From positions 1-64,000 of the forward strand of contig NZ_JACIYP010000008.1 in assembly GCF_014359905.1 (NCBI RefSeq): a stretch of 64,000 nucleotides of DNA, given 5' to 3'. Below, in pieces: positions 1 through 64,000 of this stretch (positions are counted from its first letter, which is position 1; the number at the start of each line of letters is the position of its first letter). Position numbers and translations under genes: made by a program. The stretch comes from Hoeflea sp. Lineage in GTDB: Bacteria > Pseudomonadota > Alphaproteobacteria > Rhizobiales > Rhizobiaceae. The notes under the pieces are model-generated. The model made no database searches. It was not told the DNA's origin and saw only the letters and a program-made list of their open reading frames with translations.

Positions 1-311
1 CCAATCACGGACACGATAAGGGTGTTGGCAATGCCCACGAGAAAAGCGCGCGCGTAGGAACTGTCCTTTGTGTAAGGGACGAGCGTCTGGCCAATATCGA
101 CGCCGGCGCGATCACTCAGGAAGCCAAAGCCCGAAGCAATGCCCTGCTTGGCCAGATTGTTGATGGCATTGGTAATGCCGATATACACCAATCCGGCAAC
201 GACAATAATCAACAATGCCTGAAAGAAAAAGCCGCGCGCCTTGGGATCGTATAGCAACGATACGCGGCCTGAACCATCAGCGTCCCCAGAAACGCCGTCG
301 AGATGAGCCAT
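1..311 (-). CDS. aapQ: General L-amino acid ABC transporter permease AapQ, N-terminal part (runs off window)
   Basis: Only the first ~103 codons are present. The translation begins MAHLDGVSGDADGSG, has one hydrophobic segment at about residues 28-48, and then a periplasmic-looking stretch with GFGFLSDRAGVDIGQTLVPY, which is characteristic of the HAAT-family permeases AapQ/BztB. The protein would form the inner-membrane channel with AapM and be energised by AapP. It lies 141 bases downstream of aapJ on the same strand, the usual aapJQMP order. An alternative in-frame ATG at 323 would add four residues; 311 is preferred because a GGGGA element lies just upstream of it. The 3' end and the rest of the operon are outside the window. 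Confidence 0.88.
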   Translation of the reverse strand, partial: MAHLDGVSGDADGSGRVSLLYDPKARGFFFQALLIIVVAGLVYIGITNAINNLAKQGIASGFGFLSDRAGVDIGQTLVPYTKDSSYARAFLVGIANTLIVSVI

Positions 312-407
312 GTCTGTCCCCATTTTTAATCCGGACCTTATGGCCGGTTCGTTATCAAGCCTGTCGACGTTGCGTCAGCCTTTTTGATCTCATTGCTAAG
401 ATCAGTT

Positions 408-437
408 GAAAGGGCGGACCCCGAAACGGGCCCGCCC
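408..437 (-). terminator. Stem-loop between aapJ and aapQ
   Basis: GGGCGG (412-417) pairs with CCGCCC (432-437), and an inner CCCG (420-423) pairs with CGGG (427-430) around an AAA loop. Read on the minus strand, the hairpin is followed by TTTC. It lies 16 bases past the aapJ stop. In binding-protein transport operons such hairpins typically stabilise or attenuate the message, so that the binding protein is made in excess over the permeases. That role is inferred; the U-tract is short, so termination is probably partial. Confidence 0.6.
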
Positions 438-452
438 AAACATAACCAGTTG

Positions 453-1475
453 TTAGCGGATTGGCGGTGCGTACTGCAGGCCACCCTTCGACCAGAGCGC
501 ATTCACGCCACGACCGATCTTCAGCTGAGTCGATTCACCAACGTTGCGTTCAAACACTTCGCCGTAGTTACCGACCTGCTTGACGACATTGTAAGCCCAA
601 TCAGCGCCCAGACCAATGGATTCGCCAAAGTTGCCTTCCTTGCCAAGCAGACGCATGACGTTCGGATCGGTCGAACCAGTCATCTCATCGACATTGGCCG
701 ATGTGACGCCCATTTCTTCGGCATTGAGCATTGCGAAATGCACCCACTTGACGATCGAGAACCACTGGTCGTCGCCCTGGCGGACAACCGGGCCCAGAGG
801 CTCCTTGGAGATCACTTCCGGCAGAACCATGTGCTCGTCCGGGGCCGACAGGCCGAGGCGGATCGAATACAGGCCCGACTGGTCGGTGGTGTAGACATCG
901 CAGCGGTTGGCGTCATAGGCAGCGTTCACTTCTTCGAGCTTTTCGAACACGACCGGATTGTAGGTCATGTCGTTGGCCTTGAAGTAGTCGGTGAGGTTGA
1001 GCTCGGTGGTGGTGCCGGTCTGCACGCAGACCGATGCGCCTGACAGCTGCAGAGCCGAGTTCACGCCGAGCGACTTGCGCACCATGAAACCCTGGCCGTC
1101 ATAGTAGTTGACGCCAGCGAAGTTGAGGCCGAGCTGCGTGTCGCGGCTCATGGTCCAGGTGGTGTTGCGCGACAGCACATCGATTTCACCCGACTGGAGC
1201 GCGGTGAAGCGTTCCTTGGCGGAAAGCGGGCTGTACTTCACAGCGGTGGCATCGCCGAAGACAGCTGCGGCAACGCCGCGGCAGAGGTCGACATCAAGAC
1301 CGGACCAGTCGCCTGCGTCATTCGGAGCGGAAAAGCCGGCAAGGCCGGTGGATACGCCGCACTGGACGAATCCCTTTGCTTTGACATCGTCCAGCGTTGC
1401 GGCGGAGGCCATCGTGGCTCCCATGCCTGCAACGGCGGCGACGCCAACGACAGCCGACAAAATCTTATTATTCAT
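453..1475 (-). CDS. aapJ: General L-amino acid ABC transporter periplasmic binding protein AapJ
   Basis: 340 residues. Residues 1-25 are a classical Sec signal peptide (MNNKILSAVVG...TMASA), followed by a family 3 solute-binding fold (KGFVQCGVSTGLAGFSA, GLDVDLCRGVAAAVFGD, RFTALQSGEIDVLSRN). The match is to AapJ/BztA, the periplasmic receptor of the broad-specificity general amino-acid importer of rhizobia and Rhodobacter. The start at 1475 was chosen over a longer reading frame because the signal peptide begins there and an AAAGG element lies about 10 bases upstream. It is followed by a hairpin and aapQ. metC lies divergently upstream. Confidence 0.95.
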   Translation of the reverse strand: MNNKILSAVVGVAAVAGMGATMASAATLDDVKAKGFVQCGVSTGLAGFSAPNDAGDWSGLDVDLCRGVAAAVFGDATAVKYSPLSAKERFTALQSGEIDVLSRNTTWTMSRDTQLGLNFAGVNYYDGQGFMVRKSLGVNSALQLSGASVCVQTGTTTELNLTDYFKANDMTYNPVVFEKLEEVNAAYDANRCDVYTTDQSGLYSIRLGLSAPDEHMVLPEVISKEPLGPVVRQGDDQWFSIVKWVHFAMLNAEEMGVTSANVDEMTGSTDPNVMRLLGKEGNFGESIGLGADWAYNVVKQVGNYGEVFERNVGESTQLKIGRGVNALWSKGGLQYAPPIR

Positions 1476-1813
1476 TTGATACAACCTTTTTTTCTGTTGC
1501 CCTGTTTCAGGTGCCATAAAAGCGGCATGGGCGAATTTCTCGCTCCTCTGCCTATGCCTTTTGCACCCCATCATACCATGCCGAAATCAATCGAGGGTCA
1601 AGTCTTGAATGTTCCAAAATCGACAAGACGGCCAAAATGGAGGTTAAAACGGCCGCCAAACCAAGTCTCGGGCGCGGCTGGCCGAACCATCAGATCGGGA
1701 CTTCCATGTATCGCGCGGCCCCAAGCCATGAACAGGCCGCCCGTTCTTGTGATCGCAAGCCACTCGCGATAAGCCTGCCCGAATACCCATCAAGCCAACA
1801 GACCGGACCAAAG
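1476..1813. other. Intergenic region between divergent aapJ and metC
   Basis: These 338 bases should carry the promoters of both aapJ (minus) and metC (plus). I see no convincing riboswitch; in particular I could not find the SAM-II core that precedes many alphaproteobacterial methionine genes. The longer frame that extends metC upstream to 1637 has no conserved content. No RNA gene or repeat is evident. Confidence 0.5.
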
Positions 1814-3001
1814 ATGAGCAAGACCAAAAAATCCTCGCAGACCGGAATCAACACACGCCTGGCCCATGCAGGTTATGCTCCCAGGAGCTTCTTCGGCTTC
1901 GTCAATCCTCCGGTCGTCCACGCCTCCACCGTCCTCTTCCCCGACGCCGCGACGATGGTCTCGCGTGACCAGAAATACACCTATGGCACCCATGGCACGC
2001 CGACCACCGACGCGCTCACATCGGCAATCGACGAACTGGAAGGCTCAGAAGGAACGGTTGCCGTACCTTCCGGCCTGGCGGCAGTGACGCTGCCGTTCAT
2101 GGCGGCGCTCAGCGCCGGCGATCACCTGCTCGTCGTCGATTCGGTCTATTCCCCCACACGCAATTTTTGCGCAGGCATGTTGGCGCGGTTCGGGATCGAG
2201 ACCACCTATTACGATCCCCGGATAGGCGCGGACATCGAAAGCCTGATGCAGCCCAACACCAAGCTTGTCCACACCGAGGCGCCGGGCTCGAACACCTTCG
2301 AGATGCAGGATATCCCGGCTATCGCCGAGGTTGCCCATGCGCACGGGGCGCTGGTGTCGATGGACAACACCTGGGCCACGCCGCTCTACTTCAAGCCGCT
2401 CGATCACGGCGTCGACATTTCCATCCACGCGGCCACGAAATATCCCGCAGGGCATTCGGACGTCCTGATCGGCACCGTGTCGGCCAACAAGACCGCCTGG
2501 CCCGCCATCAAGAAGACCTTCTCGATGCTCGGCATCTGCGCGGCTCCCGACGATTCCTACATGACCCTGCGCGGCCTGCGCACCATGGGTATCAGGCTGG
2601 CGCGTCACCAGGAGAGCACGCTCGCCATCGCCCGGGCGCTCGAGGACATGCAGGGCGTTGCGCGCGTGCTGCACCCGGCGCTCGAAAGCTTTCCGGGACA
2701 TGATATCTGGAAGCGGGATTTCTGCGGCTCAAGCGGCATCTTCTCGATCGTGCTCGACGTGGCCGACGCAGAGCGCCAGCAGGCAAAGGCCCACGCCTTC
2801 CTCGACGCGCTTCAAGTGTTCGGTCTTGGCTATTCCTGGGGCGGCTACGAGAGCCTCGCCGTCCACGCAAATCTCTCCGACCGCACCATCGCCCTGCCGC
2901 CGAAGGAAGGTCCGGTGATCCGGCTTCAGATCGGCCTGGAAGACGTCGAGGATCTGATGGCGGACATCGAGCGCGGCCTGGCGGCAGCCCATTCCGCATG
3001 A
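1814..3001 (+). CDS. metC: Cystathionine beta-lyase (PLP-dependent)
   Basis: 395 residues, normal for the family. It is a Cys/Met-metabolism PLP enzyme of fold type I: it cleaves cystathionine to homocysteine, pyruvate and ammonia in methionine biosynthesis. Visible landmarks are the NPPVVHASTV start of the fold (31-40), SGLAA (86-90), the pyridine-N aspartate D184 in MDNTW, and the Schiff-base lysine K209 in AATKYPAGHSDV. The ATG at 1814 was chosen because conserved sequence (TRLAHAGYAP) begins just after it; its ribosome-binding site is weak. The aapJ-metC neighbourhood is typical of rhizobia. The related cystathionine gamma-lyase/synthase enzymes cannot be fully excluded from sequence alone. 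Confidence 0.92.
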   Translation: MSKTKKSSQTGINTRLAHAGYAPRSFFGFVNPPVVHASTVLFPDAATMVSRDQKYTYGTHGTPTTDALTSAIDELEGSEGTVAVPSGLAAVTLPFMAALSAGDHLLVVDSVYSPTRNFCAGMLARFGIETTYYDPRIGADIESLMQPNTKLVHTEAPGSNTFEMQDIPAIAEVAHAHGALVSMDNTWATPLYFKPLDHGVDISIHAATKYPAGHSDVLIGTVSANKTAWPAIKKTFSMLGICAAPDDSYMTLRGLRTMGIRLARHQESTLAIARALEDMQGVARVLHPALESFPGHDIWKRDFCGSSGIFSIVLDVADAERQQAKAHAFLDALQVFGLGYSWGGYESLAVHANLSDRTIALPPKEGPVIRLQIGLEDVEDLMADIERGLAAAHSA

Positions 3002-3075
3002 CGCAGGCACAAGCCTCGCATCGAGGGTGCCGGCTGAAGTCATCCGGCTCCTGTCCCGACGCGATCGCAGGCGGT

Positions 3076-5337
3076 TCAAACTCCGCGTTTTGGCAGCGTG
3101 ACGACGAACCGTGCGCCGGCCTGGTACGAAACATCCAGGGCAATCGCGCCGCCATGGCTTTCCGCAATCCTCCGGCACAAGGCCAGGCCCAGGCCTGAAC
3201 CGGTATATTGCTGCTCATCGCGGTGCAGGCGTTGAAACACGCCGAAGATCCGCTCCGCATAGGCGGGATCGATGCCGATGCCGTTGTCTGCGACGATGAT
3301 GGAGACCTCGGCGGGGCCGATTTCGACATCAACCCTGACCGTCACCGGGGTGCCCAGGGCGCGGTATTTCATGGAATTGGCGAACAGGTTCTGCAGAAGC
3401 TGGATCATCAGACTCTGATCGGCACTGATTTCTGCGTCCGATCCGAAGGTCAGGCGCGCCTCGGATTCAAGCGCATGAACGGCCAGGTTGCTCCATGCCT
3501 CGGCCGCGGCGTCCGACAGTCTGAAATGAGTCGGCTTGATCGTCTGGTAGGCCAGCTGCGAATATTCCAGCAGGCTCGAGATCATCTTCTCCATCGCCTT
3601 TCCGCGATCGGAAATATGCGCCGACAGCATTTCGAGCTCTTCGGTTTTCCCGGATCCGACATCCTCGGCGATCATGTCGGCAAAAAGCCGTATCTGCCGC
3701 AATGGCGCTTTCAAGTCGTGGGACACAATCCCTGCGAACTGCTCGAGTGAATCATTGCGCATTGCCAGTTCCCGCGTCTGGTGCGCGATCCGCACCCTCG
3801 CCTCATAGCTTTGCGTGACGTCACGGCCCACGGATACGAGTTCCACCGGTTCACCGTTCTCGAACACCATCAGATTGGTCCATGAGTACCAAAAGGTCTG
3901 CCCGCGATGGTCCTGCATCTGCCGTTCCATGGTCTTGATCGGCTGCTCCGGCGTGAGCCCGGCGATCTTTTGCATCACCTCCGCACGCATTTCCGGCGGG
4001 ACGAAATCGATGAACCTGCGCCCGACCAATTCCTCCGCCGTGCACCCGATGAACCTGGCATAGTTGTCATTGACATAGGTCAGGGTGGTGTCGGGGCGCG
4101 CGCGGGAGATGATATCGGGCAAGCTTCGCACCAGCGCCTCGAATTCCGTCTGCTTGCGCTCAAGCGCCCGCTCGATCTCGAGGCGCTCGGTAATGTCCTC
4201 GCCAAGCGACAGCATCATCGGTTCGGGCGCGTTCTCCATGTGCTGCACCCGGATACGGCAGACATAGATCGACCCGTCCTTGCGCCTGTGCCGGGTGTCG
4301 AACTGCAGCACCTTCGTCCTGCCCTCGATGAGCGGCTGCATCTTTTCGGTGATTTCTTCTGGCCGAAACTCGGCATTGAGATCGCGCGCATCCATGCCGC
4401 GCAGTTCTTCCATGCTGTACTGCAGGTTTTCGCGTGCCGTCTTGTTGGCGTAGATGATGGACCGATCCCTGGGATCTACCAGATAGACTTCCTGGGCCAC
4501 GCCTTCGAGAATGAACCCAAGCCGCTCGGCTTCAGACCTAGCCCGTATCAGATCGGTGACGTCGGCTCTCAATCCGACGCGATAATTGTCCGCGGTGACG
4601 CGGTCTTCGACCTGTATCCACCGGTCGGCGCCGACCTGATAGACATAGGGCTCACCGGGATTTTTGTGGATCTCGAGGTGTTTCTCAACCCATGCCTGGC
4701 GCGTTTCAGGTGTGCTCCCGGCTTGCGGATACCGCCCGGAATTGATCGTCTCGCGTAGAATCTCCTCATAGGTCTTGCCGATCTGGATCGCGGACGTGAA
4801 ATCCGAATGCATGGTGCGATAGGCGGTGTTGCAAAGCACCAGCCGGTCGGCGGGATCATAAATGGCAAAGCCGTGGGAGACCGAATCCAGCGCGGACTTG
4901 AGAGACGGATCCGGAGCGCTGCCGCTGTCGCGGTCCATCCCATGGCGCCGCAACCCGTCAGGCAAGCGGCTGGCGGCGCTGAGCTCGCGGACGATCGTCA
5001 CCCTTCCGGCCGGTGCCTGATCCGTCGGCGCGAGCGGACCCTCGCTCAGTTCCGCGGGCACAACGCGGCCATCCTTGCAGCGCAAGCTGGCCCTGCGGCG
5101 GATCCAGCCTGCTTCCGGATGTCCGGCGGCAAGAGGTTGCTCCTGGTCGGTAAACCCCTCGCCTGACGCCTCAAGCTCGGCACGCTTCATCCCCAGCAGC
5201 TCCGCTTCCCCGTAGCCGAGCAGCGTCCCGGCAGCCGGATTGGCGGCGACAATGCAGCCATCCGCACCACTTACCAGAACGGGGTCCGGAAATGCGTCAT
5301 AGAGGGCTCTTGCGAGGATTTCGGCCGAGGGTTGCAT
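3076..5337 (-). CDS. Soluble multi-PAS sensor histidine kinase
   Basis: 753 residues with no transmembrane segment, so probably a cytoplasmic sensor. Four PAS-like modules are visible at about 10-110 (FPDPVLVSGADG), 148-262 (SVSHGFAIYD), 272-385 (YLVDPRDRSIIYANK) and 396-508 (SLPDIISRARPD). A HisKA dimerisation helix pair follows, with the phospho-acceptor H540 in SHDLKAPLR, then a HATPase domain with the N box (LFANSMKY, N654), DNGIG (684-688) and GSGLGLAL (713-720). It is the last gene of an operon in which a LuxR-type regulator and a lone receiver precede it; 37 bases separate it from the receiver. The kinase class resembles phytochrome-like/CheY-partnered kinases, so the receiver at 5375-5806 is the obvious phosphotransfer partner. 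The input signal is unknown. Confidence 0.9.
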   Translation of the reverse strand: MQPSAEILARALYDAFPDPVLVSGADGCIVAANPAAGTLLGYGEAELLGMKRAELEASGEGFTDQEQPLAAGHPEAGWIRRRASLRCKDGRVVPAELSEGPLAPTDQAPAGRVTIVRELSAASRLPDGLRRHGMDRDSGSAPDPSLKSALDSVSHGFAIYDPADRLVLCNTAYRTMHSDFTSAIQIGKTYEEILRETINSGRYPQAGSTPETRQAWVEKHLEIHKNPGEPYVYQVGADRWIQVEDRVTADNYRVGLRADVTDLIRARSEAERLGFILEGVAQEVYLVDPRDRSIIYANKTARENLQYSMEELRGMDARDLNAEFRPEEITEKMQPLIEGRTKVLQFDTRHRRKDGSIYVCRIRVQHMENAPEPMMLSLGEDITERLEIERALERKQTEFEALVRSLPDIISRARPDTTLTYVNDNYARFIGCTAEELVGRRFIDFVPPEMRAEVMQKIAGLTPEQPIKTMERQMQDHRGQTFWYSWTNLMVFENGEPVELVSVGRDVTQSYEARVRIAHQTRELAMRNDSLEQFAGIVSHDLKAPLRQIRLFADMIAEDVGSGKTEELEMLSAHISDRGKAMEKMISSLLEYSQLAYQTIKPTHFRLSDAAAEAWSNLAVHALESEARLTFGSDAEISADQSLMIQLLQNLFANSMKYRALGTPVTVRVDVEIGPAEVSIIVADNGIGIDPAYAERIFGVFQRLHRDEQQYTGSGLGLALCRRIAESHGGAIALDVSYQAGARFVVTLPKRGV

Positions 5338-5374
5338 GTCAGATCAAGCGCCAGGTTAGCAGCTCAGAGCGGTC

Positions 5375-5806
5375 TCATGAGAAGTCTTCCGCGCAATTGT
5401 CGGAAAGCTGGTCGCTGGTGTATTCCGAGATGATGAATGAAATCGCGGTTCTGTCAATTTCATCCTTGCCAATTCGGAAATCGACCCCGAACTCCTGGAA
5501 TTGCTGGAAGTAGCTGCCGCTGATGTCCGAGGAAATGATTCCGATCGGCCCGATATAGCCGGCCTGGCGCAATTGCGGCGCGGTTTCGCGGAAATCATTG
5601 TTGGGCACGAGCCGGTTGTCCAGGAAAACGACATCGATGCCGCCTTTCTTGACGCAATCGACGGCCGAACCGATGTCGCCGACATAGACCAGATCGATGG
5701 GTGGACCGTCGACTTTCTCCAGCGTCCGCATCAGCAGCATGTGCTCCGCAGGGTCATCGTCAACCAGCAGGATCTTCACCGCATGTCCGGTCTGCTCAGG
5801 CTTCAT
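5375..5806 (-). CDS. Single-domain response regulator (receiver only)
   Basis: 143 residues that form just a CheY-like receiver. The acidic pocket is D16-D18 (LLVDDDPAE), the phospho-acceptor is D63 (VVFLDNRL), the switch serine is in IISSD (92-94), and the conserved lysine is K114 in RIGKDEI. There is no output domain, so it must act by protein contact, typically back on its kinase as in Rcp1-type pairs. It starts 10 bases after the LuxR-type gene and is followed 37 bases later by the PAS kinase, so the three are almost certainly cotranscribed. Confidence 0.9.
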   Translation of the reverse strand: MKPEQTGHAVKILLVDDDPAEHMLLMRTLEKVDGPPIDLVYVGDIGSAVDCVKKGGIDVVFLDNRLVPNNDFRETAPQLRQAGYIGPIGIISSDISGSYFQQFQEFGVDFRIGKDEIDRTAISFIISEYTSDQLSDNCAEDFS

Positions 5807-5816
5807 TGCTTGCCCC

Positions 5817-6500
5817 TCATGTGATCAAGCCGCTGCGCAACGCCGATGCCACCATCTGGGCCCGGTTGACAACATGCAGCTTCCGCAGAACAGCGGCGAT
5901 ATAGGAATTCACGGTATGCTCGGAGAGGCCAAGAATGATGGCGATCTCGGCGGAGGTCTTGCCCTCGGACGTCCAGCGCACGATCTGGATTTCCCGGTCA
6001 TTGAGCCCGCTGACGGAATCCAGCGACAGGATCACTTCGAAATACCGCTGGAAGATCAATGTTGCATCGAGCGCGACAACAGCAAGGTTTTCATGCCGGG
6101 GCTGATCTGCGCCGCCGAACATGATCAGGCAGTAGCGTCTGGCGGCCAGGGTATGAAGCGGAACGGCAATCGCGGCCTGGGCTTCGCTCAAGCCCGCCAG
6201 ACTGGAGGGGTAAAGCCGCAGATCCATTGAAAACGGTGCTATTGACCGCTTTGACTGAAGCACAATCGGGTCGTCAGAGCCCACCGATCGGCCAGGTGTT
6301 CTGCCCAACCAGGACTCAGGTAGATTGTGCAGGGCATGAGGATGGTGAAGATTGACCCCGTCATCCTCGCCTGCCACCTCTGAAAGGACAAAATACTGAC
6401 ACTGTTGCTTGACTGCCAGCGCCTTGAACAGCCGGAAAAAATCCATCCTGTTGACAGCGCGGTCCAGCTCCGGGCCCAAATGAAAGGCTGCTTCCGGCAT
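5817..6500 (-). CDS. LuxR-family transcriptional regulator with autoinducer-binding-like domain (LuxR solo)
   Basis: 227 residues from the ATG. The C-terminal GerE/LuxR helix-turn-helix spans about 166-215 (LNDREIQIV...LGLSEHTVNSYI). The N-terminal ~160 residues have the shape of the autoinducer-binding domain and keep a W64 and a D-P pair (D77-P78 in SDDPIV), but the tryptophan expected shortly after (PFxW in TraR-type proteins) reads PFSMD. No luxI-type synthase is in the window, so it is an orphan (solo) regulator. GAGGAGG lies 11 bases upstream of this ATG and 8 bases upstream of an in-frame TTG at 6503, so either could be the start. First gene of the regulator-receiver-kinase operon. Confidence 0.85.
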   Translation of the reverse strand: MPEAAFHLGPELDRAVNRMDFFRLFKALAVKQQCQYFVLSEVAGEDDGVNLHHPHALHNLPESWLGRTPGRSVGSDDPIVLQSKRSIAPFSMDLRLYPSSLAGLSEAQAAIAVPLHTLAARRYCLIMFGGADQPRHENLAVVALDATLIFQRYFEVILSLDSVSGLNDREIQIVRWTSEGKTSAEIAIILGLSEHTVNSYIAAVLRKLHVVNRAQMVASALRSGLIT

Positions 6501-6958
6501 CAATATGGCGCCCTCCTCGAATCAAAACACATCATGAACGCCTAGCATTCTGTGCAACCGCAGCGCCACGCAAGTGCGCCAGAACACCTGGTGTTCGAAC
6601 TGCAAATTGCTGGTAACGCCAAAGCAATGATCGCTCGGTAAGAATGCCGGTACTTCCTCAGGTTCTGGACATGCACGCCAAAAACAGACTGACTGCCTGC
6701 CTAATCATTAGTTTAGCAAGTTCGCAAGCTAGACCATGCCGCGGGCAAGATCAATCGCAACCGGGCTATCGCCGACGATCGTCAGGGTACAGACGAGCCG
6801 CAACCTGTTCCGGCGGGCCGAAGTTGTTGATCACGGAGTGGGAAAGCGCAACTGTCGGGGATGCGGACCGCCAGAGTTCAAAGCCGTTGGGCCAACCATG
6901 TTGCCCATGCCTGCGGCATAAACCGTAAATTATGTGTCCGGAACGGACCCTTGGTAAA
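6501..6958. other. 458-base intergenic region upstream of the LuxR-type operon
   Basis: No credible gene. A 94-codon frame (6644-6928) has no Shine-Dalgarno sequence, no recognisable domain and atypical composition. The region must contain the promoter of the minus-strand LuxR-receiver-kinase operon. A perfect dyad GAACACC-T-GGTGTTC at 6582-6596, about 82 bases before the ATG, is the one clear regulatory candidate. A smaller dyad CTAATCATTAG lies near 6702-6712. Confidence 0.5.
6582..6596. promoter_or_regulatory. Perfect 7-1-7 inverted repeat, candidate operator
   Basis: GAACACC, one spacer base, GGTGTTC: 14 of 14 paired positions match. It sits about 82 bases upstream of the LuxR-type start codon, at a distance suited to an activator or autoregulatory site. 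It is shorter than the usual 18-20 base lux/tra box. Binding by the adjacent regulator is inference. Confidence 0.4.
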
Positions 6959-7035
6959 TGGCGACCCCTGCAGGATTCGAACCTGCGACCGTCGGCTTAG
7001 AAGGCCGGTGCTCTATCCAGCTGAGCTAAGGGGCC
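6959..7035 (-). tRNA. tRNA-Arg (anticodon TCT)
   Basis: 77 bases including an encoded CCA. The acceptor stem pairs GGCCCCT with AGGGGTC (one G-U). The anticodon loop is CTTCTAA (anticodon TCT, reads AGA/AGG), the T arm is GCAGG-TTCGAAT-CCTGC, and the discriminator is G. It is an isolated single tRNA, followed downstream on the minus strand by a short GTCCG/CGGAC hairpin without a clear U-tract. Confidence 0.97.
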
Positions 7036-7079
7036 GATCGCGTGTCGTGCAGGCTGACCGGGCGGACTGTCTTATGGTC

Positions 7080-7385
7080 TCAATGGGTCCAGGGCTGACG
7101 GCGGTCAAAGCGGAAATTGTCGGCATAGGCCACACGGCGGCGCTTGCTTTCCTTGGGCTCGACGACGCGAAAGGTCAGACCGTTGCGCGTGGCATAGGCC
7201 ACGGCCTCCTCGCGTGTGTCGAAACGCATGCGGATCTGGCTTTTCATGTCGGCGGACGACGTATAGCCCATGATCGGATCAATGCTGCGGGGAATTTCCT
7301 GCTCGAATTCGAGCACCCAGTCCAGGCTCTTTGCCTTGCCGGACTGCATGGCCGTTTTGGCGGGACGATAGATTTTTGCCGACAT
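7080..7385 (-). CDS. ETC complex I accessory subunit, NDUFS4-like
   Basis: 101 residues, the standard length of the alphaproteobacterial homologue of mitochondrial NDUFS4 (ETC complex I subunit conserved region). Visible family signatures are the MSAKIYRPAKTAMQSG start, W23 in LDWVLEFE, PIMGYTSSADM (37-47), the RMRFDTREEAVAYA helix, and the basic C-terminal end. It is expected to sit at the peripheral arm of NADH:quinone oxidoreductase. The start at 7385 has AGAGGA eight bases upstream; longer frames reach 7454 without support. It lies alone between tRNA-Arg and tRNA-Pro, away from any nuo genes. Confidence 0.9.
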   Translation of the reverse strand: MSAKIYRPAKTAMQSGKAKSLDWVLEFEQEIPRSIDPIMGYTSSADMKSQIRMRFDTREEAVAYATRNGLTFRVVEPKESKRRRVAYADNFRFDRRQPWTH

Positions 7386-7472
7386 GTCCCAATTCCTCTT
7401 CATGGCGATGTCCGCCTGAAAAGGCGGATCACGGCGCCTGACGATGGTGCCCATCCAAGGACAGCCGAAAAA

Positions 7473-7549
<77 letters not shown>

Positions 7550-7732
7550 ATGCCCAAAGCGCCGCTCATCCAACTGGATGCGCAAAATCGCTGTAGAGCC
7601 TTGAAAAGATGCATGTCCTGTTTCGCTCAAATCACTTCATCCGAGCGTGACTGCATCAAGTCGTGCTCCGGATACACCGGAACGCCATGCCCCGCAACTC
7701 CAAATCGCGCCATACACGCCCATGCCTGCAAA

Positions 7733-8215
7733 TCAGTTCTGGATGACCCTGTGGCGCGCCGTGTCGCCAACCGAAATACCCTTGAGCCCGGCTGTGCCGG
7801 CATTCAGTTCGAGCACATACCGGACGGGACCGGGGGACGCGATCACGTCTTCCGAAAAAGGCGTAGTGTCTTCTGCAATGCCGACAATGGTTCCCTGATC
7901 ATCGATGAACAGCATGTCGAGCGGCAAGGGCGTGTTTTTCATCCACATCAGCACCTGCCGGGTCTGATCGAACCGGAACAGCATGCCGTGATCGGGGCTC
8001 ATGCTCTGCCGGTGCATCAATCCGCTGGCGCGGGTTTGCGGGGTCGTTGCCAGTTCAACGCTGAATGAAACGCGGCCGTTGCCGGTGGTGATGACCAGCG
8101 GTTCCGAATCGGTCGGCAAGATCTCCGCAACGGCACAGGTTCCAGCCACAAACACGCCCGCGACCGACAGGAAAGCTGCAAGAATAAGGGGGAGCAGGCC
8201 TGAAAGGACTCGCAT
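7733..8215 (-). CDS. DUF192 family exported protein
   Basis: 160 residues. A signal peptide or single N-terminal membrane segment covers about residues 1-30 (LLPLILAAFLSVAGVFVAG). It is followed by a DUF192 domain with the family pattern RASGLMHRQSM, GMLFRFD, MWMKNTPLPLDMLF and VLELNAG. Members are small periplasmic or membrane-linked proteins of unknown biochemical role. The gene ends 183 bases from tRNA-Pro and starts 6 bases after the cold-shock gene's stop on the same strand. The csp-DUF192 arrangement suggests cotranscription. Confidence 0.9.
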   Translation of the reverse strand: MRVLSGLLPLILAAFLSVAGVFVAGTCAVAEILPTDSEPLVITTGNGRVSFSVELATTPQTRASGLMHRQSMSPDHGMLFRFDQTRQVLMWMKNTPLPLDMLFIDDQGTIVGIAEDTTPFSEDVIASPGPVRYVLELNAGTAGLKGISVGDTARHRVIQN

Positions 8216-8221
8216 TTCGCT

Positions 8222-8797
8222 TCAGTGCGAATTTGGAACGGGGGAATCGATGTCAGGATGGATTTCGGCCGCCATCAGGCCCTTGTCGCCATCTCCGTAG
8301 CGCACCAGCACGACCTGTCCCGGCCGCAACTCCGCCAGGCCGTAGCGCCTGAGCGTCTCCATGTGGATGAAGATGTCCTCGGTCCCCTCGCCCCGTGTCA
8401 GGAACCCGAAACCCTTGGTGCGGTTGAACCATTTGACGATCGCCCGCTCGAGGCCGCTCGACGGCTTGACCTGGACATGGGTGCGCACCGGCGGCAATTG
8501 CGACGGGTGCACGGCTGTGGAGGCGTCCATGGAGATGATGCGGAATGTCTGGTAGCCGCGCTCGCGCTTCTGGATCTCGCAGACGATGCGGGTTCCCTCC
8601 AGCACGGTCTGATAGCCGTCCCGGCGCAGGCAGGTCACATGCAACAGCACATCTTCCATGCCATTGTCGGGAACGATGAAGCCGAAGCCCTTGGCGACAT
8701 CGAACCACTTGATAACCCCGGTGATCTCAATAAGATCCACCGCGTCAGCATGGGCTTCCGCAACCGCCTCGTTCTTGTCTGAGGACCTTTCCCCCAT
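8222..8797 (-). CDS. Double cold-shock-domain protein
   Basis: 191 residues with two cold-shock domains joined by a ~30-residue linker. Domain 1 (about 26-92) has RNP-1 KGFGFI (36-41) and RNP-2 VLLHV (50-54). Domain 2 (about 119-182) has KGFGFL (128-133) and IFIHM (142-146). Such tandem CspA-type proteins are typical of rhizobia and are expected to bind RNA or single-stranded DNA. The ATG at 8797 has CGGAG upstream, and its N-terminus ([10 protein letters not shown]) matches rhizobial relatives; a GTG at 8821 would add eight residues but lacks a ribosome-binding site. DUF192 follows directly. Confidence 0.9.
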
Positions 8798-9110
8798 CGG
8801 GATAACTCCGATACGCGCCACATGGAAATCAAGTGATTCTCTATTAAAACATTAACATTGTATTGCGCTGGCAGTGCAAGCCCTGCTGTAAAACTTGTTG
8901 ATCCATCCACTTCTAAAGCTTGTCGCGCGGACGCTCTTGACTTTACCACCGCATATCTGACTTCCCAAGTGGGCCCCACGCTCTCCCCTCGCCCGGAGAC
9001 TGCCACCCCGCGTCGCATCGTCACGCCTTTGCCTCACGAGCAATTCCGCCTATCGTTGCCCCAAGACGAATCCCTTTCGTTCCTTCAATCAAGACTTATG
9101 GAGCAAACCA
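8798..9110. other. Divergent intergenic region csp / gloA
   Basis: 313 bases. The side next to csp is AT-rich (about 8833-8870, TATTAAAACATTAACATT) and probably forms its promoter and 5' leader. The gloA side contains CTTGAC near 8937 but no well-spaced -10. I see no gene or RNA. Confidence 0.4.
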
Positions 9111-9551
9111 ATGCGTTATCTGCACACGATGGTCCGGGTTACCGATATCGAAGCGTCGCTCGACTTCTATTGCAACAAGCTCGGCCTCGAGGAGATCCGT
9201 CGCCACGAGAGCGAGGCGGGCCGCTTCACGCTGATCTTTCTCGCCGCCCCCGGAGACAAGGAGCGCGCCCTTGCCGAAAAGGCTCCCATGGTGGAATTGA
9301 CCTACAACTGGGACCCGGAAGAGTATGATGGCGGCCGCAATTTCGGTCACCTCGCCTATGCCGTCGATAATATCTACGCGCTTTGCCAGCACTTGCTCGA
9401 CAATGGCGTCACCATCAACCGGCCGCCGCGTGACGGTCACATGGCCTTTGTCAGATCGCCGGACGGTATCTCCATCGAGCTTCTGCAGGAGGGCGATCCG
9501 CTCGACCCAGCAGAACCCTGGTCCTCCATGAAGAACACCGGCGCCTGGTAG
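9111..9551 (+). CDS. gloA: Lactoylglutathione lyase (glyoxalase I)
   Basis: 146 residues, a single-domain VOC fold of normal length. The four metal ligands are visible: H5 (YLHTMVRV), E62 (MVELTYN), H80 (GHLAYAV) and E123 (SIELLQ). It converts the methylglyoxal-glutathione hemithioacetal to S-lactoylglutathione in the cytosol; the partner glyoxalase II is not here. A TATGGAG element lies about 8 bases before the ATG. The short bacterial form with an intact NWD-EYD-GG segment suggests the Ni/Co-dependent class. Confidence 0.93.
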   Translation: MRYLHTMVRVTDIEASLDFYCNKLGLEEIRRHESEAGRFTLIFLAAPGDKERALAEKAPMVELTYNWDPEEYDGGRNFGHLAYAVDNIYALCQHLLDNGVTINRPPRDGHMAFVRSPDGISIELLQEGDPLDPAEPWSSMKNTGAW

Positions 9552-9558
9552 TCGGAGG

Positions 9559-9592
9559 CTCCTGCCCGGTATCAATCACTTCCGGGCAGGAG
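9559..9592 (+). terminator. Stem-loop after gloA
   Basis: A perfect 11-base stem, CTCCTGCCCGG (9559-9569) with CCGGGCAGGAG (9582-9592) and a 12-base loop, starting 8 bases after the gloA stop. No U-tract follows, so it may protect the 3' end rather than terminate alone. Confidence 0.5.
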
Positions 9593-9813
9593 TGCGGGCC
9601 TCGGGCAGCGCAAGCCTCAGGCAATGATCGGCCGCTACCTTGGCAAATATGTCATGGTTTTGCCGTATTTACGACGCATCGCATGGCCTTGTTTCAGTCG
9701 CTTATCTGTCCGGCACGATCCGGATATGTGGATTTACAACGACATCGCAAATGGGTAGGCACCTTCTATAGGCCTTCGGGTCTGCCATTGCATAAGACCG
9801 GGGGCTCCAGAGA

Positions 9814-11004
9814 TTGCCGACAGGCAGGAAACATAAAGCCAGGCGCTACGCTGGCGGTAACATTGTCTTGCTGGCAGGCGTGGCGGTTGTCCTGACCGGA
9901 TGCATGTCAGCCGGTGACCCGGCGATGTTTGCTAGCCAGGGCTTTGCGCCCGGCGCTTCAAGCTTCACCAATCTCAACAGCGCTGACCAGTCGGACGCCC
10001 TGATGATGGCCTCGGTTGCCGAGGATAGGACATCCGGAGACCTTCCGGCTCCCCAGCCTCAGTCGCCCGATGCCGTATCCCCCGGCCAGGGCGAGGCGCA
10101 AGCCGCGGCGGGCCAGCAACTGGTCATGGCCGAGACCGGCGTTGACGCGCTCAATCAGGGAATCACCCAGAACAAGCCCGTACAGGCGGCGGCCAATCTC
10201 TACAGCGCGCCGGCTTCCGCAGCCGAGCCCGCGGCGGTTGCCGAATCCGAGCCTGCTTCCACCCCGGAAGTCACAACTGATTCGGCGCAACTGGCGCTCC
10301 GCATGGCCCCCGCCGAGCCCGCACCGGCCGGCACCGAGGCTGTCGCGGATCAAGCCGCGCCGCAGGTCCAGGAACTGGCGGTCGTTGCGCCGCCAAAGAA
10401 GCAGTCCATATTCGGGCGCCTGTTTGCATCGCAGCCGAAATCAACCGGGAAAGCGCCCTCCGGAACCAAGGACCGTCTGGTTTCACCCAAGAAGACGCAG
10501 GTGGTCATGGCATCGGCTTCACGCGGCAGCGGCGAAGCGCTGCCCGGCGTGCGCGTTGAGAACGTGTTCGGCCTGAACGACGCCGAAGAGACTGCCGGCT
10601 CCGGCAACGGTCAGATCGAACTGGCCTCGGCCGCCGGTCTGGCGCGGCTCGCGCCCAGCGGCCTGCATCTGCAGACCGAACGGGTGGAGGTCGGCTGTTT
10701 CAAGCCTGAACTGGTCGGGGTCCTCAAAGCCGTTGAACGCCACTACGGCCGTCCGCTTGTGGTGACCTCGGGCTATCGCAGCCCCAAGCACAACCGCCGC
10801 GCCGGTGGCGCCTCGGGATCGCGCCACACATCCTGCGAAGCAGCCGATATCCAGATCGAAGGCGTTTCGAAATGGCAGCTGGCCAAGTACCTGCGCTCAA
10901 TGCCGGGCCGCGGCGGCGTTGGCACCTATTGCCACACGGAATCAGTCCACATCGACATCGGCAACATGCGTGACTGGAACTGGCGCTGCCGCCGCCGCAA
11001 ATAA
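9814..11004 (+). CDS. Lipoprotein with C-terminal peptidase M15 (D-Ala-D-Ala carboxypeptidase-like) domain
   Basis: 396 residues starting at a TTG codon; no ATG occurs before the lipobox. A lipoprotein signal ends at LTG-C30. Residues ~31-290 are low-complexity Ala/Pro/Glu-rich and probably span the periplasm. The last ~100 residues are an M15/YcbK-type fold: RPLVVTSGYRSPKHN, GSRHTSCEAADIQIEG (His and Asp zinc ligands) and TESVHIDIG (third ligand). Family members cut peptide side chains of peptidoglycan. The protein ends in a basic RCRRRK tail. The preceding 262 bases hold only the gloA hairpin and the presumed promoter. Confidence 0.85.
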   Translation: MPTGRKHKARRYAGGNIVLLAGVAVVLTGCMSAGDPAMFASQGFAPGASSFTNLNSADQSDALMMASVAEDRTSGDLPAPQPQSPDAVSPGQGEAQAAAGQQLVMAETGVDALNQGITQNKPVQAAANLYSAPASAAEPAAVAESEPASTPEVTTDSAQLALRMAPAEPAPAGTEAVADQAAPQVQELAVVAPPKKQSIFGRLFASQPKSTGKAPSGTKDRLVSPKKTQVVMASASRGSGEALPGVRVENVFGLNDAEETAGSGNGQIELASAAGLARLAPSGLHLQTERVEVGCFKPELVGVLKAVERHYGRPLVVTSGYRSPKHNRRAGGASGSRHTSCEAADIQIEGVSKWQLAKYLRSMPGRGGVGTYCHTESVHIDIGNMRDWNWRCRRRK

Positions 11005-11154
11005 TCTCCACCTGGCGAACGCACCGCTGCCCGTTGCGGGGGCAAATGCGCGCCTCAACTTCAAATTCTGCAGAGATGACATTTTTTTATCGGCGACATC
11101 AATTAACCGCTTGCGGTCCCAAAGCGGTCTGATTATAAGACGCCCACACTGTAC

Positions 11155-11229
11155 GCGCCCTTCGTCTATCGGTTAGGACGCCAGATTTTCATTCTGGAAA
11201 GAGGGGTTCGACTCCCCTAGGGCGTACCA
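11155..11229 (+). tRNA. tRNA-Glu (anticodon TTC)
   Basis: 75 bases with encoded CCA. The acceptor stem pairs GCGCCCT with AGGGCGT (first pair G-U), the anticodon loop is TTTTCAT (TTC), the T arm is AGGGG-TTCGACT-CCCCT and the discriminator is A. A TCAAGC/GCTTGA hairpin (11236-11252) follows 7 bases later and may end the transcript. Confidence 0.97.
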
Positions 11230-11414
11230 CACCTTTCAAGCACTTCGCTTGATCTCCTCATCCATAATCTGAGTTCTATCCGAGCATGGCGAAGAGCCAT
11301 GGACGTGCGCCTCCGACCGTTGCGGGTCGCGTGCTGCAAATGCCCGGCCAAGCGCTGACGGCGCCGCGGAGCGGTCCGGATCCACAAGCTTCTGCAATGC
11401 AGCGAGACTTCGGC

Positions 11415-13217
11415 CTACCGGGCGGGAGCGGCGTCAATCACCCTGATCTGAACCCTGCGAACGCCTTGCCAGTGGTCTGCCGAAATTGTTCCGGCGACAT
11501 GAAACAGCATTCCCCGGCCTCCGAGCAGTGCCGCCCCCATGTCGGTGTCTGCGGCGCGGAACGCAATGCCGTTCAGCCGCCCGCCATCGGCGCCCGACAG
11601 GGTCACCTTGATATGATTCTGTCCCACCACCCGGGCATCGCTGAGCGTGTGCGCAGGCACCGCGAACACCGGCTGCGGGTGGCCCGCGCCATAGGGCCCG
11701 GCGCGCTCGATCATGTCGACCAGGTCCAGCGTCGCCCCGGACGCTGAAATCGCCCCATCGATCTTGAGCCGGTGCGCCGCGGTCAGCCCGGCGACGGTGT
11801 CCGCGGCACTCTCTTCCAGAAACGCACGCAGCTCTCCCAGCCTTGCCTTGTCCACGGTGATTCCGGCAGCCATCGCATGGCCGCCACCCTTGACCAGCAG
11901 GCCGAGATCCACGGCCTTGCGCACCAACCGGCCCAGATCCAGCCCGGGAACCGAGCGGCCCGATCCGGTGCCCTTGCCGTTGCCGTCAAAGGCGATGGCG
12001 AAAGCCGGGCGCCGGTAGCGCTCCTTGAGCCGCGCGGCCAGCAGGCCGACCACGCCGGGATGCCAGCCCTGACGCTCCGTGACGATGATCGCCGGCCCCT
12101 CGCCGCTTGCCATTTCGACCGCCGCCTCCGCGTCGGCCTCCGCCAGCATCGCCGCTTCGATCGCCTGGCGTTCGCGGTTGAGTTCCTCCAGCCGCTCGGC
12201 GATGGCTGCGGCTTCCGCCGGGTCCTCGAGCGTCAGCAGACGGCTGCCGAGTGCCGCATCGCCAATGCGGCCGCCGGCATTGATGCGCGGCCCGATCAGA
12301 TACCCCAGATGGTAAGGCGTGATCGGACCGTTGACCCCGGCGCGCTGGGCCAGCGCCGCAAGCCCGGCATTGCCGAGCGTCCGGGCCGCAAGCAGCCCCT
12401 TGACCACGAATGCCCGATTGAGGCCCTTGAGCGGCACCACATCGCATACCGTGGCGAGCGCCACCAGATCGAGGCAGGCGAGCAGATCGAATGTCCCTGC
12501 CCGCGCATCGCCCTTGCCGCGCAACAGGCGCAGCGTTCCGGCAAGCACCATGAACACGACGCCACAGGCGCAGAGATGGCCAAGGCCGGACAAATCATCC
12601 TCCCGGTTGGGATTGACCAGGGCGTGGGCTACGGGAAGCTCGGCTGCCACCTGGTGGTGATCGATCACCACCACGTCAACACCGCGCCGTGCGGCCTCCT
12701 GGAGCGAATCATGGCTGGTGGAGCCGCAATCGACGGTGACGATCAATCGCGCGCCACGGTCGATCAACTCGCCGATGGCGGTGGGGTTGGGCCCATAGCC
12801 TTCAAAGATCCGGTCGGGAATGTAAATCTCGCTCTCGAGACCGAAATGCCTGAGGAATCGCTGCATCAGGGCCGAGGAGGTGGCGCCGTCCACGTCATAG
12901 TCGCCAAAGATTGCCACACGCTCGCCGCGGGAGATGGCGGCCGCGATCCGTTCCGCAGCCTTGTCGCAGTCGGTGAGGCTCGACGGATCGGGCATGAGCG
13001 ACTTGATGGTCGGATCGAGAAAGGCCAGCGCATCGCCCATGGCGACGTCACGACCGGCCAGTACGCGTGCAATGACCTCGGGCAGCCCGGTGGTCTGGGC
13101 AATCGAGATCGCCTTGTTCTCGCCTGCGAGATCGAGCCGGGCGATCCATTTCTGGCCGGAGAGCGATTGCTCCACGCCAAGGAATGCCCGGTCAGATGCG
13201 CTGCTGCTGCCTGCCAT
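11415..13217 (-). CDS. recJ: Single-stranded-DNA-specific exonuclease RecJ
   Basis: 600 residues, typical length. DHH-superfamily motifs are visible: IFGDYDVDGATSS (D106, D108, D110), the TVDCGS motif, and VVIDHHQV with the DHH signature. The C-terminal half carries DHHA1 (GRSVPGLDLGRLVRK, GGGHAMAAGIT). The enzyme degrades ssDNA 5' to 3' in recombination, mismatch and base-excision repair. The neighbouring glpX starts 150 bases upstream on the same strand; this recJ-glpX-hom-aminotransferase order is common in rhizobia. Confidence 0.95.
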   Translation of the reverse strand: MAGSSSASDRAFLGVEQSLSGQKWIARLDLAGENKAISIAQTTGLPEVIARVLAGRDVAMGDALAFLDPTIKSLMPDPSSLTDCDKAAERIAAAISRGERVAIFGDYDVDGATSSALMQRFLRHFGLESEIYIPDRIFEGYGPNPTAIGELIDRGARLIVTVDCGSTSHDSLQEAARRGVDVVVIDHHQVAAELPVAHALVNPNREDDLSGLGHLCACGVVFMVLAGTLRLLRGKGDARAGTFDLLACLDLVALATVCDVVPLKGLNRAFVVKGLLAARTLGNAGLAALAQRAGVNGPITPYHLGYLIGPRINAGGRIGDAALGSRLLTLEDPAEAAAIAERLEELNRERQAIEAAMLAEADAEAAVEMASGEGPAIIVTERQGWHPGVVGLLAARLKERYRRPAFAIAFDGNGKGTGSGRSVPGLDLGRLVRKAVDLGLLVKGGGHAMAAGITVDKARLGELRAFLEESAADTVAGLTAAHRLKIDGAISASGATLDLVDMIERAGPYGAGHPQPVFAVPAHTLSDARVVGQNHIKVTLSGADGGRLNGIAFRAADTDMGAALLGGRGMLFHVAGTISADHWQGVRRVQIRVIDAAPAR

Positions 13218-13367
13218 CGAAAACTCAATCCGTCGTCAAGCGCCGGGCCACCATGGCCGCGCCGGAGACCCTGCTCATAAACCAAAGCAGGCGAACCGGC
13301 AAAACGCCGAGGCGACGCCCCGGTCAGAATCATTCACCAGGGGGCGGAACCGACGCCACGCGCTCGG

Positions 13368-14354
13368 TCAGTTGAACTTTTCGAGATCCTGATGCCGGGC
13401 CTTGATTTCACGCACCGTGCGCGAAGAGGACCGCATGACGATGGTGTGGGTGACGATCGCGTCGGGCGTGAACCGCACGCCTTGCAGCAGATTGCCGTCC
13501 GTCACGCCGGTGGCGGCGAACAGAACGTCGCCGCTGGCCATGTCTTCCAGCGTGTAGATCTTGCGCGGGTCGGTGATGCCCATCTTGGCAGCACGCGCGA
13601 GCTTCTCTTCGGTGTTGAGCTGAAGCCGGCCCTGCATCTGTCCTCCGATGCACCGGAGCGCCGCGGCCGCCAGCACGCCTTCGGGCGCGCCGCCGATGCC
13701 GAGATAGATATCGATGCTGGTCTGCTCGGGGTCGGTGGTGTGGATGATCCCCGCCACGTCGCCATCGCCGATCAGGCTGATCGCAGCGCCGGTGGCGCGC
13801 ACCTCCTCGATGAGACGGGCATGGCGCGGCCGGTCGAGAATACACGCCGTGACCTGGCTCACGTCCACGCCCTTGGCGCGGGCGACGGCGTGAATATTGT
13901 CGGTAGCACTCGCGTCCAGCGACACCGTGTTGGCAGGATAGCCCGGCCCGATGGCAATCTTGTCCATATAGACGTCGGCTGCGTAGAGCAGGCTGCCCTT
14001 TTCGGCAATCGCGATCACCGCCAGCGAATTGGGCAGGTTCTTGGCGCAAATGGTCGTGCCCTCGAGCGGATCGAGCGCGATGTCGACCTTGGCGCCTTCG
14101 CGGTTGCCCACTTCCTCGCCGATATAGAGCATCGGCGCTTCGTCGCGCTCGCCCTCGCCGATCACCACGACGCCGTCGATCGGCAGCCGGTTCAATTCGG
14201 AACGCATGGCGTCGACGGCAGCCTGATCCGCCGCCTTCTCGTCACCTCTGCCGCGAAGCCGGGCTGCGGCAACGGCTGCCCGTTCGGTGACACGCGCGAT
14301 CTCAAGTGTCAGAATACGGTCGAGACCGCTTGTGTCTGTCGATGTGGCTGCCAT
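13368..14354 (-). CDS. glpX: Class II fructose-1,6-bisphosphatase (GlpX)
   Basis: 328 residues. Metal-binding and catalytic motifs of the GlpX branch of the lithium-sensitive phosphatase fold are present: GEGERDEAPMLYIGE, DIALDPLEGTT, and GIGGAPEGVLAAAALR near the C-terminal third. It hydrolyses fructose-1,6-bisphosphate in gluconeogenesis (some relatives also act on sedoheptulose bisphosphate). The ATG at 14354 (MAATSTDTSG) is preferred over a longer frame, with AGGT just upstream. It lies 190 bases downstream of hom. Confidence 0.95.
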   Translation of the reverse strand: MAATSTDTSGLDRILTLEIARVTERAAVAAARLRGRGDEKAADQAAVDAMRSELNRLPIDGVVVIGEGERDEAPMLYIGEEVGNREGAKVDIALDPLEGTTICAKNLPNSLAVIAIAEKGSLLYAADVYMDKIAIGPGYPANTVSLDASATDNIHAVARAKGVDVSQVTACILDRPRHARLIEEVRATGAAISLIGDGDVAGIIHTTDPEQTSIDIYLGIGGAPEGVLAAAALRCIGGQMQGRLQLNTEEKLARAAKMGITDPRKIYTLEDMASGDVLFAATGVTDGNLLQGVRFTPDAIVTHTIVMRSSSRTVREIKARHQDLEKFN

Positions 14355-14544
14355 GGACCTAATTCCCCGAGCGTTTTCGTTGGCTGCTTTTACAGCCTTG
14401 AAACATACCAAGGCAATGTGAATTCCACATTCAAAACCATTGTTTTTTCAGGCTATTGGCCAGATCCACCACTAAATCGATTGAAGCTGCAGTCCTTGCC
14501 TGGTGCCTGTCCACCCGCTTGGTCAGGCAAGGGCCGGGCCTCGA

Positions 14545-15867
14545 TCAGCTCTCGCGGGTGCGCTCGATCCGGATCACCTGCGGCTCGCCGGACAGATAGC
14601 CTTCGCGCTTGATCGAATCGACCGCGGCGCGAACCCTGGATTCAGTCGTCGCATGGGTGACCAGAATGACCGTCTGCGGCCCGGCTTCGGACTCTGCGGG
14701 ACGGGCCCGTTGAACAATCGATTCGAGCGAGATTTCATTCTCCGCCATCCGCGAGGCAATCGAGGCGAAGACGCCGGCGCGGTCGTCAACCTTGAGCGAG
14801 ATGAAATATCCGCCTTCATGACTCTGGATCTGTGCCCTTGTGTAGGGCGCCAGCGTGGCGGCAGGCCGTCCAAGCGCCGGCGCGTGCTGATGCCCCGGGC
14901 GGCTCTTGGCGATATCTGCAATGTCGCCGAGCACGGCAGAGGCGGTGGCATCGCCGCCCGCTCCCGGACCCGACAGCATCAGTTCACCCAGAATATCGGC
15001 TTCGATCATCACCGCATTGGTCACGCCCTCGACCTGGGCGATCATCGATCCCTTCGGCACCATGGTCGGGTGCACCCGCTGCTCGATGCCGGTCGCGGTT
15101 CGCTGCGCCACGCCCAGGAGCTTGATGCGGTAGCCCAGTTCATCGGCGGCGTGGATGTCGTCGATGGAAATATTGGTGATGCCTTCGATGTAGACTTCAT
15201 CGGCGGCGATCTGCGTGCCGAACGCCAGGCTGGTGAGGATCGACAGCTTGTGCGCGGTGTCATTGCCCTCGATGTCGAAGGCCGGATCGGCTTCGGCGTA
15301 GCCGAGGCGCTGCGCCTCCGCCAGACACTCGGCAAAGCCCATATTGTCCCGCTGCATCCTTGTCAGGATGTAATTGCAGGTGCCGTTCAGAATTCCGTAG
15401 ATCCGCGTCACCGAATTGCCGGTGAGCGATTCCCGCATGGCCTTGATGACGGGAATTCCGCCGGCCACCGCCGCCTCGAAATTCAGCAGCACGCCGTTTG
15501 CCTCGGCAAGCAGCGCCAACTCGACACCGTGCCGTGCCAGCATTGCCTTGTTGGCGGTCACCACATGGCGCCCGGCGGTCAGGGCCGCAGTCGCAGCGGC
15601 ATGTGCCGGATCGCCCTCGCCGCCGATCAGTTCGACAAGCACATCGATATCTGCATCGCGCGCCATGGCCACCGGATCATCATACCAGCTCACGCCCTCG
15701 AGGCTGATGCCCCGGTCACGGTTGCGGTCGCGCGCGCTCACCGCGGTAATCAGGATCTCGCGACCGCAGATGTCAGACAGCAGATTGTGCCGGGTCGTGA
15801 TCGCGCGAAACAGCGCGGCGCCGACGGTTCCAAGGCCTGCAATGCCGATCTTGAGGGCATCAGTCAT
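14545..15867 (-). CDS. hom: Homoserine dehydrogenase
   Basis: 440 residues. It has an N-terminal Rossmann fold (IGIAGLGTVG, glycines 11, 13, 16), the central catalytic domain (AAVAGGIPVIKAMRESL, LNGTCNYILT, GYAEADPAFDIEG) and a C-terminal ACT domain (about 350-430, YFISLKVDDRAGVF) for threonine feedback. It reduces aspartate semialdehyde to homoserine on the way to threonine and methionine. An upstream in-frame GTG at 15879 would add four residues. A CCTTGCCTG/CAGGCAAGG stem (14494-14532) lies past the stop, without a U-tract. It forms an amino-acid biosynthesis pair with the aminotransferase upstream. Confidence 0.95.
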   Translation of the reverse strand: MTDALKIGIAGLGTVGAALFRAITTRHNLLSDICGREILITAVSARDRNRDRGISLEGVSWYDDPVAMARDADIDVLVELIGGEGDPAHAAATAALTAGRHVVTANKAMLARHGVELALLAEANGVLLNFEAAVAGGIPVIKAMRESLTGNSVTRIYGILNGTCNYILTRMQRDNMGFAECLAEAQRLGYAEADPAFDIEGNDTAHKLSILTSLAFGTQIAADEVYIEGITNISIDDIHAADELGYRIKLLGVAQRTATGIEQRVHPTMVPKGSMIAQVEGVTNAVMIEADILGELMLSGPGAGGDATASAVLGDIADIAKSRPGHQHAPALGRPAATLAPYTRAQIQSHEGGYFISLKVDDRAGVFASIASRMAENEISLESIVQRARPAESEAGPQTVILVTHATTESRVRAAVDSIKREGYLSGEPQVIRIERTRES

Positions 15868-15965
15868 GTTGCTATCCACTTTGTCTGATCATTGTCCGAA
15901 TAGGCCCGCATTCCGGGTGCGGGCTGAAGATGTCGAGGGCGGTTTAACGGCGGGGGAGCGGGCGG

Positions 15966-17189
15966 TCAACGCCGGGCGGACAAAGACACCACATTGTCAC
16001 CGCCGCCGCCGTCCTTGACGGTCGAAAGGAACCGCTTGATGTTGCGCGCCGCCTGCCGGATCCGGTGCTCGTTCTCGACCAGGGCGATCCGGACATGCTC
16101 ATCGCCATGTTCGCCAAAGCCGATGCCGGGTGCTACGGCGACATCGGCCTTCTCGACCAGCAGTTTGGAAAATTCGAGCGATCCGAGATGCTTGAAGGGC
16201 TCGGGAATCGGCGCCCAGGCAAACATGGTCGCCGGCGGCGGCGGCACGTTCCAGCCGGCCTTGCCAAAGCTGTCGACCAGCACGTCGCGGCGGCGCTTGT
16301 AGATCGAGCGCACCTCGGCAATGTCCGATCCGTCGCCGTTGAGCGCTGCCGTTGCCGCCACCTGGATCGGCGTGAAGGCGCCATAATCGAGATAGGACTT
16401 GACCCGGGTCAGGGCCGAGATCAGCCGCTCATTGCCCACCGCGAACCCCATCCGCCATCCCGGCATCGAGAATGTCTTCGACATCGACGTGAACTCGACG
16501 CAGATGTCGATCGCGCCCGGAACCTGAAGTACCGATGGCGGCGGCGTGTCATCGAAGTAGATTTCGGCATAGGCGAGATCGGACAGGATGATGATGTCGT
16601 GCTTCCTGGCGAAGGCCACGACCTCCTTGTAGAAATCGAGTGTCGCCACATAGCTCGTCGGATTGGACGGGTAATTCAGGATCAGCGCCAGCGGCTTCGG
16701 GATCGAATGCCGCATCGAGCGTTCGAGCGCCAGGAAGAAACTGTCATCGGGCACCACATCGAGCGACCGGATCACCCCGCCCGACATGATGAACCCGAAA
16801 GCGTGAATCGGATAGGTCGGATTGGGGCACAGGATAACATCGCCCGGCGCCGTGATCGCCTGGGCCATGTTAGCGAAGCCTTCCTTGGAGCCCAGCGTGG
16901 CGACAATTTGCGTTTCGGGATTGAGCTTGACGTCAAAACGCCGCTGGTAATACCCGGCCTGGGCGCGCCTGAGACCGGGAATGCCCCGCGATGTCGAGTA
17001 GCGGTGCGTGCGCGGATCTCTCACCGCTTCGCACAATTTGTCGACAATGGCTTGAGGCGTCGGCAGATCGGGATTGCCCATGCCGAGGTCGATGATATCC
17101 GCGCCCCCTGCCCGGGCCGATGCCTTCAGCCGGTTGACCTGTTCAAACACATATGGCGGAAGTCTGCGGACCTTGTGAAATTCTTCCAT
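15966..17189 (-). CDS. AlaC-like / LL-diaminopimelate-type aminotransferase (fold type I PLP)
   Basis: 407 residues of the aminotransferase class I/II. The N-terminus MEEFHKVRRLPPYVFEQVN is characteristic of the rhizobial protein annotated as AlaC or LL-DAP aminotransferase. PLP residues visible are N172 and P174 in LNYPSNPTS, D204 and Y207 in LSDLAYAEIY, the Schiff-base lysine K238 in SMSKTFSM, and R246 in GWRMGF. Longer frames upstream to 17426 are unsupported; GGGGAA lies just before the chosen ATG. It ends 98 bases before hom on the same strand. Substrate specificity (alanine, methionine or aspartate family) cannot be settled from sequence. Confidence 0.85.
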   Translation of the reverse strand: MEEFHKVRRLPPYVFEQVNRLKASARAGGADIIDLGMGNPDLPTPQAIVDKLCEAVRDPRTHRYSTSRGIPGLRRAQAGYYQRRFDVKLNPETQIVATLGSKEGFANMAQAITAPGDVILCPNPTYPIHAFGFIMSGGVIRSLDVVPDDSFFLALERSMRHSIPKPLALILNYPSNPTSYVATLDFYKEVVAFARKHDIIILSDLAYAEIYFDDTPPPSVLQVPGAIDICVEFTSMSKTFSMPGWRMGFAVGNERLISALTRVKSYLDYGAFTPIQVAATAALNGDGSDIAEVRSIYKRRRDVLVDSFGKAGWNVPPPPATMFAWAPIPEPFKHLGSLEFSKLLVEKADVAVAPGIGFGEHGDEHVRIALVENEHRIRQAARNIKRFLSTVKDGGGGDNVVSLSARR

Positions 17190-17268
17190 GGAATTCCCCG
17201 GAATTGCGGGCTTTGTGATGGCGCCCTGATGCCACGGGTTTGCGTCCAAACACGCATGAACGCAAGGT

Positions 17269-17793
17269 TTAATTCTCGATTTCCTTCTTGGCGTCGGCGC
17301 CGTGATTGGCAGCCAGCGCCCGAAGCTGCTTGAGCCGCGCTTCATATTGGGCGCGCGCGCCGGGTGTCGCCGCTCGCGCGCGCAGAAGTGCTGCCATTTC
17401 CGCCTCCGCAGCGCGCTTTTCCGCATCGCTCATCTGGGTGTTTGCAGCCTTGGGCATGCGGCCAAAAGTCGGGTACTCGCCGGTGCGGCGGGCTCCGGTC
17501 TCGACGAAGTCCTGTGTCTCCACCGGCGTGGTCTGCTCAATCGGAACAACCGACATGATGCCGGGGTTCCTGCGGATCACGGTAGGCGCGGCCGACGTCG
17601 TCTGCGCAGCGGTATCGGGCTGGTCCGCCGAGCCGGCCGCCGCCTCCCCGGTCACAGCCGCAGGCGCCGCTTGAACTTCGGAGCTGGCAACGCTTGCGGC
17701 CGTTGGAGCAGCGTCTTCCAGCGAGGCTGTCTGACACCCGGCTGCAAGAAGTGCGACACATGCAACAAACGCCGGACGATGAAATGGTATCAT
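17269..17793 (-). CDS. Small hypothetical lipoprotein
   Basis: 174 residues. A lipoprotein signal MIPFHRPAFVACVALLAAGC places the lipidated cysteine at C20. The next ~60 residues are Ala/Thr/Ser/Pro-rich linker; the C-terminal ~70 residues (MSDAEKRAAEAEMAALLRARA...) are helical, charged and probably coiled coil. No enzyme motif is seen. It is probably anchored in a membrane facing the periplasm. It is divergent from phaC across 169 bases and lies 79 bases upstream of the aminotransferase on the same strand. Function unknown. Confidence 0.75.
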   Translation of the reverse strand: MIPFHRPAFVACVALLAAGCQTASLEDAAPTAASVASSEVQAAPAAVTGEAAAGSADQPDTAAQTTSAAPTVIRRNPGIMSVVPIEQTTPVETQDFVETGARRTGEYPTFGRMPKAANTQMSDAEKRAAEAEMAALLRARAATPGARAQYEARLKQLRALAANHGADAKKEIEN

Positions 17794-17923
17794 GGCGATG
17801 TATATTCCGGTCTCCACCAGATGGTGGTCATGACATGGACAAAAAAAGCCCTTATCAAGGAAGGACTGATGCCTGGATTTACATCCAACCATCGCAAACA
17901 AGCCGATTTAAGGCAGAAGACAG

Positions 17924-17956
17924 GCCGGAGGCAAGCTCCGGCACGCAGGAGGAGGC
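17924..17956 (+). promoter_or_regulatory. phaC leader: 7-bp hairpin followed by an extended Shine-Dalgarno AGGAGGAGG
   Basis: GCCGGAG (17924-17930) pairs with CTCCGGC (17936-17942). Five bases later AGGAGGAGG (17947-17955) forms a doubled Shine-Dalgarno 7 bases before the phaC ATG. The ten bases AGGAGGAGGC (17947-17956) are exactly complementary to GCCTCCTCCT at 28060-28069 in the predicted small RNA. The hairpin and pairing are visible; regulation through them is inference. Confidence 0.5.
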
Positions 17957-17962
17957 GTCAAT

Positions 17963-19798
17963 ATGCCGGACAAGGGAAAGAGCATCACCGGGGAAGACCA
18001 GATCCAGGCCAAGTCATCGCTGGCCGATGCCTATGTCGTCAAGGATCCGGAAGTGTTTGCGCGCAACGTCGCGCGCATGCTCGAGGAACTGGGCAAGGCT
18101 GCTTCGGCCTGGGTCGAGCCGCGCGAAAAAGGCGAAGTTTCCGACACCGTCTCCGAACCCATGACCGACATGGTCAAGACATTTTCCAAGGTCGGAGAAT
18201 ACTGGCTGTCCGACCCCAAGCGCGCCATCGAGGCGCAGACCTCGCTGCTCACCGGCTATTTCGACATGTGGAGCGATTCGCTCAAGCGCATGTCGGGTGA
18301 AGACAAGACGCCCAGGAAGAAGACCACCGACAAGCGCTTCTCCGATCCGGACTGGGAGAACAATCCGTTCTTCGAATTCCTGAAAAACGCCTATTTCATC
18401 ACTTCGGACTGGGCCAACAAGCTGGTTGCCGAGAGCGAAGGGCTGGATGAGCATACCCGCCACAAGGCGGAGTTCTACATGCGCCAGATCACCAGCGCCC
18501 TCTCACCCGCCAATTTTCTCGCCACCAATCCCGAACTCTACAAGGAAACGGTGGCCTCCAACGGTGAAAACCTCGTCCGGGGCATGCACATGCTGGCCGA
18601 GGACATTGCCGCAGGCAAAGGCGAGCTGAAGCTGCGCCAGTCCGATTCGTCCAACTTCAAGGTCGGCGAAAACATTGCCGTATCGCCCGGCAAGGTCATC
18701 GCCCAGGACGACATCTGCCAGATCATCCAGTATGAGCCCAAGACCGAGACTGTGCTCAAGCGTCCGCTGCTGATCGTCCCACCCTGGATCAACAAGTTCT
18801 ACATTCTCGATCTCAATCCGAAGAAATCCTTCATCAAATGGGCTGTCGAACAGGGCCACACGGTGTTTGTGATCTCCTGGGTCAACCCGGACCAACGCCA
18901 CGCCAAAAAGGATTGGGAAGCCTATTCCCGCGAAGGCATCTCGTTTGCGCTCGACACCATCGAACAGTCGACCGGCGAGCGCGAGGTCAACGCCATCGGC
19001 TATTGCGTCGGCGGAACCCTGCTGGCTGCGACGCTGGCCTTGCACGCCCTGGAAAAGGACAAGCGGATCGCCACGGCGACGTTTTTCACCACCCAGACCG
19101 ATTTCACCTATGCGGGCGACCTCAAGGTCTTTGTCGACGAGGCGCAGATCGCCTCGATCGAACAGGCGATGGAGAAGAATGGTTATCTCGACGGCTCGAA
19201 GATGGCCACGGCCTTCAACATGCTGCGCGCCTCCGACCTGATCTGGCCCTATGTCGTCAACAATTACCTCAAGGGCAAGGATCCGATGCCCTTTGATCTG
19301 TTGTACTGGAACTCGGACGCGACGCGCATGCCCGCAGCCAACCATTCCTATTATCTGCGCAATTGCTATCTCGAGAACAGCCTTGCCAAGGGCAAGATGA
19401 AGCTGGCGGGCAAAACCCTCAAGCTCGGCAAGGTCAAGATCCCGGTCTACAATCTCGCGGCAAAGGAAGACCATATCGCCCCCGCCCGCTCCGCCTATAT
19501 CGGCGGCCAGCTGTTTGGCGGCGACGTGACCTATGTGATGGCGGGATCCGGCCACATAGCCGGCGTCATCAATCCGCCCGAGGCGGGCAAATACCAGTTC
19601 TGGTCGGATGGCCCGAAAGGCGCGGAATTCGACGACTGGGTCAAGGGCGCGAAGGAAACGCCGGGGTCCTGGTGGCCGCACTGGCATGAGTGGATAAAGT
19701 CCCACTCCAGCGAGGAAGTCCCGGCGCGCGAGCCCGGTGGCGGCAGGCTCAACGCCATCGAGGACGCGCCCGGATCCTATGTCCGGACCCGGGTCTGA
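17963..19798 (+). CDS. phaC: Class I poly(3-hydroxyalkanoate) synthase
   Basis: 611 residues, the usual length of class I PhaC. The N-terminal PhaC_N region (about 125-300) precedes an alpha/beta-hydrolase core with the lipase-like box GYCVGG (nucleophile C348), the catalytic aspartate in AAKEDHIAP and the catalytic histidine in GSGHIAGV. It polymerises (R)-3-hydroxyacyl-CoA into storage granules. The start has a very strong Shine-Dalgarno (AGGAGGAGG). No phaA/phaB/phaP/phaR genes are adjacent; phaC stands alone between the divergent lipoprotein gene and sfsA, as in Sinorhizobium. Confidence 0.96.
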
Positions 19799-19858
19799 CG
19801 CCAGGAGCGAGGCTGACGGCTATTTGCGGGCGAATCGAAAGCCTGCTATCGGCCCGGC

Positions 19859-20581
19859 ATGCACTTTGACCCGCCCCTGATCCCCGCGACGCTGGTCCGC
19901 CGCTACAAGCGCTTCCTGTTCGACGCGGAACTGGAGACGGGCGAGCTGATCACCGGATTTTGCCCCAACACCGGCTCCATGCGCGGCCTGACCGCGCCGG
20001 GATCGAGATGTTACCTGACGGAGCATTCCGGCGGCACGCGCAAATACCGCCATGCCCTGGAGCTTGTCGAGGCTGACGGCACCCTGGTCGGCATCAACAC
20101 CGCCCGGCCCAACCGGCTGGTGGAGGAAGCGATCACCGCAGGCCTCATCGGCTCCCTCGGAGATTATGCCGTGTGCAGGCCGGAGCAGAAATACGGCGTC
20201 AATTCGCGCATCGACTTCCTGCTCAGCGATCCCGAAAGGGGCCTGGCCTATGTCGAGGTCAAGAACGTGCATTTTTGCCGGTCGCCGAGCCTGGCCGAAT
20301 TCCCCGACAGCGTTACCAGCCGGGGCGCGAAGCATCTGGAAGAACTGGGCGCCATGGCCGAGGCTGGACATCGCGCCATCATGGTCTATCTCATTCAGCG
20401 GGCCGATGTGGACCGCCTGAGCATGTGCCGTGACCTTGATCCGGCCTATGCGGCGGCTTTTGACCGGGCCATGAAACGCGGGGTTGAAGCTTGCGCAATA
20501 CGGTGCAAGATCACATCTCATGAAATACGCGCTGAATCGCTCGTTCCCGTTGAGGAACCCGGCCTAAGCAGCGTACTATAA
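19859..20581 (+). CDS. sfsA: DNA/RNA nuclease SfsA family protein
   Basis: 240 residues, full length. SfsA family signatures are visible: RRYKRFLFDAELETGE, CPNTGSMRGL, SRCYLTEH, NTARPNRLVEEA, and the nuclease-like core YGVNSRIDFLL...AYVEVKNVHF (D, E and K of a PD-(D/E)XK-like site). Known members bind nucleic acid and were first linked to maltose metabolism; the physiological role is poorly defined. It sits 60 bases after phaC and 49 bases before map on the same strand. Confidence 0.94.
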   Translation: MHFDPPLIPATLVRRYKRFLFDAELETGELITGFCPNTGSMRGLTAPGSRCYLTEHSGGTRKYRHALELVEADGTLVGINTARPNRLVEEAITAGLIGSLGDYAVCRPEQKYGVNSRIDFLLSDPERGLAYVEVKNVHFCRSPSLAEFPDSVTSRGAKHLEELGAMAEAGHRAIMVYLIQRADVDRLSMCRDLDPAYAAAFDRAMKRGVEACAIRCKITSHEIRAESLVPVEEPGLSSVL

Positions 20582-20630
20582 CCCTTGAACCGGCGCGATG
20601 CCGGCTGCGACCAGACAAAGCGAGCCTTCC

Positions 20631-21458
20631 ATGGTTACCTATATCGACGCTGCTTCGGCTCCGATGAGAAACACCGGCCAGATCCGGCTTTACGGCCCCG
20701 ATGGCTTTGAAGGCATGCGCAAGGCAAGCCAGCTCACCGCACGGTGCCTCGATGAACTGGTGGCCATGGTCGTCCCCGGCATCACCACCAACGAGATCGA
20801 CCGGTTCGTCTTCGAATTCGGCATGGACAACAACGCCCTGCCCGCCACGCTCAATTACCGCGGCTACACCAAATCCTGCTGCACCTCGATCAATCACGTG
20901 GTCTGCCACGGCATTCCCAACGACAAGCCGCTGCGCGAGGGCGACATCGTCAATATCGACGTGACCTATGTGCTCGACGGCTGGCACGGCGATTCGAGCC
21001 GCATGTATCCGGTGGGCGAAATCAAGCGCGCCGCCGAGCGGCTGCTGGAAATCACCCAGAACTCGCTGATGCTGGGCATCGCGGCGGTCAAGCCCGGCGC
21101 CCGCACCGGCGCCATCGGCCACGCCATCCAGACCTATGCCGAGGCGGAACGCTGCTCGGTGGTCCGCGATTTCTGCGGTCACGGGGTGGGCAGGCTTTTT
21201 CATGACGCCCCCAACATCCTGCATTACGGACGTCCTGAAGAGGGTCCGGAGATGCGTCCGGGCATGATCTTCACCATCGAGCCGATGATCAATCTCGGCC
21301 GCCCGCATGTCAAAGTGCTCTCGGACGGCTGGACGGCGGTGACCCGCGACCGCTCGCTCACCGCGCAATACGAGCATACGATCGGCGTCACCGAAGACGG
21401 ATGCGAGATCTTCACCCTGTCGCCCGCAGGCCTCGATCGCCCCGGCCTGCCCGCATGA
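20631..21458 (+). CDS. map: Methionine aminopeptidase, type I
   Basis: 275 residues. The five metal ligands of the pita-bread fold can be located: D and D in [17 protein letters not shown] in FCGHGVGR, E in FTIEPMI and E in AQYEHTIG. It removes the initiator methionine from nascent proteins. The ATG at 20631 ([11 protein letters not shown]) matches rhizobial relatives; an upstream frame from 20598 adds eleven unconserved residues. Its TGA overlaps the ATG of radC (ATGA at 21455-21458), implying translational coupling. Confidence 0.95.
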
Positions 21459-22303
21459 CATCACGCCGTCGCCCTGGTCTGGATGAAAGAGGCCTCGGCC
21501 AAGGCGGCTTGAAGGATGAGGGCGAGGATTACGCACCAGACGATGAGCGCAGCTTCTTTGCCGAAAGCCGCCAGGCCAGGACAAAGGGACAGGCGCTTGC
21601 AACCGACCCCGGCGGTCAGCCGGCCGGCGCGGAAGAACATTACCACGGCCACCGCGACAGGCTGCGCCAGCGGTTTCGCGACAGCGGCGACCGCGCGCTC
21701 GCCGATTACGAACTGCTCGAACTGCTGCTGTTCCGGCTGATCCCCCGCCGCGACACCAAGCCGATCGCCAAGGCCCTGCTCGCCCGCTTCGGCTCGTTGC
21801 CGGAGGTGCTGGGCGCCCCCACCCATCTTCTCACCGAGGTCAAGGGCGTGGGCGACAGCGTCGCCACCGATCTCAAGCTGGTGGCGGCGATCGCCCACCG
21901 CATGCTCAAGGGCGACCTCAAGGGCCGCCAGGTGCTGGCGTCCTGGTCATCGGTGATCGAATATTGCCGCGCGGCGATGGCGTTCGAGGCGCGCGAGCAG
22001 TTCCGGGTGCTGTTTCTGGACAAGAAGAACGCGCTCATCGCCGACGAGGTGCAGCAGACCGGGACCGTCGATCACACACCGGTCTATCCGCGCGAGGTGG
22101 TCAAGCGCGCGCTGGAACTCTCCGCCACCGCCATCATCCTGGTTCACAACCATCCCTCCGGCGACCCAACGCCGTCGCGCGCCGATATCGAGATGACCAA
22201 GCTGATCATCGACACGGCGCGTCCGCTGGGCATCACCGTGCATGATCACATCATCATCGGCAAGGACGGACACGCCAGCCTTAAGGGGCTGAAGCTGATC
22301 TAG
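21455..22303 (+). CDS. radC: RadC family JAB/MPN domain protein
   Basis: 282 residues. A helix-hairpin-helix region ([18 protein letters not shown]) precedes a JAMM metalloprotease-like domain with [14 protein letters not shown] carrying the zinc ligands His, His and Asp. Despite the name, the biochemical role of RadC proteins is unsettled; DNA-repair involvement was disputed. The N-terminal ~65 residues are charged and not conserved. It starts inside the map stop codon. Its stop lies in the palindrome CTAG (22300-22303), which is also the stop of the convergent photolyase gene. Confidence 0.93.
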
Positions 22304-23871
22304 TCCTGTGTCCAGCCGGGCCGCATTTCCCGGCTTTCGAGAAAGCGGCTGGCATCTGCCCCGATCTGCTCAAGCCGCTCCGGCGCCATCTTGCCGAGCG
22401 CCCCCATGATCAGGCCCATGCGATGGTTCTGCCTCAGGACATGCTCGTTGGCCGAGAGGAAATTCCAGTAGAGATAGTTGAACGGGCAGGCATTTTCGCC
22501 GGTTTTCAGCTTCACGTCATACCGGCAGCCCGCGCAGTAATCGCTCATCTTGTTGATATAGGCGCCGGACGCCGCATAGGGCTTGGAGGCGAGGAAGCCC
22601 CCATCCGCATAGAGCGCCATGCCCACCACATTGGGCATCTCGACCCACTCATAGGCGTCCCAGTAGACGATCAGGAACCATTCCTGCACCTCTTTCGGGT
22701 CGATCCCTGCGAGCAGGCAGAAATTTCCAAGGATCATCAATCGCTGGATATGGTGCGCATAGGCATTGGCCTTTGTTTCCGTGATCGCCTGATGGAGGCA
22801 GTTCATGCCCGTCTCTCCGGTCCAGAAGAAGCCCGGCAGTGGCCGCGTCGCATCGAGCGCATTGGCGTGGGCATAGTCCGGCATCTTCAGCCAGTAGACG
22901 CCGCGGATGAACTCGCGCCAGCCGATGATCTGGCGGATGAACCCCTCGACGGCGTTGAGCGGCGCATTTCCGTGCCGCCAAGCCGCCACCGCCCTGTCGC
23001 AGCATTCGCGCGGACCCAGAAGGCCGCAATTGATCAGGGCGGAGAGATGGCTGTGAAACAGAAGCGGCTCGCCCTGCTTCATGGCGTCCTGCCAGTCACC
23101 GAAGCCCGGCAGCGCCTCGGCGATGAACCAGTCCAGATAGGAAAGCGCAGCGGCCCGCGTCACAGGATGATCGAACGGCTCTAGATCGCCGAAATGGCTG
23201 GCGAAGCACCGGGCCACGAGTTCCATGACCCCGCGGGTCGTCCCGTCCGGCTCGAAACCGGGACGGACCGGAATCCGGATCCTGTCCGGCAGCGTCTTGC
23301 GGTTGTCCGAATCAAAGTTCCACTGGCCGCCCTCCGGCTCACCGTCGACCATCAGATAGCCGGTCCGCCGTCGCATCTCGCGGTAGAAATACTCCATGCG
23401 GAGGGATTTCGGCTGCTGGCCCTTGCCGTTCACGGCCCAGCTCACGAAATCCTCGTGGCTGGCCAGAAATCGCGTGTCCGCGCGGATTTCCAGATCCACA
23501 CGCAGCTCTTCCCGCCATGTCTGTGCATCATCGAGCACCCGGGCTTCCGACGGCTCGGTCATCACAACCCGGCGAGCGTCGTTTCGCATGACGGATTCGG
23601 CCAACGCCGCGCCAAACGCGCCGGGATTTCCGTCTGCGTCCAGCGTGAGATAATCGACCTCAAACCCCTCCGCGCGCAGATCCTCGGCGAAGTGGCGCAT
23701 GGCCGAGAACAGGAAGGCGATCTTCTTCTTGTGGTGACGCACCGAGGTCGCCTCGCCCATGACTTCGGCAAGAAAGATCACGTCACGCCCGGGCACGGCA
23801 TCGGACAGGCTCGAAAGCTCGCGCGACAGCTGATCTCCGAGAACAAAGCGCAGGATTTTATTCTCGGACAT
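22300..23871 (-). CDS. phrB: FeS-type bacterial cryptochrome/photolyase (PhrB-like, (6-4) photolyase family)
   Basis: 523 residues. The N-terminus [13 protein letters not shown] and the whole layout match the FeS-BCP group typified by Agrobacterium PhrB. The four cluster cysteines are present: C358 (TGMNCLHQ), C446 and C449 (DYCAGC) and C462 (NACPFNY). Their spacings of 88, 3 and 13 residues are, from memory, those of PhrB (C350, C438, C441, C454), so a [4Fe-4S] cluster is very likely. The FAD-binding C-terminal half ([32 protein letters not shown]) is intact. Expected to repair (6-4) UV photoproducts by light, possibly with a lumazine antenna. It converges on radC with a shared CTAG stop. 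Confidence 0.92.
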
Positions 23872-23999
23872 CGGGACTCCCGGCTATTGCACGCTCCCGG
23901 CCGCTTATTCGGAATCCGGTTATCGCGGCTTACGCAACGGCGGGCTCGATGGATCGCTTCGGTCAGAAGCGGCGCCCGCCGTCGCATCGCACGCGCACA

Positions 24000-24033
24000 A
24001 ACAAAAACGCCGGAGCAACGTGCCCCGGCGTTT
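24000..24033 (-). terminator. Rho-independent terminator of tig
   Basis: On the minus strand, AAACGCCGG pairs with CCGGCGTTT (24005-24013 with 24025-24033), an 11-base loop lies between them, and TTTTTGTTT follows. It lies 24 bases past the trigger factor stop. Confidence 0.85.
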
Positions 24034-24057
24034 GAAACGGTTGACTGCGAAGACGCC

Positions 24058-25479
24058 CTATTCGGACGCTGCGTCGTCCTTCTTGGCTGCCTTCTTCTTG
24101 GCAGGGGCCTTCTTCTTGGCGGCCGGCTTTGCTTCGGCCTCTGCCTCATCGTCGGCCATCAGTTCTTCCTTGCTCACGGTCTTGTCCGTCACGTCGATGA
24201 CGGTGAGCATGTGATCGATGGTCTTTTCTTCGAAGATCGGCGCGCGCAGCGAGGCGACGGCACCGGGGGTCTTCTGGAAATATTCGTAGATTTCCTGTTC
24301 CTGGCCGGGGAACTTGCGCACCTGTTCGAACAGCGAGCGCTGCAGTTCCTCATCGGAGACCTGGATACCGGCTTCTTCGCCGATCTTGGACAGGACCAGG
24401 CCGAGACGGACCCGACGCTCGGCCAGCTTGCGGTATTCCTCGCGCGCTGCCTCTTCGGTGGTGTCCTCGTCCTCGAAGGTCTTGCCGTTGTCGCTCAGTT
24501 CCTGGTTGATCTGGCGCCAGATGCTTTCGAATTCGGCATCGACCAGCTTGGAGGGCGAATCGAACTTGTGGGCCTCGTCGAGCTGATCGAGGATCTGCCG
24601 CTTCAGCTTCTGGCGGGTGATCTGGCCATACTGGCTTTCGATCTGCGAGCGGACAATTTCGCGCAGCTTGTCGGCCGATTCGAGGCCGAGCGTCTTGGCC
24701 AGCTCATCGTTGACTTCGAGCGCGCCCGGAGCCGCAACCGCCTTGACGGTGATGTCGAACTTGGCTTCCTTGCCGGCCAGATGCGCGGCCTGGTATTCAG
24801 CCGGGAACGTGACCGAGATTTCCTTCTGGTCGCCTGCCTTGAGGCCGACCAGCTGTTCTTCGAAACCGGGGATGAAGCGATTCGAGCCGATGACCAGCTC
24901 GGCGTCCTGATCGGCGCCGCCTTCAAAGGGCTCGCCGTCAAGCTTGCCGAGGTAATCGATCGTCACCTTGTCGCCGTCAGCGGCCTTGCCGTCCTTGGGC
25001 TCGTAGGTGCGGCTGTTTTCAGCAACGCGCAGCACCTGCTCCTCGACTTCGTCGGCAGGCACGTCGATGATTTCGCGCACGACCTTGAAGCTGCTCATGT
25101 CCGCCACGTCGAATGCCGGGATGACTTCATAGACCATGGTGAATTCGAAATCGGCTGCGCCGCTCAGGATCTGGTCGGCTTCCTTCTCGTCCTCGGTCAT
25201 GGAGATTTCGGGCTGGGTTGCAGCCCGCTCGCCACGCTCGGAAAGGATCGCGGTCGGCTTTTCCTGGATCATTTCATTGACCAGTTGCGCCATGATCGAC
25301 TTTCCATAGACCTTCTTAAGGTGCGAGATCGGCACCTTGCCCGGACGGAAACCGTTGATCCGCATCTTGCCCTTGGCTTCGGCAAGCTTCTCGTTCATCT
25401 GCGATGCCATGTCCGCGGCGGGAACGACAATTTTCAATTCGCGCTTCAGCCCTTCGGCAAGCGTTTCGGTAACCTGCAT
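24058..25479 (-). CDS. tig: Trigger factor (ribosome-associated chaperone, peptidyl-prolyl isomerase)
   Basis: 473 residues. The N-terminal ribosome-binding domain includes the [14 protein letters not shown] signature loop (GFRxGKxP). The central FKBP-type PPIase domain covers about 155-240 ([20 protein letters not shown]), and the helical C-terminal chaperone arms follow, ending in a Lys/Ala-rich tail. The ATG at 25479 ([14 protein letters not shown]) has AAGG upstream; the longer frame to 25563 is not conserved. It is followed by a strong terminator, consistent with high expression as a single gene. Confidence 0.96.
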
Positions 25480-25662
25480 GTTCAAACCTTCATTTCCTCG
25501 CGACTGCGACCGTTCGGGTTGGCCCCGCGACTGGGCCGGTTTTTCCGGCGTCGCTTGTGGCATTTTTCATTTCAGACACCGAACCGGATCAACCGGCAGG
25601 ACGCCTCTTCGTACTTGCCCGCTCGTCCTGCGCCACGCGGGCTGCCGGACTGGACACTAATC

Positions 25663-25747
<85 letters not shown>

Positions 25748-25896
25748 TCTTGGGGTCGCAAAACACCGCTCGCGCGAGGCGACCCTGAACGCGTGCGCTC
25801 TATATCACCCGTTTGGCGGCGATCAAAGGGAAAATGACCATGGTCATCAGGGTTTTTGCCCGCAAGGCCGCCTGAAAGCAAATTGTAGCCGGCTTT

Positions 25897-26505
25897 TCAG
25901 TAGAGCGGCTCCTGGTAAAGTGTCTCGCCATCGATCATCAGTCGCGCAATTTGCGCTTCGCCATCGGCCGACACCCGGACCGCGACAGTCGTCCGGCCTT
26001 CGTTCTGGGCATCCTCGATCTCAAGCCCCTCGCCTTCGGGAACATAGTAACGCTCGATCCCGAAGCTCAGCGGGCCGATCGAATTCGATCCCCCCGACGG
26101 TCGGGCGACCGTGATCCGGACCGGCTCCGATCTGAGAACCACATCTTCCCCGACCACCGCCGAGGGCTTCGAGAAGCTCGCGGTCCTGACGACATAAGCG
26201 CCATCGCTTCCCGGCGTCAGGACAAGCCACACCGGCGCGGTGGTATCTTCCGCGGGCCAGGCGCCGGTCACCAGGCTGCCGTCTATGGAGGAGAGATCCG
26301 CATAGCCGAGCCTGACATAATCCCCGCGCATCAGGTCACGCGGATCGACCGGTTCGGTCTTGAGCACGACTTCCCTGCCGTCCCTCAGGATCGAGGCCCG
26401 GCGCTCGATAGCCAGCGCCAGCGTTCCGACCAGAATCGCAGCCGACACAAGCCCGGCAAGAATCGGATTGAGCCGCCGCCGCAGGATTTGCCCCAGACCG
26501 GTCAT
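25897..26505 (-). CDS. GDYXXLXY domain membrane-anchored protein
   Basis: 202 residues. A single N-terminal membrane segment (about 14-33) precedes the family's name-giving motif GDYVRLGY at 61-68, followed by a beta-rich periplasmic domain. The biochemical function of the family is unknown. Its ATG overlaps the stop of the DUF2157 gene by four bases (26502-26505). The pairing of GDYXXLXY and DUF2157 proteins is a known recurring gene pair, so a joint complex is likely. Confidence 0.88.
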   Translation of the reverse strand: MTGLGQILRRRLNPILAGLVSAAILVGTLALAIERRASILRDGREVVLKTEPVDPRDLMRGDYVRLGYADLSSIDGSLVTGAWPAEDTTAPVWLVLTPGSDGAYVVRTASFSKPSAVVGEDVVLRSEPVRITVARPSGGSNSIGPLSFGIERYYVPEGEGLEIEDAQNEGRTTVAVRVSADGEAQIARLMIDGETLYQEPLY

Positions 26506-27614
26506 GACCGCGCCTCCTGTTTCTTGAAGCGTCTTTCAATCTTCATCACCGTGAACGCGATGACGGCCAGCACCAGTCCGCCCACGAACAGGAAGCCGGA
26601 ACTGCCGAGCAGCGATCCCAGTGTTTCGCTGACCACGTAGATCGTTTCGCAAGCGAAGGCGAAATAGGCAAAGCGGCGCACCAGGCGGTTTTCGCCGCCG
26701 GCAATGGCCAGCACGGCCACGCTGGTCACCAGAACGAACGCGGCAAGCGCCATTTCCATCGCCAATCCCGGATTGTCGAGAGTGGCCTGGATCAGCCCGA
26801 GCCCTGACAAGAGCATGACCGCACCGTAGGACGACATGGAACCATGCCGGGAAACGGCGCCGCCGAGCACCGTGGGCGCAAACGATCCAAGACCGAACAC
26901 AGCCGCACCGATTGCGGCCAGCACATAGCCGGGCTCAAGGGTGGTGGCTTCCTCGATGATCCACATGGCCCAGCAGATCAGCAGCAAGGCCGAGAGGTGT
27001 CCGGCGATGGTGGAGCGCGATCGCCAGGCCGACAGGCCGACGGCAAGGGCGAGCGCCAGGACAATCAGGTAGCCGGAAACATTGAGGTCATTCCCGGAGC
27101 GGGAATCGAATACGGTTGCTTCGGCGAGCAGATAGCCGAATCCCAGCAGACCGGCGCCGACGGCGGCCATGGGCGAGGAGAAGGCCAGTGACACCACCAG
27201 CGCGCCGACTGCCCAGGTCAGCATGAACGCCGCTTCGTCGCCGCTCAGGTGATACATCTGCCCGACCAGCGCAATGCCCGCCCCGTAGCACAACAGCGCA
27301 AACACCAGTGCCGCCTCGGCAACCCAACCGGAGCCCCGCCTCAGCGCTATCGCTGCCGCCGCAAGCCCGACACTAATAAAGACACAGATGGTGACCACCC
27401 GCATCAGCCGCGGAATGAAGTCCCAGTTTGCCGCAATCAGCGCAATCACCGCCGCGCCGAACAACACCGCTGCAAGCACCGCCAGCACCGCAGACAGGCT
27501 GAAGCCGGTGTGACGCCGGTCATGGTCGGCCAGCAGGATCTCGTCCTGCCCGGGCTGCAGAAGCCCGCTCCGGGTCCAGTGATCGATCTCGCGGGACAAA
27601 TACCTTCGAAACAT
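26502..27614 (-). CDS. DUF2157 polytopic membrane protein
   Basis: 370 residues. A soluble N-terminus (YLSREIDHWTRSGLL, the DUF2157 motif region) is followed by about ten hydrophobic segments from residue 40 onward. No transport or enzyme motif is recognisable. It is first of a two-gene operon with the GDYXXLXY protein. The short charged C-terminus (KIERRFKKQEARS) is probably cytoplasmic. Function unknown. Confidence 0.87.
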   Translation of the reverse strand: MFRRYLSREIDHWTRSGLLQPGQDEILLADHDRRHTGFSLSAVLAVLAAVLFGAAVIALIAANWDFIPRLMRVVTICVFISVGLAAAAIALRRGSGWVAEAALVFALLCYGAGIALVGQMYHLSGDEAAFMLTWAVGALVVSLAFSSPMAAVGAGLLGFGYLLAEATVFDSRSGNDLNVSGYLIVLALALAVGLSAWRSRSTIAGHLSALLLICWAMWIIEEATTLEPGYVLAAIGAAVFGLGSFAPTVLGGAVSRHGSMSSYGAVMLLSGLGLIQATLDNPGLAMEMALAAFVLVTSVAVLAIAGGENRLVRRFAYFAFACETIYVVSETLGSLLGSSGFLFVGGLVLAVIAFTVMKIERRFKKQEARS

Positions 27615-27802
27615 GGGTCGATTCTTTCATTCGGGATTTATGGCGAAGATGACACCAACCGGCGAAGCCGACAATGATCGTCCGACACTGATGGCATAAA
27701 CAGCACTCTGCCCCCAAATATGCCGGCCATGCACAGCTATGAGGCAAATTACCCTGGAATAGCCTCAAGCCATGCAATTACGGAATAGCTTCCATGAGGA
27801 TA
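27615..27802. other. Divergent intergenic region upstream of the DUF1127 cluster
   Basis: 188 bases from the DUF2157 start to the LysR-type box of the first DUF1127 promoter. It should hold the minus-strand promoter for DUF2157. The base composition becomes more AT-rich toward 27700-27800. No gene is seen. Confidence 0.4.
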
Positions 27803-27836
27803 TTGCACTGCACAAATCGATTGAATGCCCCTATAT
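27803..27836 (+). promoter_or_regulatory. DUF1127 promoter 1: T-N11-A box TTGCACTGCACAA plus -10 CTATAT
   Basis: The 13-base box at 27803-27815 has LysR-type T-N11-A form and near-dyad symmetry. CTATAT, the usual rhizobial -10, begins exactly 28 bases after the box start (27831-27836). The normal -35 position falls inside the box (CTGCAC), so it looks like an activator-dependent promoter. The same box and spacing recur at 28381 and 28830. In Brucella the LysR-type regulator VtlR activates small DUF1127 genes; that this is a VtlR/LsrB site is inference. Confidence 0.7.
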
Positions 27837-27897
27837 TCAAAACATCGGAACGCCACGGTGGTGAGCCGAGAAACAGCAGGACAGAAGGAGATAGACC

Positions 27898-28038
27898 ATG
27901 AAACTGATCCGCTCCTACGCCAGCTGGCGGAAGTACCGCGAAACCTGCGTCGAGCTCAACAGGCTCTCTGAGCGCGAGTTGAGCGACATCGGCATGTCAC
28001 GGGGCGATATTCCATTCGCCGCACGGCGCGCCTTGTAA
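27898..28038 (+). CDS. DUF1127 micro-protein 1
   Basis: 46 residues. Arg-rich, with the DUF1127 core LNRLSERELSDIGMSRGDI and a WRKYRE N-terminal helix. AAGGAG lies 8 bases before the ATG. Relatives in Agrobacterium affect phosphate and carbon metabolism, and the Rhodobacter member CcaF1 binds RNA and acts in maturation of the CcsR small RNAs encoded just behind it. Here too an anti-SD hairpin array follows directly (28053-28180), so the gene and RNA are probably cotranscribed. About 50 % identical to micro-protein 2. Confidence 0.93.
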   Translation: MKLIRSYASWRKYRETCVELNRLSERELSDIGMSRGDIPFAARRAL

Positions 28039-28052
28039 GAGTTTTACGAATT

Positions 28053-28180
28053 CGGAGCGGCCTCCTCCTCCTCCTCCCATAAAGCCGCTTCGATGTGACT
28101 GGTGTTCATCCTCCTCCCGAGCATCAGTCTCCCAAAATGACGCCCACCGGATCCTCCTCCCCCGGTGGGCGTTATTTTTT
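28053..28180 (+). ncRNA. Predicted alpha-r14/CcsR-type small RNA with three anti-Shine-Dalgarno hairpins
   Basis: Three consecutive hairpins start 14 bases after the DUF1127 stop. Hairpin 1: stem 28053-28061 with 28084-28092 (9 bp, one G-U), its loop almost wholly CUCCUCCUCCUCCUCCC. Hairpin 2: stem 28097-28104 with 28122-28129 (8 bp), loop containing CCUCCUCCC. Hairpin 3: stem 28141-28150 with 28162-28171 (10 bp), loop AUCCUCCUCCC, then a U-rich tail, so it doubles as the terminator. CCUCCUCC loops complementary to Shine-Dalgarno sequences define the rhizobial alpha-r14 (NfeR1) and Rhodobacter CcsR families. Exact 5' end is not visible: it may be processed from the DUF1127 mRNA or have its own promoter. 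Confidence 0.85.
28141..28180 (+). terminator. Rho-independent terminator of DUF1127-1 / small RNA
   Basis: A 10-bp GC stem CGCCCACCGG/CCGGTGGGCG with an 11-base loop, followed by TTATTTTTT (28172-28180). It is also hairpin 3 of the small RNA. Confidence 0.92.
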
Positions 28181-28380
28181 GTCCGGTGACAAGCGGCACT
28201 GCGCGCTCCGCCTCCAATCCTCCATTATCAATGCCCGTCCTTTCGCCGACAACCCGCGCGGGCCTTCCCGATCGCGATCAGCCGGCTCGCGCCGAACTGC
28301 GCTGTAACGAAGCCTTAACGTTTATTAACAGGGCCTTACCCGGAGGCGATGCAGAAACCGCATGGCTCCAATGCATTATT
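28181..28380. other. Spacer between small RNA terminator and DUF1127 promoter 2
   Basis: 200 bases with no convincing gene; a 102-codon frame crossing it is incompatible with the micro-gene layout and lacks a ribosome-binding site. Further scattered CTCC motifs (about 28208-28224) exist but without hairpins. Confidence 0.4.
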
Positions 28381-28414
28381 TTGCACTGCACAAATCAGAC
28401 CCAGCTACCTATAT
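28381..28414 (+). promoter_or_regulatory. DUF1127 promoter 2: T-N11-A box TTGCACTGCACAA plus -10 CTATAT
   Basis: The box (28381-28393) is identical over all 13 bases to promoter 1. CTATAT at 28409-28414 again begins 28 bases after the box start. The spacer sequence between box and -10 differs, which argues for selection on the two elements rather than a recent copy. Confidence 0.7.
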
Positions 28415-28469
28415 CGAGGTCAACAAACACGGAGCTGATTTTCAGCCCAAAACTGAAAGGACCAAGACC

Positions 28470-28613
28470 ATGAACTTCCGCAAGGCTTACAAAGACTGGC
28501 GCGACTATCGCAACACAGTCAACGAACTGTCCCGCATGTCTGAACGCGAACTCAATGACCTCGGCATTTCCCGCGGCGATATCCCCTTCGTCGCACGCCG
28601 TCCCGGCCACTAA
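28470..28613 (+). CDS. DUF1127 micro-protein 2
   Basis: 47 residues with the same core (LSRMSERELNDLGISRGDI) and aromatic N-terminal helix (YKDWRDYRN) as micro-protein 1. AAAGGACC precedes the ATG by about 8 bases. Net positive charge suggests nucleic-acid or kinase binding as reported for relatives; the function here is unproven. It has its own promoter and terminator. Confidence 0.92.
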   Translation: MNFRKAYKDWRDYRNTVNELSRMSERELNDLGISRGDIPFVARRPGH

Positions 28614-28655
28614 GTTCGAAAATCACTGCCCGGTCCTCACCGGTCAATCCAAACG

Positions 28656-28682
28656 GCGCCCTGGAGACAGGGCGCTGTTTCT
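28656..28682 (+). terminator. Terminator after DUF1127-2
   Basis: GCGCCCT (28656-28662) pairs with AGGGCGC (28669-28675) around a GGAGAC loop, followed by TGTTTCTG. The U-tract is interrupted, so strength is moderate. It lies 43 bases past the stop. Confidence 0.7.
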
Positions 28683-28829
28683 GTTTGTGCGGCCCGCAAT
28701 CTCCGGGGATTGTCGAGCAATCAGCACCAGGCCGTCCGCCGGCACTGCCTGCCTAAAATACCGGCAGCATCGGAAACTGACCCGCCCGTTAACCAGCCAT
28801 TCCGGCCTTGCATAACAGGAGTGCTTATA

Positions 28830-28863
28830 TTGCTCTGCACAATTGGAATGCAATCGCCTATAT
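28830..28863 (+). promoter_or_regulatory. DUF1127 promoter 3: T-N11-A box TTGCTCTGCACAA plus -10 CTATAT
   Basis: The box (28830-28842) differs from promoters 1 and 2 by a single base. CTATAT at 28858-28863 is again 28 bases after the box start. Three conserved copies in 1.1 kb make a shared regulator very likely. Confidence 0.68.
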
Positions 28864-28932
28864 GACGGGCATCAGATTGATCACACAGTAATCACCGCCC
28901 TCCCTGAAGGGCGCGCACCCGAGGAGACCGCA

Positions 28933-29079
28933 ATGAACATTCTTAGCAGAGCACGCAGCTGGATGAAGACCCGCCAGACCGCACAGGAACTCGCCAACCT
29001 TTCCAACGAGACCCTCGCCGACATCGGCCTGACCCGTTTCGACATCGACAACGTGGCACGCGGCCTTCGCACCCGCTAA
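28933..29079 (+). CDS. DUF1127 micro-protein 3
   Basis: 48 residues. The DUF1127 core is more divergent (LANLSNETLADIGLTRFDI) and the C-terminus is VARGLRTR. GAGGAGACC-type Shine-Dalgarno precedes the ATG. It probably represents a separate paralogue group from micro-proteins 1 and 2, yet shares their promoter architecture. Confidence 0.92.
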   Translation: MNILSRARSWMKTRQTAQELANLSNETLADIGLTRFDIDNVARGLRTR

Positions 29080-29103
29080 GCGCGTATGATATGACCGTTC
29101 GTT

Positions 29104-29132
29104 ACGGCGTCCCTTGGGACGCCGTTTTCGTT
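29104..29132 (+). terminator. Terminator after DUF1127-3
   Basis: ACGGCGTCCC (29104-29113) pairs with GGGACGCCGT (29116-29125), effectively closing a CTTG tetraloop, followed by TTTCGTTT. It lies 24 bases past the stop and 60 bases before trmFO. Confidence 0.88.
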
Positions 29133-29192
29133 TGCAGGCAGGCTCTGCAAAACATCTTTGAGACGGGACCGCGCCCGTGGTAAACGGACGCC

Positions 29193-30632
29193 ATGACCAA
29201 GAGCAATCCTTCCCCCTCTCCCATTCACGTCATCGGCGGCGGCCTCGCCGGATCGGAAGCAGCATGGCAGATCGCGCGCCGCGGCCTGCCCGTGGTTCTG
29301 CACGAGATGCGGCCGGTGCGCGGCACCGATGCCCACAAGACCGACAGCCTGGCCGAACTCGTCTGTTCCAATTCCTTCCGCTCCGATGACGCGGAAAACA
29401 ACGCCGTGGGCGTCATCCATGCGGAAATGCGGCTCGCCGGCTCGTTGATCATGGCCTGCGCCGACAAGAACCAGGTGCCCGCAGGCGGCGCATTGGCCGT
29501 CGACCGGGAAGGGTTTGCCCGGGCCGTCACCGACGCCATCGAAGCCGAGCCGTTGATCGAGATTGCGCGCGAGGAAATCACCGGCCTGCCGCCCCACGAT
29601 TGGGACCAGACCATCATCGCCACCGGCCCGCTAACGGCACCGGGGCTTGCCGAAGCGATCAGCGCCGAGACCGGCCAGGACGCGCTTGCGTTCTTCGATG
29701 CCATCGCGCCGATCATCTACACCGAGTCGATCGACATGTCGGTGTGCTGGTTCCAGTCGCGCTACGACAAGGTCGGGCCCGGCGGCACCGGCAAGGACTA
29801 TATCAACTGTCCCATGGACAAGGATCAGTATGACGCCTTTGTCGACGCGCTGATTGCCGGCGACACCACCGGTTTCAAGGAATGGGAAGGCACGCCCTAT
29901 TTCGACGGCTGCCTGCCGATCGAGATCATGGCCGAACGCGGCCGCGAGACGCTGCGCCATGGCCCGATGAAGCCGATGGGCCTGACCAATGCCCACAAGC
30001 CCGATATCAAGGCCTATGCCGTGGTGCAGCTGCGCCAGGACAATGCGCTGGGCACGCTCTACAACATGGTCGGTTTCCAGACCAAGCTGAAATATGGCGC
30101 GCAGGCAGAGATCTTCCGGCTGATTCCGGGCCTCGAGAACGCCGAATTTGCCCGCCTCGGCGGCCTGCACCGCAACACCTATCTCAATTCGCCGCGGCTG
30201 CTCGACGGCACGCTGCAGCTCAAGTCCCGTCCGGGGCTCAGATTCGCCGGCCAGATCACCGGCTGCGAAGGCTATGTGGAAAGCTCTGCGATGGGGCTTC
30301 TGGCAGGCCGCTTCGCCGCAGCAGACCGTCTGGGCGAGGCTCTCGCTCCGCCGCCGCTTACAAGCGCGTTTGGCGCGCTGCTCAACCACATCACCGGCGG
30401 CCACATCGAAAGCAATGACGAACCCGGCAAGCGCTCGTTCCAGCCGATGAATGTCAATTTCGGCCTGTTTCCGCCGCTCGAACCGGGCGCAATCCTCCGC
30501 CCCGAGGGCGGCGGCCGGTTCCGCGGCAAGGACAAGGCCAAGGCAAAGAAGCAGGCGATGGCCCGCCGGGCGCTCACCGATTTTGCCGCATGGCTCGAGG
30601 AAGGGCCGGCTATCCGGCAAGCCGCCGAGTAG
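29193..30632 (+). CDS. trmFO: tRNA (uracil-54-C5)-methyltransferase, folate/FAD-dependent TrmFO
   Basis: 479 residues. The FAD-binding [15 protein letters not shown] (GxGxxG at 15-20) is followed by the family motif [14 protein letters not shown] with C58, and a second conserved cysteine lies in [10 protein letters not shown]. TrmFO uses methylenetetrahydrofolate, not SAM, to make T54 in the tRNA T-loop. The protein is GidA-related but full TrmFO length. It ends 21 bases from the convergent hydroxylase gene with no visible terminator between. Confidence 0.95.
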
Positions 30633-30653
30633 GGCCCCGATCGGGAACGACTG

Positions 30654-31631
30654 CTACTCCGCGGCGGCCACCGGAGCGTTGCTCTGGATCCGGGTGCCTG
30701 CGCCCGGCAGACCCGGCATTCCGGCCGCTTCCGGGTGCTGCGCCACGTAATCCGCCTTCAGCTCCTCAGAGCCCTTGCGCGATCCGTCATGGCTCCAGCC
30801 CGGCGGCGCGAACAGATAGGCGAGCCGCTCGGTCACCGTCAGCCCCGGCTGGAACACATCGCGGAACATGTCTATCCACTCGTGAAACGCCACCTTGACC
30901 GGGTTGAAGGTGCCGATGTTCTTGACGATGCCGTAACGCGGCATGTCCTCGTCAAGTTCGGGCACGAAACTGCCGAACATCCGGTCCCAGATGATCAAGG
31001 TGCCAGCATAGTTCGAATCGAGATAGCGCGGATTGGTGGCGTGATGCACCCGGTGGTGAGACGGCGTGTTGAAAATCAACTCAATCGGCTTCCACATCCT
31101 GCCGATCGCCTCGGTGTGGATCCAGAACTGGTAGATCAGGTTGAGTCCGCCGACAAACAGCAAGAGCACCGGATGGAACCCGATCAACGCCAGTGGAATC
31201 CGCAGGATGAACATGCCGGTGAATGTCCCGGTCCAGCTCTGCCTCAGCGCGGTCGACAGATTGTAATGCTGCGAGGAGTGATGATTGACGTGCTCGGCCC
31301 AGACCCAGCGGCATCGATGGGCAATGCGGTGATACCAGTAATATCTGAGATCATCGAGAATGAAGCACAGGGCGACGGCCCACCAGGCGGTGCCGAAATC
31401 ATAGATGCGGTATTCCCAGGCCCACATCAGCACAAAGAAGGCAACGAAACCGAGCAGCAGGCCCGAGACCACATTGCCCACGCCCATCATCAGCGAGGTC
31501 AGCGTATCGCGCGTCTCGTAGTCGCCGCGGCGCCTGAAATAGCGGATGACGAACAGCTCGAGCAGGATGGCGATCACGAAGAACGGGATCGCCAGCTGCG
31601 TCACATCCGGAAAATCCTTCAAGTCAGGCAT
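30654..31631 (-). CDS. Fatty acid hydroxylase / sterol desaturase family membrane protein
   Basis: 325 residues with several membrane segments. The di-iron histidine clusters are present: H101-H105 (YHRIAH), H114-H118 (EHVNHH), and H192-H197 (SHHRVHH), plus H172. Family members hydroxylate or desaturate lipids or sterols using O2. The start at 31631 has GGAGGGG upstream and overlaps the preceding gene's end by 8 bases, so it is translationally coupled to it. The substrate is not predictable; hopanoid, ornithine-lipid or carotenoid modification are all possible. Confidence 0.9.
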   Translation of the reverse strand: MPDLKDFPDVTQLAIPFFVIAILLELFVIRYFRRRGDYETRDTLTSLMMGVGNVVSGLLLGFVAFFVLMWAWEYRIYDFGTAWWAVALCFILDDLRYYWYHRIAHRCRWVWAEHVNHHSSQHYNLSTALRQSWTGTFTGMFILRIPLALIGFHPVLLLFVGGLNLIYQFWIHTEAIGRMWKPIELIFNTPSHHRVHHATNPRYLDSNYAGTLIIWDRMFGSFVPELDEDMPRYGIVKNIGTFNPVKVAFHEWIDMFRDVFQPGLTVTERLAYLFAPPGWSHDGSRKGSEELKADYVAQHPEAAGMPGLPGAGTRIQSNAPVAAAE

Positions 31632-32082
31632 TGTTCCCCTCCCCGGGCTCGTCGGATTGCGGACCCGCCAGAACAAAGCTGCCGCACAGCCACAGCGACA
31701 CTTCCGCCGCCTCTTCCTGGTTCACGAACAAAAACTCGCCGCCCTTGAGGGTCGAATCGTGAAAAATGACCTTCAGTCCCGCCTTGTCCTCAAGCGGCTC
31801 CACCATGACCGAGCCCGGCAGGATCAGCCTTGCAACGTAATGACGCCCCATCGTCTGCAGAAAACCGACTTTTCCATCCGCGAGCCTCAGGAAGCAGGCG
31901 TTTCCATCCGCCGTCATCGTCACCGAGCGGATGGCCTCGCCGGGATAGGCGCGGGCGAATTCAATGATCGCTTCGCCGGTGTCGCGCGTCTCCTTCCGGC
32001 GCGATCCGCCGCTGTAATGCACAGCGCCGATCACCAGCAAGACGCCAAAGGCGACTACAACCACCAGGACTCCAAGGCTCAT
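31624..32082 (-). CDS. Hypothetical single-pass membrane protein upstream of the hydroxylase
   Basis: 152 residues. An N-terminal membrane anchor (MSLGVLVVVVAFGVLLVIGAV) is followed by a ~125-residue soluble domain without recognised motif (FARAYPGEAIRSVTMTADGN, GFLQTMGRHYVARL). A very good GGAGG ribosome-binding site precedes the ATG at 32082. It overlaps the hydroxylase start by 8 bases, so the two products probably work together. The family appears restricted to rhizobial relatives, but I cannot verify that here. Confidence 0.82.
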   Translation of the reverse strand: MSLGVLVVVVAFGVLLVIGAVHYSGGSRRKETRDTGEAIIEFARAYPGEAIRSVTMTADGNACFLRLADGKVGFLQTMGRHYVARLILPGSVMVEPLEDKAGLKVIFHDSTLKGGEFLFVNQEEAAEVSLWLCGSFVLAGPQSDEPGEGNNA

Positions 32083-32214
32083 CTGTTCCCTCCGAATTGA
32101 CGTGGCTCCCGGACGCGTCAACATCCCGGACTATGCCTTGCAGCTCATTCATGCGCAAGCCGTGGACAATGGTGGATCAAGCGCCGCACACCGAACGGGT
32201 CAGAAACGAAGCGA

Positions 32215-33090
32215 TCAGACCCGGCCGCGCCGCGCCGCCCGCCACAAGCGCCATTGCCGCCGCCATTGCGGCGGTTGAAGCGATGTCTCCAGACTGGCCG
32301 CGCCCAGCTTTTCAGCGCGCGCGAGAACCGGCTCCACCAGTGCGACCGGCAGATAGGCAGGAAAGACCAATCCCGGCAGCAGCGCGAGTGCCGACCTCGC
32401 CTTGTCCAGATGCTCCCGCCCGAACCCGGCAAAGGCCCGCACCGCATTGGAAATCAACGAGCGGTCTTCGCCGCCCAGAAACCCGTCGCGATCCAGCCCG
32501 GTCGCAGCCAGCAGATCGCCCGGCACAAACACCTGGCCCCTGCCTTGCGTGATCGGCAGCATCATCAGATGCCCCGCCACCACCTGCGCCACGCCGGCAT
32601 GACCGCTGGCCGTCGCCGTCTCAGCCGAATTGGCAGGATCAATCAGAAAAGCCGACATCTGCAACATCGCCGAGGCGGTTTCGCCGGCATAGCCCTCGTA
32701 GCTCGAGCGATCGGGCATCGGATCGTCATAAAGATCAAAAATTCGCGCCTCGCACATTGCCAGCAGCGGCGCTGCCGGCATGGAGCGGCGCTCGATCACA
32801 TCAAGCAGGGCCGCGGCCACTGGGTGGGCCCGCGCCTCCCCGCCCCGTTCTCCTGCCAGCACGTCGCGCCACCATTGCAGCCGAACCTCCCCAGGCAGCG
32901 GTTCGCGCACACGGTCCCGGATCGAGGCTATTTCGGCGTTGAACAGCATCAAGGCCAGCAGGTCATCGCGCGCCGCTTCCGGCATCAGCAACAGCGCCAG
33001 ATACCGGTCGATGTCGGCCCGGCGGAGATCGGAGACCAGCTGCTGGCGCAATGCCGGCGCCAGAGCGCCTGATGATCCTGGCCCGGTCAC
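32215..33090 (-). CDS. Phytoene/squalene synthase-family protein (NDUFAF6-like)
   Basis: 291 residues of the trans-isoprenyl diphosphate synthase head-to-head fold. The first Asp-rich motif is degenerate (DLYDDPMPD), and the second region (PITQGRGQVFVPGDLLAATG) lacks a full DXXXD. This fits the NDUFAF6/Sicily branch, whose mitochondrial member is a complex I assembly factor rather than a carotenoid enzyme. The GTG start has GAGGG just upstream and follows the Mth938-like gene by 4 bases. It is the last gene of the yajC-secDF operon. A true isoprenoid synthase role is possible but less likely without other crt/hpn genes here. Confidence 0.82.
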   Translation of the reverse strand: MTGPGSSGALAPALRQQLVSDLRRADIDRYLALLLMPEAARDDLLALMLFNAEIASIRDRVREPLPGEVRLQWWRDVLAGERGGEARAHPVAAALLDVIERRSMPAAPLLAMCEARIFDLYDDPMPDRSSYEGYAGETASAMLQMSAFLIDPANSAETATASGHAGVAQVVAGHLMMLPITQGRGQVFVPGDLLAATGLDRDGFLGGEDRSLISNAVRAFAGFGREHLDKARSALALLPGLVFPAYLPVALVEPVLARAEKLGAASLETSLQPPQWRRQWRLWRAARRGRV

Positions 33091-33094
33091 GCCC

Positions 33095-33481
33095 TCACAC
33101 GGCGATCAGCGCGGCGGCAACCGCGCGTGATTCGGCCAGCATGACGTTGTAGGTCCGCACCGCGGCGCCCGTGCTCATCGGATCGGACGAGACATCGGCG
33201 GCCCGCAACGCCGCCTTCAGGTCGGCCGGCAAAGGCCGGATCTCCATGCCGGTTCCCACCAGCAGAAACTCGATCTCCCGCGTCTCCGCCAACACCTTCT
33301 CGAACAGCGCCGGTGTCAGCGCTGCATCCCCGGTCACATCCCAGCCATAAATGCCGGAAGGCAGGCACAGGATCGAGCCCCGATGCGACATGTCGGCAAA
33401 ACGGAAACCGCCATTGCCATAGGCCTCGATCGGCGCGCGTCCCGGGAAATGCGCCTCGCGGATCTCGATGCCCCGTGCCAT
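33095..33481 (-). CDS. Mth938-like (DUF498) domain protein, NDUFAF3 homologue
   Basis: 128 residues, one complete Mth938-like domain: the YGNGGFRFADMSHRGSILCL core, WDV, and EFLLVGTGMEIRPLPADLK with the conserved VGTG loop. The eukaryotic homologue NDUFAF3 is a complex I assembly factor. It starts 3 bases after the secDF stop and is followed 4 bases later by the phytoene-synthase-like gene, so all are translated from one message. Confidence 0.92.
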   Translation of the reverse strand: MARGIEIREAHFPGRAPIEAYGNGGFRFADMSHRGSILCLPSGIYGWDVTGDAALTPALFEKVLAETREIEFLLVGTGMEIRPLPADLKAALRAADVSSDPMSTGAAVRTYNVMLAESRAVAAALIAV

Positions 33482-33484
33482 TCC

Positions 33485-36055
33485 TCAGGCCGTGCTCTTG
33501 TTGGCGACGTCCGGAGCGGTTTCTTCGTCCTCCTCGGCATCCATTCCGACCCGGAACGTGGCTGCCCGGAGCTTGAACAGAATCAGCACCGGAGCCGCGA
33601 TGAAGATCGACGAATAGGTGCCGATCACCACGCCAAAGATCATGGCGAAGGTGAAGGAGCGGATGACTTCGCCGCCGAACAGGAACAGCGCCAGAAGCGC
33701 CAGAAGCGTGGTCACCGATGTCAGGATGGTGCGCGGCAGCATCTGGTTGATCGACAGATCGAGCAGAGCGGGCAACGGCATCTTCTTGTATCGCCTCAGG
33801 TTCTCGCGGACACGGTCATACACGACCACCGTATCGTTGAGCGAATAGCCAACAATCGTCAGCACCGCGGCGATACTCGAGAGGTTGAACTCTATGCCGG
33901 AGACCACGAAGATGCCGATGGTCAGCACCACGTCATGCACCGTCGCGATGATGGCGCCGAGCGCGAATTGCCACTCAAAGCGGAACCAGATGTAGATGAG
34001 GATCGCCAGCAGCGACGCGATGACGGCGATGGTGCCGGCCTGCGCCAGTTCACCCGAGACCGTCGGGCCCACCACTTCGACACGGCGGATGTCGTAATCG
34101 CCTTCAAGCTCGCCGCGAACCAGCGTGATCACCGTCTGTTCGGCATTTTCGCCACCGCCCTGCGCCTGCACCCGGATCAGCACTTCGCGCGGTGATCCGA
34201 ATTCCTGCGCCTGGATATCACCCAGATTGAGCTCGTTCAGCCGCGCCCGGATGTCGCCGACATCGGCGTTCCCGTCCTTGGCTTGAACCTCGATCATCGA
34301 TCCGCCCTTGAAGTCGATGCCGTAGTTCATGTTGAGTGTGGCAAACAGCGCCAGCGCTGCGAGCGAAGCCGCCGCAGACATGACAAAGGTGAACCGGCGG
34401 ATCTTCATGAAGCGGAAGCTGAAATCCCGGACGATCCTGTCGAGCGCGCCCCTCGGCATGACCTTCGGTCGGCTGCGCCGCACCCACTCCGCTACCAGCC
34501 AGCGCGTCAGGGTGAACGCAGTGAAGACGGTCGTCGCAATACCGACGGCAAGCGTCACGGCAAACCCGCGCACAGGCCCCGTGCCCAGATAGAACAGGAT
34601 GATTGCCGCAATCAACGTGGTGACGTTGGCGTCAAGGATGGTGGAAAAAGCCTTGCTGAAACCGGCGTCGATGGCTTGAATCAGCGACCGCCCGGCCCTG
34701 TGCTCCTCGCGGATGCGTTCGTAGATCAGCACGTTGGAATCGACCGCCATGCCGACGGTCAGAACGATACCGGCAATGCCCGGCAAGGTCAGCGTGGCTC
34801 CCAGCATGGTCAGGATGGCGATAATCATCACGACGTTGGCGATCAGCGCAAGGTTGGCGATGAAGCCGAGCATGCCGTAGGCAATGAACATGAACCCCAG
34901 CACCAGAAGCGCGCCGATGATGCCGGCGATTTCGCCGGCCGCAACCGAATCGGCGCCGAGACCCGGGCCGACGGTGCGCTCTTCGATCACCGTCAGTGTC
35001 GCCGGCAACGCGCCGGCACGCAGCAGGATCGCCAGATCATTGGCGCTCTGGACGTCGAAATTGCCGGAAATCTGCCCCGTGCCGCCGAGAATCGGTTCAC
35101 GGATCACGGGTGCAGAGATCACCTGGTCGTCGAGAACGATGGCAAACGGCAGCCCGACATTGCGTGTCGTGGCCTGGCCGAAGCGCTGACCGCCCTTGGA
35201 ATCGAACCGGAAGCTGACAATCGGCTCGTTGGTGCGCTGGTCATAGCCAGCCTGCGCATCGACAAGATTTTCACCCGAGACCAGAACCGTGCGCTCGATC
35301 AGATAGGGAATCGGCGGATCATCGGTCGAGTAAAGCACCTCGGAGTTCGCCGGAGGACGGCCTTCGATGGCTTCCTGGATCGGCATCGACGTATCGACCA
35401 TGCGGAAGGCGAGCTTCGCGGTCTGATTGAGAAGGCTTTTCAGACGTTCCGGATCGGAAAGGCCCGGGACCTGGACCAGGATCCGGTCGACACCCTGTCG
35501 CTGGATCACCGGCTCGGTGGTTCCGAGCTCGTCGATACGCTTGCGCACCACCTCGATCGACTGCGCCACCGCCGACGACACCCGATAGGTGATGCCCTCA
35601 TCGGTCAACAAAATGCGCAGCAAACCGGTTTGCGGTTCTTCAATGCTCGCTTCCGCCACCGTCCCGCCGCCGAACAAGCCGGAATTGACCGGCAATGTCA
35701 GCTCTTCAAGCGCTGTCTTTGCCTCTTCGATCTGGGCTTCGTCGCGAATCCGGACCTGAACCACCTGGCCGGTGCCGGAAAGGCCGGTGTAGCCGATACC
35801 GGCTTCGCGCAGGAGCCGCCGCACGTCATCGACCGTCGTGGTCAGCCTGTCCTTGATGATATCTTGCCGGTCCACCTGCAGGAGCATGTAGGAGCCGCCC
35901 TGGAGGTCGAGACCCAGCGTGAGCTTCTTGGAAGGCACCCAATCCGGAAGGCTGTCGGCCTGCTGCTGGTTCAGGAGGTTCGGCGCGGCAAACACCACGC
36001 CGGCAAGAACCGCAAGCCAGATCAGGGTCGTTTTCCAACGGGAGAAATAAAGCAT
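33485..36055 (-). CDS. secDF: Fused protein-export translocase subunit SecDF
   Basis: 856 residues: SecD (about 1-500) fused to SecF (about 545-830), the arrangement common in alphaproteobacteria. Landmarks are the first membrane segment (LIWLAVLAGVVFA), LTLGLDLQGGSYM of the SecD P1 region, GGTGQISG, the GMAVDSNVLIYERIREE motif of TM4, then SecF's GIDFKGGSMIEV and GYSLNDTVVVYDRVREN. It uses the proton gradient to complete translocation through SecYEG. It follows yajC and is followed after 3 bases by the Mth938-like gene. Confidence 0.96.
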   Translation of the reverse strand: MLYFSRWKTTLIWLAVLAGVVFAAPNLLNQQQADSLPDWVPSKKLTLGLDLQGGSYMLLQVDRQDIIKDRLTTTVDDVRRLLREAGIGYTGLSGTGQVVQVRIRDEAQIEEAKTALEELTLPVNSGLFGGGTVAEASIEEPQTGLLRILLTDEGITYRVSSAVAQSIEVVRKRIDELGTTEPVIQRQGVDRILVQVPGLSDPERLKSLLNQTAKLAFRMVDTSMPIQEAIEGRPPANSEVLYSTDDPPIPYLIERTVLVSGENLVDAQAGYDQRTNEPIVSFRFDSKGGQRFGQATTRNVGLPFAIVLDDQVISAPVIREPILGGTGQISGNFDVQSANDLAILLRAGALPATLTVIEERTVGPGLGADSVAAGEIAGIIGALLVLGFMFIAYGMLGFIANLALIANVVMIIAILTMLGATLTLPGIAGIVLTVGMAVDSNVLIYERIREEHRAGRSLIQAIDAGFSKAFSTILDANVTTLIAAIILFYLGTGPVRGFAVTLAVGIATTVFTAFTLTRWLVAEWVRRSRPKVMPRGALDRIVRDFSFRFMKIRRFTFVMSAAASLAALALFATLNMNYGIDFKGGSMIEVQAKDGNADVGDIRARLNELNLGDIQAQEFGSPREVLIRVQAQGGGENAEQTVITLVRGELEGDYDIRRVEVVGPTVSGELAQAGTIAVIASLLAILIYIWFRFEWQFALGAIIATVHDVVLTIGIFVVSGIEFNLSSIAAVLTIVGYSLNDTVVVYDRVRENLRRYKKMPLPALLDLSINQMLPRTILTSVTTLLALLALFLFGGEVIRSFTFAMIFGVVIGTYSSIFIAAPVLILFKLRAATFRVGMDAEEDEETAPDVANKSTA

Positions 36056-36145
36056 GGTGCTCTCGGTTCATCCTCGCGGACGATATTGGTGGTAAAAAGA
36101 TCCGGCGTCAGACGGACAGAACATGGTCCTGTCCGTCATTTGCGG

Positions 36146-36475
36146 CTATTCCTTGGCGGGTTCGCCCTTGACGCGAACATCGGCAATCAGGCTGCGAATC
36201 AGCCGCACCTTCACGCCGTCGGCAATCTCGAGTTCCAGTTCGGCATCGTCTATCACCTTGGTGACCTTGCCGATAACGCCGCCGCCGGTGATGACCTGGT
36301 CGCCACGGCGGACATTCTTCAGCATTTCCTCGCGTTTTTTCATCTGCGTGCGCTGCGGCCGGATGATGAGGAAATACATGATGACGAAGATCAGCAGGAA
36401 GGGCAGGATCGACATCAGGATCTCACCACCGCCACCACCGAATGGGGACTGGGCATAAGCCGGGGTCACAAACAT
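36146..36475 (-). CDS. yajC: Preprotein translocase accessory subunit YajC
   Basis: 109 residues. One membrane helix (about 20-40, ILPFLLIFVIMYFLIIRPQ) with the family hallmark IIRPQRTQMKKREEML, and a small cytoplasmic SH3-like domain (VRRGDQVITGGGVIGKV). AAGGAG lies 6 bases before the ATG. It is the first gene of the yajC-secDF-Mth938-phytoene-synthase-like operon. A bulged hairpin sits in its leader (36500-36522). Confidence 0.96.
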   Translation of the reverse strand: MFVTPAYAQSPFGGGGGEILMSILPFLLIFVIMYFLIIRPQRTQMKKREEMLKNVRRGDQVITGGGVIGKVTKVIDDAELELEIADGVKVRLIRSLIADVRVKGEPAKE

Positions 36476-36783
36476 GAAAAACTCCTTGAGGGTAAGCTTG
36501 GGGGAGAGCCCATGGGCTCCCCGACAGTCGAGCGGAATATAGTGGCAAGATAGCCGAATGCAACGCAAACATGGGACAATCCGGCCCGAATTGCCTGCCA
36601 AAACAGCTTTTCCGCACCCTCATGCCGTGCTACCGGCTTTGGTGCATGTCCCCCTCGGGCGATTTCACCCGAACAATCCGCACATGCAACCAATTTGAAG
36701 ACCAGGCGGCCATTGTGCGTTCATGACAACGAACGCCGATCCGGGCGCTCAATCGCCACGACAAACCAAGCCCGGACCATTCC
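36476..36783. other. Divergent intergenic region yajC / DUF815 ATPase, with a leader hairpin
   Basis: 308 bases. On the yajC side, a GGGG...AGCCC / GGGCT...CCCC hairpin with an AG bulge spans 36500-36522, about 13 bases upstream of the yajC Shine-Dalgarno. The middle (about 36530-36720) holds no gene. Promoters for both directions must lie here, but I cannot place hexamers with confidence. Confidence 0.45.
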
Positions 36784-37653
36784 ATGCAAGACGAAACCGC
36801 CCGCCAGATCCTCGCCGAACTCTCCCGCCTGTCGCGCGCCGTGGAGGCGCTGGCGCCATCGCGGCCTCAGGAGAACAATTTCGATGCCGCGTCCTGCTTT
36901 GTCTGGGATGCGGACAATCAGCATCTGGCGCCGGTGACCAGGCCGAACCGGATCGAGATCTCGCTGATCAAGGGTGTCGACCATGTCCGCGACATCCTGG
37001 TCGACAACACCCGCCGCTTCGCCCTCGGGCTGCCCGCCAACAATGTGCTGCTTTGGGGCGCGCGCGGCATGGGAAAATCCTCGCTGGTCAAGGCGGCTCA
37101 CGCCGCGCTTGCCGCCGAGCCCGGCCTGCCCGCTCCGCTCAAACTCATCGAGATCCACCGCGAGGACATCAACTCCCTGCCCGCGCTGATGGCGATCCTG
37201 CGACCCGCGCCCGCCCGCTTCATGCTGTTTTGCGACGATCTGTCGTTCGATCATGATGACACCGCCTACAAATCCCTCAAGGCGGCGCTTGACGGCGGCA
37301 TCGAAGGCCGGCCCGACAATGTGCTGCTCTACGCGACATCCAACCGCCGTCACCTGCTGCCGCGCGACATGATCGAGAACGAGCGCTCCACCGCCATCAA
37401 TCCGGGCGAAGCGGTGGAAGAAAAGGTCTCGCTGTCGGACCGCTTTGGCCTCTGGCTCGGCTTCCACAAATGCTCCCAGGACGATTATCTGGAGATGGTC
37501 TCAGGATATGCCGCCCATTTTGGACTGGATGCGGACCCCGAAGCGCTCAAGTCCGAGGCGCTCGAATGGTCGACCACGCGCGGCGCGCGGTCCGGACGCG
37601 TGGCCTGGCAGTTCATTCAGGACCTGGCCGGTCGGACGGGAAAATCCATCTGA
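36784..37653 (+). CDS. DUF815 family AAA-type ATPase
   Basis: 289 residues. Walker A is GARGMGKS (92-99), Walker B is FMLFCDDLSF (D151, D152), and sensor-1-like TSNRRHLLP follows. The DUF815 family is close to the DnaA/IstB-type AAA+ ATPases; its cellular role is unestablished. It stands alone on the plus strand, convergent with the LytM-type gene, with a shared terminator hairpin between them. Confidence 0.9.
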   Translation: MQDETARQILAELSRLSRAVEALAPSRPQENNFDAASCFVWDADNQHLAPVTRPNRIEISLIKGVDHVRDILVDNTRRFALGLPANNVLLWGARGMGKSSLVKAAHAALAAEPGLPAPLKLIEIHREDINSLPALMAILRPAPARFMLFCDDLSFDHDDTAYKSLKAALDGGIEGRPDNVLLYATSNRRHLLPRDMIENERSTAINPGEAVEEKVSLSDRFGLWLGFHKCSQDDYLEMVSGYAAHFGLDADPEALKSEALEWSTTRGARSGRVAWQFIQDLAGRTGKSI

Positions 37654-37676
37654 ACCCAGACTGCAGAATCGCAACG

Positions 37677-37712
37677 GAAAAAGGCCAGCGCATGGAACGC
37701 CGGCCTTTTCCA
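37677..37712. terminator. Bidirectional terminator between DUF815 ATPase and LysM-LytM gene
   Basis: AAAAGGCC (37679-37686) pairs with GGCCTTTT (37702-37709), flanked by A-runs on one side and T-runs on the other, so it can terminate transcripts from both converging genes. Confidence 0.82.
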
Positions 37713-37730
37713 CTTTCGCCTGGAGGGCGT

Positions 37731-39401
37731 TTACTCGAGATATTTGATCGGATCGACCGGCGTCGCGTTCTTGCGAACTTCAAAATGCAGCCGCGGCGTC
37801 TTGGCCACTCCGGTCATGCCGGAACTGGCGATCACCTGGCCACGGACCACCTTGTCGCCGCGGGCCACATCCAGGGTGTTGGCGTGGGCATAGACGGTCA
37901 CAAGCCCATCATCATGCCGGACCAGGACGGTCTTGCCGTATTCCTTCAGGCCATCGCCGGAATAGATCACCACGCCGTTCTCTGCCGCCTTGACCGGGGT
38001 GCCGGCCGGCAGGGAAATGTCGATCCCGTCATTGCGCTTGCCGTTTTCGGTCTTGGCGAAGCCGGTGATCACCTGGCCGCGGGCGGGCCAGCGGAACTTG
38101 TCGATGCCGGTCGATGCGGGAGCGATCGAGGCCGTGTCGGAATTGGTCTTCGCGGCCACACTGTCGCCAGCGGCGCTGACCGGCGGCGTGTAGGGCTTGG
38201 GTGCGTCGGAGGCGGCAGCCGCATTGACCGATGCTGTCGTGGTCGACCGGTCGACGCTTTCGGTTCCGGCCGCCGGAATGACAAGCGACAGACCGATGCG
38301 GATGTTCGATCCCGTCAGATTGTTCGCCGACTTGAGCGCATCGACGCTGACGCCGTGGTTCCGGGCGATCTTGCTCAGGGTATCGCCGCTCGTCACCGTA
38401 TAGGCACCGCCAGCCGGGCTGTTCGGGCCGCGATTGGAGGCGTTTGCCGTCGAGGACTGGGACGAATCGGCTTCGGCACTGGGGCTGCGCAACGCCGGAG
38501 CGCTCGGCAGCACCGCCACGTCCTGGCGTGGCGAGCGCACGGGCAGCGGAATCCGGTCATGCTTGGCCTCACCCTGCAACCCGGTGCCCGAATTGGCGGC
38601 GAGCGTGTTCGGATTGTTGTCCGGCGCGGAAACCGGCGCCTTGCGGGAATACACATAGACCGGGATCAGCAATTGCCGTCCGGCCGAAACCCGCGACGCG
38701 TCATCGATTCCGTTGGCCTTCATGATTTCGCTGGCGGGAACGCCGTAGCGCTTGGAGAGATTGTAGATGGTCTCACCCGGCCCCAGCGTGATGCGGGTAC
38801 CGCCGGTCGTCGTCCAGCCAGCACCCTGCGGCGCAGTGCCGGTAACGATCGGATCGGGCGATATCACCGGGGTACTGGCGGCGGCGTAGTCCGGGTTCAC
38901 CTGTACGCTGGTGTTCAACTGCTGCGGCCTCTCGGGAAACGCCTGTGTCGCCGGCGCAAGCGCGGGCTGAGCCGACGGCAGGGCCTGACGTGAGATCGAC
39001 GCGGACTGCTGGTTTCCGCCGCCAATCAGGCTGGACGAGGACGCGGACGTGCGGGCCATGGAAGGCACCGAACCGGTGGGGGTCGGATCATAGCCTGGCT
39101 GCGAGGGCGACCGGTAATCACCCGGGAATGCCTGCGAGGACGCCGGCGCCTGGGGATAGGAACTGGTCTGCGGATATCCGCCCGCACCGTTCGATGAATT
39201 TGAAGTGCCGCCCACATCCGCCATCGGCGCGAGCGATGACGAGGACGGTGCGGGCACCGACGCAGTCATCAACTGATCCGTGTTACGGAAGGAGAACCGG
39301 TCTACATCCGAGCTGCAAGCTGCAGCAGATCCCGCCAGAAGCGCGATGCCGAGCAAACGGATCACCGAAACACCGGGAACGACAGTCTGTGTGACACGCA
39401 T
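37731..39401 (-). CDS. LysM and degenerate LytM (M23) domain lipoprotein, DipM/NlpD-like
   Basis: 556 residues from the ATG. A lipoprotein-like signal ends at C29 (GSAAAC). Two LysM peptidoglycan-binding repeats lie at about 206-247 and 334-376, with long Ser/Pro/Ala linkers. The C-terminal M23 fold (about 436-545) has lost zinc ligands: the first His of the HxxxD motif is N457 (NDGID) and the HxH motif reads RLH (537-539). This is the pattern of NlpD/EnvC/DipM, which activate cell-wall amidases instead of cutting. The order surE-pcm-nlpD is the same as in enterobacteria. A role in septal peptidoglycan splitting is therefore likely. Confidence 0.88.
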   Translation of the reverse strand: MRVTQTVVPGVSVIRLLGIALLAGSAAACSSDVDRFSFRNTDQLMTASVPAPSSSSLAPMADVGGTSNSSNGAGGYPQTSSYPQAPASSQAFPGDYRSPSQPGYDPTPTGSVPSMARTSASSSSLIGGGNQQSASISRQALPSAQPALAPATQAFPERPQQLNTSVQVNPDYAAASTPVISPDPIVTGTAPQGAGWTTTGGTRITLGPGETIYNLSKRYGVPASEIMKANGIDDASRVSAGRQLLIPVYVYSRKAPVSAPDNNPNTLAANSGTGLQGEAKHDRIPLPVRSPRQDVAVLPSAPALRSPSAEADSSQSSTANASNRGPNSPAGGAYTVTSGDTLSKIARNHGVSVDALKSANNLTGSNIRIGLSLVIPAAGTESVDRSTTTASVNAAAASDAPKPYTPPVSAAGDSVAAKTNSDTASIAPASTGIDKFRWPARGQVITGFAKTENGKRNDGIDISLPAGTPVKAAENGVVIYSGDGLKEYGKTVLVRHDDGLVTVYAHANTLDVARGDKVVRGQVIASSGMTGVAKTPRLHFEVRKNATPVDPIKYLE

Positions 39402-39507
39402 AACATTACCCAATCAACGCAATACCTACTGCGATGATTAAAGCGCGTTAGTGTTACTCATCAGTTAAAGCGGCGCGAATCTGTGCTTTTAGATGTCAGA
39501 CAGGCAT

Positions 39508-40161
39508 TCAAAGCGCCAGCGCCAGGCCCGGCGTAAAGGGAAGATACGGCACTTCAAACAGGTCCTCACGCTCGAACCGGCTGCCAATCTTGGTCAGCCG
39601 CGCCATCAGCGTCGGACCGCTTTCGCTCAGGATCGGCGCAAGCATGACGCCGCCGGACGCCAGCTGTTCGATGAACTGGCGCGGCATGCCGTCAAAAGCG
39701 CAGGTTGCAAGGATCCGGTCAAATCCGCCCTCGCCGTTCATGCCCTTCAGGCCGTCAGCCTGCCGGGCGATCACATTGCCGATGCCAAGGTGCACAAACC
39801 GCTGCTGGGCAAGCTGGACCAGCGTCTTGTAGCGGTCGATCGTCACCACTCTTTCGGCCAGGCGCGCTGCGACCGCAGCCAGGAAACCGCTGCCGGTGCC
39901 GATGTCGAGAAACCGGTGACCCGGCTCGATCTGCAGCAGTGCGAGCATCCGCGCCACCAGATCCGCACTTTCGGCGAATCCGCCGCAATCTATCGGCACC
40001 AGCCGGTCCTGGTAGGCAGCCTCTGCGTAAGCCGCCGAGACGAACACAGTGCGCGGCGTTTGCTCGAGCGCCGTCAGAAGCCCCTTGTCGGAGACACCTT
40101 CGGCCCGGAGCCGCAGGAACAACCCGGCAAACCCCTCCTTCTCCAACAGCCGCACATTCAT
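39508..40161 (-). CDS. pcm: Protein-L-isoaspartate O-methyltransferase
   Basis: 217 residues. SAM-binding motif I is FLDIGTGSGFLAAVAA (about 84-99), and the PCMT-specific part ESADLVARMLALL precedes it. It methylates isoaspartyl residues to start repair of aged proteins. The start is 3 bases after the surE stop. Together with surE and the NlpD-like gene it forms the conserved stationary-phase cluster seen in many proteobacteria. Confidence 0.93.
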   Translation of the reverse strand: MNVRLLEKEGFAGLFLRLRAEGVSDKGLLTALEQTPRTVFVSAAYAEAAYQDRLVPIDCGGFAESADLVARMLALLQIEPGHRFLDIGTGSGFLAAVAARLAERVVTIDRYKTLVQLAQQRFVHLGIGNVIARQADGLKGMNGEGGFDRILATCAFDGMPRQFIEQLASGGVMLAPILSESGPTLMARLTKIGSRFEREDLFEVPYLPFTPGLALAL

Positions 40162-40164
40162 CCC

Positions 40165-40923
40165 TCAATCTTCCAGCGCGGCGGCCAGTTTCTCCTGGAC
40201 CGCGTGATTGGTCAGGTCGAGCTTCAGCGGCGTGACCGAAATAAAGCCCCTGGAGATGGCCCTGATGTCGCTGTTGGCCTCCGGCGAAAAGTCCCGGCGG
40301 CCGAATTTCAGCCAGAAATAGGGAAAGCCGCGCCCGTCCTCGCGTTCCTCGATCGACAATCCGTGCGTCAACTGTCCCTGATCCGTCACGATCACGCCCT
40401 GGACTTCTTCCGTGGCGCAATTGGGAAAATTGACATTGAGCAAGGTGCCGGCCGGCAGGTCGATGGCGACGAGTTTCTTGAGCAGCGCCGGCGCGTGGGT
40501 CTCGGCCACGACCCACGGCACGATCCGCCCATCGGACCAGTTGTAGGCCTGGCTCATGGCGATAGAGCGGACGCCCAGAAGCGTGCCCTCCATGGCGCCG
40601 GCGACGGTGCCCGAATAGGTCACGTCGTCAGCCACGTTCTGGCCGGAATTCACCCCTGACAGGACAAGGTCCGGACCCGGATCCATCAGGCTCTTGATCG
40701 CCATGATGACACAGTCGGTGGGCGTGCCGCGCAGCGCATAGGTCTTGTCGCGCACCTGTCGCAGCCTGAGCGGCTCGGACAGGGTGAGCGAATGGGCGAG
40801 CCCGCTCTGGTCGGTTTCCGGCGCGACAATCCAGACGTCGTCGGACAGAGTCCGGGCGATGCGCTCCAGCACCTCAAGCCCCTCGGCATGAATGCCGTCG
40901 TCATTGGTGATGAGTATGCGCAT
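40165..40923 (-). CDS. surE: 5'/3'-nucleotidase SurE
   Basis: 252 residues. The metal-binding N-terminus [15 protein letters not shown] carries the adjacent aspartates, and the conserved [26 protein letters not shown] follows. It dephosphorylates nucleoside monophosphates and polyphosphate in the cytosol. The ATG at 40923 has AAAGGGGA upstream; a TTG two codons earlier is unlikely. It is directly coupled to pcm and lies 27 bases after serS. Confidence 0.94.
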
Positions 40924-40950
40924 TGCCAATCCCCTTTAACTGCGAATGTC

Positions 40951-42234
40951 CTACGCGGCCTTCTCGATCCGCGTGAGCCCGCCCATATAGGGCTGCAAGG
41001 CGTCGGGCACGGTGATCGATCCGTCGGCGTTCTGGTAATTTTCCATGACCGCGATCAGGGCGCGGCCGACCGCGACGCCGGACCCATTGAGCGTGTGGAC
41101 AAAGCGTGTGGCCTTGTCGCCCGGCTTGCGGCAGCGCGCATTCATCCGCCGCGCCTGGAAATCACCGCAGACCGAACAGGACGAAATCTCGCGATAGGCT
41201 TCCTGGCCGGGCAACCAGACTTCGATGTCATAGGTCTTCTGCGCGCCAAAGCCCATGTCGCCGGTGCACAGCACGATCGTTCGGAAATGCAGGCCGAGGC
41301 GCTTGAGCACGTTTTCCGCGCTCGCCGTCATCCGCTCATGCTCTTCGAGCGAGGTTTCGGGCGTCGTCACCGACACCAGCTCCACCTTGGTGAACTGGTG
41401 CTGGCGCAGCATGCCGCGCGTGTCGCGGCCCGCCGACCCGGCTTCCGAGCGGAAGCAGGCCGTCTGCGCGGCGTAGCGCCTGGGTAGCTCGTCATCGGAC
41501 ATGATTTCACCGGCAGCCATGTAGGTAAGCGGCACTTCCGCGGTCGGAATCAGCCAGCGCCCATCCGTGGTGCGGAACAGTTCGTCGCCGAACTTGGGCA
41601 GCTTGTCGGTGCCGTAGGCAGCCGCGTCATTGACCATCAGCGGCGGATTGACCTCGGTGTAACCATGCTCGCCGGTGTGCAGGTCAAGCATGAACTGACC
41701 CAGCGCCCGCTCCAGCCGCGCCAGTCCGCCGGTCAGGATCGTGAACCGTGCGCCCGACATCTTGGCGGCGCGCTCGAAATCCATCATGCCGAGCGCTTCG
41801 CCGAGCTCGTAATGTTCCTTGGGCTTGAAGCCAAGATCAGGCTTCGCCCCGACCTTGCGCACCTCGACATTGCCGCTCTCGTCCGCGCCCACCGGCACCT
41901 CGTCGAGCGGGATATTGGGCAGCACCGACAGCGCTTGCTTGAGCGCCTCGTCAAGCTCACGCTCCTTCGCCTCCCCGGCCTGGAGATCATCCTTGATGGT
42001 GGCGACCTCGGCCTTGAGACTGTCGGCCGTGGCCTGGTCCTTGGCGGCCATCGCCTTGCCGATATCCTTGGAGGCAAGATTGCGGCGTTCCTGCAGCGCC
42101 TGAAGCAGGCCCACATGGCTGCGGCGCGCCTCATCCAGTTGGATCAGGCTCGCGGCCTGCGGTGCGGCGCCGCGTTTGGCCAGTGCAGCGTCAAGAGCTG
42201 CGGGATTGTCTCGTATCCATTTGATGTCAAGCAT
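40951..42234 (-). CDS. serS: Seryl-tRNA synthetase
   Basis: 427 residues, normal for bacterial SerRS. An N-terminal coiled-coil arm (about 28-110) is followed by the class II core: motif 1 in [16 protein letters not shown], motif 2 [21 protein letters not shown] and motif 3 [17 protein letters not shown]. It charges tRNA-Ser and tRNA-Sec. The ATG at 42234 ([11 protein letters not shown]) is certain from conservation; its Shine-Dalgarno is weak. Confidence 0.96.
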
Positions 42235-42316
42235 GGCTGGTCCCGGTCGTCGATTGGCAGCGCCGACACCGCGCCCGCGCCGTAATGCGGCGGGGATGCG
42301 GCGTTCACTCGGGAGA

Positions 42317-43159
42317 TCAGGCGTCCGATTTGGGCTCGGCGTCGCCGGACGAACTTGCCTCGTCAGCTTCCTCCGCCAAAGCCGCTCTCGCAGCGCGCTG
42401 ACGCTCCACGAGTCGGGCGCAATAGATGCCAATCTCGTAAAGAAGGATGGTTGGCAGCGCAAGCCCGATCTGGGAGACCGGATCGGGCGGCGTCAGGATG
42501 GCCGCGGCAATAAAGGCAGAGACGATCGCATACTTGCGCTTGTCGGCAAGACCCTGGCTGCTCACCAGCCCGACGCGCGCCATCAGCGTCGTCACCACCG
42601 GCAGCTGGAACACCAGGCCGAAGGCGAAGATCAGCGTCATGATCAGTCCGAGATACTCCGACACCTTGGGCAGGAGCATGATCGAGGCTTCGCCGGAGCC
42701 GCCGGTCTGTTCCATCGACAGGAAGAACCACATCACCATCGGCGTGAAGAAGAAATAGACCAGCGCCGCGCCAATCAGGAACAGGATCGGCGAGGCAATC
42801 AGGAACGGCAGGAACGCGCCCCGCTCGTTCTTGTAGAGCCCCGGCGCCACGAACTTGTAGATCTGGGCCGCGATCATCGGAAAGGCGATCACCAATCCGC
42901 CAAACATGCCGATCTTGATCTGGGTGAAGAAGAATTCCTGTGGCGCGGTGTAGATCAGCTCGATCTTGCGATCGGTCATGCCGGCCCACTCGACCGCCCA
43001 GGTGAACGGTATCACCAGCATGTTGAACAACGGTTTGGCAAACGCGAAACACAGCAGGAACGCCAGAAAGAAAGCACCGATCGCCCACATCAGGCGATTG
43101 CGCAGCTCCATCAGGTGGGCAAGCAGCGGCTGTGGCTTGTCGTCGATATCGTCACTCAC
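42317..43159 (-). CDS. tatC: Twin-arginine translocase subunit TatC
   Basis: 280 residues with six predicted membrane helices. TatC signatures are [13 protein letters not shown] near the N-terminus, [10 protein letters not shown], and [21 protein letters not shown]. It is the receptor core for twin-arginine signal peptides. It overlaps the tatB stop by 4 bases (43156-43159). An acidic C-terminal tail ([18 protein letters not shown]) is added. Confidence 0.96.
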
Positions 43160-43842
43160 GCCTGGCCCTCGCCTTGCTTGGGTTTCCTGGCGCGTGGCGC
43201 AGCTTTGGTGCCGGCTGCGGCCGCTTTGGGCTTGGCTTTGGCCGGAGCCTTGGCGGCCGGTGTGGCAACGCTCGCTGTCTTCGGCGTTGCTGGCTTCGAC
43301 GCAGGTTTGGGCGTTTCAGCCTTGGCCTTTGAAGGCGCCTTCGCGGTCCTGGCGGCGGTGCTTGCGGGCTTGGCGCCAGTCTTGGATGCCGGAGAAGCTT
43401 TCGAAGCCGCCTTTGCCTCAGGCTGTGAAGCCGTCGACGCGGGTTCTGTCGGCTTGACCTCCGGCGCACCGTCCGGAAGCTTCATGGTCGCCTCCGGAAT
43501 CTCGGTCTTGGGTTTCCACGCTGGCGTTTCTGACGGGGCGTTCACGGTCTTCTCGATATCCGAGCGGATCGACTTGGCCGTGTCCTTCAACGGGTTGACC
43601 GCGTCCCGAATGGTCTGCATCGGATTGAGCTTGCGGGCTTCGTCGAAGGTTTTCTTGACGTCGTCCAGTTCAGCCTCACGCAATGCCTCATCGAACTGCC
43701 CCCGAAACTCGTTGGCCATGCCCCTGAGCTTCTTGGTGGTTCGCCCGAAAGCGCGCAGCATAGGTGGAAGGTCCTTCGGACCGACCACAATGATCAGCAC
43801 AATGGCGACGACCAGGAGTTCTGGCCAACCGATGTCGAACAT
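43156..43842 (-). CDS. tatB: Twin-arginine translocase subunit TatB
   Basis: 228 residues. The N-terminal helix MFDIGWPELLVVAIVLIIVVGPKDLPPMLRAF (shown here only by its ends FDIGW and GPKDLP) has the TatB-type E8 and GP hinge, followed by an amphipathic helix. The second half (about 110-228) is a Lys/Ala/Pro-rich low-complexity tail, longer than in enterobacteria but common in rhizobia. It forms the receptor with TatC. Confidence 0.94.
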   Translation of the reverse strand: MFDIGWPELLVVAIVLIIVVGPKDLPPMLRAFGRTTKKLRGMANEFRGQFDEALREAELDDVKKTFDEARKLNPMQTIRDAVNPLKDTAKSIRSDIEKTVNAPSETPAWKPKTEIPEATMKLPDGAPEVKPTEPASTASQPEAKAASKASPASKTGAKPASTAARTAKAPSKAKAETPKPASKPATPKTASVATPAAKAPAKAKPKAAAAGTKAAPRARKPKQGEGQA

Positions 43843-43882
43843 TCAGACGTCTCCTCACCCGTCAGGGCAACGGGATTGGGTG

Positions 43883-44083
43883 TCAGTGGTGATTTTTCGA
43901 TTCTTCTGACTTGTTTTCAACCGTCTTCGTTTCAGGCGTGGCTTCTTCGTCGCCCATGCCCTTCTTGAAACTTTTGATTCCCTTGGCGACATCGCCCATC
44001 AGTTCCGGAATCTTGCCGCGACCGAACAAAAGCAACACGACGACCAGAACGATAAGCCAATGCCAAATGCTGAATGAACCCAT
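43883..44083 (-). CDS. tatA: Twin-arginine translocase subunit TatA
   Basis: 66 residues: [21 protein letters not shown] with the FGRGKIPEL hinge, the amphipathic helix [15 protein letters not shown], and a short charged tail. AGGAGAG precedes the ATG at 44083. It oligomerises to form the translocation pore. It is first in the tatABC operon; the ABC ATPase gene ends 39 bases upstream. Confidence 0.95.
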
Positions 44084-44122
44084 AATACTCTCCTGTCTGC
44101 ATCCCACCCTGATTTAGGGTGT

Positions 44123-45172
44123 TTATCCGTTTCTTTCAAACACCAAAATGTCACGCTCGTTGACTGTGACCGAAACATCGCGGACGCCGGCCCTTAATTG
44201 GCCAGCACGAATGCGGGCGTCAATTGGACTTTCGCCTCCAGCAACCACCAATGTCACCAGTTCCTCGACCCCCAAAAACCGGCGCGCCACAACACGCGCC
44301 GAAACTCCGCACGGTGTTTCCGTAACTTCGACGCCCGGCAGCCTTATGGCAATCGAGACCTCCGCGCCATCAGAAAAACCACGAGCTTTCACTGGACCGA
44401 CCGGCGTTTGCGCCACTTCGCCTGCCACCGACCCTTCAAACACATTGATTTCGGAAAAGAAACCGGCGGCGAAGAGATTGACCGGGCGATGATAGAGATC
44501 CTCGGCCGTGCCCACCTGCACCAGTGCACCGTCCCTGAGCAGCGCGATTCGGTCGCCCATGCGCATGGCCTCCTCGGCGTCATGGGTCACCACCACTGCG
44601 GTGGCGCGCGCTTCGCGCAGGATCGCCAGGGTCTCGGCCCTGACACTGTCCTTCAGGCGCGAATCGAGGCCGGAAAACGGCTCGTCCATCAACAGCACCG
44701 CAGGCCGCGGGGCGAGTGCGCGGGCCAGCGCCACGCGCTGTTGCTCGCCACCCGACAGCGCATGCGGGTAATTGTCGGCGTAATGCACCATCCCGACGCG
44801 GTCGAGCGCGGCCAGCGCCTCCCGCTTAGCGTCGGCCGAACTCAGCGCCGTCAGTCCGAACCGGACATTGTCGAGAATCGTCAGATGCGGAAACAGTGCG
44901 AAATCCTGAAACATCAGGCCAATGCCGCGACGTTCGGGCGGCAGGTTGACCGAAGGCCCGGCGATCTCCCGGTCGTTGAGCAGGAGCCTGCCCTTGCCCA
45001 GCGGCTCGATCCCCGCGGCAATGCGCAACAGCGTTGTCTTACCCGATCCCGAGGGGCCAAGCAGACACAGAACCTCGCCCGGTTCCGCCGAAAGCGTCAC
45101 GCCACGGAGCGTCTGCAGGTCACCATAGGCGTGATGCACGTCCTCAAACGCCAGCCGCGCGGCAAAGGTCAC
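44123..45172 (-). CDS. ABC transporter ATP-binding protein, FbpC/PotA type, without adjacent permease
   Basis: 349 residues from a GTG (MTFAARLAFEDVHHAYGD). Motifs: Walker A GPSGSGKTT, Q-loop MFQDFALFPHL, signature LSGGEQQR, Walker B AVLLMDEPFSGLD and the H-loop VVTHDAEEA. The C-terminal ~110 residues form a TOBE-like regulatory domain. Such ATPases drive iron, sulfate or polyamine importers, but no permease or binding protein gene is nearby, so it must serve a complex encoded elsewhere. An upstream in-frame GTG at 45295 would add 41 unconserved residues and overlap scpB; AGGA and GGCAGGG favour 45172. Confidence 0.85.
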   Translation of the reverse strand: MTFAARLAFEDVHHAYGDLQTLRGVTLSAEPGEVLCLLGPSGSGKTTLLRIAAGIEPLGKGRLLLNDREIAGPSVNLPPERRGIGLMFQDFALFPHLTILDNVRFGLTALSSADAKREALAALDRVGMVHYADNYPHALSGGEQQRVALARALAPRPAVLLMDEPFSGLDSRLKDSVRAETLAILREARATAVVVTHDAEEAMRMGDRIALLRDGALVQVGTAEDLYHRPVNLFAAGFFSEINVFEGSVAGEVAQTPVGPVKARGFSDGAEVSIAIRLPGVEVTETPCGVSARVVARRFLGVEELVTLVVAGGESPIDARIRAGQLRAGVRDVSVTVNERDILVFERNG

Positions 45173-45278
45173 CCCTGCCGTCCTGCGCGCGTTGGCCGCT
45201 CTTACTTGCTGTCTCACCTGGGCTGGACCCTTGCTGTCAGTCTCGTGCGCGTCCGGGGTCGACCCCGTGACCGGAGGC

Positions 45279-46037
45279 TTAGTCCTCCGCTTCACCCATC
45301 GGTGTCAAGAGACCAAGCTCTTCGAGGTCCATCTGGGTCAGCGGATCCTCGTCCTCGGTCAGGTCGTCATTGGCCGGCAGAACCGGCGGCTGGAAATTCG
45401 ATGGCACCCGTCCCGACAGCAGGCCCGCGCCCTTGAGCTCGTCCATGCCCGGCAGGTCGCGCAGGTCTTCAAGACCGAAATGATCCAGAAATGCCGGCGT
45501 TGTCCCATAGGTCACCGGGCGGCCCGGAGAGCGGCGCCGGCCGCGCAATCGCACCCATCCGGTTTCCAGCAACACGTCGAGCGTTCCCTTGGAGGTGGCG
45601 ACACCGCGCACATCCTCGATCTCGGCGCGGGTTACCGGCTGGTGATAGGCAATGGTCGAGAGCACTTCGAGGCCGGCGCGCGAGAGTTTCTTGACTTCGG
45701 TTTCCTCCTGGCGGATCAGGAATCCAAGGTCGGCCGCGGTGCGGAACGCCCAGGCGTCGCCCACCCGGACAAGGTTGACGCCGCGATGGGCGTAGCTCTC
45801 GGCCAGACGCTGGATCACCACGCCCACCGGCGCGCCCTGCGGCAACTTGGCTGCAATCAGGTTTTCGGCCACCGGGCCGCTCGAGGCGAATATCAGCGCT
45901 TCGGCGATGCGCTCGGCCTCGTGCAGCGCGCGGTCCCTGAGCGCGTCAAGGGCATCCCTCGTCATCTCCTCATCCTCCGCATGGTCAGCCTCGCTGCCAT
46001 AGGCGACGGCCGAACCGTAACCGGGATCCATCGTCAT
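45279..46037 (-). CDS. scpB: Segregation and condensation protein ScpB
   Basis: 252 residues with the two winged-helix regions of the kleisin-associated subunit. Signatures are EALIFASSGPVAENLIAAKLP and LEVLSTIAYHQPVTRAEIEDVRGVA (given in part). ScpB dimers bind ScpA and SMC to condense the chromosome. It overlaps scpA by 4 bases. Its stop codon lies within a CGGAGG/CCTCCG hairpin (45273-45290). Confidence 0.95.
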   Translation of the reverse strand: MTMDPGYGSAVAYGSEADHAEDEEMTRDALDALRDRALHEAERIAEALIFASSGPVAENLIAAKLPQGAPVGVVIQRLAESYAHRGVNLVRVGDAWAFRTAADLGFLIRQEETEVKKLSRAGLEVLSTIAYHQPVTRAEIEDVRGVATSKGTLDVLLETGWVRLRGRRRSPGRPVTYGTTPAFLDHFGLEDLRDLPGMDELKGAGLLSGRVPSNFQPPVLPANDDLTEDEDPLTQMDLEELGLLTPMGEAED

Positions 46038-46897
46038 GGCTTGCTCCCTGCACTTGCGGCAGCCACCTGCGGGCGCCGCATGAAGATGGGTTGAAAGGCG
46101 CCGTCCTGACGGATCTCGAGCCGCCCTTCCCGCACCATTTCAAGGCTTGCGGCGAATGAACTGGCGATCGCCGTCACGCGTTCCTCGGGATCGGACAGAT
46201 AGCGGATCAGGTATTGATCCAGCGCCATCCAGTCCTTGAGCTCGCCGATCAGGCGGACCAGAATCACACGCGCATCGGCCAGCGACCACACCCGCCGCCG
46301 GGCGATGGTCACCTGGGTCACGGTCTGGCGCTGTCTCTGCGCGGCATAGGCTGTCAGCAGATCATAGAGCGTCGCGTCGAAATTCGATGTCTTGTCGATC
46401 ACCATAGGCTCGGGCTCGCCGCGCGCAAACACATCGCGCCCCAGACGGTTGCGGTTGACCAGCCGTGTGGCCGCTTCGCGCATGGCCTCGAGCCGCTTGA
46501 GCCGGAACGCCAGCTGCGCCGCCATCTCCTCGCCGCTGGGCTCGTCGCCCTTGGGGCTGTGCGGGATCAGCAGGCGGGATTTGAGATAGGCGAGCCATGC
46601 GGCCATCACCAGGTAATCGGCTGCCAGCTCAAGCCGCAACTCGCGCGCCTTTTCCACAAACAGCAGATATTGCTCGGCCAGCGCCAGAACCGAAATCTTC
46701 GCCAGGTCGACCCGCTGGGTCCGCGCCAGATGCAGCAGGAGGTCCAACGGTCCCTCGAAGCCTTCGACGTCGATCACCAGCGACGGATCGCCGATGGCCC
46801 GGTCGACTTTGACGTCTTCCCACATCGCATCCATCGGCGTCTTGCCCGATGGAAGTCTGTCAGGTCCGCCAGCGCTGTGCCGGTTGCCGTTGCTCAC
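46034..46897 (-). CDS. scpA: Segregation and condensation protein ScpA
   Basis: 287 residues. The N-terminal kleisin motif FEGPLDLLLHLARTQRVDLAKI is clear, with the AADYLVMAAWLAYLKSRLLIP helix and a C-terminal winged helix that would contact the SMC head. It starts 18 bases after the nagZ stop and overlaps scpB. Confidence 0.95.
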   Translation of the reverse strand: MSNGNRHSAGGPDRLPSGKTPMDAMWEDVKVDRAIGDPSLVIDVEGFEGPLDLLLHLARTQRVDLAKISVLALAEQYLLFVEKARELRLELAADYLVMAAWLAYLKSRLLIPHSPKGDEPSGEEMAAQLAFRLKRLEAMREAATRLVNRNRLGRDVFARGEPEPMVIDKTSNFDATLYDLLTAYAAQRQRQTVTQVTIARRRVWSLADARVILVRLIGELKDWMALDQYLIRYLSDPEERVTAIASSFAASLEMVREGRLEIRQDGAFQPIFMRRPQVAAASAGSKP

Positions 46898-46915
46898 ATG
46901 TGCCGCCTTTCATCC

Positions 46916-47932
46916 TCAAGAAGCCGCCATCAGCCCCTCGAATTCGTCCCGCAATGCAGCCTCGTCGCTGCCATCAGGCATCCGGAAAGCCGCCATCACG
47001 GCTTTCGCGCGCCGAAGGCTGTCTCCCGACAAGACAGGCGTGACCGAGGCCACCGCCTCCATTTCCGCCCTGTCGCCATTGCAGTGCAAGGTGACATCGC
47101 ATCCTGCAGCGAAAATTGCACCTGCCCTGGCCGCGAAATCCCCAGAAAGCGCATTCATCGACACATCATCCGACATCAACAGGCCATCAAACCCGATCTC
47201 GGCGCGAATCACCTGGTCCACCACACGGCGTGACGTGGTCGCGGGATGATCCGGATCGATGTCCGTGTAGACGACATGCGCCGACATCGCCATCGCTTCC
47301 CCGGCCAGCGCCTTGAACGGCGCAAAATCCCGCGAGGACAATTCGGATCGCGAGGCATCGACGCGCGGCAGTTCATGATGGGTGTCCGCGCCGGCGCGGC
47401 CGTGACCGGGAATGTGCTTGATCACCGGCAGCATGCCGCCGGCCTTCAGCCCCTCGCATGCAGCCGCCCCCAACGCGGCCACCACGTCCGGCGTTATCCC
47501 ATAAGCGCGGCTGCCGATCACTTCGTGGCCTCCCGGCGCGGGCACATCCAGCACCGGCAAACAGTTGACCGTGATCCCCAAAGGCAAGAGATCGAAGGCA
47601 TGAAGCCGCGACATGATCCAGGTTGCGCGCAGGCCCGCCTCGGGACTGGCCCGGTAGAGCGCGCCCAGATCCGCGCCGGACGGGTATTGCGGCACCAGCG
47701 GCGGCTTGAAACGCTGCACCCGGCCACCCTCCTGATCGATCAGCACCGGCGCATCCGGACGGCCGATGCAGGCCCTGAGGCTCGCGGTCAGGTCCGACAC
47801 CTGGCTCAGGCTCACGATGTTGCGGCCAAACAGGATGAAGCCCCAGGGCCTGTGCTCGGCAAATAACGCCGCCTCATCAGATGTGAGTTCCGGTCCCGCG
47901 CACCCGAATATAACTGCTTTTGATTCGCTCAT
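46916..47932 (-). CDS. nagZ: Beta-N-acetylhexosaminidase NagZ (GH3)
   Basis: 338 residues. The GH3 core includes LIDQEGGRVQRFKPP, the general acid/base loop KHIPGHGRAGADTHHELP and the nucleophile D in GLLMSDDVSMNAL. It removes GlcNAc from anhydromuropeptides during peptidoglycan recycling in the cytosol. The placement between the SPOR protein gene and scpA is standard in rhizobia. Confidence 0.94.
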   Translation of the reverse strand: MSESKAVIFGCAGPELTSDEAALFAEHRPWGFILFGRNIVSLSQVSDLTASLRACIGRPDAPVLIDQEGGRVQRFKPPLVPQYPSGADLGALYRASPEAGLRATWIMSRLHAFDLLPLGITVNCLPVLDVPAPGGHEVIGSRAYGITPDVVAALGAAACEGLKAGGMLPVIKHIPGHGRAGADTHHELPRVDASRSELSSRDFAPFKALAGEAMAMSAHVVYTDIDPDHPATTSRRVVDQVIRAEIGFDGLLMSDDVSMNALSGDFAARAGAIFAAGCDVTLHCNGDRAEMEAVASVTPVLSGDSLRRAKAVMAAFRMPDGSDEAALRDEFEGLMAAS

Positions 47933-47999
47933 CCTCCAATGGTAGCCGATTGGCCAGCCTTTGACAGGATCCGGTTGCGCACCGGCCCTTCATACAGAC

Positions 48000-48023
48000 A
48001 AGCCGCACCCGAAGGCGCGGCTT
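48000..48023 (-). terminator. Stem-loop past the SPOR protein gene
   Basis: AAGCCGC (48000-48006) pairs with GCGGCTT (48017-48023). The downstream side on the minus strand is GTCTGTATG, not a proper U-tract, so termination efficiency is uncertain. Confidence 0.45.
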
Positions 48024-48051
48024 GCAGGATGCGAGATGATTGCGCGGGATG

Positions 48052-51000
48052 CTATCGCGACACGAAGCAGCTTCCGCCGGCCGACTTGTAGCGTGCGCAC
48101 AAGGCATTGGCCTCATCGCGGCTTCCTGCCGGAATTCTCACCCGGTGGAACACGCCCTTGCCCGGAATGTCCGCACGCTGGATATCAACCCCGCGGCCGC
48201 CGATGACCGAGCTGTAACGGCTCGATAATGTCTGCCAGGAGGCTTGCGCGCCCTCTGCACTCGGTTGCGAGGCGATCTGCACATAATAGCCGCCGGGATT
48301 GGCGGCAGGCGCCGCAGCAGCCGGTGCGGATGCCACCTCTGACGGTTGGGCCGATTCGGCAGGCAGGGATTGCGGATTGGCGACATTGCCGCCCTGGGTA
48401 ACGGTGCCCACCACCGTGACCGGCTGGTCGGCCGGGCGGTTTTGCGGAACCGGCGCGCGGATCGGCTGGGTCGTGACCACGCGGACCGGAGCGATGGACT
48501 GATCCGTGGCCGGCACGTCGGCCGCAGCACCAGAGTCGGCTGCGGCGGTCTGCGTTTCTGCGCCGGTCGGTTCCGCAGCAGCCTGCTCGACCGGAGCGGC
48601 AGCGGGTGCCGGAACAAGGGGCGCGGTTTCGGCCGTCGCCGGATCTGCTTTCATGGCTTCGGCCGCGGTGGGTTCGGCCAATGCCGGTGCCGGCTGGGCC
48701 GTAGCGGCCTCAGCTTCGGGTTCAAGCTCTTCCCGGGCGACGATCGACCCATCCGGCCGGACAATCATCGTGCGCACACGGCGCGGGGAGACCACCGGTG
48801 CGCCGGCGGTATCAGAGGCTCCGTCGACGCTTGCACCGTCGGCAGCCAAGCGCTCTTCGGATTTCTCCGCTACATCGCCACGGCCTTCAAGCGGCAGGAC
48901 CTGCGGATCGAGTGTGCGTTGGACAACATCAACCGGCTCCTCCGCGGTATTGACCAGCGATGGCTGCCCCGTTGAATTGGCGTCGCCGCCGGCGACACGG
49001 TCGTAAACCGCCTTGTCCTGATTGGGCACCGTCATGCCGCCCGGATTCTCGGGCAGCACTTTCACCGGCTCCGTGTCAGCCCGGATAATGCGCGGACCAC
49101 CATCGGCGACCGTATCGTCGCCCGACAGCATGCTCCAACCCAAGGCGCCGACGCCGGCAAGCACGGCGATCCCGAGAACCGCAAGCGCCAGACCCGCTCC
49201 GCGGGAGCCAGGCTCGCGCTGCGCGGGCTCTTCAGCTAACGTGTCCCGGCCATGATCCGTGTAGCCCCGTTCGTCCGCATGCGCTTCCGGATCCTGATAG
49301 GAATGGCCCGACGGCACAACGCCGAGTTCGCGTTCGAGCGCAACGTAATCATCGGAAATCTCATAGTCGCGCGAGTCAGCATCGCTACGGCTCCAATCCT
49401 CGGTCGACGCATAGGCTGTGCTGACGGCCGCGCCGGTTCCCGCATCGGAAATATCGACAATTTCCGCAAATTCCCGTTCGATTTCCGTGTCGTAGTCCGG
49501 CTCGACGGGCTGTGGCTCATCATGCACGAGTTCGGGCACGTCGATTTCAGCCACGGCTTCGACACCAACCTCGGGCTCGGATATCAACTCGGCATCGAAA
49601 TAATAGCCGTCCTGTCCGCCCTGCTCCGCAGGTTCGGCTGTCTCGAACCCGTCAAGCCAATCGTCGTCGAAAAGCGGTGCGTCCTGCCGATCCGTCGGAT
49701 CGGCTGCCGTCAACTGCTCAGGCGCTGGAACGGGCTCGGAATCATGCTCCTCTTCGGCTGGAACCAATCCGAGGAACGATTCAGCCATCTCGTCGCGCTC
49801 GGCTGCTGCGGCCGGCACGACCAAAGCCCCAGGTCCCCATTCGTCAGCGTCCTGGCCATCTGCCTGCGGCGCATCCGTTGAGGCCAGATCGTCCGGCTCG
49901 GCCCAATCGCTCTCGAGGTCCGCGGCAGCCTCGGCAAGGACCTGCTCAAGGTCAAGGTCGAGATCAAAATCGAGATCATCCGGTTCATCGGAACTTGCCT
50001 GAAACGGATCACTATCGGGATCCGGCAAGCCGAACATGTCCTCAAGTTCTTCGTCGAGTTTCTCGGCTGCTGCCTCTTCTATGCTGTCCGCCGGCCAGCC
50101 TTCTGCCGCGTCAACCGGTGTTTCGGAACGCCGGGGCAGCCCGTCATCGTCGGCAATATCGGCGAGCAGTTCTTCCGCGGCATCGTCAAACACCAAGTCT
50201 TCACCGTCAGCGGAACCGTCATCCCACACGCCCTGCTCGGCATCGGCGCCAAATCCGGCCTGGCTGGGGGCAGCAAAGGCCTCATCAGGCTCGGCCTGCC
50301 GGGCACCGGGATCATTCATCGACAGGGTCTGCCCGAAAGAATCGAGCTCGGTGGACAGGAAGTCCTCGAAATCCAGCCCGGCGGGATCCGGAGCTGTGCC
50401 TGCCATCGCTTCGTATGGCGGCTCGTCGAAGAGTGGCTGATCATCGGACTGGACTGGGGCCGTCCCGTAATCCGGGTCAGCCTCTTCCTCGCCCGAAGCC
50501 ACATCCGGGAGGTCTTCAAACCCCTCCATATCGTCAAAAAGGTCCTCTTCGCGATCAGGCTCCTCTTCCAACGTCTCCGCGGCGGCATCAGTCTGAACCT
50601 CCCCAGAAACCGGATGAAATGGAGGGTTCGCGCTCTCGAAGCTCGGAGGTTGACTGGCCGGCAGTTCAAAACGGAACATGTCAGTCAGAACGTCATCGTC
50701 CGGAATTTCCGCCGGAGGCGCCAAGCGGCCGCCACCGAAATCGGCGTTGATCACCTGACCCAACTCATCCTGAACCGGCTCAGCCGGCCCATCGTAAGCC
50801 CCGAAATCAGGCTCGGCCGCGGCTTCCGGTTCAGCGTCGAGCTCAGCGTCCGCCCACGGGTCGTCCTGCAGGTCTTCATCCAGGGCGGGCCCTGTCTCCC
50901 GGAACTCGGCGGATCCATCCAGATCCAGATCCAGATCCAGATCGAGGTCCAGGTCTGGTTCCTCATCAACCGCGCGCGACAAGGCAGCCGCCGAAAAGTC

Positions 51001-51396
51001 ATCGGCCGGTTCCAGATCCTGAAAATCATCGGCCGGTTCCCGATCCTGCAGATCACCGGTTTCCGCTCCAAGCCACGGATCTTCCGGTTCGGCCTCAAAG
51101 GCCCCTTCGACTGCAACGGGTTCACGATCCGCATCGGCATCCACCTGCGCGCCGGCGACAGCATCATCGGCTTCAAGCAGGTCAAGCTCGTCTATGGCGG
51201 GGATCTGCGGCACGTCAAGTTCGCGCATCAACTCGGCTTCAAGATCGAAGTCGCTCGATTGAGGCTCGGCATTGACCGCCGCCCCGCCTTCGGCAGGCCG
51301 CTCGTAACCGATGATCCTGGCAAGCTCCGCCAAAGGATCATCGATTTCGGCATCCGGATTCGGGGACCGGGTGTTGCTATCCAATTGATCAACCAT
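48052..51396 (-). CDS. Very long SPOR-domain membrane protein with acidic repeat-rich N-terminus
   Basis: 1114 residues. Residues 1 to about 740 are strikingly acidic, repeat-rich and presumably disordered in the cytoplasm, including a run of alternating Asp-Leu encoded by four perfect CCAGAT repeats (50919-50942, minus-strand GATCTG) and a duplicated REPADDFQ/LEPADDFS block. One membrane helix follows (GLALAVLGIAVLAGVGALGW), then a Pro/Ala-rich periplasmic linker and a C-terminal SPOR domain (about 1035-1114, GGYYVQIASQPSAEGAQ...GGSCFVSR). SPOR domains bind denuded glycan strands at division sites. nagZ follows and argS precedes. Confidence 0.9.
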   Translation of the reverse strand: MVDQLDSNTRSPNPDAEIDDPLAELARIIGYERPAEGGAAVNAEPQSSDFDLEAELMRELDVPQIPAIDELDLLEADDAVAGAQVDADADREPVAVEGAFEAEPEDPWLGAETGDLQDREPADDFQDLEPADDFSAAALSRAVDEEPDLDLDLDLDLDLDGSAEFRETGPALDEDLQDDPWADAELDAEPEAAAEPDFGAYDGPAEPVQDELGQVINADFGGGRLAPPAEIPDDDVLTDMFRFELPASQPPSFESANPPFHPVSGEVQTDAAAETLEEEPDREEDLFDDMEGFEDLPDVASGEEEADPDYGTAPVQSDDQPLFDEPPYEAMAGTAPDPAGLDFEDFLSTELDSFGQTLSMNDPGARQAEPDEAFAAPSQAGFGADAEQGVWDDGSADGEDLVFDDAAEELLADIADDDGLPRRSETPVDAAEGWPADSIEEAAAEKLDEELEDMFGLPDPDSDPFQASSDEPDDLDFDLDLDLEQVLAEAAADLESDWAEPDDLASTDAPQADGQDADEWGPGALVVPAAAAERDEMAESFLGLVPAEEEHDSEPVPAPEQLTAADPTDRQDAPLFDDDWLDGFETAEPAEQGGQDGYYFDAELISEPEVGVEAVAEIDVPELVHDEPQPVEPDYDTEIEREFAEIVDISDAGTGAAVSTAYASTEDWSRSDADSRDYEISDDYVALERELGVVPSGHSYQDPEAHADERGYTDHGRDTLAEEPAQREPGSRGAGLALAVLGIAVLAGVGALGWSMLSGDDTVADGGPRIIRADTEPVKVLPENPGGMTVPNQDKAVYDRVAGGDANSTGQPSLVNTAEEPVDVVQRTLDPQVLPLEGRGDVAEKSEERLAADGASVDGASDTAGAPVVSPRRVRTMIVRPDGSIVAREELEPEAEAATAQPAPALAEPTAAEAMKADPATAETAPLVPAPAAAPVEQAAAEPTGAETQTAAADSGAAADVPATDQSIAPVRVVTTQPIRAPVPQNRPADQPVTVVGTVTQGGNVANPQSLPAESAQPSEVASAPAAAAPAANPGGYYVQIASQPSAEGAQASWQTLSSRYSSVIGGRGVDIQRADIPGKGVFHRVRIPAGSRDEANALCARYKSAGGSCFVSR
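50919..50942. repeat. Tandem hexamer (CCAGAT)4 inside the SPOR protein gene
   Basis: Four perfect CCAGAT units, coding (on the minus strand) for the Asp-Leu run. Imperfect copies flank it. A second direct repeat of about 25 bases (50995-51020 with 51023-51050) lies nearby. In-frame length variation between strains is expected. Confidence 0.85.
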
Positions 51397-51456
51397 GGTT
51401 CACTCACACACTCTCGCATTTTGTACTGCCAGAGCATTGTGGGGAAAAGGTGACGT

Positions 51457-53217
51457 CTAGCGCATTTCTTCCGGTGCGTCAGTTCCCGTAATGGAAAGAC
51501 CTGACTTCAGAACCGATGCGACCGCGTACACCAAACCCATCCTGGCGATAGTTGATTGTCTGTTTTTATCGTTAACAAACCGCAAACCCGGCTCATCTCG
51601 CCCTTTGTTCCAGTGCGCGTGGAGCAGACTTGCAAGGTCGTAAAGGTAAAATGCCACCCTGTGCGGCTCTTGTCCCAGGGCAGCAGCTTCAATCATCCGG
51701 GGATATTCGCCAAGCTTGGCGATCAGCGCCAGTTCGCTCTCGTGAGCCAGATCGGAGAGGTCGGTTGACGCAAGTGTTTCCGGCGACAGGTCAAGATCCG
51801 GGAAGATTTCGAGGGCCTGACGCATCACCGATGCACATCTGGCATGGGCGTACTGAACGTAGAAGACCGGGTTGTCCTTGGACTGCTCCGTCACCTTGGC
51901 AAAGTCGAAATCGAGTGTTTCCGAACTCTTGCGATAAAGCATCATGAAGCGGACCGAATCGACGCCAACCTCGTCCACCACTTCGCGCAGCGTGATGAAG
52001 TCGCCCGACCGCTTGGACATCCGTACCGGCTCGCCGTTGCGGTAGATCTTGACGAGCTGGCACAAGAGCACCGTGAGCTTCGCTTCACCCGCCGAAACCG
52101 CCTTGGCGACAGCCTCAAGACGCTTGATATAGCCGCCATGATCGGCGCCCAGCACATAGATCATCTCGGTGAAGCCGCGCTCGAACTTGTCGCGGAAATA
52201 GGCCACGTCGGCGGCGAAATAGGTGTAGCTGCCATCCGACTTGATGAGAGGGCGGTCCATGTCATCGCCGACCTCGGTCGAGCGGAACAGCGTCTGTTCG
52301 CGGTCTTCCCAGTCTTCCGCCGTCTGGCCCTTCGGGGGCGGCAGCTTGCCCTTGTAGACATGGCCCTTGAAGGTCAGGTCGTTGATGGCGTTGCGGATCG
52401 CCCGCTCGCCGTCGGCATGCAGGCTGCGCTCGGAGAAGAACACGTCATGCTCGACATTGAGCGCCTTGAGGTCCTCCCGGATCATCGTCATCATCGCATC
52501 AATGGTGCGGTCCTTGATGATCGCCATCCGCTCTTCTTCCGGCATAAGGCTGAGCGATGCGCCATATTCCTCGGCCAGAACCTGGGCGATGGGGATCAGG
52601 TAATCGCCCGGGTAGAGGCCTGCCGGGATCTCGCCGATGCTGTCGCCCAGCGCCTCGCGGTAGCGCAGATAGACCGATTTCGACAGCACGTCGATCTGCG
52701 ATCCGGCGTCGTTGATGTAGTATTCCTTGGTTACGTCGTAGCCGGCGTAACTCATCAGATTGGCCAGCGCGTCGCCGACCACCGCGCCGCGGCAATGGCC
52801 GACATGCATCGGCCCGGTCGGGTTTGCCGACACATACTCCACATTGACCTTTCGGCCGCCGCCGACGGAGGAACGGCCATAATTCACGCCCTCGCGTGCG
52901 ATGACCGTGACCAGTCGCTGCCAAAACGGAGCGGTCAGCCGGAAATTGAGAAATCCCGGACCGGCCACGCTGGTTTCGGCGACATCGGGGTCGTTGTCGA
53001 ACTGAGCCGCAATCAGCTCGGCAAGGGTCCGCGGATTCATGCCCAGCGGCTTGGCCAGAACCATCGCAGCATTGGTCGAGATGTCGCCATGCGCCGCATC
53101 GCGCGGCGGCTCCACGGCCAGTCGCTCGAAGCTGACGGCGTCGCCCTTATCCTTAACAATCTCAAGCGCTTCAATGGCTTGCTTGATTCTGGTCTCGAAG
53201 TCTTTGAACACATTCAT
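51457..53217 (-). CDS. argS: Arginyl-tRNA synthetase
   Basis: 586 residues. The class I signature HVGHCRG (HIGH-type, in [18 protein letters not shown]) is present, and the KMSKS region is the reduced [13 protein letters not shown]. The N-terminal tRNA-recognition domain and the C-terminal anticodon-binding DALR helices ([21 protein letters not shown]) are complete. The ATG at 53217 is preferred; an upstream frame to 53241 adds eight residues. Confidence 0.96.
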
Positions 53218-53282
53218 GGCAATAGGGTCCGGATAGGGCAAAAAGGGCGCGAAACGGGCGTTCGCGCGAGGTTGAGCGCTGC

Positions 53283-54494
53283 CTATCGCAATTCAGGTGT
53301 ATGGTCAAACAAACGCCGGTGCGCACTCACCGCGTAGGTATCGGTCATCCCGGCGAGATAGTCCCTCACCTTCCGCGCCCGCATTTCCACCGGCAGATCC
53401 TCGATCCCGGTTGACGCATGCTTGTCGCCCATCACGCCGGGGTCGGCCATAAAGGCCGAATAGAGATCCCTGACGATCCTTGTGGCATTGGCCCGCACCC
53501 GCATGACATCCGGATGGCGGTAGAGATGCCGGAAAAGGAACGCCTTGATGTGCTTGTCGGCGGTGACGAAGTCGTCAGAGAAATGCGCGATCGTCCGCCC
53601 CGCGTGACGCACATCGTCGGCCGAGCCCGGCCTGACCGCGGCAATGTTGGCCTGGGCTGTGCCGATCACATCCTCCACCATTTCGGTGATCTGCCGCCGC
53701 ATCACCTCGTGGATCAACCGCGGCTCCTCAATTGTCGGGTAACGCCGGCGGACGTCCGAGAGCAGACGCACGAGCAGCGGCAGTTCCTCAAGCATCTCGA
53801 GCGTGATCAGGCCGGATCGAAGCCCGTCGTCGATGTCATGGGTGTTGTAGGCAATGTCATCGGCAATTGCCGCCACCTGCGCCTCGAGGCCGGCATGGGA
53901 CGAAAGCCACAGGTCGTGACGCCTGTTGTAGTCGACAATCGGTTCGGGCACGGGATCAGCGCCGTCCACAATCAGGGGTCCATTGTGCTTGACCAGCCCT
54001 TCAAGCGTTTCCCAGGTCAGGTTCAGACCGTCGAACTCGGCGTAGCGCTGCTCCAGCTTGGTGACGATGCGCAAGGACTGGGCATTGTGATCAAACCCGC
54101 CGGCGTCGGCCAGCAGTTCGGCCAGCGCCTCTTCCCCGGTGTGGCCAAAGGGCGTGTGGCCGAAATCATGCACCAGCGCCACGCCCTCGGCCAGATCCTC
54201 GTCAAGCTTGAGTGCGCGCGCCAGCGCCCGGGCGATCTGCGCCACCTCGATGGTATGGGTCAGCCGCGTGCGGTAATGATCGCCCTCATGGGCGACAAAC
54301 ACCTGCGTCTTGTGCTTGAGCCGCCGGAAGGCGGTGGTGTGAATGATGCGGTCGCGATCGCGCTGGAACTCCGACCGGGTCGGGCTCACCGGCTCGGCAA
54401 CCAGCCGGCCGCGGCTCGTCCACGGATCTGAGGCCCAGGGCGCGCGCACCCCGGTTCCAAAACCAAGCTGTGTAACGTCAAATTCCATGCCCAT
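53283..54494 (-). CDS. dgt: Deoxyguanosinetriphosphate triphosphohydrolase-like protein
   Basis: 403 residues. HD-domain motifs are visible: [11 protein letters not shown] in [16 protein letters not shown], and the [16 protein letters not shown] metal site. It hydrolyses dNTPs to the deoxynucleoside and triphosphate. The C-terminal half has the VLDxxY-type helical region ([13 protein letters not shown]). Two ATGs in frame (54494 and 54488) are both possible. It is divergent from erpA. The argS-dgt pair is conserved in rhizobia. Confidence 0.93.
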
Positions 54495-54625
54495 CCCGTC
54501 AACAGGCGATCATCAGGCCCGACTCAACGCGCCAAGCATTGACGCCGGGCCAGCGCCTTCATACCTATAGGAGGACTGATTTGAAACAAGTCTCTGCCGG
54601 ACCTTGACCCCGGCAAGGAGGTATC

Positions 54626-54961
54626 ATGACTGAAACAGCACAAGTGACGCTGTCGGACTCCGCCGCCCGCCGGATCAGGGAGATCGTTTCGGCCGAAGCC
54701 GGCAAGTCGGCGCTTCGGGTGTCGGTCGAAGGCGGCGGCTGCTCGGGTTTTTCCTACAAGTTCGATCTGGCCGACGAGGCTTCCGACGATGATGTCGTCC
54801 TGGAGAGGGACGATGCCCGCGTGCTGATCGACCAGATATCGCTGGTCTACATGGCGGGTTCGGAAATCGATTTCGTCGACAATCTGATGGGCCAGGCGTT
54901 CCAGATCAGGAATCCCAATGCGGTCGCGTCCTGCGGCTGCGGCACCAGCTTCTCGATCTGA
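54626..54961 (+). CDS. erpA: A-type iron-sulfur carrier protein ErpA/IscA
   Basis: 111 residues. The three cluster-binding cysteines are C39 (GGGCSGFSY), C103 and C105 (SCGCGTSF). It inserts Fe-S clusters into target proteins. AAGGAGGT lies 6 bases upstream of the ATG, an almost perfect Shine-Dalgarno. No isc/suf genes are next to it, as usual for erpA. Confidence 0.94.
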   Translation: MTETAQVTLSDSAARRIREIVSAEAGKSALRVSVEGGGCSGFSYKFDLADEASDDDVVLERDDARVLIDQISLVYMAGSEIDFVDNLMGQAFQIRNPNAVASCGCGTSFSI

Positions 54962-55017
54962 TCGCCCATTCCGGCGCTGCAAACCCTGCGCTGCCGACAC
55001 CCTGAAGGATGTTCGCC

Positions 55018-55800
55018 TTGAAAATCGCCACCTGGAACATCAACGGCATCAAGGCGCGGATCGACAATCTGCAATCCTGGCTCAAGGAAAGCGACCCGGA
55101 TATCGCCTGCCTGCAGGAGATCAAGTCGGTCGATGACGGCTTTCCCCGGCTGGAGATTGAATCTCTCGGCTATCACGTCGAAACCCATGGCCAGAAGGGC
55201 TTCAACGGGGTCGCGATCCTGTCCAAGCGCAGCCCCGACGAGGTCAACCGCGGCCTGCCCGGTGACGATGACGATGAGCAGGCCCGCTTCATCGAGGCGG
55301 TGTTTTCGGTCGATGGCGGCAGCTTGCGCGTCGCGTCGATCTACCTGCCCAACGGCAATCCGGTCGATACCCCGAAATACCCCTACAAGCTCTCCTGGAT
55401 GGAGCGTCTCGAGGCCTTCGCCGCCGATCGCCTGGCTCTCGAAGAACCGCTGGTGCTGGCCGGAGACTACAATGTCATCCCCGAACCGGTGGATTGTCAC
55501 GATCCGAAGGTGTGGGAGGGCGACGCCCTGTTTCTCCCGCAAACCCGCGCTGCCTTCCGCAGGCTTGAAAACCTGGGCTTCACCGATGCGGTGCGCGCCG
55601 TCAATGACCAGCCCGAGACCTATACGTTCTGGGACTACCAGGCAGGCGCCTGGCAAAAGAACAACGGCATCCGCATCGATCACCTGATGCTCTCGCCCGA
55701 GGCGGCAGACAGATTGCAGTCAGCCACGGTCGAAAAACATGTCCGCGGTTGGGAGCGCCCCTCCGATCACGTTCCGGTGGTGGTTTCCCTGGCTCTGTGA
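55018..55800 (+). CDS. xth: Exodeoxyribonuclease III
   Basis: 260 residues from a TTG (MKIATWNINGIKARID). The EEP-fold signatures are IATWNINGIKAR, CLQEIKS (catalytic E), the VLAGDYNVIPEPVD loop (D and N) and RIDHLMLS...WERPSDHVPV. It is the AP endonuclease/3'-5' exonuclease of base-excision repair. AAGGA is placed correctly for the TTG at 55018 but not for the ATG three codons earlier (55009), so the TTG start is preferred. Confidence 0.93.
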   Translation: MKIATWNINGIKARIDNLQSWLKESDPDIACLQEIKSVDDGFPRLEIESLGYHVETHGQKGFNGVAILSKRSPDEVNRGLPGDDDDEQARFIEAVFSVDGGSLRVASIYLPNGNPVDTPKYPYKLSWMERLEAFAADRLALEEPLVLAGDYNVIPEPVDCHDPKVWEGDALFLPQTRAAFRRLENLGFTDAVRAVNDQPETYTFWDYQAGAWQKNNGIRIDHLMLSPEAADRLQSATVEKHVRGWERPSDHVPVVVSLAL

Positions 55801-55868
55801 ACCCCGGCCTGTAATCCGGCAGCGTCCGAAGCCTTGCCAAGCGCGAATTACGGGCGCATCATTTGTCC

Positions 55869-56156
55869 ATGAGACATGCGCGATCATGGCTGTTGGCCAT
55901 GGGCATCGGTATTGTGGCGGTGCCTGGCCTGTTCATCCCCCCCGCTTCCGCGGGGCCGGACTGTGAATGCGTGGGCAACGGCAGGAAGGTCAAGGAGGGC
56001 AGCGTGATCTGCCTGCAGGTCGGCTCATCCCAGCGCTATCTCGCCCGTTGCGAGCGCGTTCTCAACAACACCAGCTGGAAAAAAATCTCCGACGGCTGCC
56101 CCACCGCGCAAACGTCGCCACGAGCGGACATGACGGTCGCCCGCGTGCCGGGCTGA
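55869..56156 (+). CDS. Small secreted cysteine-containing hypothetical protein
   Basis: 95 residues. A signal peptide of about 28 residues (LLAMGIGIVAVPGLFIPPASA) is followed by a ~67-residue mature domain with five cysteines (DCEC, VIC, RC, GC) that probably forms disulfides in the periplasm. No recognised domain. It lies alone between xth and the convergent exoR. Related proteins occur next to exoR/xth in other rhizobia as far as I recall, but I cannot verify it here. Confidence 0.7.
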   Translation: MRHARSWLLAMGIGIVAVPGLFIPPASAGPDCECVGNGRKVKEGSVICLQVGSSQRYLARCERVLNNTSWKKISDGCPTAQTSPRADMTVARVPG

Positions 56157-56190
56157 GCTTCAGCCTGTTCGGATCAACAGGCAATTCGGT

Positions 56191-56988
56191 TCAGTTGAGG
56201 CCCTTGGCCAGCATGTCCTGCGCCAGCGCTACCGCCGTGCGGCGGTCCGCTTCGGCGGCGAGCGAAAACGCCCGTTCCTGAAGGGCCTGGATCCAGATCC
56301 TGTCCGACGGTGTCGAGCGTTCGAGCGCAGTGGTCATGAAGGCAAGACCGCGAACCACCTGTCCTTCTTCGAACACGACATTCCCAAGCACGGCAGAGGC
56401 TGCCGGATGACCGCTGACGCGCGCCCGGTTGAGCCATTTCTTGGCCTGCTGGATGTCATTGGCGCCGCCCTCGCCTTCCAAGATCATGCGGCCCAGCCGG
56501 TACTGGGCTTCCGGAACGCCAAAGGCGGATGCGGCCTGGAAATAGAGCTGCCGCGCGGCGCCGAGGTTCGGCTTTATCGGGCTGCCGGGAATCCCGATGT
56601 GATAGTAGTTTGCCAGCGACAGCAGCGCGTTGACGAAATACCCGGTATCCTGCGATCCAGGCTCCACGCCCTGACGCGCGATGTCGTCGTAGATCTTGAA
56701 GGCCTCGTAGTCGTTTTCCACAACGCCGTCGCCATAGGCATACATGTTGGCAAGCGCCCAGCGCGCGCCCGGATGGCCTTTTTCGGCGGCGTATTTGTAG
56801 GCTTCGACTGCCTCGTCCTTGCGGCCTTTCTTGTAGGCCGAAAAGCCGAACTTGAAGAGATCGAACGGACCTGATTCGCGGGTCACGCCAGCATTGGGAT
56901 CAAGCGCGTTCGCAGGTGAGCCCAGGCCGATGGCCGCGGCAAGAACTGCGCAAAAAAGACCGGTCCGGGTACGGTTAGATGTCCGCAT
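56191..56988 (-). CDS. exoR: Periplasmic negative regulator ExoR (Sel1 repeats)
   Basis: 265 residues. A signal peptide (about 1-28, ending PANA) is followed by Sel1-like TPR repeats: [57 protein letters not shown]. The sequence is unmistakably close to Sinorhizobium ExoR, which binds the ExoS sensor in the periplasm and restrains the ExoS-ChvI pathway controlling exopolysaccharide, motility and symbiosis. Acid or proteolysis relieves it. The start codon lies 14 bases inside the end of the upstream ilvD-type gene. Confidence 0.92.
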
Positions 56989-58699
56989 AGCAGTGTTTTT
57001 CTTTCGCTCCGCCCGGATGCGTGACCGCGCCATAGCGCGCCGACCCCACCGTCTGGGCGTATTTCCAAAGCGCGCCCGAAGCATAATCGGTCTCCCGCGC
57101 TGTCCATTTTTCCCTGCGTGCGGCCAGGTCCTCATCGGACAGCCTTACGCTCAAAAGGCCCGCGACAGCATCGATCTCGATAATGTCGCCGTCTTCAAGC
57201 AAGCCGATCGGCCCGCCTTCCGCAGCTTCCGGCCCGACATGACCGACACAAAAGCCGCGCGTTGCGCCGGAGAACCGGCCGTCGGTGATCAGCGCAACCT
57301 TGTCGCCCATGCCCTGGCCGTAAATGGCCGCGGTGGTCGACAGCATCTCGCGCATGCCAGGCCCGCCCTTGGGGCCTTCGTAGCGGATCACCAGAACCTC
57401 GCCTTCCTTGTAATCCCGGTTTGTGACCGCATTGAAGCAATCTTCTTCCGAATCAAAGCACCGCGCCGGACCAGAGAATTTGAGCCTCGCCATGCCGGCG
57501 ACCTTCACGATTGCGCCGTCGGTTGCCAGATTGCCCTTCAATCCGACGACGCCGCCCGTCGCGGTGATCGGCTTGTTGGCGGGATGCACGACGTCCTGAT
57601 CATCGTTCCAGCGCACATGCTCCATGTTTTCGGCCAAAGTGCGGCCCGTCACGGTCATGCAATCGCCATGCAGATAGCCGTGCTCCAGCATGGTCTTCAT
57701 CAACACCGGAATGCCGCCCGCCTCGAACATGTCCTTGGCGACATATTTGCCGCCCGGCTTGAGATTGGCGATGTAGGGCGTGCGCTCGAAAATACGGGCG
57801 ACGTCAAACAGGTCGAACTCGATGCCGCATTCATGCGCGATCGCCGGCAGGTGCAGCGCCGCATTGGTCGACCCGCCGGTGGCCGACACCACCGCGGCGG
57901 CGTTTTCGAGCGACTTGAGCGTGACGATGTCGCGCGGGCGGATCTGCCTGGCGATCAGTTCCATGATCTTCTCGCCGGCCGCGTAGCAGAACTTGTCGCG
58001 CATCTCGTAAGGGGCCGGCGCGCCGCAGGAATAGGGCAGCGCCAGGCCGATGGCCTCGGCCACGGTCGCCATGGTGTTGGCGGTGAACTGCGCGCCGCAG
58101 GAGCCTGCCGACGGGCACGCCGCCTGCTCGATTTCCAGCAGGTCCGTATCGGTCATGTCCCCGACCGAGTGCTGGCCAACCGCCTCGAACAAGTCCTGAA
58201 TGGTGATCTGGCGGCCGCGGAAGGTCCCGGGAAGAATCGAGCCGCCATAGATGAAGATCGACGGCACGTTGAGCCGGACCATCGACATCATCATGCCCGG
58301 CAGCGACTTGTCGCATCCGGCCAGCCCGACGATGGCGTCGTAGCAATGGCCGCGCATGGTCAGCTCCACCGAATCGGCGATCAGGTCGCGGCTGGCGAGC
58401 GACGCCTTCATGCCCTGGTGACCCATGGCGATCCCGTCGGTCACCGTGATGGTGCAGAACTCGCGCGGCGTGCCCTTGGCCGACGCCACGCCCTTCTTGA
58501 CCACCTGCGCCTGGCGCATCAGCGAGATGTTGCACGGCGCCGCCTCATTCCAGCACGACGCCACGCCGACCAGCGGCTGGGCAATCTCCTCGCTCGACAG
58601 TCCCATTGCATACAGGAACGCCCGGTGCGGCGCGCGCGCCGGCCCGACCGTCGTGTAACGGCTGGGAAGCTTGGACTTGTCGAATGCACTGTTGGTCAT
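56975..58699 (-). CDS. ilvD: IlvD/Edd family dehydratase, probably dihydroxy-acid dehydratase
   Basis: 574 residues, the shorter of the two IlvD lengths (the long form is ~612). Cluster-ligand cysteines are visible in ASCWNE, AGCDKS and AGSCGAQF. The C-terminal domain includes [18 protein letters not shown]. It dehydrates 2,3-dihydroxy-acids in valine/isoleucine synthesis; sugar-acid dehydratases (L-arabinonate, 6-phosphogluconate) of the same family are the alternative. The ATG at 58699 ([16 protein letters not shown]) follows GGGGATC. It overlaps the exoR start by 14 bases, so the two are cotranscribed. Confidence 0.9.
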
Positions 58700-58899
58700 G
58701 TGATCCCCAGACACGGCACGGTCGAGACTGACCGGGCCGAGGGCCGAACTGAAGCTTTGCCGTGCGCCCCGTTTGTGGCGGGAAATGGGCACAAAAAGCC
58801 TGCGGAAATGCATAGCAGATGCAATTGAAAAAAGTGTTGCGGAATCGTCACATTGCGTGATGTCCGTCATCGATCCAGTCGGATTCCGCTGCGCACAGA

Positions 58900-58926
58900 C
58901 GAAAAACCCCGCCACGAGGGCGGGGT
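58900..58926 (-). terminator. Rho-independent terminator of the FadL-like gene
   Basis: Minus strand: ACCCCGCC pairs with GGCGGGGT (58906-58913 with 58919-58926), followed by TTTTTCGTC. It lies 28 bases past the stop and, with ilvD upstream of it reading the same way, also isolates ilvD from readthrough. Confidence 0.88.
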
Positions 58927-58954
58927 CATTTTGTACCGACACTGGCGGGATTGA

Positions 58955-60190
58955 TCAGAACTTGACTTTGATTGCACCCGAGACCGCGGCGACGAGATCT
59001 GAGCTATAATCATAGGTGATCCGCGAATCCGCGGATGTTCCCGAGGTGAGAACACCGAGTGCTCCCCCAAGCCGAATCTCGACATTCTTGTTCGGGGTGA
59101 AGGAGCCGCCCGCTGCAACCGTCCATGTATCCGACTGCGTTCCCATTGTCGTTGCGGTGCCGCGGTCCCAGGTCAAGGCGACGAGGCCGGAAAGGTTGTC
59201 ATTGAACTTGTGGCCGACACCGCCAGTGACGGTCCAGCCGTCGCGATAGTAGAGATCGAGCGAAGTCACCTCAGTAGGGCCACCGGACGTACATGCGACC
59301 GCTGCTGTGAAAGTGGGGCAAAGTGCGATTGACTGCAGCACACTCCAGTCGACCCACTTGACCGAGCCGAATGCAAGCCAGCCCGGAGCGATGCCCGTCT
59401 GCACCTTGATCTCGAAAGCCTGCGGCATGGTTGCCGAACCGAATATCGGCGTGGATGCGCCCCCAAGAGGCGCCGGAGCGACAGGAACCTGGGTAAGGTC
59501 CAGGACACCCGAGATGCTGTCCAACTCGACTTCGGCATAATAGACCGCAGACGCACGGAACGCGATTTCGGGGATTTCATACGCAACGCCTGCACGCCAG
59601 CCGTAGCCTGAATCTTCCAGATCCACTCGACCGAGACCCGTGCCAAAAGCAGGCGGAAGCGGCGCAACAAGACGTTCCTTGAAGCCGCTCATATCGAGGT
59701 AGGAAACGCCACCGAGAACCCGGAACTGGCCCTTGCCCACCTGGAATTTGACCGAGCAGGTTGCAGCGTAGCCATCGCTCTCGATCTTCGTTTCCGTGTT
59801 CGAATTCGCACCCATCCAGTTACGACCCGGATTGGAATGCGCGCCGTAGGGCTGACTGTAGTCGCCCATGCAATCGAGATACTCGCCGATGCCGACCTTG
59901 GCACCCAGTCGCGGCACCGCATAGGATTCGGTTTCACGCACGCCGTTGGTCGCCCCGCCGCCGATGCCGTTTGAACCGATGCCATCGGTAATATCGATAT
60001 CGACAACGTTGTTGAGATCTCGCTCAGGCATCACGTAAGCAACTGAAGCATCCGTCGCAAAACGCGACGTGTCAAACAGCAGATCGATATTGTAGCCACC
60101 GCGCTCCAGGCCCCCGGCCTGCGCTGCCGAAACAAGTGCGACGCTCGCGGCCAATCCAGCAACGATCGATTTCAAGGTTAGACGAATCAT
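58955..60190 (-). CDS. OmpP1/FadL-family outer membrane protein
   Basis: 411 residues. Signal peptide 1-25 (IVAGLAASVALVSAAQA), then a beta-barrel pattern with alternating hydrophobic strands ending in the aromatic-terminated VSGAIKVKF. FadL-type features are AGGLERGGYNIDLLFD at the N-terminal plug and GWRAGVAYEIPEIAFRASA. FadL proteins admit long-chain fatty acids or other hydrophobic compounds. A strong GGAGGGG ribosome-binding site and clear terminator suggest high expression as a single gene. Confidence 0.9.
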   Translation of the reverse strand: MIRLTLKSIVAGLAASVALVSAAQAGGLERGGYNIDLLFDTSRFATDASVAYVMPERDLNNVVDIDITDGIGSNGIGGGATNGVRETESYAVPRLGAKVGIGEYLDCMGDYSQPYGAHSNPGRNWMGANSNTETKIESDGYAATCSVKFQVGKGQFRVLGGVSYLDMSGFKERLVAPLPPAFGTGLGRVDLEDSGYGWRAGVAYEIPEIAFRASAVYYAEVELDSISGVLDLTQVPVAPAPLGGASTPIFGSATMPQAFEIKVQTGIAPGWLAFGSVKWVDWSVLQSIALCPTFTAAVACTSGGPTEVTSLDLYYRDGWTVTGGVGHKFNDNLSGLVALTWDRGTATTMGTQSDTWTVAAGGSFTPNKNVEIRLGGALGVLTSGTSADSRITYDYSSDLVAAVSGAIKVKF

Positions 60191-60507
60191 GAGTCCCCTC
60201 CAGAACATAAAAGCTTACGATTGACGCGATTAGGTAATCAAATTGAGGGGTTTGTAAACAGCGCTGAAATGCGGCCGCAGCTTCCGCAAGGCCGCCATCT
60301 CGAATCCGGGGGAAAAAACCGCCGAATCCTGACAGAAAACAACGGTTTTGCTCAGTCATGGGGAGGCAACAGCCCCAAATCCAGACCAAATCGCCTGCCC
60401 GACACGCTTTTGTTGCATTTCGGTCACAATTGCCGCGATTTTGTCCGCATTGCACGGCAACCGCGGCTATCACCGGCGATGGGCCCGAAATGGCCGCGAT
60501 CGACGCG
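60191..60507. other. Intergenic region valS / FadL-like gene
   Basis: 317 bases. It holds the probable valS terminator (60313-60349), a GCGGCC/GGCCGC hairpin (60271-60295) and the presumed promoter of the FadL-like gene toward 60210-60300. No gene is seen. Confidence 0.5.
60313..60349 (-). terminator. Probable terminator of valS
   Basis: On the minus strand AAAACCG pairs with CGGTTTT (60315-60321 with 60343-60349) with a 21-base loop, followed by TTTTTTCC. It lies about 160 bases past the valS stop; the long loop makes it moderate in strength. Confidence 0.55.
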
Positions 60508-63324
60508 TCAGCCGGCCTGGCTGACGCGTTGGACGGCCTGGGCCAGCTTGTCCTTCTGCCCCTGCAGCTCGACGAGCTTTTCGCGTTCCGCCTCGACGAT
60601 CTCGGGCTTGGCGTTGGCCACGAATTTTTCGTTTGCCAGCTTGCCCTCGATCTTGGCGATCTCACCGTCCACTTTCGCCAACGCCTTTTCCAGGCGGGCT
60701 TTTTCCGCGGCCAGGTCGATCAGGTCGCCCAGCGGCAGGCAGGCTGTGGCCTCGCCCACGACAATCTGCGCGGATCCGCCCGGGGCAGCGGTCTCGAGCG
60801 CGATGTCGGTCACCCGCGCCAGTTGCCGGATTGCCGGCTCATGCCGAACCAGCCTGCCCGCGGTGGTGGCGTTGGCGCCGACGATCACCAGCGGCGCCTT
60901 GGCCGACGGCGGCACGTTCATTTCCGCCCTGACCGAGCGCAGTCCGGAGACCAGGTCGATCAGCCAGTTGATCTCGTCGGCTGAGGCCGCGTCCGTGAAG
61001 GATGGCTCCGGCCATTCCGCATGGCAGGCGAGCCCGGCATCGGGGCCGGCCAGATGCTCCCAGAGCTCCTCGGTCATGAACGGCATGAATGGATGCAGCA
61101 GCTTGACCGATTCCGCCAGCACGTGCGCTGCACAGGCCCGCGATTCCGCCTTGCCCGCCTCGTCGTCACCGTTGAACACCGGCTTGAGAAGCTCGAGATA
61201 CCAGTCGCAAAGCTGGTTCCAGACAAACCGGTAGAGCGCGCCTGAAGCCTCGTTGAACTTGTAGGCTTCAATCGCGCCCTTCACTTCGCTTGCGGTGCGG
61301 GTCAGCTCGGTCAGGATCCAGCGGTTGATCGTCAGCTTGACCGAGGACGGATCGAAATCCGGATCGAGCACCGCGCCGTTCATGTCGGCGAAGCGTGTCG
61401 CGTTCCAAAGCTTGGTGCCGAAATTGCGGTAGCCCGCGATGCGCGAGGGATCGAGCTTCACGTCGCGGCCCTGCGCCGCCATGATCGCCAGCGTGAACCT
61501 GAGCGCGTCCGCACCATATTCGTCGATGAGCTCCAGCGGATCGATGACATTGCCCTTGGACTTGGACATCTTGGCGCCGTCCTTGTCGCGCACCAGCGCA
61601 TGCACATAGACCGTGTGGAACGGCTCCTCCTCCATGAAATGCAGGCCCATCATCATCATCCGGGCGACCCAGAAGAAGATGATGTCGAAGCCGGTGACCA
61701 GCACGTCGGTCTGGTAATAGCGCGCGAGCTCGGGTGTCTTCTCGGGCCAGCCGAGCGTGGAGAACGGCCACAGCGCCGAGGAGAACCAGGTGTCGAGCAC
61801 GTCCTCGTCCCGGGTCAGGATCTCGCCCGGCTGGAAGTTTTCGAGCTTATCCTCGACCCAGCCCTTCCACGGGCCTTCATGGGCGATGTAGTGCTGGATC
61901 GCCGCCTCGAGCGCGGCTTCCTCGTCTTTTTCGACGAACACCTGTCCGTCCGGCCCGTACCAGGCCGGGATCTGGTGGCCCCACCACAATTGCCGCGAGA
62001 TGCACCAGGGCTGGATGTTCTCCATCCAGTCGAAATAGGTCTTTTCCCATGTCTTCGGCACGAAATTGGTGCGGCCCTCCCGCACGCTCTCGATCGCGGG
62101 CTTGGCCATCTCGGCCGCGTTGACATACCACTGGTCGGTCAGGAACGGCTCGATCGGCACGCCGCCGCGGTCGCCATGCGGCACCATGTGGGTGTGCGGC
62201 TCGACATGGTCGAGCAGCCCGAGTTCGTCCATCTTGGCGACGATTTCCTTGCGCGCGGCAAAGCGATCCATGCCGTCAAGCTCCTCGATGACCTCGATCA
62301 GCTTGCCTTCGACGGTGAGCCCGTCGAGGAAATCCTCGTTTTCCCTGAGCGTGATCTTCGCGTCCGCGGTCAGGATGTTAATGGCCTTGAGATGATGCCG
62401 CTTGCCGACTTCGAAGTCGTTGAAATCATGCGCCGGGGTGATCTTGACCGCGCCCGATCCGGCGGTCTCGTCGGCATAATCGTCGCCGACGATCTCGATG
62501 CGCCGCCCGGTCAGAGGCAGCACCACATGCTTGCCGATCAGGTCCTTGTAGCGCACATCGTCCGGATTGACCGCGACCGCCGTGTCGCCAAGCATGGTTT
62601 CGGGCCGCGTGGTGGCGACGATGATGTAATCGCGCGTCTCGTAGGTATAGGTGTCGGTTTCCTCGTCATGGCTGACGGGGTGCTCGTAGGTCACGCCGTC
62701 GGCCAGCGGATAGCGGAAATGCCAGAGGTTTCCCTGAACCTCGATCTGTTCGACCTCGAGATCCGAAATCGCGGTCAGGAGCTTCGGGTCCCAGTTGACC
62801 AGGCGCTTGTCCTTGTAGATCAGCCCTTCCTTGTAGAGGCTGACAAAGACTTCCAGCACCGCCTGCGACAGGCCTTCGTCCATTGTGAAGCGTTCGCGCG
62901 ACCAGTCGCACGATGCGCCCAGCCGCTTGAGCTGGTTGAAAATCATCCCGCCCGATTCGTCCTTCCAGTCCCAGACGCGTTCGATGAAGGCTTCGCGGCC
63001 CATGACATGGCGGCTCGGCTCCTGGCGTTCGGCAAGCTGCCGCTCGACCACCATCTGGGTGGCGATGCCGGCATGGTCCATGCCAGGCTGCCAGAGCACG
63101 TCGCGGCCGCGCATGCGCTGGAACCGGACCAGGATGTCCTGCAAGGTGTTGTTGAGCGCGTGGCCCATGTGCAGCGAGCCGGTGACGTTCGGCGGCGGGA
63201 TGACGATGCAAAACGACTCCGCCCCTGGCTTCGCGCCGGCGCCCGCGGCGAACGCGTTCGCTTCCGCCCAGCGGGTGGCGATTTTCGGCTCGACGGCCGA
63301 GGCGTCATAGGTCTTTTCAAGCAT
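60508..63324 (-). CDS. valS: Valyl-tRNA synthetase
   Basis: 938 residues. HIGH-type NVTGSLHMGHALNN and KMSKS in GAKMSKSKGNVIDPLEL are both present, with the editing (CP1) domain between and a C-terminal coiled coil (AAEKARLEKALAKVDGEIAK) that is the ValRS tRNA-binding arm. The ATG at 63324 (MLEKTYDASAVEPK) is supported by conservation and GGAG upstream; longer frames are unsupported. popZ precedes it on the same strand by 221 bases, the standard alphaproteobacterial arrangement. Confidence 0.97.
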   Translation of the reverse strand: MLEKTYDASAVEPKIATRWAEANAFAAGAGAKPGAESFCIVIPPPNVTGSLHMGHALNNTLQDILVRFQRMRGRDVLWQPGMDHAGIATQMVVERQLAERQEPSRHVMGREAFIERVWDWKDESGGMIFNQLKRLGASCDWSRERFTMDEGLSQAVLEVFVSLYKEGLIYKDKRLVNWDPKLLTAISDLEVEQIEVQGNLWHFRYPLADGVTYEHPVSHDEETDTYTYETRDYIIVATTRPETMLGDTAVAVNPDDVRYKDLIGKHVVLPLTGRRIEIVGDDYADETAGSGAVKITPAHDFNDFEVGKRHHLKAINILTADAKITLRENEDFLDGLTVEGKLIEVIEELDGMDRFAARKEIVAKMDELGLLDHVEPHTHMVPHGDRGGVPIEPFLTDQWYVNAAEMAKPAIESVREGRTNFVPKTWEKTYFDWMENIQPWCISRQLWWGHQIPAWYGPDGQVFVEKDEEAALEAAIQHYIAHEGPWKGWVEDKLENFQPGEILTRDEDVLDTWFSSALWPFSTLGWPEKTPELARYYQTDVLVTGFDIIFFWVARMMMMGLHFMEEEPFHTVYVHALVRDKDGAKMSKSKGNVIDPLELIDEYGADALRFTLAIMAAQGRDVKLDPSRIAGYRNFGTKLWNATRFADMNGAVLDPDFDPSSVKLTINRWILTELTRTASEVKGAIEAYKFNEASGALYRFVWNQLCDWYLELLKPVFNGDDEAGKAESRACAAHVLAESVKLLHPFMPFMTEELWEHLAGPDAGLACHAEWPEPSFTDAASADEINWLIDLVSGLRSVRAEMNVPPSAKAPLVIVGANATTAGRLVRHEPAIRQLARVTDIALETAAPGGSAQIVVGEATACLPLGDLIDLAAEKARLEKALAKVDGEIAKIEGKLANEKFVANAKPEIVEAEREKLVELQGQKDKLAQAVQRVSQAG

Positions 63325-63545
63325 CGTCACATGTCTCCGTGATCCGGGATTGCCCCCGCTGTAGAGCCGTTTGCAAGCCGAGGTCAACCCGAAACGGCGA
63401 ACCAGGGCGCCGCGGCCGAACAGGCGGGCGAACACGAATGTCGGCTTGAACTATGACCAAATTGGCGCCGATGAGGACCCGGCGCACGCGCGCGCCGCAG
63501 CGGCAGCTGTATCACGCAGCCGCGCGCCCCGGCTGCAGGCGATAT

Positions 63546-64000
63546 CTAGCGGCGGTTTCCGCGCGACACGCGCTCGATTTCCTCGCGCACAAGCCGCTCG
63601 ACCAGCGTCGGGAGATTGTCGTCGAGCCATTGTGTGAGCATTGGCCGCAGCATCTCTTCGGCGATCTCGTCGAAGGAGCGGCTCTGACCTGCAGCGATCG
63701 CCGCGTCCAGTTCTCCGAAAGCCGCTGCAACCTTCTCCCCGGTTTGCAGAGAAACCAGTTGCCCCGTGGTCTGGGAATGGCCGGCGCTCTGGTGTTCGAC
63801 GGCGTGCATGTCATTCGCTCTCTGCCCGGAGTGGTCGGGCTGCTCGGCTTCGGCCGAAGCCGTCTCGATTTCGGAAGGCGCTTCCACGGGCTCATTCGAC
63901 ATCAGCGCGTCGCGAAGCTCTTCCGCCGCTGCGTCATCCATTTCCGCCATGTCTGACTCGCTGTTCGCGGGAGCCGGATGTTCAGCGGCTCGGGGTGCCG
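63546..64000 (-). CDS. popZ: PopZ-family (DUF2497) polar organising protein, C-terminal part (5' end outside window)
   Basis: At least 151 residues; the frame stays open to the window edge, so the true start lies beyond 64000. An internal ATG at 63950 is not taken as the start. The visible part has an acidic, Glu/Ala-rich central region and the conserved PopZ C-terminal oligomerisation helices: SFDEIAEEMLRPMLTQWLDD and LPTLVERLVREEIERVSRG. PopZ assembles a polar hub that anchors ParB-parS and cell-cycle kinases. Position next to valS is typical. Confidence 0.9.
   Translation of the reverse strand, partial: APRAAEHPAPANSESDMAEMDDAAAEELRDALMSNEPVEAPSEIETASAEAEQPDHSGQRANDMHAVEHQSAGHSQTTGQLVSLQTGEKVAAAFGELDAAIAAGQSRSFDEIAEEMLRPMLTQWLDDNLPTLVERLVREEIERVSRGNRR

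Follow-up and report, generated by a model that had tools for sequence, protein, structure and literature searches.

An ar14-family RNA behind a DUF1127 gene of Hoeflea and the composite promoter that linked and free-standing ar14 genes appear to have in common

The 64,000-nt stretch of a Hoeflea sp. contig analyzed here (herein referred to as the window) encodes, directly behind the first of three tandem genes for short DUF1127 proteins, a three-hairpin RNA of the ar14 family with an anti-Shine–Dalgarno (aSD) motif in every loop. We consider it probable that this RNA is the 3' end of the DUF1127 mRNA: a composite promoter of the LsrB/VtlR-activated kind would drive a single transcript of ~335 nt that runs from about 27843 to hairpin 3 and codes for the 46-aa DUF1127 protein, and RNase E-like cleavage near GAAUU would release from it an RNA of ~129 nt, whose three exposed CCUCCUCC loops would pair with Shine–Dalgarno sequences in target mRNAs and reduce translation of these mRNAs. 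The DUF1127 protein may itself have a part in maturation. The locus is a further example of the CIN1 type, and the pairing of DUF1127 gene and RNA was already known; new here are the promoter design common to both forms of ar14, free-standing and DUF1127-linked, and a prediction of which copies are processed.

Family membership, fold and conservation

The Rfam ar14 model RF02344 matches positions 28047–28177 (+) over its whole length at 93.0 bits, above its curated gathering cut-off of 58.8 bits, and an E value of 1.1e-15 in the 64-kb window rules out a chance match. The MFE fold of 28039–28182 (−60.6 kcal/mol, z −8.0; none of 200 dinucleotide shuffles equally stable) contains three consecutive hairpins between 28052 and 28178 with CCUCCUCC unpaired in the loop of each, the third of which runs into a T-tract (table 1). 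The initial annotation, which had proposed an alpha-r14-type RNA of three such hairpins behind a DUF1127 gene, the last doubling as a terminator, is borne out in these respects; it had also placed the hairpins just after the DUF1127 stop codon, which is right, at a distance of 14 nt, which the MFE fold corrects to 13. The C/T repeat in loop 1 (28061–28078) is at least one unit longer in the window than in two related loci (L129, L130), a slippage-like difference.

Table 1. Features of the DUF1127 tandem and of the ar14 RNA (window coordinates).
Feature	Position	Strand	Basis
Composite promoter, DUF1127-ar14 unit (GAATAGCTTCCATGA 27783–27797, TTGCACTGCACAA 27803–27815, CTATAT 27831–27836)	27777–27844	+	pattern, matrices
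First DUF1127 gene of three in tandem, 46 aa (stop TAA 28036–28038)	27898–28038	+	PF06568 54.1 bits, E 1.3e-14
Linker from stop codon to hairpin 1, unpaired	28039–28051	+	sequence, MFE fold
ar14 / cuckoo-type small RNA, RF02344	28047–28177	+	Rfam score, covariation
GAAUU, candidate RNase E site (RNWUU)	28048–28052	+	sequence, comparison; only U28052 paired (MFE fold)
Hairpin 1, loop with five CUC/UCC-type repeats and CCUCCUCCC	28052–28093	+	MFE fold
Hairpin 2, loop AUCCUCCUCCC	28097–28129	+	MFE fold; 6 of 11 pairs changed on both sides
Hairpin 3, loop AUCCUCCUCCC, followed by T-run (terminator)	28134–28178	+	MFE fold, sequence
Composite promoter, second DUF1127 gene (TTGCACTGCACAA 28381, CTATAT to 28414)	28355–28422	+	pattern, matrices
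Second DUF1127 gene, 47 aa, without ar14 RNA	28470–28613	+	PF06568 E 1.3e-17
Ordinary terminator of second DUF1127 gene	28651–28680	+	terminator scan
Composite promoter, third DUF1127 gene (TTGCTCTGCACAA 28830, CTATAT to 28863)	28804–28871	+	pattern, matrices
Third DUF1127 gene, 48 aa, without ar14 RNA	28933–29079	+	PF06568 E 5.2e-12
Ordinary terminator of third DUF1127 gene	29104–29125	+	terminator scan
GidA-family gene 3' of the tandem, probably trmFO	29193		PF01134

The 12 closest named loci share 89–100% DUF1127 identity with the window (11 are titled Hoeflea and one is an "Alphaproteobacteria bacterium" MAG), and in all 12 the DUF1127 gene is preceded by TTGCNCTGCACAA and followed by a three-motif RNA. 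The Pfam cut-off for PF06568 is 23.3 bits. Across the window and these loci, mean majority identity over 27778–28177 is 0.84–0.99 per 20 nt, with a dip to 0.73 immediately 5' of the start codon, and it drops to 0.46 directly beyond the terminator, the profile of a single conserved unit made up of promoter, ORF, and RNA. At least two further DUF1127 genes follow within about 1.12 kb in 11 of the 12 (L140 has none), and in these 11, as in the window, where all three DUF1127 genes have the same kind of promoter, the ar14 RNA is limited to the first unit.

In an alignment of 18 sequences (the window, the 12 closest named loci and five more distant ones), CCTCCTCCC of loop 1 is invariant (18/18), and CTCCTCCC is found in loop 2 of all 18 and in loop 3 of 17 (L206 has TCCTCCC), so that the three loops are kept in related genomes, a point on which the initial annotation had staked its proposal. 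The 36 consensus pairs are paired in 96.0% of alignment cells, and 16 of them (40 cells) are changed on both sides; none of 500 shuffles reached the observed value for pairing or for both-side changes, 7 of 500 reached that for the count of further pair types, and sliding the consensus structure by 1–3 columns left 38–56% of cells paired. Rfam score and covariation together rule out that the motifs are chance C/T-rich repeats.

The same hairpins could in principle act only in cis, as terminator and stabilizing 3' UTR of the DUF1127 mRNA from which no RNA is released. In favor of this are the terminator character of hairpin 3 and the potential of the loops to pair with AAGGAG, the ribosome-binding site of the DUF1127 gene itself; set against it, the loops are fixed while the stems covary, related RNAs are reported to act in trans (PMC10746234, PMC7143759), and the two sister genes make do with ordinary terminators, which makes three aSD hairpins unnecessary for termination. 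We rejected a plain terminator on the strength of these sister genes, and regard a purely cis-acting 3' UTR as unlikely.

Distribution and relation to known RNA families

At E 0.001, ar14 matches were found in 146 of 151 genomes of the family (above the cut-off in 137) and in 10 of 240 genomes drawn from the class, among which only the window's own genome scored above the cut-off; the class-wide searches with RF02344 and RF02791 yielded few usable loci. We describe the family by a nonrandom sample of 90 loci, the best-scoring among the matches listed, which with the window make 91 sources. These contain 122 motif clusters (one source has none), of which 45, from 44 sources, begin 19–97 nt past a DUF1127 stop codon and so fall inside the 120-nt limit applied, 17 follow as further copies downstream of the same DUF1127 gene, and 60 have no DUF1127 gene within 1 kb, as judged with an iterated profile that we built from the three window proteins. 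Conversely, among 80 named DUF1127 loci, a cluster lies no more than 120 nt away in 61 and no more than 700 nt away in 66. Distances in the survey of named loci, the 12 closest included, come from fixed coordinates and may be off by a few nucleotides, and L185 is counted as a miss despite a match elsewhere in its locus. The sequences share ancestry and these counts are hence not independent events, but the linked form (45 + 17 of 122 clusters, 61 of 80 DUF1127 loci) is ordinary in the family. Behind single DUF1127 genes of Aurantimonas and Mesorhizobium (L142, L150, L155), 5 to 9 aSD motifs are arrayed. The window's own genome has a second, weak ar14 match (L002, G000:C112:89341–89489; 37.4 bits, below the cut-off), in whose 3.1-kb locus the self-built profile detects no DUF1127 ORF.

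The initial annotation had regarded this locus as special in joining alpha-r14 to CcsR, a claim that does not hold: besides the abundance of linked ar14 RNAs, the pairing of a short DUF1127 gene with CcsR-like sRNAs is in print as the CIN1 locus, described as frequent in alphaproteobacteria (Reinkensmeier and Giegerich 2015, as presented in PMC10253847), and another report has already placed the rhizobial RNAs of three and of four hairpins in one group with RS0680a of Rhodobacter (PMC3927594, section 2.7). By the definition given in PMC10253847, a short DUF1127 gene followed on the same strand by an aSD hairpin RNA, the window contains a CIN1 locus with a cuckoo RNA; set beside that description it shows no difference, and it adds two more DUF1127 genes behind. 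Among the papers listed in the literature searched, none deals with both NfeR1 and DUF1127, and none is a related report on sRNAs of Hoeflea.

A covariance-model search, suggested at the outset for both families, upheld ar14 and failed for CcsR. The CcsR1 model RF02791 reaches 31.7 bits in the window, below its cut-off of 65.3, and finds no match in the window's own genome at E 0.001 with stricter filters; class-wide it matched 11 of 240 genomes, none above the cut-off, and the control genome Thermus composti was matched as well. That the RNA belongs to the CcsR family proper, with its RpoH-driven two-hairpin units, would agree with its position behind DUF1127, the common loop motif, and the subthreshold match, but it has three hairpins as one unit and a promoter like that of free-standing ar14 genes, whereas the ccaF1-CcsR1–4 operon of Rhodobacter sphaeroides, which likewise carries aSD small RNAs in a DUF1127 3' UTR, is described as having four two-hairpin units and an RpoHI/RpoHII promoter (PMC10253847); we judge this assignment extremely improbable.

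A shared origin of ar14 and DUF1127-linked CcsR RNAs, also put forward by the initial annotation, is nonetheless plausible. In a Rhodobacter-type locus (G172), a DUF1127 gene is followed by four copies of CcsR, and the ar14 model responds at this locus with 56.9 and 52.9 bits (below its cut-off). The DUF1127 protein of G172 is identical to the first window protein at 17 of 29 locally aligned residues. At L116 (G304), the order is reversed: the DUF1127 gene comes second, after a weak CcsR-like match.

A composite promoter and its likely regulator

The pattern TTGCNCTGCACAA-N13–17-CTATAT occurs at three sites in the window's own genome (27803, 28381, and 28830), each before a DUF1127 gene of the window, and its reversed control at none, a genome-wide statement to be taken with caution as the assembly (6.86 Mb, 552 contigs) has a listed contamination of 8.29. 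Since the pattern was derived from these same three sites, the weight lies on an independent test that starts from other promoters. Upstream of the 60 RNAs without DUF1127, the box GCA[TA]NGNTG[CG]NNT[GT] is present within 300 nt in 28, versus 2.6% of 765 random 300-mers, and 27 of these boxes lie between −70 and −82 relative to the first motif and one at −150; a TTGC element is found in 19 of the 60, versus 1.6% of random 300-mers. When these regions are aligned on one element alone, the rest fall into register, in the order GCAT box, 5–6 nt, TTGC or CTGC, ~15 nt, and a CTATAT-like −10. This register is common to free-standing ar14 genes, to leader-only RNAs (which have a DUF1127-type promoter without an ORF), to the DUF1127 genes of Hoeflea and to those of other genera.

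A matrix built from the 27 free-standing ar14 promoters places 27777 at rank 1 of 127,866 positions with 23.7 bits, the next unrelated site scoring 3.7 bits and the promoters of the second and third DUF1127 genes ranking 2 and 5; a matrix from 26 DUF1127 promoters of other genera ranks the three window genes 2, 3, and 1 of 127,866. No Hoeflea-type locus was included in either of these two matrices, on which we rely, and column-permuted matrices put the first site at rank 1 in 0 of 300 trials (median rank 12,479.5). The leader-only class had been picked with the window's own TTGC element, which makes its matrix circular, and it is unused as evidence. Of the 12 closest loci, 10 have their best plus-strand site at the DUF1127-ar14 promoter and the remaining two have it at a different DUF1127 promoter; high minus-strand scores in some Hoeflea loci are the partly palindromic box read backwards (six loci examined). 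Judged by their sequences, free-standing ar14 genes and DUF1127-ar14 operons thus appear to have a common composite promoter, a design that makes the shared origin of both RNA forms easy to test. Locus L206 has four tandem TTGCNCTGCACAA promoters in 1.1 kb (L206:1297–2392), and three of these hardly differ over a length of 100 nt.

NfeR1, an ar14 RNA with six copies in S. meliloti and its own sigma-70 promoter, is reported to be activated by LsrB, which binds at TGCA-N6-GCAT, and to silence targets in trans through three redundant aSD motifs (PMC10746234, PMC7143759). VtlR is reported as an activator of short DUF1127 genes with the motif CAATGCAGCCATGCA (PMC7486931, PMC12595884), among them atu1667, of DUF1127 type, whose promoter it binds (PMC7486931). 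The activated genes BAB1_0914, BAB2_0512, BAB2_0574, and atu1667 resemble the window genes in their short DUF1127 products and GCAT-box promoters, and differ in that the accessible text of these reports (PMC7486931, PMC12595884) mentions no ar14 RNA behind them.

The regions preceding the three window genes agree with the published 15-nt Brucella VtlR motif at 10, 10, and 11 of 15 positions, against a shuffle mean of 9.24, and the upstream box of the window is degenerate, with GAAT in place of GCAT. Agreement at 11 or more positions is reached by 55 of 67 other named DUF1127 loci, compared with 7.7% of shuffles, and by 21 of 60 free-standing loci, compared with 4.1%. This match being weak in the window, the case for LsrB/VtlR binding is carried by the composite matrix: by rank and by permuted control, the window promoter is like the ar14 and DUF1127 promoters of other genera and is likely under LsrB/VtlR control. 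A gene for a LysR-type regulator adjoins trxB in the window's own genome (L101), which we take to be the place of lsrB in Sinorhizobium; it scores below every NCBIfam cut-off shown and is hence not named LsrB here.

The comparison joins LsrB-activated NfeR1, VtlR-activated DUF1127 genes, and DUF1127-linked CcsR RNAs; if the shared promoter is real, the phenotypes of DUF1127 and LsrB/VtlR mutants may partly reflect an RNA in the same transcript. In Agrobacterium, short DUF1127 proteins are reported to act through PhoR binding.

Probable processing and two proposed states of one module

The window RNA resembles NfeR1 (Smr14C2 of Sinorhizobium meliloti) in its above-cut-off model score, its three hairpins with CCUCCUCCC loops and its promoter type, and differs in that NfeR1 has its own promoter whereas the window RNA follows a DUF1127 ORF with the promoter before that ORF. 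A primary transcript from a promoter of its own inside the DUF1127 ORF would nevertheless bring it into line with NfeR1 and with the free-standing genes, 27 of which have their box at the regular distance. No promoter of the ar14 type is found inside 27898–28053, where the best sites rank 119 (free-standing matrix) to 1096 of 127,866 with four matrices, nor does a simple sigma-70 scan detect a plus-strand promoter in this region, and a box at the free-standing position (−68 to −85) is present in 0 of 45 DUF1127-linked RNAs. On the matrix scan we rejected an ORF-internal promoter, which we hold to be very unlikely, and cotranscription is the simplest reading of the missing internal site and boxes.

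Release from the cotranscript would probably take place at the linker. RNWUU is reported as the RNase E consensus in Salmonella (PMC5222698), and in R. sphaeroides RNase E and CcaF1 are reported to mature the CcsR RNAs from the DUF1127 mRNA (PMC10253847). An RNWUU stands before hairpin 1 in 37 of 45 linked, 19 of 19 leader-only, and 15 of 17 follow-on copies, and in 1 of 27 own-promoter and 2 of 14 other free copies, a comparison of classes that includes related sequences; in the named linked loci it is present in 32 of 61. The reversed pattern is itself frequent (28 of 45 linked, 14 of 17 follow-on, 3 of 19 leader-only, and 3 of 27 own-promoter copies), so that the enrichment partly reflects A+U-rich linkers, and in folds of 90-nt pieces, which are noisy, RNWUU lies mostly elsewhere than just before the first stem.

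We hypothesize, with our confidence evenly divided, that free-standing ar14/NfeR1 and DUF1127-3'UTR ar14 are two states of one module, which would consist of a fixed LsrB/VtlR-type promoter and a fixed three-hairpin RNA with a ~140-nt DUF1127 ORF present, eroded, or absent between them: where ORF or leader is present, the RNA would be processed by RNase E at RNWUU, and where neither is, it would be a primary transcript without this element. If true, the regulator would control a small Arg-rich protein and a global aSD RNA jointly in some lineages, while in others the two are uncoupled. The leader of L013, one of the 60 loci without detected DUF1127, still encodes a DUF1127-like piece (E 1.8e-6), and the leader of L018 gives a match below significance (E 0.18). 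The leader-only RNAs, L013, and the Rhodobacter-type locus fit one ancestral module from which the ORF was lost or to which it was gained. In four loci (L024, L027, L056, and L035), a leader-only ar14 unit is directly followed on the same strand by a DUF1127-linked one, so that the two forms are neighbors.
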